DNA of 34,945 bases, from positions 1 through 34,945 of IMG/VR virus record IMGVR_UViG_3300021952_000018, one strand, 5' to 3'. Shown in pieces: positions 1-34,945 of the stretch (within the stretch, counting starts at the first letter, position 1; each line of letters opens with the position of its first letter). The translations under genes were made by a program, and so were the position numbers. The stretch comes from a virus. The notes under the pieces were generated by a model. That model saw only the letters and a list, made by a program, of their open reading frames with translations. It was not told the DNA's origin and made no database searches.

Positions 1-131
1 ATGGCGGAAGATGGCGTAGAAGTAACCGAAGATTCAGACGAAGCCGAAACAATGGATGCAGAGGCCATTGAAAACAAAGACGAAATTGAATACGAGTGCG
101 CACCAATTGACTATGTTCATTGGAAAGACTT
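1..131. repeat. Left copy of the 131-base terminal overlap
   Basis: Positions 1-131 match 34815-34945 with two substitutions: G4 against C34818 and A128 against G34942. The overlap lies inside the portal gene and keeps its frame, which is what a circular assembly cut at an arbitrary point gives. The mismatches change Ala to Pro and Asp to Gly, and could be end-of-contig errors or strain variation. Confidence 0.93.
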
Positions 132-1839
132 TGGTCATACTGTAGGCCGCACATGGGAAGAAGTAACAGCTGTATGGCGTAAAGTTTATATGTCACGCCC
201 TGCACTTATTGAACGGTTTGGCGAAGAATTAGGCTACAAAATCCCTTTAGACACAAAACCGGATGACCTCAAACAATCTTATAAGTCTGATGATGGTGTT
301 TACGAGGCTTGTATTTATGAAGTTTGGGACAAAGAAAGCGGCAAAGTATTTTGGATTAGCAAATCATTAGGCAAAATCCTTGATGAACGCGATGACCCAT
401 TGGAATTAGAAGGATTTTTCCCTTGTCCAAAGCCTTTGTATGCCACATTAACCACAGACAGCTTAGAACCAATCCCTGATTTTGTAATCTATCAAGACCA
501 AGCAAGAGAACTTGATGTTCTTTGCGACAGAATTGACGGCCTGATTAACGCTTTGAAGGTGCGTGGCGTTTACGATGCTTCCGCTACCGAGTTGCAGCGC
601 TTATTCTCTGAAGGCGAAAACAACACAATGATTCCGGTGCATAACTGGATGGCTTTTGCCGAGAAGCAAGGCATGAAGGGCGCGATTGATTTGGTGGATT
701 TAGCGCCATTTGCAAGCGCATTGATGACTTGCTATTCAGCTATGGACCAAGTTAAGGGTCAAATCTACGAATTGATGGGTATTGCTGATATTCAGCGTGG
801 ACAAACTGACCCTAATGAAACATTGGGCGCGCAGATTATTAAATCTAATAACGCTGCAGGTCGTCTAAAGACTATGCAACACGCTGTTGTAGACTTTGCT
901 ACTAGATTGTTGTCATTTAAAGCGCAAGTTATCTGCAATTTCTTTACTGATGACACATTGCTACAGATTTCTGGCGCTATGCAGATGTCACCGGAAGACC
1001 AGCAATTGATTCCACAGGCTATTGCCCTGTTGCGTAACGAAGCAACTAAGAATTTCCGCATTGAAGTCACTTCTGACTCCATGATTTACCAAGATGAACA
1101 GCAAGAAAAAGCCGATAGAACCGCGTTCTTGTCTGCTGTTGGTGGATTCTTACAGCAAGCTGTGCCAATGGTTCAGCAAGTGCCAGAATTAGCCCCTATG
1201 GCTGCTGAAATGCTGAAGTTTGCCGTGACATCATTTAAAGCCGGCAAGCAATTGGAAGGCATTATTGACGAAACAGCCGATAAACTGCGTAATCAAGTTA
1301 AAGCCCAAGAAGGTCAGCCAAAACCACCTCCTGTTGAGATTCAAAAAGTCCAAATGCAACAGCAAGCAGAGATGCAAAAGATGCAGTTTGAGTCACAACT
1401 TGAACAGCAGAAGATGCAGATGCAGATGCAGATTGAAAAGGCTAAACAAGAGTATCAAGCCCAAGAAAATCAGCTTAAATTCCAATTGGAAGAACAACGC
1501 AACCAAATGGATAGGGAGATGGAATTAAAAGTCGCCCAAATGAAGATGATGACTGAACGCAATACTCAAGTTCTGTTAGCCCACATCAATAACGGCGCAA
1601 AGATTGAAGTTGCACGCATTGGCGCTGACGAATCAAGTGGCGAACAGGCTTACATGAGTGAAGAAGAATATGTGAAGTCCCAAGAACACCCATTGCAGCC
1701 TATTGCTAATGCTATTGGTCAAGGAAACGCCCAAATGGCACAGGCAATTAGCGCTTTGGTAGATACAATTAACGAACAGCACAACAGACCTAAAACTGTA
1801 GTGCGTGACGAAAACGGCAAGATTATCGGAGTTCACTAA
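1..1839 (+). CDS. Portal protein, C-terminal part (gene split by the contig join)
   Basis: This is the bulk of the head-tail portal, the dodecameric ring through which DNA is packaged and ejected. The ATG at position 1 is an internal Met: the same sequence recurs at 34815-34945 inside an ORF starting at 34386. Joining the two gives a protein of about 755 residues, close to P22-class portals. From about codon 441 here a proline patch is followed by some 85 residues very rich in Gln, Met, Lys and Glu that predict a long coiled coil, as in the barrel extension of podovirus portals. It follows the large terminase (ATGA overlap) and shares one base with the next gene. The portal call rests on position, length and the coiled coil. 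Confidence 0.88.
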   Translation: MAEDGVEVTEDSDEAETMDAEAIENKDEIEYECAPIDYVHWKDFGHTVGRTWEEVTAVWRKVYMSRPALIERFGEELGYKIPLDTKPDDLKQSYKSDDGVYEACIYEVWDKESGKVFWISKSLGKILDERDDPLELEGFFPCPKPLYATLTTDSLEPIPDFVIYQDQARELDVLCDRIDGLINALKVRGVYDASATELQRLFSEGENNTMIPVHNWMAFAEKQGMKGAIDLVDLAPFASALMTCYSAMDQVKGQIYELMGIADIQRGQTDPNETLGAQIIKSNNAAGRLKTMQHAVVDFATRLLSFKAQVICNFFTDDTLLQISGAMQMSPEDQQLIPQAIALLRNEATKNFRIEVTSDSMIYQDEQQEKADRTAFLSAVGGFLQQAVPMVQQVPELAPMAAEMLKFAVTSFKAGKQLEGIIDETADKLRNQVKAQEGQPKPPPVEIQKVQMQQQAEMQKMQFESQLEQQKMQMQMQIEKAKQEYQAQENQLKFQLEEQRNQMDREMELKVAQMKMMTERNTQVLLAHINNGAKIEVARIGADESSGEQAYMSEEEYVKSQEHPLQPIANAIGQGNAQMAQAISALVDTINEQHNRPKTVVRDENGKIIGVH

Positions 1840-4079
1840 TGGCTATTACAGTCAAGCATACCAAGGTATCAACCATACCTGATGGGGATGACTCATCCTT
1901 AATTAGACCTTCCGACTGGAATGACAATCACCAATTGACTGGTGTTGGCACAATGGCTGAACAAAACGCCAATAGTATTGCTATTACTGGCGGCACAATG
2001 TCTGGCGTTACGATAACTGGTTATATTCCGACAACCGAAAAAGGCGTTGCCAATGGTGTAGCAACTCTTGATTCTGGTGGCACAGTCCCTTTATCGCAAC
2101 TTCCTCCGCTAGGTGATTTAAACTACCAAGGTGCTTGGAACGCAAACACAAATACCCCAACACTTACATCTTCAGTTGGAACGAAGGGTTATTACTATGT
2201 TGTAAGCGTTGCAGGCACAACTAATTTGAACGGCATCACCGATTGGCAAGTAGGCGATTGGGCGGTGTTTAACGGTTCTGTATGGCAGAAAATAGACAAT
2301 ACAGATGCAGTAACTAGCGTAAACGGATATACCGGCGCAGTCGTATTGACCCAACCAGATATTGCTGGAACAGTCCCAACATCACGCACAATTAGCACAG
2401 GCACAGGTTTAACTGGTGGCGGTGATTTATCTGCTAATCGCACAATCTCATTTAGCACCGCAGCGGTAGGCACATGGGCAGCAACTCCATCTTCTGCCAA
2501 CCTAGCTGCAGCAATGACAGACGAAACAGGTTCTGGAAGCCTAGTATTTGGCACAGGGCCAACATTGTCAGCCCCAGTAATTGATGGCGCAAATCCTTAC
2601 ATTCAGTTTAATAATGGTTCAGCCGTAACCGTTGCCGCTGGCAAACTTTGGTATGACGGAAGCACAGGAAGCTGGAACGCTGGCATGGGTGGTGGCAATA
2701 TCACCCAGCAAATTGGTGAAGAACTTTTTTACTACGGCAAAGCATCATCCGCTATTACTGATAGCCCATTGCAACTTGTTTATCAAACAGGAACAGTAGG
2801 CGCAAGTGGTGTAATTACTTTTGCCCCTACTATTGCAGGCATTACAGACGGCAATTTGATTCTTGGTGTTGCAACAGAAAACATTGCTTTAAATGCTACT
2901 GGTCGAATTACTACTTTTGGTGTAGTTCACGGAATTACAACGAATGGCACAGCATACGGCGAAACATGGGCTGATGGCGACATCATTTGGTATAACCCTG
3001 TAACCGGAAACCCAACCAAAAATAAACCTTCCGCACCTGGCATTAAGGTTCAAATCGGAACAATTATTAATGCTGGTTCTGGCGGTTCAGGTTCTATTGC
3101 TGTAGAAATTAATCATGGTTCTGTATTGGGTGGCACAGACTCAAATGTGCAATTAACCAGCGCATCTAATGGCAATATTCTTACTTATGATGGCACAAAC
3201 AGCTATTGGCGCAATACCGATTTAACCGCAGGCACAGGCATTTCTGTAAGCAAATCTGCTACCGGTGTATTGACTGTAACCAATACAAGTCCATCATCCG
3301 GTGGCACAGTAACCTCAATTACTGCCGGAACAGGCCTTACAGGTGGCACAATTACATCGTCAGGCACGATTGCAATTGATTCCACAGTAGCCACATTGAC
3401 CGGTATTCAAACCCTGACAAATAAAACCATATCAGGCGCAAGCAATACCCTGTCTAATATTGGCAATTCAAGCCTTACAAACTCCAGCATTACCATCAAC
3501 GGTTCTGCAATTAGTTTGGGCGGTTCTGTCAGCGTAGGCACAGTTACAAGCGTTAGTGGAACAGCACCGGTTAGCGTAGCAACAGGCACAAGCACTCCAG
3601 TTATTAGCATGGCTGCCGCGAATGGCACAACCAACGGTTATTTGACTTCAACCGATTGGACTACATTTAACAGCAAACAACCAGCAGGCACTTATGTAAC
3701 CTCTGTAAGTGGCACTACAGGCCGTATTACATCAAGCGGTGGCACAACCCCAGCCATTGACCTTGCAAGTGGTGTAGCAACGCCTGGAACTACTGGTTCG
3801 TCTAGTTTGATTCCTGTAGTCACAATTGACACCTATGGGCGCGTTACCAGTATTACAACCGCATCAAATCCACAAGGAACAGTTACCAGCGTAGGCGGCA
3901 CAGGAACAGTATCAGGGATTACCCTATCTGGCACAGTCACATCATCTGGCAACTTGACCCTTGGTGGAACGCTTGATTTGTCTAGTCCTCCGGCAATTGG
4001 TGGAACTGCTGCCAATACGATTACCGGCACGACCATCACAGCAACCAAATTTGTAGGCGTTTCAGGCGGCACATTCTAA
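1839..4079 (+). CDS. Gly/Thr/Ser-rich tail-fibre-like virion protein
   Basis: A 746-residue protein of low-complexity Gly, Thr, Ser and Val sequence. The N-terminal part (about 1-170) has the non-repetitive look of phage fibre attachment regions, including a stretch around 90-150 with YYYVVSVAGTT and WQVGDWAVFNGSVWQKI, common in tail-fibre and collar proteins. The rest repeats short turns such as GTVTSV and GTGLTGG, suggesting a beta-helical or trimeric fibre. No enzymatic motif or S74 chaperone domain was seen. The start is fixed by a one-base overlap with the portal stop (TAATG). Its place between portal and scaffold is unusual for the main receptor fibre, so it may be an accessory head or neck fibre. 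Confidence 0.65.
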   Translation: MAITVKHTKVSTIPDGDDSSLIRPSDWNDNHQLTGVGTMAEQNANSIAITGGTMSGVTITGYIPTTEKGVANGVATLDSGGTVPLSQLPPLGDLNYQGAWNANTNTPTLTSSVGTKGYYYVVSVAGTTNLNGITDWQVGDWAVFNGSVWQKIDNTDAVTSVNGYTGAVVLTQPDIAGTVPTSRTISTGTGLTGGGDLSANRTISFSTAAVGTWAATPSSANLAAAMTDETGSGSLVFGTGPTLSAPVIDGANPYIQFNNGSAVTVAAGKLWYDGSTGSWNAGMGGGNITQQIGEELFYYGKASSAITDSPLQLVYQTGTVGASGVITFAPTIAGITDGNLILGVATENIALNATGRITTFGVVHGITTNGTAYGETWADGDIIWYNPVTGNPTKNKPSAPGIKVQIGTIINAGSGGSGSIAVEINHGSVLGGTDSNVQLTSASNGNILTYDGTNSYWRNTDLTAGTGISVSKSATGVLTVTNTSPSSGGTVTSITAGTGLTGGTITSSGTIAIDSTVATLTGIQTLTNKTISGASNTLSNIGNSSLTNSSITINGSAISLGGSVSVGTVTSVSGTAPVSVATGTSTPVISMAAANGTTNGYLTSTDWTTFNSKQPAGTYVTSVSGTTGRITSSGGTTPAIDLASGVATPGTTGSSSLIPVVTIDTYGRVTSITTASNPQGTVTSVGGTGTVSGITLSGTVTSSGNLTLGGTLDLSSPPAIGGTAANTITGTTITATKFVGVSGGTF

Positions 4080-4564
4080 TGTTCCAGACCGCTTTTCAAG
4101 TCAATGCGTTTCAAAATAACGCATTTCAAATAGTCATAGTCCCACCAACCCCTAGCGGATTGGATGGGCATGACGGCTTTACTAGGGAAGAAATCCGTAG
4201 GGCCAAAGCACTTGATAAGAAAATGCGCCAATTGCAGGCCAAGCGTGATGCTGAATTCAAGGCAGACGCTGAAAGACGCAAGCAATTATTCCGCGACCAA
4301 ATTGACCCACAGCCTGTTGCAGAAAAGCAACAAAAGAAAAGAAATAAGTTACAATCAAAACAAGAAGTTACTGTTGATACACCGTCACAGTTAGCTGCAA
4401 TTGATGCTTACATCGCTAACCTTGAACGGCAAAAACAGGATTTATACCAAGCCGTTGTTTTAAGGCAAGCCAAATTACGCTTAGAAGAAGAACTGCGTGT
4501 TTTGGAAGCTAAAAGACAGCAAGAACTAGACGATGAGGAAAGCATATTAGCCCTAATACTTTAA
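4079..4564 (+). CDS. Charged coiled-coil protein of the virion block
   Basis: A 161-residue protein of unknown function. The first 20 residues repeat a short AFQ pattern (FQTAFQ, AFQNNAFQ), a motif I associate with small phage structural proteins. Residues about 35-160 are rich in Lys, Arg, Glu and Gln with heptad-like spacing (EEIRRAKALDKKMRQ; LRLEEELRVLEAKRQQ), predicting two coiled-coil segments. It overlaps the preceding fibre stop by one base (TAATG) and is followed 20 bases later by the glycosyltransferase-like ORF. No catalytic motif or membrane segment is visible. A structural or fibre-associated role is inferred from position only. Confidence 0.55.
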   Translation: MFQTAFQVNAFQNNAFQIVIVPPTPSGLDGHDGFTREEIRRAKALDKKMRQLQAKRDAEFKADAERRKQLFRDQIDPQPVAEKQQKKRNKLQSKQEVTVDTPSQLAAIDAYIANLERQKQDLYQAVVLRQAKLRLEEELRVLEAKRQQELDDEESILALIL

Positions 4565-4584
4565 ACCCACACCAGCAATATAAA

Positions 4585-5457
4585 TTGGCTTATCAGCACC
4601 TGCACGAAGGTCGCTACCAAGCTGGATTTAGATTATTTGAATGGCGTTGGCATCCAGAGATTATTGCCAATCAAGCGACTGGCTATCCAAGAGAACCTGA
4701 AGGCATTGCAACCTGGCAAGGTCAAAGTCTATTAGGTAAATCCATAGTTGTGCAAATGGAACAAGGATATGGCGACCAATTTATGTTCGCTAGATTCCTG
4801 CCGGCACTCAAAATGTTAGGCGCAAAAAAAGTTGTTGTTTTGGCGCAACAGTCTATGTGCAAAGTATTGGGTCAAATGGAATGTATTGATGCGCTAACTG
4901 ACTTAATCAAAGCAGGCCCAGCGGTTGAATGTGACTACTGGATTGGTTCTATGTCACTACCTTATTACATAGATTGCGCCGCGCCCTATGTTAAAAACCT
5001 ATTCCCAATTACATCTAAAAAAATAGTAGGGTCAGAAGGCTATTTCCACGCTATGCCTAGCAATATACCGGCAAAAATAGGCGTGCAATGGGAGTCATCT
5101 AAAAATATGCTTCGCCATGTGCGCACCATGAAAGCGTCAGAAATGGAGAAATTGGTCGGATATAACGCTTATTCACTAAATCCAGAGGATGACGCTAATT
5201 TTTATCCACTTCCTGACGATGGATGGAAGAAAAACTGGAACAAAACAGCATCGCATTTAAAGGCTTTAAAGGGATTGGTAACAGTAGACACAGGAATTGC
5301 CCATTTGGCAGGCGCTTTAGGCGTTAAAACCATTGTCTTGCTACCAAAAGAAGATTTTATTTGTTGGCGTTGGAAAAATGGGCGTTGGTATGACTCCGTG
5401 GTCGCATTGCGCATGGAAGATTATGACCAAATCCCTGAACTTTTAAGGAGAATGTAA
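4585..5457 (+). CDS. TPR-linked GT-B glycosyltransferase-like protein
   Basis: A 290-residue protein resembling bacterial TPR-glycosyltransferase fusions (GT9/GT41-like). A partial TPR-like segment (YQHLHEGRYQAGFRLFEWRW) is followed by WQGQSLLGKSIVVQMEQGYG and a run of alternating beta and alpha segments. Residues about 235-260 (DTGIAHLAGALGVKTIVLLP, then CWRW) match the donor-binding C-terminal region of this family. Such enzymes transfer sugars to proteins or glycans; the target could be a virion protein or host surface sugar. The only start after the in-frame TGA at 4534-4536 is TTG at 4585, with no Shine-Dalgarno, yet TPR-like sequence continues upstream (NPHQQYK). Re-initiation after the stop at 4564, an unusual start, or a missed base are all possible. 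Confidence 0.68.
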   Translation: MAYQHLHEGRYQAGFRLFEWRWHPEIIANQATGYPREPEGIATWQGQSLLGKSIVVQMEQGYGDQFMFARFLPALKMLGAKKVVVLAQQSMCKVLGQMECIDALTDLIKAGPAVECDYWIGSMSLPYYIDCAAPYVKNLFPITSKKIVGSEGYFHAMPSNIPAKIGVQWESSKNMLRHVRTMKASEMEKLVGYNAYSLNPEDDANFYPLPDDGWKKNWNKTASHLKALKGLVTVDTGIAHLAGALGVKTIVLLPKEDFICWRWKNGRWYDSVVALRMEDYDQIPELLRRM

Positions 5458-5828
5458 TGATTTGCCCTAAATGTGGATGGTCTGAAGGCAACCATGTGGA
5501 AACAAAGCAGTCTGACAAGGATTATTACCTTGAATTCTGGGGTTATAAGCTAGGTAGCCCAGAAGCCGAGGCAGCCTGGAAAGAAAAACAAGAAATGACC
5601 GCTAGAGAAGCGCCTATGGTCATGTCTGACATTGAAGGCTATGTGTCCCAAGTTGATGGCACATGGATTAAAAGCCGCAGCCACCACAGAAGCCACCTTA
5701 AAGAACACCGAATGATTGAACTTGGTAATGATGTTCCTACCAATCACAGAAAAATTGAACTTAGCCGCAAGTCCAATGAAGCACGCAAACGCCAAATCGC
5801 AGAGATGGCATACGAAAAACTTAGATAA
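5457..5828 (+). CDS. Conserved small protein upstream of scaffold, with CxxC
   Basis: A 123-residue protein. The N-terminus holds a single CPKC pair (residues 3-6), half of a zinc-ribbon-like site. The middle holds a pattern I recognise from podovirus proteins next to scaffold genes: a predicted strand around MVMSDIEGYVSQVDG, then IKSRSHHRSHLKEH and IELGND. The C-terminus is basic and helical. It shares its ATG with the preceding stop (TAATGA) and precedes the scaffold by 21 bases. It may bind nucleic acid or take part in head assembly. No firm function can be assigned. Confidence 0.7.
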   Translation: MICPKCGWSEGNHVETKQSDKDYYLEFWGYKLGSPEAEAAWKEKQEMTAREAPMVMSDIEGYVSQVDGTWIKSRSHHRSHLKEHRMIELGNDVPTNHRKIELSRKSNEARKRQIAEMAYEKLR

Positions 5829-5849
5829 CCTGATAACTTAGGAGAAACC

Positions 5850-6911
5850 ATGTCAGAAGAATCATTAGACCGCAGAGAACTATTAATGCAAGCTATGGAA
5901 GCTGCAGAGGAAGGCGAACTTGAACCACCTATCGAAAAAGATATTGAAGTCCCTGAAACGGACAATATTTCCGAGGAGTCCTCTAAAGCGGAAATTAGCG
6001 AGGAAGATAACGAAGAATCTGCCGAAGTCCTTGCGGCTATTGAATCTGCGGATAAGGATGAGGCGCAGGAGGCAGCCGAAGAAGTAAAGCCTGTTACGCG
6101 CCCTTCTACATGGAAAAAAGAATATGTCCAAATTTGGGACAAAATGGAAAAAGGCGAACAAATTAGCAAAGAGGACTTTATTAAGTTTGCCGAATATGCC
6201 AACCAGCGCGAATCAGAATACAAGAAAGGCGTAAGCACTTATAAGGCTGAAGCTGACAACGCTAAACAATTGACAGACGCTATTGCACCGTTTGCCCAAG
6301 AGTTCCAACAACAAGGCATTAGCCCTGCTGCATGGATTAATAATTTGGGTAGGGCGCACATGGTTTTATCTAAAGCGCCTTATGAACAAAAAGTGCAAAT
6401 GTTTCAGCGACTTGCACAAGATTATGGTATACAATTGGGCGAAGGTGTTGGGAATATACAACAGTTAGACCCATATACCCAACAATTGATGAACCAGTTA
6501 AATCAGGTAAATCAAGAGGTTTCATCTATTAAAGGCCGGTTTGCCCAAGAGGAAAATCAGCGTTTAATGAATGAAATTCAGAAGTATCAGAGTGATGTGG
6601 AGAAATACCCTCACTTTGACAGGGTTCGGGAGGAAATGGCGCAATTACTTGAGTTAGGTCACGCCCAGGACTTAGATACAGCCTACAAGAAAGCTGTGCG
6701 TATGAATGATGAGGTTTGGGGTATAGAACAGGACAGACTCCTGAAAACCGCAAAGCAACAAGCACTCAAAGCGCAGCAAGTAGCGAAGGCGAAGTCGGCT
6801 GCAGTCTTACCGAAATCTACTACACCTAGTGGAACGGTGGTATCAGGCGAAAAGAAAGATAGGCGGGCGCTTATTGCCGAACAATTAGGCGAAGCGACCA
6901 ATAGGCTTTAA
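5850..6911 (+). CDS. Scaffolding (capsid assembly) protein
   Basis: A 353-residue protein with the layout of a phage scaffold: a very acidic, Ser/Glu/Asp-rich N-terminal region (residues about 1-85), a central helical region (about 90-240, including WKKEYVQIWDKMEKGEQISKED), a long coiled coil with Gln and Asn (about 205-290), and a basic Lys/Ala-rich C-terminus (about 300-353) of the kind that docks on the coat protein. Scaffolds guide procapsid assembly and then leave. It has a clear ribosome site (TTAGGAGAA, eight bases from ATG) and lies directly before the capsid gene, which strongly supports the call. No protease motif is visible. Confidence 0.85.
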   Translation: MSEESLDRRELLMQAMEAAEEGELEPPIEKDIEVPETDNISEESSKAEISEEDNEESAEVLAAIESADKDEAQEAAEEVKPVTRPSTWKKEYVQIWDKMEKGEQISKEDFIKFAEYANQRESEYKKGVSTYKAEADNAKQLTDAIAPFAQEFQQQGISPAAWINNLGRAHMVLSKAPYEQKVQMFQRLAQDYGIQLGEGVGNIQQLDPYTQQLMNQLNQVNQEVSSIKGRFAQEENQRLMNEIQKYQSDVEKYPHFDRVREEMAQLLELGHAQDLDTAYKKAVRMNDEVWGIEQDRLLKTAKQQALKAQQVAKAKSAAVLPKSTTPSGTVVSGEKKDRRALIAEQLGEATNRL

Positions 6912-6934
6912 TTTAACTTTTATAAGGAAATATC

Positions 6935-7915
6935 ATGGCATTTGCTAATAGCGCAATTACCGATATTATCGCTACCACCATTCAAAGTCGTAGCGGTGAA
7001 TTGGCAGACAACTTAACACAAAACAACGCAATCCTTACACGATTGAATTCCAAAGGTAACATTCGCCCATTCAGCGGCGGTAATGTGATTTTGGAAGAAA
7101 TCATGTATAACGACCCAAATACTAATAACGCTAACTCTTATAGCGGTTACGAAGTATTGAACATCGCCCCAGATAGCCCAATCTCTGCTGCGCAATACAA
7201 AATTGCACAGTATGCTGATTCTGTGACTATGTCTGGTCTTGAAATGTTGCAAAACTCAAGCAAAGAAGCAATCATTGACCTTTTGGATGGTCGTATGCAA
7301 GTTTCTGAAGCACGCTTGTTGAACCGCATTTCTGGCGACTTGTTCCTTGATGGAACTGGTAACGGTGGTAAGAACCTTGACGGTTTGGCTGCTGCTGTTG
7401 CTGCTTCCCCAACTTCAGGCACATACGGTGGTATTAACCGTGCAACTTGGACTTTCTGGCGTAACCAAATCACTACTGGTGTAACTGGTTCTACCAACAT
7501 CCAAGCTAAGATGACTGAAGCTGCTATCAAGCAAATTCGTGGCACAGACAAAGCTGACCTTATCGTTGCTGGTAACACAATGTATCAATACTATGTTGCT
7601 TCTTTGCAAGCAATTCAGCGTATCACTTCTGAAGAATCTGGCGCAGCCGGTTTTGCTTCATTGAAGTTCTACGGTGGAGGCACAAGTGCTGATGTTATTT
7701 TGGGCGGCGGTTACGGTGACCAAGAAACAGCTACATATATGTATCTGTTGAACACTAACTACATCTTCTTGCGTCCACATAAGGAACGCAACTTTGTTCC
7801 TATCGGTGGTGAACGCCAAGCGATTAACCAAGACGCTATCGTGAAGTTGTATGGTTGGGCTGGTAACTTGACAACCTCTAACAGCTTCCTACAAGGTCTT
7901 TTGACTGGTAGTTAA
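6935..7915 (+). CDS. Major capsid protein
   Basis: A 326-residue protein with the features of an HK97-fold coat: an N-terminal helical arm (residues about 1-35), a stretch resembling an E-loop (about 40-75, SGGNVILEEIMYNDPNTN), a P-domain-like helix (about 95-130, DSVTMSGLEMLQNSSKEAII), and an A-domain-like Gly/Ala-rich region ending with FVPIGGERQAINQDAIVKLYGWAGN. Codon choice is more uniform than in neighbouring genes (many GGT, AAC and GCT), as expected of a highly expressed gene. The ribosome site is AAGGAAATATC before ATG. Flanking scaffold and small decoration-like gene agree with the call. Confidence 0.9.
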   Translation: MAFANSAITDIIATTIQSRSGELADNLTQNNAILTRLNSKGNIRPFSGGNVILEEIMYNDPNTNNANSYSGYEVLNIAPDSPISAAQYKIAQYADSVTMSGLEMLQNSSKEAIIDLLDGRMQVSEARLLNRISGDLFLDGTGNGGKNLDGLAAAVAASPTSGTYGGINRATWTFWRNQITTGVTGSTNIQAKMTEAAIKQIRGTDKADLIVAGNTMYQYYVASLQAIQRITSEESGAAGFASLKFYGGGTSADVILGGGYGDQETATYMYLLNTNYIFLRPHKERNFVPIGGERQAINQDAIVKLYGWAGNLTTSNSFLQGLLTGS

Positions 7916-7919
7916 TAGG

Positions 7920-7935
7920 TAGGGCGCAAGCCCTA
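7920..7935 (+). terminator. Short GNRA-loop hairpin after the capsid gene
   Basis: A perfect six-pair stem, TAGGGC and GCCCTA, encloses a GCAA tetraloop three bases after the capsid stop, followed by only three T residues. This is a weak or leaky terminator, or an mRNA 3' end stabiliser. It could set the capsid transcript level above that of the genes downstream. The strong terminator follows the next gene. Confidence 0.5.
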
Positions 7936-7973
7936 TTTAGAACAGTCTAATAAATTAATTTAAGGAAAATATC

Positions 7974-8282
7974 ATGGCATATTCAGTATTACCTATTGCT
8001 GGTATCAATTTGACAACTACCACTCCAATCGAGTTTGCTTATACAAACGGTTCAACCGCAGAATCAATCCCAGCTTTCGGCCCTTTGGGTGCTGAAACTT
8101 TTGGTTCTGATGGTCTTCGTTATGTGTTTGCACAAGCTGGCGGCGCAATTACTGCTTCTACAGCTACTTGTTCTATCAATGTAACAACCTTCGTAGCAAC
8201 TGGTTCTGCTGGCACATATCTATCCCCTGCGGTAGATTTGGCCTCTGGTGACTATGCTTGGTTCAGCAAGGCTTCAGTCTAA
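7974..8282 (+). CDS. Small head decoration or capsid-associated protein (candidate)
   Basis: A 102-residue protein rich in Ala, Thr, Ser and Gly with alternating hydrophobic residues, predicting an all-beta fold. It has no charged tails, membrane segment or catalytic motif. It has its own strong ribosome site (AAGGAAAATATC), nearly identical to that of the capsid gene, shows the same codon bias as the capsid gene, and is followed by a strong terminator. This makes a two-gene high-expression unit, the usual setting for capsid cement or head-spike proteins. The role is inferred from context. Confidence 0.6.
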   Translation: MAYSVLPIAGINLTTTTPIEFAYTNGSTAESIPAFGPLGAETFGSDGLRYVFAQAGGAITASTATCSINVTTFVATGSAGTYLSPAVDLASGDYAWFSKASV

Positions 8283-8308
8283 AAATTGAAGAAATTGTAG
8301 TAAAAACT

Positions 8309-8345
8309 GGGTAGCCCTCAAAAGGGGCTATCCTTTTATTTTTTT
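8309..8345 (+). terminator. Rho-independent terminator of the capsid unit
   Basis: Nine base pairs (8309-8317 with 8325-8333, one of them G-U) close a seven-base loop (TCAAAAG). A T-rich run follows, TTTTATTTTTTT at 8334-8345. It lies 27 bases after the decoration-like gene and 35 bases before the next start, so it ends or thins the capsid transcript ahead of the connector genes. Confidence 0.88.
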
Positions 8346-8379
8346 AACCGTATCACTTCTAACCACTTAGGAGAATTAC

Positions 8380-9006
8380 ATGGCTATAGAGTCAGATGTT
8401 CAAGGCGCAGATGCTAATTTAGCAGTCCGCTTTTATAAAAAAGCAATGAAACAAGAAGATGAGTCCGTAGCAGCAGGGCGACCAATCTTTAAAGACTTCG
8501 ATTTTGTCAATATTGTTGTCCCAGGCAACGGTTTAACCGAAATTGACACTTACGCAAGAGAAGAACACAAAAGACGCTTTCCTCGTCAATGGGCGTATTA
8601 CATGAATACCCAAGGCGCAGAAGCCAAAGAAGAAGGCACACCAATTGAGGAATGGCCTTTAGTGACTCGCGCCCAAGCAGAAGAATTGCGTGGTCGTAAA
8701 TTCCGCACAGTAGAGTCTATTGCCCATGCTTCAGACCAGAATTTACAGTCTATTGGTATGATTGCCGGCATGAGTCCTCATTCATTTAGGGATAAAGCTA
8801 GGTCATTCTTGAATTTGGCATTTGAATCAGCAGAAGCGGAGAAAAAGAACGCTGAAATTGAAGCATTACGCCAAGAAAATGATAAAATCAAGGCTGAAAC
8901 TGATGCGAAGCTGTCCAAAATGCAGGAACAAATGGAAGCACTACTTGCGGCAGTAGCGGAAAAGAAGCCTAAAGGCAGAAAACCAAAACTCCAAGAGGAA
9001 GCATAA
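8380..9006 (+). CDS. Conserved podovirus protein between capsid and connector genes
   Basis: A 208-residue protein. The N-terminal two thirds contain a pattern I recognise from many podovirus genomes: KDFDFVNIVVPGN, an EEHKRRFP segment, WPLVT, and a helical part beginning VESIAHASDQNLQSIG. The last 60 residues form a charged coiled coil ending in a basic tail (KKPKGRKPK). It has a good ribosome site (TTAGGAGAATTAC) and lies just after a terminator. Its steady position suggests a head-completion or neck role. No enzyme signature was seen and the function is unknown. Confidence 0.68.
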   Translation: MAIESDVQGADANLAVRFYKKAMKQEDESVAAGRPIFKDFDFVNIVVPGNGLTEIDTYAREEHKRRFPRQWAYYMNTQGAEAKEEGTPIEEWPLVTRAQAEELRGRKFRTVESIAHASDQNLQSIGMIAGMSPHSFRDKARSFLNLAFESAEAEKKNAEIEALRQENDKIKAETDAKLSKMQEQMEALLAAVAEKKPKGRKPKLQEEA

Positions 9007-9008
9007 TC

Positions 9009-9914
9009 ATGTCCCAAACGATGCTGCAAATGGTTCAGCAAGTGGCAGCCGAGTTAAACTTGGCTGTGCCTACCTATGTAATTGGTAACCAATCACAGGA
9101 TGTCCAGCAAATTCTGGCGCTTATGAATGGTGCTGGCTATGACCTAGTCAAGGAATACGACTGGCAAGCACTCCAAGTGCAGTATCGTTTCTACACTCAA
9201 GCAATTAACTGTAATGCCACTTCTGTAAATAACTCTGTGTTATTAGAAGTAGACCCAGGAGTGGACATTACTGCCGTAGATAAACAATGGGGTATTACCG
9301 GCTATAACATTAATCAAGATACACAAGTTGTAAGCGTATCCGGTCAAACAATTACCATGAGTCAAATGGCTTCTGGTAGCGGTAATGGCGCTATTGTATT
9401 GGCGCAAACTGCATACGATTTACCTTTCGATTTTGAAGCAATTACAGACCGCACCCAATGGGATAAAACAAAGCATTGGGAAGCATTAGGGCCTGAAGAT
9501 GCGCAGCAATGGCAATGGCTAAAGTCAGGCTATATTTCAACTGGTCCTCGTATTCGCTGGCGTATTTTGGACAATCAGTTTCAAGTATGGCCTCCGATGA
9601 ATACCAACGAATATTTAGGTTGGGAATACAAGTCTAACGGCTATGTTCGCGGCGCAGATGGAACAGTAAAGACTCAATTTACAGCAGATACCGACACTAC
9701 AGTATTGAATGACCGTGTCATGGTATTGCTTACCAAAATGAAGTATTGGGGTATTAAAGGCTTTGATACCACAGTCGTTTCTCAAGATTACCAGCGTGTA
9801 TTGTCTATTGCCAAAGCAAACGACAAAGGCGCACCAAACCTGTCATTTGCACCTTACCCAAGCAAAGTGCTTATCGGTTACGCAAATATCCCTGATACTG
9901 GTTATGGAAGCTAA
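9009..9914 (+). CDS. Head-to-tail adaptor-like protein
   Basis: A 301-residue protein starting three bases after the preceding stop, with AGAGGAAG as ribosome site. The N-terminal helices (LQMVQQVAAELNL; ILALMNGAGYDLVKEYDWQAL) resemble the helical-bundle opening of connector and adaptor proteins between portal and tail in short-tailed phages. The rest is rich in aromatic residues and beta strands (GPRIRWRILDNQFQVWPP, then LGWEYKSNGYV), as in this structural family. Genes of this type usually sit directly before the large tail protein, as here. No sequence feature distinguishes an adaptor from another neck protein with certainty. Confidence 0.65.
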   Translation: MSQTMLQMVQQVAAELNLAVPTYVIGNQSQDVQQILALMNGAGYDLVKEYDWQALQVQYRFYTQAINCNATSVNNSVLLEVDPGVDITAVDKQWGITGYNINQDTQVVSVSGQTITMSQMASGSGNGAIVLAQTAYDLPFDFEAITDRTQWDKTKHWEALGPEDAQQWQWLKSGYISTGPRIRWRILDNQFQVWPPMNTNEYLGWEYKSNGYVRGADGTVKTQFTADTDTTVLNDRVMVLLTKMKYWGIKGFDTTVVSQDYQRVLSIAKANDKGAPNLSFAPYPSKVLIGYANIPDTGYGS

Positions 9915-9916
9915 TT

Positions 9917-11923
9917 ATGCTTTTACAAAAGGCGAAGCAAAATACAGCTAGAACTGCGTCAGTTCCAGCCCCTATTGGTGGTTGGAACGCTAGGGATTCC
10001 CTGGCTAATATGCAGCCTACAGATGCTGTGCAAATGCTTAATTTTTACCCAACTCCTACCGATGTCACAATGCGTAAAGGTTGGACTCAAGTCAGTAGAT
10101 TAGTTACAACTACCGGCGTTAAATCTATTAGTTCTATAACCCATGTGACAGATGTTGCTACATTGACAACATCAACAGCGCATGGCTTAACGACTGGCGA
10201 CCAGATTGCTGTAAGCGGTTGCACCCCAGCAGAATATAACGGTGTTTTTACTATTACCGTAACTGGAAGCACAACGCTAACTTACACAATGTTGGCTGTG
10301 CCAGCGTCAAACGCTACTGTAGTAGGCACTTATAAAATCGGTATTGATACCCCTATTCATTCATTAATGAATTACACGGAAGTCGGCACATATAAGTTAT
10401 TTGCCGCTGCTGGAACAAAGATTTATGAGGCAAAAGCCAATCCAGCTGTAGAAGTGTTTAGCGGTATTTCTAGCGATAAGTTTCAATCGGTCAATCTAAC
10501 CAATACAGCAGGCCATTTTTTAGTCGCTTGTAATGGTGTAGACCCAACAATGATTTATGACGGTTCTAACTGGTTTTATGTAGCAACAACCAGCACCGCA
10601 CAAACCATTAGCACAATTACCCATGTGGGCGCGGTAGCAACATTGACGACTGCTGCACCTCATGGATTGATTACCGGCAATCGAGTTACTATCAGCGGCG
10701 CATCATCTTCTGAATATAACGGCACTTATGTCATTACGAAAACAGGCGCAAGCACCTTTACCTACACAATGGCTTCAACCCCTGCGGCAAACGCTACTGT
10801 GGTTGGGTCTTATACAGTTCTTGGTATTACTGGCGCTGATTCAAGCACTTTTATCAATGTAAACCTGTTTAAAAATCGTCTGTATTTCACCCAAAAAGAC
10901 ACATTAACTTGCTGGTATTTAGATGTAGACGCTATTGGTGGCCCTGCTACACCGCTTTATTTTGGTGGAATTGCTAGAAATTCTGGCTATTTGCAGGCTA
11001 TGGGAACATGGACTATTGATGCCGGACAAGGCGCAGACGATTACGCTGTTTTTGTCACTTCTATGGGCGAAGTTATTGTTTATAACGGCACAAACCCTGA
11101 CGATACAGCGACTTGGGCGCTTAAAGGTGTGTGGCAATTAGGCCAAACCTTTAACCGTAGATGCTTTTTTAAGTGGGCAGGTGATTTACTTTTGCTAACT
11201 CAAGACGGACTTGTGCCTTTAGCTTCTGCATTGCAGAGTAGTCGCTTAGACCCTCGCGTAAACCTTACAGATAAGATTTACTACGCAGTATCACAAGCCG
11301 CAACTCAATATTACGCTAATTTTGGCTGGCAGATTAACTATTTTGCCTCTGAAAATATGCTTATTTTGTCTATTCCTACAGACATCGGAACAGAACAATA
11401 TGTAATGCACACCATTACAAAGTCTTGGGCTAGATTTACAGGAATTCAAGCGTATGTTTGGGAAGTTTCTGGCGATACTGATATGCACTTTGGCGGTGAC
11501 GGCGTTATTGGCACTTTTTACAGCGCAACTTCTGACAATGGTCAAAACATTACCGCAGCCGTGCAACAAGCCTACAGCTATTTTGACACTCCAGGGCAAT
11601 TAAAGCGCTTTACCTTAGTGCGCCCTATCCTTCAGTCCACCGGTGGCGTGCCAAGCGTCTTATGCGGTATTAGCACCGACTTTCAACCAGTAGACAATTT
11701 GGGCGCGGTATCGTTTAACCCTGCAGCCCAATCGGAAGCTATTTGGGATGTTGCTAAATGGGACAAAAATGTATGGTCCGGCGGTTTAATTACCACTAAG
11801 ATTTGGCAAGGCGTGACAGGAATTGGATATACAGGTTCAGTTAATATGACTGTTGCCGCTAGAAATATTGAATTGCATTGGGCATCAACCGATTATGTAA
11901 TGGAAGCTGGAGGAGTCGTTTAA
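9917..11923 (+). CDS. Large tail (tube or stabilisation-type) protein with two FCCH-like modules
   Basis: A 668-residue tail protein. After a short basic N-terminus and the PIGGWNARDSLANM pattern common at the start of podovirus tail-tube or stabiliser proteins, it carries two similar 71-residue beta modules at about 71-141 and 231-301. Both start IS-S/T-ITHV and share ATLTT, HGL-TG, YNGT/V, FTYTM/LTYTM, P-A-NATVVG and SYT/TYK. This module resembles the domain labelled in databases as ubiquitin-activating E1 FCCH-like, found in many phage tail proteins and implying no ubiquitin chemistry. Repeated strands with Asp and Trp follow, consistent with a beta-propeller as in P22 gp10. The GGAAG ribosome site lies inside the previous gene. 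Confidence 0.75.
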   Translation: MLLQKAKQNTARTASVPAPIGGWNARDSLANMQPTDAVQMLNFYPTPTDVTMRKGWTQVSRLVTTTGVKSISSITHVTDVATLTTSTAHGLTTGDQIAVSGCTPAEYNGVFTITVTGSTTLTYTMLAVPASNATVVGTYKIGIDTPIHSLMNYTEVGTYKLFAAAGTKIYEAKANPAVEVFSGISSDKFQSVNLTNTAGHFLVACNGVDPTMIYDGSNWFYVATTSTAQTISTITHVGAVATLTTAAPHGLITGNRVTISGASSSEYNGTYVITKTGASTFTYTMASTPAANATVVGSYTVLGITGADSSTFINVNLFKNRLYFTQKDTLTCWYLDVDAIGGPATPLYFGGIARNSGYLQAMGTWTIDAGQGADDYAVFVTSMGEVIVYNGTNPDDTATWALKGVWQLGQTFNRRCFFKWAGDLLLLTQDGLVPLASALQSSRLDPRVNLTDKIYYAVSQAATQYYANFGWQINYFASENMLILSIPTDIGTEQYVMHTITKSWARFTGIQAYVWEVSGDTDMHFGGDGVIGTFYSATSDNGQNITAAVQQAYSYFDTPGQLKRFTLVRPILQSTGGVPSVLCGISTDFQPVDNLGAVSFNPAAQSEAIWDVAKWDKNVWSGGLITTKIWQGVTGIGYTGSVNMTVAARNIELHWASTDYVMEAGGVV

Positions 11924-12367
11924 TTGCGTAGAGTCACCACAGAAAACCAGCAATATATGGGGGATTGGCTGGTTAGAATGATGAATCACCCTTTACCAAC
12001 AGAAACAGTATGTATCGGTCAAGAAATTGATGGAGTTTTAGCGGCAGTAGTTGGATATTGTAGTTTTATGCCAAAAGCGTGCCAAATGCACATTGCGGCA
12101 GTAGATGAAGTTAATTGGATAAATAAAGATTTGTTGTGGGCGGCTTTCGATTATCCCTTTAATAAACTAGGAGTTAGCGTTATACTAGGGCAGGTTTGCG
12201 GAGATAATGAAGCAGCCCTAAGATTGAACCGACACCTTGGTTTTAAAGTGATAGCCGAAATCCCAGATGCCCACATGGATGGTGATTTAGTGATTATGGC
12301 TATGAGGCGTGAAGATTGTCGTTGGTTAGACATCAAATGCCCTTTAAGAACAGCAAGAGGAGAATGA
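11924..12367 (+). CDS. GNAT-fold acetyltransferase-like virion-block protein
   Basis: A 147-residue protein with a GNAT-like C-terminal half: a central strand (MHIAAV), a helix, then NEAALRLNRHLGFKVIAEIPDA, the NxAAxxLxxxxGF signature that in true acetyltransferases helps bind acetyl-CoA. Similar small acyltransferase-fold proteins occur among podovirus internal virion proteins, such as T7 gp13. The start is TTG at 11924, directly after the tail gene stop, supported by a perfect GGAGGAG eight bases upstream (11909-11915). The classic R/QxxGxG/A pyrophosphate loop is not obvious, so catalysis is doubtful and a structural role is possible. Confidence 0.68.
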   Translation: MRRVTTENQQYMGDWLVRMMNHPLPTETVCIGQEIDGVLAAVVGYCSFMPKACQMHIAAVDEVNWINKDLLWAAFDYPFNKLGVSVILGQVCGDNEAALRLNRHLGFKVIAEIPDAHMDGDLVIMAMRREDCRWLDIKCPLRTARGE

Positions 12368-12368
12368 C

Positions 12369-13433
12369 ATGGGTGGTGGTGGATTTTTAGGATTAGGGCC
12401 TGCGCCAAGTGCGCCAGCAGCCCCAAATTACACAGCAGCGGCACAAGCTACAGCAGCAGGAAATCTTGATGCTGCAAGACAGGCTACGGCTGCAAACCGT
12501 GTAAACCAAGTTACACCCTATGGCAATCTTAACTACGCCATTACAGGCGAAGACCCATACGGTAATCCTACTTGGACAGCCACACAGACATTAAGCCCAG
12601 ACCAACAAACGCTTTATAACCAGCAAATGCAAACTAGCCAAGGGCTAGGAGATTTGCAAAATCAAGGTTTAGGCTATGTGCAAAATATGCTGTCACAGCC
12701 TTTTGACACCAGCAAATTGCCACAGTCAGGCATTAATCCTGGCGAAACAATGCAAGATTCTGTATTGCGCAGATTACAGCCACAGATTGCACAAGGCAGA
12801 GAAGGTTTACAAGCCCAATTAGCTAACCAAGGTATTGCCCCTGGAACAGAGGCTTATAACCGCGCTATGACTTTGCAAAACCAAAAAGAAAACGATTTGC
12901 TTACAAGCGCTGTTATCCAAGGAACACAAACAGGTTTGGCTGCAAATCAGCAGGCATTTGGTCAAGCAGGTTATATTCGTAACGAACCAATCAATACTCT
13001 TAATGCTATTCGTAGCGGTTCACAAGTTACAAACCCAAGCTATATTTCCAATATTCCACAGCAAGCTACTACACAAGGCGCTGACATTTTGGGTGCTACT
13101 CAAATGGGTTATAACGCCCAAATGGGTAACTTTAACGCCCAGCAGGCTGCGCAACAAGGTTTGAATAGTGGATTGATGGGATTAGGTGGCACATTAGGCG
13201 CTGCTGCGTTAATGTCTGATATTCGCACTAAAGAAAACATTAAGCCTTTGGGTTGGTTGCCTAATGGCTTACCCGTATACGAATACGAATACAAAGCAGA
13301 GTTTAAGAATCACGAACTTGCAGGCCACGGCAAATTTATTGGTGTTATGGCGCAAGAAGTTGAAGCTGTTTATCCATACGCTGTTAAAACCCTTGATGAC
13401 GGCTATAAAGTCGTAGATTACGGATTACTATGA
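12369..13433 (+). CDS. Virion protein with C-terminal S74-type chaperone domain
   Basis: A 354-residue protein. Its first 270 residues are Ala, Gln, Asn and Gly rich with long helical stretches and a Gly-rich start, typical of ejection or internal virion proteins. The C-terminus, from about residue 283 (SDIRTKENIKPLG) to the end (GVMAQEVEAVYPYAV, VDYG), matches the Peptidase_S74 intramolecular chaperone that trimerises fibres and then cleaves itself; the candidate Ser is 283 and Lys 288. The domain is short, about 70 residues, and such tails also occur on T7-like core proteins. It has an AGAGGAGA ribosome site and overlaps the next gene by four bases (ATGA). Confidence 0.72.
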   Translation: MGGGGFLGLGPAPSAPAAPNYTAAAQATAAGNLDAARQATAANRVNQVTPYGNLNYAITGEDPYGNPTWTATQTLSPDQQTLYNQQMQTSQGLGDLQNQGLGYVQNMLSQPFDTSKLPQSGINPGETMQDSVLRRLQPQIAQGREGLQAQLANQGIAPGTEAYNRAMTLQNQKENDLLTSAVIQGTQTGLAANQQAFGQAGYIRNEPINTLNAIRSGSQVTNPSYISNIPQQATTQGADILGATQMGYNAQMGNFNAQQAAQQGLNSGLMGLGGTLGAAALMSDIRTKENIKPLGWLPNGLPVYEYEYKAEFKNHELAGHGKFIGVMAQEVEAVYPYAVKTLDDGYKVVDYGLL

Positions 13434-13801
13434 ACCCATATATCCAATTTTTGCAGGCACAAGACCAACAGGGTTTAGCCCCTGTTTTTCAAAATATTGC
13501 ACAACAACAGCAAAACCAAAACGCTGCACTAGAACAACAAATGCAAAACAACCAGATGGCTGGTCAAACGCATGGCGGTGGAATGGGTGGTTTAAATCCA
13601 TTGGCTATGGCTGCCATGTTGCGTGGCAAACAAGGTCAAAACCAATTTGGTAGTAGCGGCATGAGTCCAGGAATGGTTAATGGTGGTGTTACTGGAAATG
13701 TTTATGACGACCAAGGAAATTTGGTAAGTTCAGGTAATGCAGCGCCTGCTGCAGCTACTTGGAATCAAGCGTTTGGTGGAACTGGCGGAATGGGCGACTA
13801 A
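13430..13801 (+). CDS. Small Gln/Gly-rich virion-block protein
   Basis: A 123-residue protein beginning in an ATGA overlap with the S74-type gene. The first 45 residues are a Gln/Asn-rich helix (IAQQQQNQNAALEQQMQNNQ). The rest is rich in Gly, Met, Asn and Ala without charge and looks disordered. A short motif, GNVYDDQGNLVSSG, is the only one with a strand-turn-strand look. No known domain is recognised. Its place among three similar Gln-rich proteins suggests it is packaged with or assists the ejection proteins. Confidence 0.55.
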   Translation: MNPYIQFLQAQDQQGLAPVFQNIAQQQQNQNAALEQQMQNNQMAGQTHGGGMGGLNPLAMAAMLRGKQGQNQFGSSGMSPGMVNGGVTGNVYDDQGNLVSSGNAAPAAATWNQAFGGTGGMGD

Positions 13802-13802
13802 T

Positions 13803-14972
13803 ATGGCAGCTAATGATGAATTAAACCTAGCACAACAAGGCACATTGCCTCCGGAATTGTTTGCACAACAGCAGGCATTAAACCGTCAGCAACAAATGGC
13901 TGCGTTGCTTATGCAACAAGGTCAGCAACAACCACAAGGCCAAATGGTTAGCGGTCGTTATGTGCCAACTTCATTCTTCCAAAACCTGCAACCAGTAGCT
14001 AATATGCTTACTGGCGCTTACCTTGCTAAACAAGGCGACACACAGGCGGCTAAATTGGCAGAACAATTGCGCACAGGTCGTCAAGAAGAACAAAAAGCAA
14101 TTATGGAAAAACTCAATGCTGGCGACACTAAAGGCGCTTTGGCATTGGCAAGCGGTTCTACCTACGGCGGTGGCAAAGAATTTGTCCCTGCGCTTATCGG
14201 TTCTGTTATTCCTAAAACGCCTGAAAAAGTGGCTGAATATAACTTTGCTGTTCAAAATGGTTTCAAAGGTTCTTATAACGACTTTGCAAATCAAATGACA
14301 CCTTACCAGCAAGCACAACTTGGCTTAGAAAAACAAAAGCTAGGTATGGAGTTTGCCAAACTTCAAAACGAATTAGGCGGTGGAAAACTTAATGACGAAC
14401 AAGGTAAAGCCGTAGGTTTTGGAACAAGGGCTAAAGAAGCCAGCGCAATTCTTAGCAGTTTGGAAAACCAAGGCGTTAAAGATATTGGCAAAACTAGGGC
14501 TACGATTGGTTCTATTGTTGGTATGACACCTTTAATTGGTGAGAAATTAGAACAAAATGTTATTTCTGGCGCGAATGTGCTGCCAGGGGTTCTTGGTGGC
14601 CCTAATGAACAACAACAATCTACATTGCAAGCACGCAAAAACTTTGCTACTGCTATTCTGCGTAAAGAATCTGGTGCGTCTATTTCTCCAACAGAATTTG
14701 CGGATGTGGAAAGAATTTATTTCCCAGCGCCAGGCGATGACGCAACCATCGTAAAACAAAAACAAAGGGCTAGAGATTTGGCTATTCAATCTTTGGAAAC
14801 ACAGGCTGGCCCAGGCGCAAGATTTATTCGAGAATTTAAGCCACAAACTCAATTTGGAAATGAAGAAAAATCAAAATCTGAAACTACTGCGCCAATGTAT
14901 GCAACAAACCCTAATACTGGCGCAAGAATTATGTCTACAGATGGCGGTAAAACTTGGCAACAGGCGAAATAA
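13803..14972 (+). CDS. Gln-rich ejection-type protein
   Basis: A 389-residue protein. The ATG at 13803 comes one base after the preceding stop; a longer frame back to 13737 would overlap the upstream gene. The N-terminal 60 residues are Gln/Leu rich (FAQQQALNRQQQMAALLMQQGQQQ). The middle is predicted helical with Ala, Gly and Lys (YQQAQLGLEKQKLGMEFAKL). The C-terminal part includes RKNFATAILRKESGASISPTEF followed by FPAPGDD, a pattern I associate with phage internal or ejection proteins. The Gln-rich low-complexity style and order resemble P22 gp7/gp20/gp16-type DNA-ejection sets. Exact homology is not established. Confidence 0.62.
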   Translation: MAANDELNLAQQGTLPPELFAQQQALNRQQQMAALLMQQGQQQPQGQMVSGRYVPTSFFQNLQPVANMLTGAYLAKQGDTQAAKLAEQLRTGRQEEQKAIMEKLNAGDTKGALALASGSTYGGGKEFVPALIGSVIPKTPEKVAEYNFAVQNGFKGSYNDFANQMTPYQQAQLGLEKQKLGMEFAKLQNELGGGKLNDEQGKAVGFGTRAKEASAILSSLENQGVKDIGKTRATIGSIVGMTPLIGEKLEQNVISGANVLPGVLGGPNEQQQSTLQARKNFATAILRKESGASISPTEFADVERIYFPAPGDDATIVKQKQRARDLAIQSLETQAGPGARFIREFKPQTQFGNEEKSKSETTAPMYATNPNTGARIMSTDGGKTWQQAK

Positions 14973-14974
14973 AT

Positions 14975-16747
14975 ATGGCACTTCCTGAAGGATTCGTATT
15001 AGAACAATCTAAATCGGAAATGAACCTTCCAGAAGGGTTTGTTTTAGATAACGCACAACCACAGCGTTCTATGGCAGACAAGGTTAAGGCTTTGTATGAA
15101 GTTCCAACTGCGCTTGTAAGAGGTGCTGTAGACCCTATTTTGGCTAACGCTTATGGAATTGCAAAAAGTATTCCGCAAGCAATTCAAACTGGTCAAGCAC
15201 CAGCGCCTATTGGCGCACAGATTGCTAAAGAAACAATGCAACAAATGCAGTATCAACCTACATCACCTGTTACTAAAGATGTTTTAGGTGCTATTGGTAG
15301 TGCATTTGAAGAAGCTAAAATTCCTCCGTATTTAGGTCATATTGGGGCTATTCCATCTGCTATTGAAGCTGGCAATGTTGCAAAACCATTTGTTTCTCAA
15401 GCCGTAAGAGAAGTAAAGCCAGCCGTAAGCAATATGGCTAATGCTTTGCGTGGAAAAGTAATTGTAGAAGCTGCGCCTACAATGGCTGGAGTTGGCGCTG
15501 CTGAAGTGCCGGAAGCTGCTGTAAGGGCGCAAATAGCGCAACAATTAAGAGTGCCTGTAGAGTTAAGCAAAGGTCAAGCATTGCGTGATTTAGGTCAGCA
15601 AAAGTTTGAAATTGAAACCCCTAAACAATTCCCAGAGTTAGGTAAGCCATTAATCGAAGCACAAGCAAAGCGTAATGACGCTATTTTGCAAAACTTTGAT
15701 GCTTTTGTAGATGCAACCGGCAAAGAAACTTATGGCTTGCGTGAAACTGGGCGCGTTGTTGATAAGGCGCTTGTAAACGCTGCAAACAAGGCTAAATCAG
15801 AAATAAATGCTGCATATACTGCCGCTAGAGAAGCTGGCGAAACACAGCAACCAGTAGGATATGCGCCATTAAAGGCTTATATTGATGAACAGACTCCTAC
15901 AGTTAAGCGTAAGTTAGCCCCAATTATTAGCGCTGTAGATGAAGAAATTGCCAAAAATGACGCTGGTAAAACAGGTCAAATTTCTATCAATTCTTTGGAA
16001 GATATTTACCAGTTTATTAATAAAAACTACGAACCTGGCACGGTTGGCGAAACACACGCTAAAGCCATGAAAAACATCATCAACCAGATGACTGAAGGCC
16101 AAGGCGGCGAACTGTATCAAGAAGCTAGAAAACTAAGAACTAAATTTGGTCGTGAATTTGAAAATGTCGGCTATGTAGATAAATTGCTACGCACTAAGCC
16201 TGGCACTACAGACCGCGCTGTAGCCTACGAAGATGTCTTTGACCACAGCATTTTGAATGGTTCTTTAGACGATGTTCGTGCTATTGGCATGACTTTGAAA
16301 AAAGCAGGGCCAGAAGGCCAGCAAGCATGGAAAGAATTACAAGGTCAGACTATTCAATATATCAAGGACAAAGTATCACAGTCTGTGGATGTTGATTCTT
16401 TTGGCAATCCTGTGGTTTCTCCTGCTAAATTTAAAGCTGTAGTCACACAATTAGACCAAGACGGCAAGTTGGATTATGTATTTGGTAAAGCTGGCGCACA
16501 GGAAATTCGCGATTTATTAGCTACGACAATCAATGTAAACGCCCCATTAAAAGGCGCTGCAAACTACTCCAATACTTCTAGTGCAATTATTAGCGCATTA
16601 GATAAAATTGGTGGTATTCGTATTCCTGTGGTTAGCCAGGCGGCTGGATTTGTTGCCGAAAAGGGTAAAGAAGCAGCCCTTAAAAAGCAGATTAAAGAGT
16701 CAATTAATTACAACCCTTTAGCTGAAGCATTAAGGAACAAAAAATGA
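14975..16747 (+). CDS. Large ejection or internal virion protein with LPEGFVL repeats
   Basis: A 590-residue protein. The likely start is ATG at 14975, two bases after the previous stop; a TTG at 14954 is in frame but overlaps upstream coding. The N-terminus carries the motif LPEGFVL twice (residues 3-9 and 18-24), a tag seen at the start of many phage internal proteins and possibly a packaging or docking signal. The remainder is mainly helical, Ala/Lys/Glu rich, with several possible amphipathic helices (KVKALYEVPTALVRGAVDPI) and no transglycosylase or protease motif. As the third and largest of the Gln/Ala-rich group before the tail fibres, it is the best candidate for the gp16-like ejection component. 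Confidence 0.65.
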   Translation: MALPEGFVLEQSKSEMNLPEGFVLDNAQPQRSMADKVKALYEVPTALVRGAVDPILANAYGIAKSIPQAIQTGQAPAPIGAQIAKETMQQMQYQPTSPVTKDVLGAIGSAFEEAKIPPYLGHIGAIPSAIEAGNVAKPFVSQAVREVKPAVSNMANALRGKVIVEAAPTMAGVGAAEVPEAAVRAQIAQQLRVPVELSKGQALRDLGQQKFEIETPKQFPELGKPLIEAQAKRNDAILQNFDAFVDATGKETYGLRETGRVVDKALVNAANKAKSEINAAYTAAREAGETQQPVGYAPLKAYIDEQTPTVKRKLAPIISAVDEEIAKNDAGKTGQISINSLEDIYQFINKNYEPGTVGETHAKAMKNIINQMTEGQGGELYQEARKLRTKFGREFENVGYVDKLLRTKPGTTDRAVAYEDVFDHSILNGSLDDVRAIGMTLKKAGPEGQQAWKELQGQTIQYIKDKVSQSVDVDSFGNPVVSPAKFKAVVTQLDQDGKLDYVFGKAGAQEIRDLLATTINVNAPLKGAANYSNTSSAIISALDKIGGIRIPVVSQAAGFVAEKGKEAALKKQIKESINYNPLAEALRNKK

Positions 16748-16983
16748 GTAGAAATGGGTCAGGAACATACAATTTACCTGCTGGCAATCCAGTAGTTACC
16801 GGCACAACCGTCACTTCTACATGGGCAAATAGCACCATGACAGACATTGCTAATGCACTTACCCAGTCTGTTTCCGCAGATGGTCAGACTCCTATGTCAG
16901 GCGCATTAAACATGACAGGAAATGATATTAATAATGTGGGAACTTTGACTGCTACAACAGGAATTTTTGGCGGTAGTTTCTAG
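16744..16983 (+). CDS. Small tail-fibre N-terminal-like protein
   Basis: A 79-residue protein starting in an ATGA overlap. The sequence NGSGTYNLPAGNPVVTGT, then STWANSTMTDIANALTQS and ADGQTPMSGALNM, is the standard opening of phage tail-fibre proteins, in which it anchors the fibre to the tail. Here the protein ends soon after (GIFGGSF), so it is a free-standing anchor-like domain. The end resembles that of the large fibre at 1839-4079 (FVGVSGGTF), suggesting a small adaptor or a remnant of a longer fibre. No frameshift into the next gene was found. Confidence 0.65.
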   Translation: MSRNGSGTYNLPAGNPVVTGTTVTSTWANSTMTDIANALTQSVSADGQTPMSGALNMTGNDINNVGTLTATTGIFGGSF

Positions 16984-17013
16984 TAAAATCAGGAATCTAA
17001 ACAAGGACTTAAA

Positions 17014-19095
17014 ATGGCACAAACAGGCTACACACCCATTTCTCTTTACTACAGTTCTACTGCTAGTAACACCCCAACCGCAGGAAATCTTGTCGCTGGC
17101 GAATTAGCCATTAATACTGCTGATGGCAAACTTTTTTACAAAGACTCTGCTGGCGTAGTGCAAGTAATTGGCACTAAAGGTGGCGTAGGTTCATCCTCTA
17201 CTACTCAAGTCCTTTATAACTCTAGTGGTCTTGTAGTTGGTTCTGCCAATATGACCTTTAACGGCACTACATTAACTTTAGCTAATGATGCTTCTATTTC
17301 AGGTCTTACTGTTGGCAAGGGTGTAGGTAGCGTAAGCACAAATACAGCTATTGGTGCATTAACTATTGGTGCAAGTTCAGGTAGTGTTACTGGAACAAAT
17401 AGCACAGGTCTTGGTTATGCAACTTTAAGTTCATTAACTTCAGGTTCTTACAATACAGGTTCTGGTTGGGCTGCCTTAAATGCAACATCAACTGGTTCTT
17501 ACAATACTGCAAATGGCGCTGGGGCTTTACAAAATAACACAACTGCATCTGGCAACACCGCAGTAGGCTATCAAGCCGCTTACTCCAATACTACAGGTGA
17601 TTCAAATACTGCTGTTGGTCAAGCTGCGCTTAAATCTAATACAACATCTCAATACAATACTGCTATTGGTCGTGATGCTTTAACTTTAGGAACAGGCGCA
17701 AGAAATACCGCTATAGGTGCTTACACTCAAAACAATCAAACAACTGGTTCTTCTAATAGTTCATTGGGTGTTGGTGCATTAAATATTAATACTACTGGTT
17801 CTAACAATTGTGCAATTGGTGATGGTTGTTTGGGCGCAAACACCACAGGCGTTAATAATGTTGCTATAGGTTATCAGGCTGGAAATGGAAACTCTACTGG
17901 TGGATATTCTACTTATTTAGGCTATCAAGCTGGTTATCAAAATAACCAAAACAACAATACTTTTGTTGGTTATTTATCAGGATATTCAGTTACATCAGCA
18001 CAACGAGTAACTACAGTAGGAAATACTGCTGGTTATTACAATACTGGTTCTTACAATACTTATATGGGTAATGAAGCTGGTTATCGCATGGGTTCAGGTT
18101 CAATCAATGTGGCAGTTGGTGACCAAGCTATGTATGCAAGTGCAACAATAGCCAACAATACTGGTGGTTGGAATACTGCCGTAGGTCAATCTGCTTTGTA
18201 TAACTTGTCAAGTGGTAATTATAATTCTGCTTTTGGTCAAATTGCTTTGGTAGCAAATACTACTGGCGCAGGAAATACTGCAGTAGGTTTTGGTGCATTG
18301 CAAGCCAACACCACAGCAGGTAACAATACTGCCATTGGAAACCAATCTTTATACAATAGCACAACAGCCTCTAATAATGCCGCTGTAGGATATAACACAG
18401 GTCTTGCAATTACAACTGGTTCAAACAATGCAATTATTGGTGATTATGCAATGCAATCTGCTACTACTGGTTTTCAGAATGTGGCAGTAGGAACATTTGC
18501 TGGTGGTAACTTAACAACAGGAACTAAAAATACTTGTGTTGGTGCATATACTGGTCAATATGGTGGCGGTAATTTAGCTACTGGAACTGGTAGCACTTTG
18601 ATTGGTTTTGGTGCTATTGCATCAGGCAGCGCAGTTAGTGGTGAATTGGTAATTCATGCACCAGGTCGAGATTCTTCTGCTGCTGGCAAAGGTGCTGGCA
18701 CAGGTTATTTACTTGCACAAACATCAGGTGGTTCTACTGGTGGTATGTATCAAGGCAACAATTCATCTTCTTGGTCTACAACTTCTGACCAGCGTTTAAA
18801 GAAAAATATTGTTGATAACAATGAAGGCTTAAAAAAATTATTAACAATTCAAGTTCGCAATTTTGAGTATCGTAGCCCTAACGAAATTACAGATTTGCCA
18901 AAAGAACAGGCAATACCAAAATCAGGAGTTCAATTAGGTGTAATTGCACAGGAATTACAAAAAATTTTACCTGAATGTGTAAAAGAAGAATCTACTGGAG
19001 TTCTAACTGTAGATACTGACAATCTTACATGGTATCTTATTAATGCAGTAAAAGAACTTAAAGCAGAAATTGACCAATTAAAAGGAGTTAAATAA
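17014..19095 (+). CDS. Tail fibre with beta-solenoid repeats and C-terminal S74 chaperone
   Basis: A 693-residue fibre. Residues about 1-60 form an attachment-like start (GYTPISLYYSSTASNTPTAGNLVAGELAIN). From about 105 to 545 there are some 18-20 degenerate repeats of roughly 20-24 residues built on NTAVGYQAL and NNTTGSNNTAIG, predicting a trimeric beta-solenoid. The last 103 residues, from Ser591 (SDQRLKKNI), form a Peptidase_S74 intramolecular chaperone: candidate Ser591, a basic RLKKN patch, GVIAQELQKILPE and a C-terminal helix (WYLINAVKELKAEIDQLKG). It assists trimer folding and is released by self-cleavage. This is the best candidate for the host-recognition fibre. Confidence 0.82.
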   Translation: MAQTGYTPISLYYSSTASNTPTAGNLVAGELAINTADGKLFYKDSAGVVQVIGTKGGVGSSSTTQVLYNSSGLVVGSANMTFNGTTLTLANDASISGLTVGKGVGSVSTNTAIGALTIGASSGSVTGTNSTGLGYATLSSLTSGSYNTGSGWAALNATSTGSYNTANGAGALQNNTTASGNTAVGYQAAYSNTTGDSNTAVGQAALKSNTTSQYNTAIGRDALTLGTGARNTAIGAYTQNNQTTGSSNSSLGVGALNINTTGSNNCAIGDGCLGANTTGVNNVAIGYQAGNGNSTGGYSTYLGYQAGYQNNQNNNTFVGYLSGYSVTSAQRVTTVGNTAGYYNTGSYNTYMGNEAGYRMGSGSINVAVGDQAMYASATIANNTGGWNTAVGQSALYNLSSGNYNSAFGQIALVANTTGAGNTAVGFGALQANTTAGNNTAIGNQSLYNSTTASNNAAVGYNTGLAITTGSNNAIIGDYAMQSATTGFQNVAVGTFAGGNLTTGTKNTCVGAYTGQYGGGNLATGTGSTLIGFGAIASGSAVSGELVIHAPGRDSSAAGKGAGTGYLLAQTSGGSTGGMYQGNNSSSWSTTSDQRLKKNIVDNNEGLKKLLTIQVRNFEYRSPNEITDLPKEQAIPKSGVQLGVIAQELQKILPECVKEESTGVLTVDTDNLTWYLINAVKELKAEIDQLKGVK

Positions 19096-19304
19096 TGAAT
19101 GAAATCACCGCAGAAGAAATTGCACAACACTACAAAGCTGCATTAGATTCAGTAGCTTTGCTAGAAGCTGGCAAACCTGAAGGCGTAGAAGATACTGAAT
19201 GGGCTGATACAGTTAAGCGTAATAAAGAACACCTTGAAATTATGCTTGCTAAAGACTTTTGGACAAATGAGGACTTAAAACCTTTGCAGGATGCAGTAGC
19301 GTAA
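19095..19304 (+). CDS. Small acidic protein after the tail fibre
   Basis: A 69-residue, mostly helical acidic protein (EEIAQHYKAALDSVALLEAGKPEG; NKEHLEIMLAKDFWTNEDLKPLQDAV). Its ATG overlaps the fibre stop by one base. The WT-EDL-PLQDAV end is a pattern seen in small proteins encoded after phage fibre genes, some of them thought to act as fibre assembly partners. No domain is identified with confidence. A tail-fibre chaperone-like role is only a suggestion from position. Confidence 0.5.
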   Translation: MNEITAEEIAQHYKAALDSVALLEAGKPEGVEDTEWADTVKRNKEHLEIMLAKDFWTNEDLKPLQDAVA

Positions 19305-19324
19305 AAACCTGCGCTTTCAGGTTT
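19305..19324 (+). terminator. Perfect 7-bp hairpin between small late genes
   Basis: AAACCTG (19305-19311) pairs with CAGGTTT (19318-19324) across a six-base loop, directly after the stop at 19304. No real T-run follows (AATTTAGG). It may be a weak terminator or mRNA processing or stability element just before the ribosome site at 19328. Confidence 0.4.
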
Positions 19325-19340
19325 AATTTAGGAGAATGTT

Positions 19341-19562
19341 ATGGGAAAAGATAAAAAGACCCCAGTAATCATTGACGATGTAGAGTATGAGTTTGACGAT
19401 ATGGCTGATGACCAGAAGCAAATGGTTAATCATCTTATTGACCTAGACCGCAAAATTGGTTCAGCACAATTTAACCTTGACCAACTTAATGTAGGCAAAC
19501 AAGCATTTTTGACTATGTTGCGTGAGTCATTGGCTAAAAAAGAAGAAACGGTGGTGCAATAA
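19341..19562 (+). CDS. Small coiled-coil protein, DUF6447-like
   Basis: A 73-residue protein with an acidic N-terminal strand (PVIIDDVEYEFDDM) followed by two helices (DDQKQMVNHLIDLDRKIGSAQFNLDQLNVGKQAFLTMLRESL, described here as a helical region of residues about 24-65). This resembles the DUF6447 family found in several phages, whose members are short helical-hairpin proteins of unknown role. The ribosome site is TTTAGGAGAATG before ATG. It overlaps the next gene by one base. The family match is from memory of the pattern. Confidence 0.55.
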   Translation: MGKDKKTPVIIDDVEYEFDDMADDQKQMVNHLIDLDRKIGSAQFNLDQLNVGKQAFLTMLRESLAKKEETVVQ

Positions 19563-19756
19563 TGTTTCTCGTAACTTGGTTATTTGACAAGCTAGGCTAT
19601 ATGCCTAAAATCTCTGTAGAGTCTACATGGCCATTTCCGGCTGTAGCAAAACCATATACTCCGCATGAGTTTGAGAAGCCTGTAGCTAAGAAAACAGCTA
19701 AAAAGGCTGTTAAAATCCCTAAAGCGACTACTCGCAAATCCCCAAAATCTAAGTGA
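19562..19756 (+). CDS. Small protein with Lys-rich histone-H1-like tail
   Basis: A 64-residue protein. Residues 1-20 are hydrophobic and aromatic (MFLVTWLFDKLGYMP), possibly a membrane-associating or amphipathic helix, and the last 25 residues are almost all Lys, Ala, Pro, Ser and Thr (AKKTAKKAVKIPKATTRKSP), as in histone H1 tails. It begins in a TAATG overlap and precedes the lysis genes. It might bind nucleic acid or the inner face of the membrane. No family is recognised and the function is unknown. Confidence 0.5.
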   Translation: MFLVTWLFDKLGYMPKISVESTWPFPAVAKPYTPHEFEKPVAKKTAKKAVKIPKATTRKSPKSK

Positions 19757-19764
19757 GTAGTTGT

Positions 19765-19980
19765 ATGGCAGACCTTGAAAAATTTGATATGTTTAAGTTT
19801 GGCGGCCTGGTAAATCAAGTCGAAAATTTGCAACACAAGGTTGATGCTATGGACAGGGACATCAAAGAGTTATTGGAATTAGCCAACAAGTCTAGGGGTG
19901 GTTTTTGGATGGGCATGACTATTGCCTCTCTTGTTGGCGGTTTTATCACCTATATCACCACATTCTTGTTTCACAAGTGA
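19765..19980 (+). CDS. XhlA-like membrane protein of the lysis cassette
   Basis: A 71-residue protein with a coiled-coil N-terminal half (residues about 14-43, LVNQVENLQHKVDAMDRDI) and one C-terminal membrane segment (about 49-68, FWMGMTIASLVGGFITYITT). This is the layout of XhlA/hemolysin-type holin partners. A GTG at 19753 would make a GTGA overlap with the preceding gene and add four residues; ATG at 19765 is preferred, though its ribosome site is weak. It is followed directly by a two-pass membrane protein, then spanins and lysozyme, supporting a role in holin-mediated lysis. No holin function is proven. Confidence 0.6.
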   Translation: MADLEKFDMFKFGGLVNQVENLQHKVDAMDRDIKELLELANKSRGGFWMGMTIASLVGGFITYITTFLFHK

Positions 19981-19982
19981 AA

Positions 19983-20159
19983 ATGCACCGCAGTAGGACA
20001 ATGTGGTTTTCGCTTGCGTTAGTCGTATTTGGCGCATTGTTTGACAACTTTACCTATTTGCAATCAGTTATCAATGAAAAATACTATGGCGTTTTACTTG
20101 TTGCTATTGGTGTTATTGTGGCTGTCCTTCGGTTTCTTACTACAAAGCCTATAGAATGA
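19983..20159 (+). CDS. Two-pass membrane protein, holin candidate
   Basis: A 58-residue protein starting at ATG 19983, two bases after the previous stop; a longer upstream frame is an overlap artefact. It has a basic N-terminus (HRSRTMW), a first membrane segment at about 7-23, a short loop with YLQSVINEKYYG, a second segment at about 38-54 (VLLVAIGVIVAVLRFLTT), and the ending LRFLTTKPIE. The ending LRxxTTxPI is recurrent in a family of small phage membrane proteins annotated as putative holins. Holins make lesions in the inner membrane and release the endolysin. It overlaps the next gene by four bases. Confidence 0.62.
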   Translation: MHRSRTMWFSLALVVFGALFDNFTYLQSVINEKYYGVLLVAIGVIVAVLRFLTTKPIE

Positions 20160-20692
20160 TTTATTTAATCTACCTAATACTTGTCCCTATCAGTCTATTA
20201 TTAACGCTTATAGCAGTCATTTTAGCCCCTGTATTGCCATTATTTGCCATTCAGCAAATAGGTTGGTTAGACAATGGTTCACAATGGGGTATTGGCCCAC
20301 GCTTACTTAAATGGCTTAACTGGTTTATGACCCCTGACAATAGCCTAGACGGTGATGCTACTTTTGAACGCTTAAACGGCACAGGTTACTGGCCTAAAGT
20401 TAAATGGCTTTGGCGTAACCCTGCGTATGCCTTTGCGTTAGAGTATATACACGCGCCATATACAGTCACAATTAAAGGCGACAACTCAATTAAGGATAAT
20501 GACAATGCGAAAGCAGGCTGGTGCTTGGTTCACGCTAATGGACTATTTCAATTTACTTCTGTTACCCCTATTGGTTTTAGTCGCTGTATTTATTGCGTTT
20601 TCGGCTGGAATATTAGGGGCGTGGTTACAACTGAAAAAGACATTTGGGAAGCGACCTTTGCCTTTTCGCCAAGAATAAGCGGATTTAGATAA
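20156..20692 (+). CDS. DUF7338-like membrane-anchored phage protein
   Basis: A 178-residue protein with a strongly hydrophobic N-terminus (residues about 2-32, LIYLILVPISLLLTLIAVIL) holding one or two membrane segments, then the WFMTPDNSLDGDATFE pattern and a WRNPAYAFALEYI segment. This order matches a phage family (DUF7338) common in or near lysis genes. The C-terminal half has several Cys and aromatic residues. The function of the family is unknown. ATGA overlap with the previous gene and one-base overlap with the Rz-like gene show that it is translated as part of the cassette. Confidence 0.68.
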   Translation: MIYLIYLILVPISLLLTLIAVILAPVLPLFAIQQIGWLDNGSQWGIGPRLLKWLNWFMTPDNSLDGDATFERLNGTGYWPKVKWLWRNPAYAFALEYIHAPYTVTIKGDNSIKDNDNAKAGWCLVHANGLFQFTSVTPIGFSRCIYCVFGWNIRGVVTTEKDIWEATFAFSPRISGFR

Positions 20693-21096
20693 TGATTGAT
20701 TATGCAAAACTGGCTATATTTGGCGCTATATGTGCTGCTGTATTTGGGTCTGGCTGGTGGATGGGTTATTCACGATATTTGGATTATAAAAAAGAGGTTG
20801 AAATTGCCGCCAAAGCACAAGAAGCCCATGTTGAGTCAATCAAGAAACAACAAGAATTAGTCACCAAAGGAATTCAAAATGAGTATGATGCGAAACTTGC
20901 TGCTATTAGGAATTATTACAAGTCTACAAGCGTGTGGAACAACTCCGGTAGCAGTAAAGTGTCAGGACTTTCCCCAGCCCCCAGCGCAGCTGATGTTGTC
21001 ACCGCCTACAACCTTCTTGCTGGACAATGCGCTGAAACAACCGCCCAAACAATAGCTTTGCAAGACTGGATAAAAGCACAGGTTGGCATTAAATGA
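20692..21096 (+). CDS. Rz-like inner-membrane spanin
   Basis: A 134-residue protein with the layout of an i-spanin: a single N-terminal membrane segment (residues about 7-24, LAIFGAICAAVFGSGWWMG), a periplasmic coiled coil (about 30-75, VEIAAKAQEAHVESIKKQQE), a Ser/Pro-rich linker and a conserved end with LLAGQCAETTAQTIALQDWI, typical of Rz proteins. I-spanins join an outer-membrane lipoprotein partner to fuse the two membranes in the last step of lysis. The partner is encoded wholly inside this gene in the +1 frame (20885-21055). Confidence 0.82.
   Translation: MIDYAKLAIFGAICAAVFGSGWWMGYSRYLDYKKEVEIAAKAQEAHVESIKKQQELVTKGIQNEYDAKLAAIRNYYKSTSVWNNSGSSKVSGLSPAPSAADVVTAYNLLAGQCAETTAQTIALQDWIKAQVGIK
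20885..21055 (+). CDS. Embedded Rz1-like outer-membrane spanin lipoprotein
   Basis: A 56-residue ORF lying entirely within the Rz-like gene in the +1 frame. It starts MMRNLLLLGIITSLQAC: a basic residue, a hydrophobic segment, and a lipobox-like LQAC with Cys17 as the lipidation site. The mature part of about 40 residues is Pro-rich (QDFPQPPAQ; SPPTT; KQPPKQ) as in o-spanins. A second Cys (26) precedes the Pro-rich part. Weak ribosome-site sequence (AAAGGAATT) lies about 16-20 bases upstream. It is anchored in the outer membrane and binds the Rz partner. Nested Rz1 genes are well known, and the lipobox, size and Pro content make this call firm. Confidence 0.86.
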   Translation: MMRNLLLLGIITSLQACGTTPVAVKCQDFPQPPAQLMLSPPTTFLLDNALKQPPKQ

Positions 21097-21314
21097 GTAA
21101 GGAAAAACTAAGCGCTTATGTCACTTTGATGGCTACAGCTACCCTTACTGTTATTTTGCTTTCAATGGTTGGCGTTTTGTTGATTGGTTTATTTAATCCA
21201 CAGATTGATAACACCAAAATATTTGAAGCCATTACACCGGCATTTCAAACAATTGTAGGTGGATTCATAGGTTTAATAACAGGCATCAAAATAGGGTCAG
21301 ATAATGCAGGGTAA
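21093..21314 (+). CDS. Second two-pass membrane protein of the lysis cassette
   Basis: A 73-residue protein starting in an ATGA overlap with the spanin gene and overlapping the lysozyme start by 11 bases. It has two membrane segments, about 8-33 (YVTLMATATLTVILLSMVGV) and about 48-66 (AFQTIVGGFIGLITGIKIG), joined by a loop with Pro, Asp and Asn. The size and topology fit a class II holin or a holin-like antiholin. It is closest to the endolysin gene, the usual holin position, but a second candidate lies at 19983. Confidence 0.6.
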   Translation: MSKEKLSAYVTLMATATLTVILLSMVGVLLIGLFNPQIDNTKIFEAITPAFQTIVGGFIGLITGIKIGSDNAG

Positions 21315-21822
21315 TTTTAAAGAGTGTTTGGACTTGGTTTTAAAGTCCGAAGGTGGCTATGTAAATAATCCGGCAGACCCAGGCGGCATGACTAATCTAG
21401 GCGTTACAAAGCGAGTTTGGGAAGAATATACTGGGCATGAAGCTGACGAAAAAATGATGCGTGGTTTGACTGCTGAAAAGGTAGCACCTTTATATGAACA
21501 ACGATATTGGCGACCAACTTATTGCGAAGTCCTACCGCGAGGATTGGACCTACTTGTCTTCAGCATGGGAATTAACGCCGGAACAGGCAGAAGCGTTAAA
21601 CTTCTTCAATCCAGTATTGGATGCGTGGCTGATGGAGTTATCGGGCCTAGAACTATGGAACTCATTAAATCTGCTAATGCTGCAGACCTTATCGCCAAAT
21701 TTAGCGAAGCCAGACGGGACTATTACAAGTCATTAAAGACTTTTGCTGTGTTTGGAAAGGGCTGGCTAAACCGCGTAGACCGCGAAGAAGCCGAAGCCCT
21801 TAATATGGCTAAAAACGGCTAA
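21304..21822 (+). CDS. Endolysin, glycoside hydrolase family 108 muramidase
   Basis: A 172-residue lysozyme-like enzyme that cuts peptidoglycan. The N-terminal catalytic domain starts at once with LDLVLKSEGGYVNNPADPGG and TNLGVTKRVW, the GH108 signature; the catalytic Glu is residue 16 in the SEGG motif. The C-terminal part (about 80-150) has FSMGINAGTGRSVKLLQSSIG and DGVIGPRTMELI, the peptidoglycan-binding type 3 region usual in this family. The length is normal. There is no signal peptide or SAR segment, so release should depend on a holin. It ends the late + strand block and overlaps the opposing early gene by 14 bases. Confidence 0.92.
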   Translation: MQGNFKECLDLVLKSEGGYVNNPADPGGMTNLGVTKRVWEEYTGHEADEKMMRGLTAEKVAPLYEQRYWRPTYCEVLPRGLDLLVFSMGINAGTGRSVKLLQSSIGCVADGVIGPRTMELIKSANAADLIAKFSEARRDYYKSLKTFAVFGKGWLNRVDREEAEALNMAKNG

Positions 21823-22072
21823 TTGCCTGCCAAAATATGTAGCCAAATGTAGCTACAAAAAACAATGTCCCAAAAAGCGCCCATAAAGCCTCATATCGCT
21901 TTTCTGTAGGTCTTTGTATAGCTGTGGCGTAGTCAGCGTCTTTGAACGCTTCTGACGCTGTTTTATAGGTTTTACCTACCATTCCAAAGTTTCTAATACT
22001 CATATCTACTTCCCCTTCCTTACAGTTAATTGTAAAACTACCATCCTTCTCTTTATAAATAACGGTCTTCAT
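21809..22072 (-). CDS. Small protein with C-terminal membrane segment
   Basis: An 87-residue protein, last of the leftward early block starting at 22464. The first half is soluble with a beta-type N-terminus (KTVIYKEKDGSFTINCKEG). The C-terminus has one membrane segment (about 64-83, LWALFGTLFFVATFGYIFW). A tail-anchored form would place the N-terminal part in the cytoplasm. It runs into the 3' end of the lysozyme gene on the other strand. The function is unknown; small early membrane proteins of phages often act on the host envelope or in superinfection exclusion, but nothing here proves this. Confidence 0.6.
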   Translation of the reverse strand: MKTVIYKEKDGSFTINCKEGEVDMSIRNFGMVGKTYKTASEAFKDADYATAIQRPTEKRYEALWALFGTLFFVATFGYIFWQAISRF

Positions 22073-22223
22073 AATTTAGCCAAGATTGGTTTTTTAACTC
22101 ATATCCAAATGCGTAATGCAATGGGTTGTATTTTTCTATTTCTTTGCGCTTAAGTTCTAAGCACAGGTTTTGTATTTCAAAATCAATGTTATTGCGCAAT
22201 TTAAAGCTATTCAAACAAAGCAT
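22053..22223 (-). CDS. Small early protein, 56 residues
   Basis: A short ORF overlapping the upstream gene by 17 bases and the downstream gene by 20 bases, in the close packing seen throughout the phage. It begins MLCLNSFKLRNNIDF and continues with a charged helix (IQNLCLELKRKEIEKYNP) and an aromatic end (LKNQSWLNYEDRYL). A ribosome-site-like AAGGAAATC precedes ATG by a few bases, inside the previous gene. No family is recognised. The evidence is the ribosome site, the filled gap and plausible composition. Confidence 0.5.
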   Translation of the reverse strand: MLCLNSFKLRNNIDFEIQNLCLELKRKEIEKYNPLHYAFGYELKNQSWLNYEDRYL

Positions 22224-22464
22224 TTTGATTTCCTTTGGCTTGAAGCGCTTTTAAATAGTTTTTAAGCGCGGTGTCGTCATCTCTAAATATTAGTGTAAAT
22301 AAGTGATGAGTGGGCATCCGGACAGTATGTTCTTCAAATGTTCCCCTGCGGACATAAAATGAAAACGCCCTACAAGCCAATTCGTTTTCTTTGCAGCTTT
22401 GCGCCTGGTCGCATTTGTCGCATGGCGCTTCGCCTTCAAAAACCCTACGAATGTAATCTTCCAT
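22207..22464 (-). CDS. Small Cys-cluster protein (putative metal site), first gene of leftward block
   Basis: An 85-residue protein. Four Cys at residues 15, 18, 24 and 31 (PCDKCDQAQSCKENELAC) form a CxxC-x5-C-x6-C cluster that could bind zinc or an Fe-S centre. The pattern PCxxC...C...LACxxF is recurrent in short phage and bacterial proteins of unknown role. The rest is helical. It has an AAGGGGA ribosome site and is preceded by a leader of about 115 bases holding a stem and U-tract (22475-22551) downstream of a palindrome-bearing promoter. It is the first gene of a three-gene unit. Confidence 0.62.
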   Translation of the reverse strand: MEDYIRRVFEGEAPCDKCDQAQSCKENELACRAFSFYVRRGTFEEHTVRMPTHHLFTLIFRDDDTALKNYLKALQAKGNQNALFE

Positions 22465-22474
22465 AAATCCCCTT

Positions 22475-22551
22475 AAAAAATAAGCAGGTCAAGGTCTTTT
22501 TAGTTTGAAATCCCTGCGGGCCATAAAGCTGAATAGTGTCAATGACCTGCT
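22475..22551 (-). terminator. Leader stem with U-tract: attenuator or small-RNA end
   Basis: On the minus strand AGCAGGTCA (22551-22543) pairs perfectly with TGACCTGCT (22491-22483) and is followed at once by TATTTTTT (22482-22475). The 51-base interior contains a small CCCGCAGGG hairpin. The layout is that of an intrinsic terminator with a long insert, between the promoter and the first gene. It could release a leader RNA of about 100 bases or act as a conditional attenuator. The pairing is seen directly; the function is inferred. Confidence 0.55.
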
Positions 22552-22584
22552 ATGAAAGTAATTTATTCCGAATTACAAGGGGTT

Positions 22585-22613
22585 TATATAGGGACAAACC
22601 CTATGTTTGTATA
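22585..22613 (-). promoter_or_regulatory. Leftward early promoter with operator palindrome
   Basis: On the minus strand TATACA (22613-22608), 17 bases, then TATATA (22590-22585) give a plausible sigma70-type promoter. Between and overlapping them is a perfect palindrome ATAGGG-N5-CCCTAT (22588-22604). The same TAGGG-N5-CCCTATA arrangement occurs at 32623-32641 before the other leftward early block, so it is probably the site of a common regulator. The transcript would start near 22578. Confidence 0.66.
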
Positions 22614-22657
22614 AAAACAACAGGGCTGTATTTGGCAGTTGCTATCAATGGGTCAGA

Positions 22658-22817
22658 AAGCCGCAAAATTACCCAATTACTGCATCCTACATTGGCGGCT
22701 TAACGCCCAAATAGGGTGGCTTACTCGTTTCTTTACACTTTCAGCCGTTGTAAGGTGAGGGGCAGAACACTCCGTGATGTGTGTGGTCAGGCAAGGGGAA
22801 AGCCTGTCTGCCGCCTC
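22658..22817 (+). ncRNA. Structured gene-free region with three-way junction (candidate RNA)
   Basis: No convincing ORF lies in 22465-22821. This part is full of complementary segments: 22658-22664 with 22695-22701 (seven pairs); 22704-22708 with 22714-22718; 22731-22737 with 22749-22755; and a junction closed by ten pairs, 22757-22766 with 22807-22817 (G22813 bulged), which holds hairpins 22767-22770/22781-22784 and 22788-22792/22802-22806. Two helices need a G-U pair that works only on the + strand, weakly favouring that orientation. Its GC content is above that of its surroundings. It lies just downstream of the exonuclease gene on the other strand. It matches no RNA family I recognise. 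Confidence 0.5.
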
Positions 22818-22821
22818 TTGG

Positions 22822-23577
22822 TTAGTTTAACTTATTTTTAAGTTTAAATACTTTAAGTAGGGCTAAAAACGCTTCGTAACCGTCTTTTAGGTCCTGTTCT
22901 TCGTGGATTTTTATTGCCACTTCGTTAGTTTCGCCATTAACAAAAATGTTAGCGCATATAGCACCTGGTGCTAGACCTTCGCGGTAAGCTGCCAGCTGTA
23001 ATGTATGTTCGTAATATGGCGTTAATTCGCCTGGTGTTTTTTCTGTGGTTTTAAAGTCCACAACTATGCCAGGCAGGTGGTTAATTGGGTCGGCCTTTGT
23101 ATACAAATCAACTTTGCCGCCATAACCTTCTGGATGGCTAAATGACTTTTCTGAAAGCCACAGCCGTTTTCCAAAGGTTGCATCCAAATGTTCTTGTATA
23201 CGATGGACATACACAGGCCACTCAGGTAAATAATCAAGAGAGAAATAACCATCAAGAACAGCGTGTATAGCAGTTCCTCTTTCCGCGGCTTCACGGCTTT
23301 TGCTTTTTGCAAGTTCAAGTATTCTTGATACCCATTCTTTTTCATCTTCCCCATCCCATCTTGGATATTCTACGGCTGCATATAGGACTTGAGTTTGTTT
23401 CCATGTATCAAGGCCTGCTTTTGATAACATTCCGTTAATTGTTGATACGCTTGGGACAAGTGAACCATCTCTAGCGTCACGAACTGTCGTGTTTCTTTCT
23501 TTACCGTTTTTGCCGATGGTGGTGTAGCGTGGCGCACCTGTTTTGGCGCAATACCAATGCCCTGATTCTGATGCCAT
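22822..23577 (-). CDS. RecB/Cas4-type PD-(D/E)XK exonuclease
   Basis: A 251-residue nuclease with the RecB-family motifs in order: GTAIHAVLDGYF (His105), a Glu at about 143, GGKVDLY (Asp157), VVDFKTTE (Asp174 and Lys176, the D-x-K core) and LQLAAYRE (Gln194, Tyr198). These phage enzymes resect DNA ends so that a single-strand annealing protein can act, in recombination or end repair during replication. The ERF-type annealing protein and an SSB-like protein lie upstream in the same unit, which supports this pairing. It has an AAGGGGAA ribosome site. It is the last gene of the leftward block and is followed by the structured region. Confidence 0.86.
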   Translation of the reverse strand: MASESGHWYCAKTGAPRYTTIGKNGKERNTTVRDARDGSLVPSVSTINGMLSKAGLDTWKQTQVLYAAVEYPRWDGEDEKEWVSRILELAKSKSREAAERGTAIHAVLDGYFSLDYLPEWPVYVHRIQEHLDATFGKRLWLSEKSFSHPEGYGGKVDLYTKADPINHLPGIVVDFKTTEKTPGELTPYYEHTLQLAAYREGLAPGAICANIFVNGETNEVAIKIHEEQDLKDGYEAFLALLKVFKLKNKLN

Positions 23578-23597
23578 GTTTTTCCCCTTATGTTCAA

Positions 23598-23798
23598 TTA
23601 CTTAACTTGCAAATTTAAAATTTCGCTTCTTTCAGCGTCATTACTGACTACATCTGCCGCCAATTGAAATGCTGTATTTAAAACGCTTTGTAGACCATCT
23701 AAAGTCATGCAGATTAATTGTCTTTCTTCATCCACATGGAATTCTTCAGTTTTTACCACGGCTTTTTCTTTCAACATACAATTCAATTGGCTGTGCAT
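23598..23798 (-). CDS. Small unknown protein between SSB-like and exonuclease genes
   Basis: A 66-residue mixed alpha/beta protein with a charged middle (VVKTEEFHVDEERQLICMTLDGLQ, residues about 14-37) and a helical C-terminus (LNTAFQLAADVVSNDAERSEIL). A ribosome site (TTAGGAGTG) precedes the ATG. The gap to the SSB-like gene is nine bases and to the exonuclease 20 bases, so it is part of the recombination unit. It may aid the exonuclease or annealing protein. No family is recognised and the role is unknown. Confidence 0.55.
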   Translation of the reverse strand: MHSQLNCMLKEKAVVKTEEFHVDEERQLICMTLDGLQSVLNTAFQLAADVVSNDAERSEILNLQVK

Positions 23799-23807
23799 TT
23801 TACACTC

Positions 23808-24065
23808 CTAAAATGGAAGGTCTGAATCTTCAATTGTGTTGCGTGGCAATTCATCGCTACCAGCTTCTTTAAAGCCCATAGGTTGTTTTACTTTGCCTAC
23901 GGACACGCTAAAGAATTTGCCTGATTTTCCTTCTTTAACCCATGCGGATAACCAATGTTCTTTGCCGTTTAGCATGATTGAACCTGTGTAATCAGGGTGA
24001 GTTTCAGATGTTTTGCGATTGTTTTTAAAAAGGCTACCGCTACCTTCTTTTGGTGTATAGGCCAT
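23808..24065 (-). CDS. SSB-like protein with acidic DLPF tail
   Basis: An 85-residue protein starting in a TAATG overlap with the ERF gene. The body (GSLFKNNRKTSETHPDYTG, then KEHWLSAWVKEGKSGKFFSVS) matches a common short phage family with a small beta-barrel. The C-terminus is ...IEDSDLPF, very like the acidic tip of bacterial SSB (usually D-D-D-I-P-F) that recruits DNA repair partners. With the neighbouring ERF and exonuclease genes this suggests a compact single-strand DNA binding protein. It is about half the size of host SSB. The binding role is inferred from the tail and context. Confidence 0.62.
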   Translation of the reverse strand: MAYTPKEGSGSLFKNNRKTSETHPDYTGSIMLNGKEHWLSAWVKEGKSGKFFSVSVGKVKQPMGFKEAGSDELPRNTIEDSDLPF

Positions 24066-24526
24066 TAGTCCATCTCCACAGGTTTAGTTACAGATTTAAT
24101 TACTTCGTTCATTTGTTGCTTTCTAGGTTCTATAGAAATGCTATTAGCATCGTCATCGGCTTGCACTACACCAACGACTGCTGCCAAAGAATATCTACGC
24201 ATATAAGTGATTGCAGACCCAGCGCCTTGTGGGTCTACTTTACTTACAGGCAATGTCATTTCTTGACTAATCCATTCTCCAGATTCGTGCGTGAGGATTG
24301 TTGTCAAAGACATAGACTTATCTATTTCGCAATAAGACCCAGGGAATTGAGATACAGCCAAACCGTTAGCAGCCAATAAATCACGGCAAGCATCCCAAAC
24401 AGATTCAAGGTCAGCATAATTGGACTTGAAAAAAGGATTTTTGCTATCTTTTTTAGCATAGGTTAATTTCCCCTGAACGATTGATAATGCTTTAGCTAAG
24501 TTAGCAATAGATTCGGACTGGTTCAT
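24065..24526 (-). CDS. ERF-family single-strand annealing protein
   Basis: A 153-residue recombinase of the ERF family (founder: P22 Erf). Diagnostic segments run in order: ALSIVQGKL, NPFFKSNYADLESVWDACRDLL, NGLAVSQFP, LTTILTHESGEWI, and DPQGAGSAITYMRRYSLAAV followed by GVVQADDDAN. It forms rings on single-stranded DNA and anneals complementary strands, which helps repair, circularise and recombine phage DNA. It overlaps the upstream small gene by four bases (ATGA) and the SSB-like gene by three. The C-terminal tail is short, so it is at the small end of the family. Confidence 0.9.
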   Translation of the reverse strand: MNQSESIANLAKALSIVQGKLTYAKKDSKNPFFKSNYADLESVWDACRDLLAANGLAVSQFPGSYCEIDKSMSLTTILTHESGEWISQEMTLPVSKVDPQGAGSAITYMRRYSLAAVVGVVQADDDANSISIEPRKQQMNEVIKSVTKPVEMD

Positions 24527-24723
24527 AGCGAACCCCCAAATACTGTGCCGAAATCATCAAAAACTGATTGAAGTAAATTGTTTCTTTTGTTGTTTGGTTT
24601 TCCACAGGCCGCCCTTATTACATCCACATCGTCTTGCGACAATTCTGTGCCGTATTCCATGTTGTCAAGCGCTTCTTCTAAACGCTGTTCCATTTCTTGC
24701 ATTACTTGTGCCATTTCATCCAT
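24523..24723 (-). CDS. Small acidic helical protein, first gene of the recombination unit
   Basis: A 66-residue protein. A frame back to TTG at 24750 exists, but ATG at 24723 has the ribosome site (GGGAG, about eight bases away), and the longer form would run into the operator. Residues 1-25 form an acidic, Met-rich coiled coil (MDEMAQVMQEMEQRLEEALD), followed by LSQDDVDVIRAACG and KPNNKRNNLL. It overlaps the ERF gene by four bases. It is the promoter-proximal gene of the leftward recombination block and might be regulatory. No family is recognised. Confidence 0.6.
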   Translation of the reverse strand: MDEMAQVMQEMEQRLEEALDNMEYGTELSQDDVDVIRAACGKPNNKRNNLLQSVFDDFGTVFGGSL

Positions 24724-24742
24724 ATATTTTCTCCCTTTGGCG

Positions 24743-24760
24743 TATAGCAAAATTGCTATA
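24743..24760. promoter_or_regulatory. Perfect operator palindrome TATAGCAA-AA-TTGCTATA
   Basis: Two eight-base arms, TATAGCAA and TTGCTATA, are separated by AA. The site lies between the leftward recombination unit (ATG at 24723) and the divergent HTH gene (ATG at 24850), and overlaps the likely -10 region of the leftward promoter (TTAAGT, 16 bases, TATAGC on the minus strand). It is the natural binding site for the dimeric Cro/CI-like protein encoded next to it. Related half-sites (TTGCTAT or TGCTACA) occur at 22639-22645 and 32611-32617. Confidence 0.68.
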
Positions 24761-24810
24761 GTTACACTTTAACATAACTTAACCGCATTGTGCAAATATC
24801 TTTTTAAGCG

Positions 24811-24840
24811 TTGTATTTATGCAATTTGTTGTGTTAAGAT
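24811..24840 (+). promoter_or_regulatory. Promoter of the HTH gene, giving a nearly leaderless mRNA
   Basis: TTGTAT (24811-24816), 18 bases, then TAAGAT (24835-24840) form a weak sigma70-type promoter. The predicted start is at about 24847, only a few bases before the ATG at 24850, and no Shine-Dalgarno is present. Leaderless mRNA is known for lambda-type cI. Confidence 0.5.
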
Positions 24841-24849
24841 GACTACATT

Positions 24850-25128
24850 ATGACATTAAAACTAACCGAACACGCATTACTTCAACTGTTGGGTGGCACT
24901 AATAAAGTCGCCAGAATGTGCGAAGTTGAACCGGCAGCAGTTTCTCAATGGAAAAAAAACGGCATACCTAGAGAACAATTACTGTTTTTAGCCGCCAGAA
25001 TTGAAAAAGAATCTCATGGGCTTGTAACCCGCAAAGATTTGTTTCCAAACAACTTTTGGCTGGTATGGCCTGAACTGTTGGAAAAACACAACGCTTTTGG
25101 CTTGCAAGACCCTATAGACGAGGAGTAA
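24850..25128 (+). CDS. Cro/CI-type helix-turn-helix regulator (YdaS-like)
   Basis: A 92-residue DNA-binding protein. Residues about 5-50 form the HTH: LTEHALLQLLGGTNKVARMC, then EVEPAAVSQWKKNGIP with recognition helix AAVSQWKK. GGxNKVAxxCxVxPxAVSQWKKxGIP is typical of Cro-like/YdaS proteins, followed by LFLAARIEKESHGLVTRKDLFP. There is no peptidase domain, so it is a Cro-like or short repressor. It is divergent from the recombination unit with a perfect palindrome between them, its likely operator. The mRNA appears nearly leaderless. The structured region follows its stop. Confidence 0.82.
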   Translation: MTLKLTEHALLQLLGGTNKVARMCEVEPAAVSQWKKNGIPREQLLFLAARIEKESHGLVTRKDLFPNNFWLVWPELLEKHNAFGLQDPIDEE

Positions 25129-25143
25129 TATCCTAGTCCGCAC

Positions 25144-25383
25144 TCCAGGCGATACAAAGGGCTTAAATGGGCCGCGTGGAAGAAAACATAGGCAGATGAC
25201 TCACCCCATCATAGCCTCGCAGCGTTAAATGGCGACTGCACAAGATTTTAGGGACAAGGTGATACAAGACCTTTAATCGAATGAACATTACCTCTGGGAG
25301 GACTGGTTGGCATACATCTTTGCCGATGGGTCGCGTTGATAGTCGCCTATCACCCTTGGTCAAGTTGTATGCAAAAATACAAC
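25144..25383 (+). ncRNA. Structured gene-free region with repeated TTAAATGG loops (candidate RNA)
   Basis: The 334 bases between 25128 and 25463 hold no convincing gene but many hairpins: 25144-25147/25177-25180 enclosing GGC-TTAAATGG-GCC (25160-25162/25171-25173); 25190-25193 and 25196-25199 with 25209-25212 and 25214-25217; GCAGCG/CG-A-CTGC (25219-25239) again with loop TTAAATGG; 25256-25260/25269-25273; CCTC-TGG-GAGG (25291-25301); 25309-25312/25321-25324; GGG..TGATAG-TCGC-CTATCA-CCC (25328-25355); and GTTGTAT/ATACAAC (25364-25383). Identical loops on two different stems suggest a protein- or RNA-binding motif. It could be a leader of the exported-protein gene or a separate RNA. The strand is assigned from flanking + genes only. 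Confidence 0.5.
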
Positions 25384-25462
25384 ATAAGGGAAAATACTTA
25401 GTGACACAGACAAAAAACGATAAGAAACTGACATTGTTGTTTAACTAAAAGGGGAATTAAAA

Positions 25463-25777
25463 ATGAAAGACTTTATCGGTAGTTGTTTATTGGGCGCGTT
25501 ATTAGGTTGCTTGTTTGCTTATGGCGTGCCAGCAAAAGCGCAGACCGTGCAATTGACAGACAGTCAAGGCTACAGCGGGGGAACTGTGCAAATCAACGGC
25601 AATACGGCCCAGTTTGTAAATCCACAAGGAATTACTACACAAACCGCAACGCTATATCCTAATCAAGTGGTTATCAATAATCCTGGAATATCAAATCAAG
25701 CCATCGTTATTGGTCAGCCTAGCTACTTTGTTCCACCAAGTCCACCAACACCGGCATCACCAAGGGTATTGCAATAA
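25463..25777 (+). CDS. Small exported protein with signal peptide
   Basis: A 104-residue protein. Residues 1-26 are a signal peptide (basic K2, hydrophobic FIGSCLLGALLGCLFAYGV, and an AKA site before Gln27); LLGC at 13-16 might be read as a lipobox, but the AKA-Q site looks better. The mature part is Gln, Asn, Thr and Val rich with short beta repeats (GTVQINGNTAQFVNPQG; QVVINNPGISNQAIVIGQP) and a Pro-rich end. It should be periplasmic. It has an AAGGGGAA ribosome site and follows the structured region. An early secreted phage protein suggests action on the host envelope, such as blocking superinfection, but this is a guess. Confidence 0.66.
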   Translation: MKDFIGSCLLGALLGCLFAYGVPAKAQTVQLTDSQGYSGGTVQINGNTAQFVNPQGITTQTATLYPNQVVINNPGISNQAIVIGQPSYFVPPSPPTPASPRVLQ

Positions 25778-25938
25778 TGTATTTTATTTATGATGAATGT
25801 GGCGAGTTAATGCGTTGGGTAAAAACCAAAGCAGAGGCAAACCACATCATCAAAACCTACACAGATTGGTCATGGAAATATGTTCCAACCGTAAAACCTA
25901 AATTTGACTGGTCACAGTTTGCAGAAGCACCATTTTAA
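25777..25938 (+). CDS. Small conserved phage protein, 53 residues
   Basis: The ATG overlaps the preceding stop by one base (TAATG). The sequence MYFIYDECGELMRWVKTKAE, then TDWSWKYVPT and FDWSQFAEAPF, follows a layout I recognise in short phage proteins: a two-strand start (YxIYDxxGxLxRW), a helix beginning TKAEA, and a final FxPxxxxF-like end. It is rich in Trp and aromatic residues and probably forms a compact alpha/beta fold. It sits between the exported protein and the replication-type gene. The function is unknown. Confidence 0.66.
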   Translation: MYFIYDECGELMRWVKTKAEANHIIKTYTDWSWKYVPTVKPKFDWSQFAEAPF

Positions 25939-25947
25939 GGGGTTAAA

Positions 25948-26325
25948 ATGTTTGATGATTTCTGGGATTTATACCCAAAAAAAGTAGCAAAAGGCGCAGC
26001 TATTAAAGCCTGGCAAAAACTGAACAAAGCAGAACAATCAGAAGTAATTAAGGCTTTGCCAAACCATTTAAAATATTGGAAAGTTAAAAGCACAGATAAG
26101 GACTACATACCATATCCTGCCACTTGGCTTAACCAAATGCGCTATCTTGACGAGTTAGACTTTGAAGAAAGCAAACCCAAGAAACCGCCAATACCTTGGT
26201 ATTCTACGGAAGAATTGACACTTGCAAAAGCTAGAGAACTTGGAATTACTCCTTACGCCGGAGAATCCTACGCCCAACTTCGACAGAGAATTTCTACACA
26301 AATCAGCCGTCAGGCAACTGTGTAA
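25948..26325 (+). CDS. Replication-type protein (DnaT/O C-terminal-like)
   Basis: A 125-residue protein with the pattern FWDLYPKKVAKGAAIKAWQK, then ALPNHLKY and IPYPATWLNQMRYLDEL. This resembles the C-terminal module of phage replication-initiation and primosome proteins (FWxxYPxKxxKxxAxKAW...PATWLNxxRWxD). Here it stands without the usual N-terminal DNA-binding domain. Its end (ARELGITPYAGESYAQLRQRI) also occurs in phage helicase-loader-type proteins. It may recruit host replication factors. The ribosome site is TTAAGGGGTT. A second frame overlaps its 3' end. Confidence 0.7.
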   Translation: MFDDFWDLYPKKVAKGAAIKAWQKLNKAEQSEVIKALPNHLKYWKVKSTDKDYIPYPATWLNQMRYLDELDFEESKPKKPPIPWYSTEELTLAKARELGITPYAGESYAQLRQRISTQISRQATV

Positions 26326-26458
26326 ATTTCGCAAAGAAATGGGTTTATCAAAGTTTAGGCAATACATCACAGACAAAAAAAATTTACATCAATATTTTGC
26401 AGACTTTCAAGACCAGTATGCAAAAGGAAACAGGGGAGAATGGGGAAAATGGATATAG
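26222..26458 (+). CDS. Small basic protein overlapping the replication gene (start uncertain)
   Basis: The clear part is SAVRQLCKFRKEMGLSKFRQ, then YFADFQDQYAKGNRGEWGKW, a pattern I know from short phage proteins that follow replication genes (VRQxLxWR ... W..QY..GNRGEWGDW). Because VRQLCKF belongs to the pattern, the start must lie upstream of the in-frame ATG at 26339. TTG at 26222 has GGAAG about ten bases before it but overlaps the upstream gene by 104 bases. Translational coupling or another near-cognate start is possible. Basic, helical, function unknown. Confidence 0.5.
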   Translation: MQKLENLELLLTPENPTPNFDREFLHKSAVRQLCKFRKEMGLSKFRQYITDKKNLHQYFADFQDQYAKGNRGEWGKWI

Positions 26459-26598
26459 AAAAATATATTGTGGCTGCCACAGGGTTAGGTTATTTGGTTG
26501 TGGGCCTGGCGCAATACTTTAAAGGGTCGCCATCCAATACTTTAATTTGGTTGGGCTATGCCGCGGCACAAGTCGGTTTATGGATGAATCTTAAATGA
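26449..26598 (+). CDS. Small two-pass membrane protein, 49 residues
   Basis: The ATG at 26449 has GGGGAG about ten bases upstream; ATG at 26440 is in frame but too close to it. The protein starts MDIEKYIVAATGLGYLVVGL with a membrane segment at about 6-23, a loop KGSPS, and a second segment at about 29-47 (NTLIWLGYAAAQVGLWMNL). It overlaps the previous gene by ten bases and the next by four (ATGA). No family is recognised. It resembles the many tiny early phage membrane proteins, and function cannot be assigned. Confidence 0.58.
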   Translation: MDIEKYIVAATGLGYLVVGLAQYFKGSPSNTLIWLGYAAAQVGLWMNLK

Positions 26599-26924
26599 AA
26601 GAATTTAACCCACATGATGCAATTGACTTTATCTTTAAAAATGCGCCATCGTATGCGCAAGCAAAGGGGCGGTTGGCGGAACTTGAAACTTTTAAAAGTT
26701 CTCTTAAGGCGATTAAAATGGCACAAACAGACGAACAAAGTTTGGGCGCGCAAGAACGAGAGGCTTATCGCAGCCAAGAGTATCAAGATTTATGCAAGGC
26801 AATTGGACAGGCTACAGAACAGGCAGAAGCGCTTAAATGGCAGTTAGAAGCAGCTAAAATGCGTTTCCAAGCCTGGCAAACAGAATCAGCCAATAACCGT
26901 AATATTGAAAGATTAACAGCATGA
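26595..26924 (+). CDS. Helical conserved phage protein
   Basis: A 109-residue, largely helical protein: an N-terminal helix (NPHDAIDFIFKNAPSYAQAKGR), a segment LETFKSSLKAIKMAQTD, the EAYRSQEYQDLCKAI pattern, and a long amphipathic helix (ALKWQLEAAKMRFQAWQTES). The layout with AYRSxEY and a final W-R/Q-A helix is shared by many phage proteins placed near replication or nuclease genes. It probably forms a helical hairpin. It begins and ends in ATGA overlaps, so it is translationally coupled. The role is unknown. Confidence 0.66.
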   Translation: MKEFNPHDAIDFIFKNAPSYAQAKGRLAELETFKSSLKAIKMAQTDEQSLGAQEREAYRSQEYQDLCKAIGQATEQAEALKWQLEAAKMRFQAWQTESANNRNIERLTA

Positions 26925-27187
26925 CAAAATACATGAGTATTTATTATCCACCATTGGATTCATGGAATTGTATGCCTACTATTAATTATTTTGAAAAAGA
27001 AGAAAAAATGATTGACTATTGTGAACCATATCTAAAAATACAAAAACTAATTAAGGAATATCACACAGCCACATTAAAAAATCAGTTTGAAAAGGCTACA
27101 AAAATTGCCCATGAATTAGCTGATGAAACAATCCGGCTAGAAATAGCAAGCATTAAACAATTAAAAAACCAATGGATAAACCAATAA
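26921..27187 (+). CDS. Small unknown protein before nuclease gene
   Basis: An 88-residue protein starting in an ATGA overlap. The first 30 residues are aromatic and Pro-rich (YYPPLDSWNCMPTINYFEK) and the rest is helical and charged (YLKIQKLIKEYHTATLKNQFEKA; ELADETIRLEIASIKQLKNQW). A second Met (MIDYC) could be an alternative start, which would leave only the helical part. It overlaps the nuclease gene by 16 bases if that gene starts at 27172. No family is recognised. Confidence 0.5.
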   Translation: MTKYMSIYYPPLDSWNCMPTINYFEKEEKMIDYCEPYLKIQKLIKEYHTATLKNQFEKATKIAHELADETIRLEIASIKQLKNQWINQ

Positions 27188-27576
27188 GGTCTATGCGTAA
27201 CCCAAACCCCAAGGTCGTAGACTATGGGGAATTGATTGGGTTAATACCGGACAATGATAAGTTTTCACCAAGTGATGTAGACGGCATTTGTGAAAGAAAT
27301 GGGCAATTCCTAATAATGGAATGGAAGCGCCCTAAAACTGACGATTACGAAGGTGAAAAAGTAAGCTATGGTCAGCAAAGACTATTGCAGGCGTTGGCTG
27401 CAAAAGAAGGTTTTATCGTTATTATTGTTTATGGACACACCGATGAAGAAATGGTGGTTGAAAAGTTCTTCAGAGTTCAGCCAAAAGGACCATGCGTAAA
27501 AGTTGGCGTGGGTGTTGAGATGTTTAAAAACTTTTATAAACAATGGTATGAATTAGCTAATGGCTACAAAAAATGA
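27172..27576 (+). CDS. PD-(D/E)XK-type nuclease, small
   Basis: A 134-residue protein with a restriction-like core: DVDGICERNG (Asp37) and FLIMEWKRP (Glu50 and Lys52, the E-x-K pair), a GQQRLLQAL helix, and FIVIIVYGH. This layout fits a compact Holliday-junction-resolvase or VRR-like nuclease. Many phages carry such an enzyme for branch resolution or end processing. ATG at 27193, preceded by AAGG, is an alternative start that would remove seven residues. It overlaps the Ref-like gene by 17 bases. Substrate is unknown. Confidence 0.66.
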   Translation: MDKPIRSMRNPNPKVVDYGELIGLIPDNDKFSPSDVDGICERNGQFLIMEWKRPKTDDYEGEKVSYGQQRLLQALAAKEGFIVIIVYGHTDEEMVVEKFFRVQPKGPCVKVGVGVEMFKNFYKQWYELANGYKK

Positions 27577-27847
27577 AAAGAAGTCATTTAACCAGATTGC
27601 AGAACTCGGATGTATTCTCTGTTCCGAAATCCTTGGGTTTGAAGGCACTCCGGCAGAACTCCATCATATCCGCAGGTATGGAGGTAAACGGTCTACATCC
27701 CCTGTCATTCCACTTTGCCCAGAACACCATAGGGGAAATAATGGTGTTCACGGATTGGGTCACAAGGGTTTTAGCAATAAATGGGGCGTTACCGAGGAGG
27801 CGTTATTGGAACGAGTCAATCAAAAACTTGGAAAGGGAAATGAGTGA
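27560..27847 (+). CDS. Ref-like HNH nuclease (RecA-dependent nuclease family)
   Basis: A 95-residue protein resembling the C-terminal domain of P1 Ref: LGCILCSEI (Cys18, Cys21), TPAELHHIRR (His35, His36), SPVIPLCPEHHRGNNGVH (Cys53, His56, His57, His64), then FSNKWGVTEEALLERV. These Cys and His residues form the zinc site and the HNH centre. P1 Ref nicks DNA only where a RecA filament forms a displacement loop. This protein lacks Ref's long basic N-terminal tail. Its neighbour is another nuclease and a recombination unit lies upstream, supporting a repair or recombination role. Confidence 0.78.
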   Translation: MATKNEKKSFNQIAELGCILCSEILGFEGTPAELHHIRRYGGKRSTSPVIPLCPEHHRGNNGVHGLGHKGFSNKWGVTEEALLERVNQKLGKGNE

Positions 27848-27924
27848 ATGATATTTTTTTAGCGTTTGGCGTATTGGTGATATTGCTACCAGCAATTGCC
27901 GTATGGATAAGCCTACAGTTCTAG
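27844..27924 (+). CDS. Tiny single-pass membrane peptide, 26 residues
   Basis: GTG at 27844 overlaps the Ref-like stop (GTGA). The translation is MNDIFLAFGVLVILLPAIAV followed by WISLQF, almost all one membrane segment. It ends at 27924 and overlaps the 3' end of the opposing SprT-like gene by 12 bases. A ribosome-site-like GGAAAGGGAAA lies a few bases upstream. The ORF is short, so chance is possible; the coupled start and uniform hydrophobicity argue for it. Confidence 0.4.
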   Translation: MNDIFLAFGVLVILLPAIAVWISLQF

Positions 27925-28260
27925 TGGGTCAAAACCCAATTCGTCTGATATTACTTTAGTTCTTCTGCGAAACTCTTTATCGTGATGAGTCCATTTGTTT
28001 GTTTTGTGCCTACTCATGTGGACACATTCATGGCAAAGCACCCTTATAACAGTAGACAAATGACCGCATTTTTCTGATGAAATAGTAATGGTGTGTTCGT
28101 GGTCGCCGCCATCGTCATATAAATAAGTTCCCATTACTTCTTTGTCTTTGTCCACAACAAAGTTAATTTCTTCCGGCAAAGGCATAGCCCACTTGTCAAA
28201 AGGCTTCATACAGTAAATTGCGCTGTATAGGTTCTTAAGAATAGCTGGTGTCAGTTTCAT
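27913..28260 (-). CDS. SprT-like zinc metalloprotease-fold protein
   Basis: A 115-residue protein with HECVH (residues 77-81), the HExxH zinc-metalloprotease motif, preceded by a helix (HLSTVIRVLC) and followed by MSRHKTNKWTHHDKEFRRR, where a further His may be the third ligand. This is the SprT-like domain common in phages. SprT/Spartan proteins degrade DNA-bound or crosslinked proteins, and the phage form may clear host proteins from DNA. It starts in an ATGA overlap with the phosphoesterase gene. The C-terminal zinc ribbon found in larger SprT proteins is absent. Confidence 0.78.
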   Translation of the reverse strand: MKLTPAILKNLYSAIYCMKPFDKWAMPLPEEINFVVDKDKEVMGTYLYDDGGDHEHTITISSEKCGHLSTVIRVLCHECVHMSRHKTNKWTHHDKEFRRRTKVISDELGFDPLEL

Positions 28261-29219
28261 ACTTTGTGAATCTTTCCGCGGAATTCGACTTCATCTTCAC
28301 CCCAGACCCTAATCATTTCTGGTTGCAGTAATTTGGACCTTTCAAAAGAAAGCATTACAAACCCTGAATTCCAGTCTTTTGGAGTATCTTCAGTATATGC
28401 GAATTGTTGCCCATGCAAATCGGCTAAAGTGCCTGTCTGAACGCCCCAGCGTGTGCCGTTATAGTCTGATACCGGCATCACCGATAAATGGTGTGTATGG
28501 CCTGTAATCATGTTTACACCGGCATTTAAGGAATTGGCACGACCTGCGCTAAATCCACCTTTCCAGCGATGTTTAATGCAAGTGTCTTCATTTACCCAAA
28601 ATGACCAGCATGGCAGCCAGGCAGGGAAGTGTTCTTTTAAGGTTGTTCCGACCACGCCTTCAAAAGCCGGCAAATTCTCAATAATGCGCATTTCCCAGCG
28701 TGCATCGTGATTTCCTAAAGGCCAAAACATTTTTGCGCCTCTTGCCACCCTTTCAATTTCGCCCAAGTAATATTGCACCGCTTCCAATTCTTCTTGAACT
28801 GTAGGCAACTTAGACCAATCCTGGCGTGGATGACGGCTAATAGAAGCACCGTCAAGCGCATCGCCATTACAAACAATAGCAGTAGGCTTATATTCTTTAA
28901 TACACTCCAAAAGCGCTTTAAATGCGGTTGTAGTCTGGTCAGGCCAAAAGTGCGCATCGGAAAAGACAATTACGCGCCCTTTTTCAATTTCCATTCCCCT
29001 GCGAGTATTTCCGACTGTTTGTTCGGTTTTCTTATAATCGCTTATTCGTTTATCGTTAAAACTGTCTAAGGTAATGCCTAATCTAGTTTCTATTGACCTT
29101 CTGCGGTTATATACAGCCCTTTCAGTTAATGCGTGAATTCTTGCAAAAGAAAGCGGCGAACCAATTTTGTTCCATTCAGATATAAATTCTTCATCTGACA
29201 TCCAATATCCGCGCATCAA
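28257..29219 (-). CDS. Calcineurin-like metallophosphoesterase
   Basis: A 320-residue enzyme with the full metal-site set: FSDAHFW (Asp88, His90), CNGDALDG (Asp120), GNHDAR (Asn170, His171), KHRW (His217) and TGHTHH (His241, His243). These bind two metal ions in calcineurin-type phosphatases and nucleases. The first 70 residues are a helical domain (ALTERAVYNRRRSIETRLG) resembling a helix-turn-helix, perhaps for DNA contact. It is paired with the SprT-like gene. DNA-processing or nucleotide phosphatase roles are both possible. The AGGGGA ribosome site is of the early type. Confidence 0.84.
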   Translation of the reverse strand: MMRGYWMSDEEFISEWNKIGSPLSFARIHALTERAVYNRRRSIETRLGITLDSFNDKRISDYKKTEQTVGNTRRGMEIEKGRVIVFSDAHFWPDQTTTAFKALLECIKEYKPTAIVCNGDALDGASISRHPRQDWSKLPTVQEELEAVQYYLGEIERVARGAKMFWPLGNHDARWEMRIIENLPAFEGVVGTTLKEHFPAWLPCWSFWVNEDTCIKHRWKGGFSAGRANSLNAGVNMITGHTHHLSVMPVSDYNGTRWGVQTGTLADLHGQQFAYTEDTPKDWNSGFVMLSFERSKLLQPEMIRVWGEDEVEFRGKIHKV

Positions 29220-29261
29220 AATCCCCTATACTGTTAAGTTGATAAACACTAACATAATTTT

Positions 29262-29543
29262 ATGTCATATATTAAAAAAGTTGATAAAAATCAAAAGGAT
29301 GTTGTCAAAGCGCTACGAGATTATGGCGCTGATGTCTTTCTGTTGCACACAGTCGGAGGCGGTATACCGGACTTGCTGGTTTGCTACGAAGAACAAACCA
29401 TTTTAATGGAAGTAAAAGACGGTGCAGACAAAAAGATGACACCCCAGCAAATTACGCTGTTTGCCGGTTGGAAAGGTGGCCCATTACATAGGGTAAATTC
29501 CGTGCAAGAAGCCGTAGAAGTGCTAAAATCATACGAACTCTGA
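29262..29543 (+). CDS. VRR-NUC domain nuclease
   Basis: A 93-residue protein that consists of a VRR-NUC domain: helix KNQKDVVKALRDYGADVFLL, GGGIPDLLV (Asp37), ILMEVKDG (Glu50, Lys52), MTPQQITLFAGWKG (Gln62/63) and a final VNSVQEAVEVLKS. These PD-(D/E)XK enzymes include FAN1 and phage proteins with Holliday-junction or flap activity. Length is normal for stand-alone phage members. It is divergent from the phosphoesterase gene across a 42-base gap. There is no good ribosome site, and AAGTTGATAAA occurs on each side of the start (29236-29246 and 29278-29288), possibly regulatory. Confidence 0.84.
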   Translation: MSYIKKVDKNQKDVVKALRDYGADVFLLHTVGGGIPDLLVCYEEQTILMEVKDGADKKMTPQQITLFAGWKGGPLHRVNSVQEAVEVLKSYEL

Positions 29544-29553
29544 AAGGTTTTTT

Positions 29554-29913
29554 ATGAATGAAAATATGGCTTTGTTTGCCGCAACCATGTTGCACAGCGC
29601 AACAAATACACATTTCTTTCATTGGTCTACTAATTCCTATGCCCAACACAAGGCTTTAGGCAATTATTACGATGAAATTGTCGAACTTGTAGATGACCTA
29701 ATAGAAGCCTATATGGGCTGCTATGACCAGTTAAAAACCTTCCCAAGCGTATACCACCAGCCAAAAGAAGCTGTTAAGTATATGGAATCATTGAAGAAAT
29801 TTGTGGATGAAGCACGCCAAGATTTGCCGCAAGAAACACAAATACAAAACATTGTTGATGAAATCGCCCAACTAATTGACTCAACCCTTTACAAACTACG
29901 CTTTTTAAAATAA
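29554..29913 (+). CDS. DUF5856-like, ferritin/Dps-type helical protein
   Basis: A 119-residue protein with the pattern ATNTHFFHWSTNSYAQHKAL followed by GNYYDEIVELVDDLIEAYMG, and helical later parts (AVKYMESLKKFVDEARQD; IVDEIAQLIDSTLYKLRFL). This fits a phage family (DUF5856) whose helical bundle recalls Dps, including HW and H..LG..Y..I..L.D...E. In Dps such residues form a ferroxidase site; here His and Glu are partly retained, but iron binding is not shown. It may protect or coat DNA, or be packaged. The ribosome site is AAAGG. Confidence 0.7.
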   Translation: MNENMALFAATMLHSATNTHFFHWSTNSYAQHKALGNYYDEIVELVDDLIEAYMGCYDQLKTFPSVYHQPKEAVKYMESLKKFVDEARQDLPQETQIQNIVDEIAQLIDSTLYKLRFLK

Positions 29914-29922
29914 GGAATTACC

Positions 29923-30120
29923 ATGCCACTCGATAAATCAGGAAGCAAAGAATCTGTAGGCAAAAACATTAAAGCCGAAGAAAAAGCTGGTCGCCCTAAA
30001 AAGCAGGCCGTGGCAATTGCTTTGAATGTAGAACGCGATAACGCCAAAGGCAAGCGCAAAGCTGCATTAGAAGAAGCCTATGGTCGTTTCTTAGGCAAGC
30101 GTGACGCAGAAAAGATGTAA
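29923..30120 (+). CDS. Small basic protein, DUF6496-like
   Basis: A 65-residue protein of the layout PLDKSGSKESVGKNIKAEEK then AGRPKKQAVAIALNVERD, a common short phage pattern (SGSKxAxGxNIKxExxAGxPxKQAVAIA). The rest is basic and helical (KGKRKAALEEAYGRFLGKRD). Its role is unknown; the high positive charge suggests DNA binding or a virion-internal place. The ribosome site is AAGGAATTACC. It follows the DUF5856-like gene by nine bases. Confidence 0.72.
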   Translation: MPLDKSGSKESVGKNIKAEEKAGRPKKQAVAIALNVERDNAKGKRKAALEEAYGRFLGKRDAEKM

Positions 30121-30122
30121 TC

Positions 30123-30287
30123 ATGGCAATTACATTACCATCTGTGGTGGGTCACAAAAACAAAAAACCCCAAGAAGAAGCGGTCAGCGGCAAAGATGAC
30201 ATTCTCAATAAAAAGATGAATGAACGCATGAAGCGTAAAGCCATGATTCAAGCGCAATTTAATAAGTTTCAGAAGGACATTGCATAA
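30123..30287 (+). CDS. Small basic protein, 54 residues
   Basis: The ATG at 30123 follows two bases after the previous stop, and the stop overlaps the next ATG by one base. The sequence begins MAITLPSVVGHKNKKPQEEA and ends with a basic Met-rich helix (LNKKMNERMKRKAMIQAQFN). It lies between two related small or virion-type genes in one coupled run. No family is recognised. The tight spacing and basic composition, as in the neighbour before it, support it being real. Confidence 0.6.
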   Translation: MAITLPSVVGHKNKKPQEEAVSGKDDILNKKMNERMKRKAMIQAQFNKFQKDIA

Positions 30288-31285
30288 TGGAATTTGCCGA
30301 CAAACTCGCAGAACTTCTACGCTTAAATGATGAGAATAAAGCGTATGTCGGTTATCCACAAATGCAAGTAGGTTTAACTAAACCTAGACAAGCTGGCGCA
30401 GTTACAGGCTTTTTAGAGGCTGCAACAGGTTTGCCATCTATGCAAGCAAAAAACCCAATTACAGACCCTAATTATGCGGCTTACGAACAGGGTCAAAATT
30501 ACGGTGAATTAGCAAACGCAGCATTAATGGCAGCGCCAGGCATGGCAATGTTAGCAAAAAATCCACAAGTATTAGCAAGGGCAGCCAGTCCGTTGTATCG
30601 CCCACAAGTTACTACAGAAGCAGCAGTAACCCCTAGCAAAACCCTTTTAAACGCATCCGGCAATCCTGAAGCTGAACTATTAAGCCGTCAGCGTTACGAA
30701 ACAGCAGCCAGCCCATCATTGTTGCGTGATGTTGCTGAAAGACAAGGATTTTGGGAAGGCGAAAGCAATCCATTATTCGTAGCTAAAGCGCAAAGAACTT
30801 TGAATGTAGGCAAAAACCCTGCATTATTGAAAGATGTAGCCCAGACCGCGGAAAACCTAGAACAAGCAGGTGCAGCGGTAACTAGAGTTACTCCATTACC
30901 TTATGGCAACTTATCCAAAGGCAACGCAGCATTACTAACCAGAAACGGCAAACCTTTAACTAATGAAGACATTAAAGAGTTAAATAAAGCATTAGGCGGT
31001 TTTGGCGATACTGTGGTCCAGCACAGGGCCGGCGGTGAAGGATTGATATTTAAAGGCGGTTGGGATGATTCTGTAAGCCTGCAAGAAATGGTAGACAAAG
31101 CCAAAGGAACTATCCCAGGTTTAAAAATTAAGCCAGCATTATCTACAGAAGGGATTGACCGCAAATATTTTGAACGCCCTGATTATCCACAGATGGGCGC
31201 GACACCAAGGGAAGCCAACCGTCAAGGTCAGCTTACCAAGGCATTTGATGAGATATTGAAAGCTAAAGGGTATCGGCAGGAGTAA
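30287..31285 (+). CDS. Ala-rich protein of unknown function, possible virion component
   Basis: A 332-residue protein. The N-terminal third has GLTKPRQAGAVTGFLEAATG, DPNYAAYEQGQNYGELANAA and a hydrophobic helix LMAAPGMAMLAKN, a pattern found in phage proteins that may be packaged and carried into the cell. The middle is Ala/Leu/Gln rich (PALLKDVAQTAENLEQAGAA). The C-terminal part has a more compact alpha/beta look (DTVVQHRAGGEGLIFKGGWD; IPGLKIKPALSTEGIDR) and may be a separate domain. No catalytic signature was identified. It ends against the XRE regulator, overlapping its 3' end by 23 bases. Confidence 0.5.
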   Translation: MEFADKLAELLRLNDENKAYVGYPQMQVGLTKPRQAGAVTGFLEAATGLPSMQAKNPITDPNYAAYEQGQNYGELANAALMAAPGMAMLAKNPQVLARAASPLYRPQVTTEAAVTPSKTLLNASGNPEAELLSRQRYETAASPSLLRDVAERQGFWEGESNPLFVAKAQRTLNVGKNPALLKDVAQTAENLEQAGAAVTRVTPLPYGNLSKGNAALLTRNGKPLTNEDIKELNKALGGFGDTVVQHRAGGEGLIFKGGWDDSVSLQEMVDKAKGTIPGLKIKPALSTEGIDRKYFERPDYPQMGATPREANRQGQLTKAFDEILKAKGYRQE

Positions 31286-31735
31286 AGTCAATTACTTTGT
31301 ATTTATTTTGCAACCAAGGGGTAGACACTAAATGCTTGCCCTTTGGCGGTTCATTAAAATACAGTAAATAAGCCTGTTCGTATTCTTCCCTAGATTTCAG
31401 TATTGCTTTGGCAGCATTAGAACTATTGCCAGGGTAATGCGATAAATACGATTCGCAGGCCAACTCTACAGATTTTGGCGCAGGAAAAGCATCATTTTCC
31501 CAGCGATTGTAAGTAACCCTATGCACGCCCAGCAATTCAGCAGCTTTTTCTTGAGATACCCCTAGTATCTGTCGCCATCGTTTAATGTCATAAGTCATGT
31601 AACCCCCTATTAAATTCTTGTAAATACTGCAAAATCGGCACGGCCTTGTAGGCGCTGGAATGGTTGCGTTGGATAATGTTGGCGGTTTGTTCGCTATAAA
31701 TTTCCACGATTGCTTTATTGGTCAATTTATCCACA
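30352..31735. other. Cluster of three exact DnaA-box 9-mers, possible origin region
   Basis: TTATCCACA occurs exactly at 30352-30360, 31183-31191 and 31727-31735, all in the same orientation, within 1.4 kb. I found no other exact copy by eye. All three lie inside coding sequence, so codon use could explain them, and no AT-rich unwinding element or iteron array was seen beside them. Confidence 0.3.
31263..31598 (-). CDS. XRE-family helix-turn-helix regulator
   Basis: A 111-residue protein with an N-terminal Cro/CI HTH at about 5-45: IKRWRQILGVSQEKAAELLG followed by VHRVTYNRWENDAFPAP, with SQEKAAELLGV as the first pair of helices and RVTYNRWE as the recognition helix. The C-terminal half is helical with many aromatic residues (YEQAYLLYFNEPPKG) and lacks a LexA-type peptidase site. 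It is the last gene of the leftward unit from 32552 and faces the Ala-rich gene. It could control the shared palindrome or the late promoter. The ribosome site is TAGGGGGTT. Confidence 0.78.
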   Translation of the reverse strand: MTYDIKRWRQILGVSQEKAAELLGVHRVTYNRWENDAFPAPKSVELACESYLSHYPGNSSNAAKAILKSREEYEQAYLLYFNEPPKGKHLVSTPWLQNKYKVIDFTPADTL

Positions 31736-31770
31736 ATTACCCATGACGCTGTTTTGTTTAATGAAGTCAT
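31588..31770 (-). CDS. Small conserved early protein, 60 residues
   Basis: A small alpha/beta protein: WVIVDKLTNKAIVEIYSEQTA, then NHSSAYKAVPILQYLQEFN. The pattern WVIVDKxTGKxVxE...YKxxPxxxYLxxLN is one I recognise from several short phage proteins of unknown role. It is possibly a compact two-strand, two-helix fold. AGGGGAATCAC is the ribosome site. It overlaps the XRE gene start by 11 bases. A DnaA-box match (31727-31735) lies in the codons for VDK. Confidence 0.64.
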   Translation of the reverse strand: MTSLNKTASWVIVDKLTNKAIVEIYSEQTANIIQRNHSSAYKAVPILQYLQEFNRGLHDL

Positions 31771-31779
31771 GTGATTCCC

Positions 31780-31935
31780 CTAGATATTTTTAGAATAAAC
31801 GGAATAGGTATACCCATCTTTTTTAGCGTTTAATTCATCCGCTACTTCTTGGGCTTGGCTTTCAAAGTAATACAAAGTGGTTGAAATGCCACATAAACCT
31901 TCAGCGCTAATACATTTAATAAAATATGCGTTCAT
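31780..31935 (-). CDS. Small early protein, 51 residues
   Basis: The ATG at 31935 has AAGGGGAAAACAA upstream; an in-frame TTG ten codons earlier would run over this ribosome site and overlap the preceding gene. The sequence MNAYFIKCISAEGLCGISTT, then YYFESQAQEVADELNAKKDG and YTYSVYSKNI has the beta-helix-beta look of short regulator-like or inhibitor proteins. Three aromatic residues end the chain. No family is recognised. It is in the same unit as the XRE gene. Confidence 0.6.
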   Translation of the reverse strand: MNAYFIKCISAEGLCGISTTLYYFESQAQEVADELNAKKDGYTYSVYSKNI

Positions 31936-31946
31936 TTGTTTTCCCC

Positions 31947-32552
31947 TTAAGCGTAAGCAGTCCAATGTGATTCTTTAAAAATTGGTTTACCTTCAATAAC
32001 GGTAACTGGTTCAATCTTCCATGCGCTAGAAAAGCTATTAACCTTGAAATGCGCTTCTGATGTTTCAGAGTATTTTTGAATCAATTTTTTAAATGGTTTG
32101 CCGATAAACTTGCCAGGCGCAGGAACACAATTACCTTGCAAATAACCATCTGATTCGCTAAATCTGCCAATTTCGCACACAGTAGCGGTTTTGCCGGAAA
32201 CAGCAATTACTTCGTAGTAATCAATATTGGTCTGGTCATAGCCCCAAGATGATTTAAAAATATCACCAACTTTAACGCCATGATTGGCTGAAGCTGCAAT
32301 ACGGTCAGCTTTAATTTTGGCCTTGCGTTCTGCCCTGTCAGCAACATTCTTAAATGTGCGCACAACTTCAGTATTGCGTTGTTCTGCATTTTTAAAGCGA
32401 TAGTGCCATGTAGGCTTAACTGCGCGGCCTACGAAACAAATAGCTGCACAAACTGGCGCTTCTTTGTAGTAAACCTGAACACCTAAGTCTTGGTCATCCC
32501 AAGATAATTCGTAACCTTCTGGAATGTAGCGTTTGTCTTGAATGTTGTTCAT
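31947..32552 (-). CDS. GYDQTN-type conserved early protein
   Basis: A 201-residue protein. The first 100 residues include an aromatic and basic region (CFVGRAVKPTWHYRFKN) and a charged helix (RTFKNVADRAERKAKIKADR). The middle holds VGDIFKSSWGYDQTNIDYYE followed by VIAVSGKTATVCEIG, the SWGYDQTNxxxYxV segment recurrent in phage and plasmid proteins of unknown role, predicted as a small beta barrel. Being first after the palindrome promoter, it should be made early and strongly. The AAAGGGGAA ribosome site is of the early type. It might interact with nucleic acid, but this is a guess. Confidence 0.68.
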   Translation of the reverse strand: MNNIQDKRYIPEGYELSWDDQDLGVQVYYKEAPVCAAICFVGRAVKPTWHYRFKNAEQRNTEVVRTFKNVADRAERKAKIKADRIAASANHGVKVGDIFKSSWGYDQTNIDYYEVIAVSGKTATVCEIGRFSESDGYLQGNCVPAPGKFIGKPFKKLIQKYSETSEAHFKVNSFSSAWKIEPVTVIEGKPIFKESHWTAYA

Positions 32553-32600
32553 GTAAATTCCCCTTTAAATAAACATTGATAAGTTACTGCATGACTCCAA

Positions 32601-32641
32601 TGTAACAGATTGCTACAGTATTTGTATAGGGACATACCCTA
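32601..32641 (-). promoter_or_regulatory. Leftward early promoter and operators, second copy
   Basis: The palindrome TAGGG-ACATA-CCCTA (32627-32641) is joined on the minus strand to a -10 box TATACA (32628-32623), as at 22585-22604. Just downstream is a quasi-palindrome TGTAACA-GAT-TGCTACA (32601-32617; six of seven positions match), which would cover the start of transcription. The -35 region is poor (ATAAAA at 17 bases), suggesting use of an activator or a different spacing. It drives the unit that starts at 32552. Confidence 0.6.
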
Positions 32642-32664
32642 ATATTTTTATATCTGTTGTTTTT

Positions 32665-32693
32665 TTGCAATTGATGTAGAATCTGCCTATACA
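32665..32693 (+). promoter_or_regulatory. Late promoter before the terminase genes
   Basis: TTGCAA (32665-32670), exactly 17 bases, then TATACA (32688-32693) form a good sigma70-type promoter pointing at the small terminase (ATG 32714). The transcript would start at about 32700, leaving a leader of about 14 bases with GAGAATG-like ribosome-site sequence. It diverges from the leftward early promoter; the operators lie about 25-65 bases upstream. Confidence 0.7.
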
Positions 32694-32713
32694 AATCAAC
32701 CACTTGAGAATGT

Positions 32714-33034
32714 ATGACATCTAAAGTAGAACAAACTAGAAAGAAAACAGGCGGCAGACAAGCTGGAACGCCTAATAAGGTCACTCAAGAGGCCAGAGAG
32801 GCCGTTAGGGCATTGCTTGATGCTAACCTGCCATATCTTCAGACATGGCTTCAAAACACCGCAGAAGGCTTATTTGATGACCAGTCTGGAAAATGGATTG
32901 TTCCACCTAATCCTGGTAAAGCCTGCGATATTGTTCAAAACATGGTTGAGTATGCTGTGCCTAAACTTGCGAGGACTGAAGTTGTAGGCGATGAAAAGAC
33001 TCCTGTCCGTATGGTGGTGTCTTGGAAGAAATAA
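32714..33034 (+). CDS. Small terminase subunit (candidate)
   Basis: A 106-residue protein directly before the large terminase and overlapping its TTG start by 13 bases. The N-terminus is basic (KVEQTRKKTGGRQAGTPNKV) with the GRxxGTPNKxT pattern of phage terminase-type DNA-binding proteins, followed by a helix (TQEAREAVRALLDANLPYLQTWL) and an oligomerisation-type middle. The C-terminus (PKLARTEVVGDEKTPVRMVV) matches a frequent ending. It recognises the packaging site and stimulates the large subunit. The call rests mainly on position and N-terminal pattern. Confidence 0.76.
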   Translation: MTSKVEQTRKKTGGRQAGTPNKVTQEAREAVRALLDANLPYLQTWLQNTAEGLFDDQSGKWIVPPNPGKACDIVQNMVEYAVPKLARTEVVGDEKTPVRMVVSWKK

Positions 33035-34386
33035 TCCAAGAAGTCGAACTCGACTATAAACCCAGAGATGTATTCTTAGATTTTCACGACAGAACCCAAA
33101 GGTGGGCTGTCATAGTAGCCCATCGGCGTTGCGGTAAAACAGTATCTTGTTTGAACGATATGATATTTCGCGCCCTAATAGAGGGCAAAGAAGACGGTAG
33201 ATACGCTTATGTTGCACCATATTACAGCCAAGCAAAGAATGTAGCCTGGGACTACCTGTTACGCTTTAGTAAGCCTGTAATGGCTAAAGCTAATCAATCA
33301 GAACTATGGGTGGAATTAATAAATGGCGCAAGGATTAGGTTGTTTGGTGCTGATAATGCTGACTCTTTACGAGGTTTATACCTTGATGGGATTGTCCTAG
33401 ATGAATATGCAGATATGCGCCCTCGTATTTGGGGCGAGATTATTCGGCCTTTGTTGGCAGACCGAAACGGACTTAATGGATTTAAGACCTGGGCTGTTTT
33501 CATCGGAACGCCTAAAGGTCATAACGCCTTCTTCGATATATACAATAACGCCACCAAAGACCCTGATTGGTATGTAAAAGTATTAAGGGCCAGCCAGACT
33601 GGCTTATTACCGCAGGCAGAATTAGACGATGCTAGAAAGGTAATGTCAGAAGACCAGTATCTTCAAGAGATGGAGTGCGATTTTGAATCGGCAATCTTGG
33701 GCGCGTATTTTGGTAAAGAGATGCGCCAACTGACAGACCAAGGCAGGATTCGCGATATTGAATATGACCCTATGTTTCCTGTGCATACAGCATGGGACTT
33801 GGGCTATTCAGATGACACCGCTATTTGGTTCTTCCAAGTCGTGCATGGCGAGATTCGCTGCCTTGATTACCACTACTCCAATGGTCAGCCGGTGGCATTT
33901 TATGCGGGCGTAATCCAATCAAGAGAAAAAGAACGCGGCTACAAATACGGTTATCACTACCTTCCACATGATGCCAGGGCAAAGACACTTGCATCAAATA
34001 GGTCGGTAATTGAACAACTTTCTGACAAAATTGCGTTAAAATCATTAAAAATTGTGCCAAATTTATCACTTCAAGATGGAATTCAAGCAAGCCGACTAGC
34101 ATTGACTAGAACTTGGTTTGACCATAAGTGCGAAGATGGCATTGAATGTTTACGGCAATACCAGCGTGAGTATGATGAGGACAAAAAAGTCTTTAGGGAT
34201 AAACCTAGACATGATTGGACTTCTCACGGTGCAGACGCATTTAGATACCTTTCAATCGTCTGGAAAGATGAAGCACGAATAGCGCAAAAGGATGACCCAA
34301 TTAGGGGTCTGTTTGTAGGACAAACTGATGTATCGCTTAATGACCTTTGGAAAGATACCAAGGTCAAGACGGCAGGGAGAATTTGA
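33022..34386 (+). CDS. Large terminase subunit (packaging ATPase and nuclease)
   Basis: A 454-residue motor protein. The ATPase has Walker A AHRRCGKT (33-40) and Walker B IVLDEYAD (Asp127, Glu128), with a GTPKG motor-type motif at 162-166. The nuclease has TAWDLGYSDDTAIWF (Asp259), LPHDARAK and SHGADAFRYLS with the last Asp. It cuts concatemers and pumps DNA into the procapsid through the portal. The start is TTG at 33022, the first usable codon, with a poor ribosome site; coupling to the overlapping small terminase would explain its use. It overlaps the portal start by one base. Confidence 0.92.
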   Translation: MEEIIQEVELDYKPRDVFLDFHDRTQRWAVIVAHRRCGKTVSCLNDMIFRALIEGKEDGRYAYVAPYYSQAKNVAWDYLLRFSKPVMAKANQSELWVELINGARIRLFGADNADSLRGLYLDGIVLDEYADMRPRIWGEIIRPLLADRNGLNGFKTWAVFIGTPKGHNAFFDIYNNATKDPDWYVKVLRASQTGLLPQAELDDARKVMSEDQYLQEMECDFESAILGAYFGKEMRQLTDQGRIRDIEYDPMFPVHTAWDLGYSDDTAIWFFQVVHGEIRCLDYHYSNGQPVAFYAGVIQSREKERGYKYGYHYLPHDARAKTLASNRSVIEQLSDKIALKSLKIVPNLSLQDGIQASRLALTRTWFDHKCEDGIECLRQYQREYDEDKKVFRDKPRHDWTSHGADAFRYLSIVWKDEARIAQKDDPIRGLFVGQTDVSLNDLWKDTKVKTAGRI

Positions 34387-34945
34387 TGGCAAACGGCAAA
34401 GCAACGGTTAATAAGACTTACGAGGATTGGTATAAAACAATCGCTGGATATGAACGCAGCTATAAGCGTTGGGAAGCCAGAGTGGACAGAATCGTTAAAA
34501 AGTATAAAGACGATAGCCGTTATGACCGCAATCCTAATGCCAGGTTCAATATCCTTTGGTCAAATGTCCAAACAATCCAGCCAGCTATTTTTGCTAGACT
34601 GCCACGCCCTGATGTAAGCCGCCGATTCCGCGATAACGACCCAATTGGTCGAGTTGCTTCCCTAATGTTAGAACGCGCCTTAGAGTTTGAATTAGAACAT
34701 TATGGTGACTACAAATCCGCTATGAATAATGCGGTGTTAGACCGTTTATTGGGTGGTCGTGGTCAAGCGTGGATTCGTTACGAACCGCACTTTAAGGGCA
34801 TGGATTCTGAAGATATGCCGGAAGATGGCGTAGAAGTAACCGAAGATTCAGACGAAGCCGAAACAATGGATGCAGAGGCCATTGAAAACAAAGACGAAAT
34901 TGAATACGAGTGCGCACCAATTGACTATGTTCATTGGAAAGGCTT
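34386..34945 (+). CDS. Portal protein, N-terminal part (runs off the end, continues at position 1)
   Basis: The true start of the portal gene, ATG at 34386, shares one base with the terminase stop (TGATG), and the frame is open to the end of the window. The translation begins MANGKATVNKTYEDWYKTIA, then RYDRNPNARFNILWSNVQTI and QPAIFARLPRPDVSRRFRD, the N-terminal pattern of P22-class podovirus portals (NILWSNVQ...PxxxxRxPxPDV). Codons 144 onward repeat the start of the window, so codon 144 equals position 1, and the full protein has about 755 residues. An acidic insert with Glu and Asp follows. Confidence 0.9.
   Translation, partial: MANGKATVNKTYEDWYKTIAGYERSYKRWEARVDRIVKKYKDDSRYDRNPNARFNILWSNVQTIQPAIFARLPRPDVSRRFRDNDPIGRVASLMLERALEFELEHYGDYKSAMNNAVLDRLLGGRGQAWIRYEPHFKGMDSEDMPEDGVEVTEDSDEAETMDAEAIENKDEIEYECAPIDYVHWKG
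34815..34945. repeat. Right copy of the 131-base terminal overlap
   Basis: The same 131 bases as 1-131, with C34818 for G4 and G34942 for A128. Removing one copy gives a circle of 34,814 bases in which the portal gene is intact. Confidence 0.93.

Follow-up and report, generated by a model that had tools for sequence, protein, structure and literature searches.

To our knowledge, RNA-based antitermination is known mainly from phage HK022 and its kin. The put RNAs are about 70 nt in length and are built of two stem-loops, putL and putR being alike. In HK022 one put RNA is located in each early operon, and putR lies about 270 nt behind PR (PMC9378689). Large, highly structured and non-coding RNAs of phages and mobile elements have been described as well, among them GOLLD, ROOL and other ornate RNAs (PMC12286853). 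A further RNA, RF02932 (Betaproteobacteria-1), is classed by Rfam as an sRNA gene, and our literature search on it found no paper. In the present study we have analysed a window of 34,945 nt of viral DNA (positions 1 to 34,945 of the IMG/VR record IMGVR_UViG_3300021952_000018), in which a structured RNA, here called type A, follows a cro-like gene. Comparison of related sequences establishes its predicted fold on the plus strand, shows that its position after cro is fixed and documents its modular replacement by RF02932; its action as an RNA in the early operon is what we infer. Our reading as a whole, held at somewhat less than even confidence, is that type A represents a new phage RNA family in the rightward early transcript after cro, acting as RNA, with put-like action in cis as the mechanism we favour.

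The RNA is found in a non-coding gap of 334 nt (25129-25462) between the stop codon of an HTH gene and a small ORF (25463-25777), whose product is a small exported protein encoded on the same strand as the RNA. The original prediction placed at least eight local helices in this gap, behind a repressor-like gene. Both points were borne out, with at least eight helices supported and the gene being of Cro type in an early operon. The spacing between the cro-like stop codon and the RNA core is 9 nt, and the remainder of the gap 3' of the element (25370-25462) comprises a hairpin together with an operator-like sequence motif and a region of ribosome binding. The features are as follows (all on the plus strand):

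24850..25128, +, Cro-like HTH gene of 92 aa (PHROG 35 transcriptional repressor, E 5e-13; Pfam YdaS_toxin, E 3e-8, and P22_Cro, E 2e-6)
25138..25369, +, type A structured RNA, core CCGCACTCC to CCCTTGG..AAGTTGTA (alignment A2, model R1 with 235 bits for the window, covariation)
25139..25151, +, P1 hairpin CGC-ACTCCAG-GCG, whose loop-closing pair 25141-25149 covaries from CG to UA, GC and GU
25144..25180, +, pseudoknot 1, P1 loop TCCA (25144-47) with TGGA (25177-80), CC/GG becoming GAG/CTC or GGG/CCC in other lineages
25160..25173, +, stem 1 GGC/GCC (25160-62/25171-73) with loop 1 (25163-25170), paired in 44/44 members with nine stem sequences
25167..25189, +, pseudoknot 2, loop 1 ATG (25167-69) with CAT (25187-89), the pair 25169-25187 being C-G in 28 members and G-C in 14, with one exception
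25190..25217, +, P2 (25190-93/25214-17) with inner P2b (25196-98/25207-09) and loop CACCC, all three P2b pairs changing on both sides
25219..25239, +, stem 2 GCAGCG/CG-A-CTGC with bulged A25235 and loop 2 (25225-25232), paired in 44/44 with all six pairs compensated
25228..25289, +, predicted pseudoknot 3, loop 2 AATG (25228-31) with CATT (25286-89), complementary and invariant in 44/44
25246..25276, +, P5 arm, with covariation at 25247-25275, 25250-25272 and 25251-25271
25291..25332, +, motif XCUYNG-GX'AGGA-CUR and P6/P6b stem (25301-11/25322-32), with tertiary pairs 25291-25298 (AU 28, UA 11, CG 4 in A2) and 25294-25305 (UA 23, CG 21 in A2)
25350..25359, +, conserved 3' segment TCACCCTTGG (alignment A2)
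25364..25405, +, downstream short hairpin (25364-83) and operator-like motif ATAAGGGAAAATACTTAGTGACA, with related TAGGG-N5-CCCTA palindromes at 22602 (-) and 32640 (-)

Over the whole window, ARAGORN reported no tRNA or tmRNA gene and Rfam 15 gave no match at the curated cut-off; at relaxed thresholds (E up to 10) nothing relevant to the type A RNA appeared. Group I intron, RNase P and 6S RNA were dropped by eye, their core motifs being absent and no Rfam match being found. Type A is a new RNA family, absent from Rfam 15. GOLLD and ROOL resemble it in being highly structured phage RNAs without coding function and differ from it in being much larger, type A furthermore having no Rfam match.

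The family was assembled from several searches. Querying IMG/VR with the HTH protein gave 73 loci, 19 of which carry a similar stretch behind cro, and a scan with a pattern of conserved segments gave about 84 viral loci. This first pattern required TTAAATGG together with ACAAGA; a second one used only ATCGA..GA.CATTA.C...G..AGGA, without TTAAATGG, and brought in 11 further members, to which model R1 assigns 179-251 bits. Type A RNA, of about 235 nt, is now represented at 111 IMG/VR-derived or phage loci with 77 distinct sequences, some of the loci being duplicates of one contig or near-identical; the phages carrying it are mainly freshwater. A BLAST search of the gap against phages returned a single true relative, the diverged type A copy of MW202674.1. 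The two minus-strand hypothetical proteins annotated over that copy are probably spurious, there being no conserved reading frame. T1-like BLAST matches, confined to about 55 nt of AT-rich sequence at the 3' end (25424-25481; E 9e-3 or worse), were judged to be chance. The first pattern matched 14 times in 84,980 species genomes, in all cases by chance on inspection, and type A RNA was not seen in these bacterial genomes. Models R1 and RF02932 gave no match in 369 genomes from the class of an arbitrary gammaproteobacterial handle, a search that was run without a positive control and carries little weight.

The decisive support for the fold is comparative. In alignment A2, which comprises 44 non-redundant type A members and was built without structure, a 45-pair structure gives standard pairs in 94.1% of the paired cells, against 75.9 +/- 0.6% for shuffled alignments and 32-44% for slid partners. 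Change on both sides is seen in 33 of the 45 pairs (23.3 in the shuffles), and the covariation score is 0.488 versus 0.171 +/- 0.008 when shuffled. Cells changed on both sides number 362, although kinship of the members means that cell counts overstate the number of events; it is this kinship that the slid controls address. The original prediction called for a covariance check across relatives, and here stems 1 and 2 form standard pairs in every one of the 44 members and are kept by compensatory change. Stem 1 occurs as CAC/GTG, GGG/CCC, AAC/GTT, TGG/CCA, CGG/CCG, ATC/GAT, GGC/GCC, TAC/GTA and AGC/GCT, and stem 2 in ten different sequences. Pseudoknot 1 takes the form CTTCTC/GAGAAAG in the independently found L171, L174, L175 and L182. 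Pseudoknot 3 is predicted only, since both of its strands are invariant and covariation is therefore impossible. A long-range pairing of GGTGA (25258-62, in the P5 arm) with TCACC (25350-54) is suggestive; it is partly consistent across an alignment that is uneven there. In L063 and L101 the CACCC of the P2b loop and that of the 3' strand have both become CACTC, with GAGTGG as a possible partner, which perhaps points to two mutually exclusive pairings, a switch. On these comparisons the predicted type A fold is a compact domain in which at least eight helices are tied together by two pseudoknots with covariation and, probably, by one more.

The starting observation was a pair of stems, at 25160-25173 and 25219-25239, each presenting the 8-nt loop TTAAATGG, and they lie exactly where they had been placed. 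It had been argued that chance does not readily give such a repeat. This holds for the stem-closed form, two copies of an 8-nt loop, each with no fewer than two closing pairs, occurring in 1.5% of dinucleotide shuffles of the gap, but not for the bare repeated 8-mer, which is ordinary (54% of the shuffles). Across the family the two loops behave differently. Loop 2 is TTAAATGG in 44/44 members, whereas loop 1 has this sequence in the window only (1/44); elsewhere it is YTAAATCG (30), CTACATGG (7), or CTAAATGG, CTAGATGG and CTAACTGG (2 each), and in a later independent set some members have CTGAATGG or CTGACTGG. The invariance of loop 2 is biological and not the result of hit selection, because it is kept in all 11 members found without requiring TTAAATGG, among which ACAAGA varies. 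As the loops do not stay identical across relatives, the view of them as a shared motif for a binding protein or for loop binding fails. A search of the phage for complements of CCATTTAA, advised with the original prediction, gave 7 sites including the two loops themselves (expected 3.1), a number reached by 6 of 100 shuffles; with no clear excess of complements, CCATTTAA was rejected as a target motif. Loop-loop pairing had also been envisaged, and this was right in kind, though there is no common repeated loop motif. In 42 of 43 members the variable base 25169 of loop 1, a C or a G, changes in concert with 25187 (G or C), which means that loop 1 pairs with the downstream strand 25187-25189, while loop 2 is complementary to CATT at 25286-25289. 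Both loops would accordingly be parts of pseudoknots, that of loop 2 being a prediction.

The strand on which the structure acts can be read from the same data. The plus strand of the gap folds with a z of -2.6, which none of 100 shuffles equals, and the minus strand (z +0.8) folds no better than shuffles. The type A alignment contains 121 G-U cells against 16 A-C cells, which indicates that the folded molecule is the plus-strand RNA and not a DNA structure. A cruciform or an origin-like element, which the replication-initiator-like gene nearby at 25948 might suggest, is for this reason very improbable. No conserved reading frame is present, the longest stop-free stretch covering 38-93% of the length on either strand and lengths being free modulo 3. 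The original observation is confirmed and strengthened; with compensatory changes beyond the relatedness controls and strand-specific G-U pairs, we consider it practically certain that type A is a conserved structured RNA.

The position of the RNA is as constant as its fold. At 123/123 loci with both parts, an RNA of type A or of a second type, B, follows the cro-like gene, in the same orientation, at a distance of 4-1460 nt, a linkage that is partly by construction as the type B loci were found via cro. Type B occupies the slot of type A in 35 relatives, and the four of these loci tested by cmscan gave RF02932 with 85-95 bits (cut-off 49.4). The two types are found at 111 and 35 loci, respectively, and at none together. 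They switch even where the preceding cro genes encode proteins with up to 98% identity; in L036 and L029 the DNA is nearly identical until the cro stop codon and then wholly different. Types A and B are alike in their slot and in the cro family ahead of it, in size (RF02932 comes to about 220 nt once a 3' part outside the model is counted), and in having a CUUAG-GUAGG-CUAGG-like hairpin and a 3' CCTYTTGG (CCYTTGG). Their 5' halves, however, are unalignable, the hairpin plans differ and they never co-occur. The window does not reach the RF02932 gathering cut-off of 49.4 bits or give a match even at E up to 10, and model R1 finds no match among the type B loci (best E 0.8), so that no common covariance model joins the two. 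By predicted fold and by position, type A is a relative in kind of RF02932 and not a member of it. At the type B loci (L006, L012, L014, L022 and about 30 others) the conserved RNA runs about 100 nt past the 3' end of the Rfam model, and this extension contains the hairpin ACCUAG-GUAGG-CUAGGU. A third type of structured RNA was seen in the same slot in L043 (3042-3266) and L034 (1640-1910), with GATGGGCTAGAGG..GTTGGTC.TTCTATGG in common; that of L043 has no Rfam match.

Since close relatives carry a different RNA in the same place, the slot appears to house an exchangeable module of RNA control among the early genes. Tentatively, the unrelated classes that fill it (type A, RF02932 and the L034/L043 type) may be exchangeable regulators of early transcription, an RNA counterpart, large and varied, of the lambdoid N/nut and HK022 put systems. 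The same comparison bears on the suggestion that the RNA is a cis-regulatory leader, riboswitch-like or protein-sensing, of the next gene, here that of the small exported protein. The RNA does lie upstream of that gene on the same strand; but the following gene changes between relatives, which makes a gene-specific leader less likely, about 95 nt including the operator-like motif separate the RNA from the gene at 25463, and RF02932 replaces type A ahead of similar downstream leaders. We therefore regard a leader function, which the original prediction had entertained, as unlikely.

Turning to put-like action, the rightward early transcript would include the type A RNA, read right after cro, and the folded RNA would act in cis on the transcribing RNA polymerase, comparable to HK022 put, so that early transcription would then read on into the downstream genes. 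Like put, type A is an RNA element in a phage early operon; its distance from the presumed cro promoter, about 290-300 nt, is similar to the roughly 270 nt of putR, a structured RNA is found in both early operons of the window, and the coupling to the cro strand and the replacement as a module also recall how putL and putR are arranged. Nevertheless, at about 235 nt with at least eight helices and several pseudoknots, it bears no structural likeness to the short, two-stem-loop put RNAs in size or plan. Unlike putL and putR, the two early-operon RNAs of the window are dissimilar, and about 2 kb of its operon precede the left one. The sequence upstream of the type A RNA shows no recognisable sigma-70 promoter, so the start of the cro transcript, and with it the distance given above, is assumed. 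Terminator-like sites downstream of the RNA are no commoner than chance. Upstream sequence is at hand for 75 distinct type A RNAs; 32 of them start no more than about 24 nt from the stop codon of an ORF, and 40 stand directly behind a terminator-like, very stable long hairpin with a T-run, whereas a simple antiterminator should come before it. Weighing these points, we consider that put-like action of type A in cis is possible but doubtful. The long hairpin (L021, L056, L086, L088, L106, L111, L117, L119 and others) is located about 100 nt upstream of the RNA, its 95-nt MFE being mostly -30 to -45 kcal/mol and its T-run ending about 10-20 nt before the RNA.

The compact fold and sharp ends of type A, together with its position between a stop codon or terminator-like hairpin on one side and an operator-like motif on the other, also suit a phage RNA acting in trans, released from the cro transcript at its 3' end or made from its own start and binding a host or phage protein or base pairing; RF02932, in the same slot, is after all filed as an sRNA gene. 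Such an RNA would have no need of the strict same-strand coupling to cro (123/123), and neither a promoter nor a terminator of its own is recognised; we hold trans action to be about as probable as the put-like one. The many invariant unpaired bases and tertiary covariations, together with the at least two, probably three, unrelated RNAs swapping in one slot, could further be taken to indicate that the RNA has a catalytic or processing role, as a ribozyme would, or serves as a decoy in counter-defence, the turnover of RNA types then reflecting an arms race. No known ribozyme class is matched, and we hold this to be quite unlikely.

The left early operon contains a gap of its own (22465-22821, minus strand) behind the nuclease gene, with two conserved structured non-coding stretches, GAGGCGG..CCGCCTC and GGGCGTTAAGCC..TACAGCCC, which are mosaic across relatives; it is probably the first structured region of the original prediction. 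A tRNA-like sequence (by eye tRNA-Asn, with the CTGTTAATC anticodon loop) replaces the first hairpin of this element in L027 (about 2610-2700) and L038 (about 2850-2950, minus strand). The operator-like motif downstream of type A, ATAAGGGAAAATACTTAGTGACA, has an inverted match in the region upstream of cro (24810-24823). Operator- or promoter-like TAGGG-N5-CCCTA sites at 22602 (-), 25387 (+, imperfect) and 32640 (-) precede, at a distance of about 70-140 nt, genes whose ribosome-binding site reads AAGGGGAWTT, and two of these three motifs are directly 3' of a structured RNA.

Type A is a well-supported addition to the RNA families. Its tertiary covariation is unusually rich, which makes it a good subject for RNA structure work, and the comparison places the orphan Rfam RNA RF02932 as one of several RNAs that swap into a single phage early-operon position. 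If the reading of this position as an exchangeable slot is true, that orphan family would gain a function; and if the slot RNAs act on RNA polymerase, RNA-based antitermination would be far more widespread and varied than thought.
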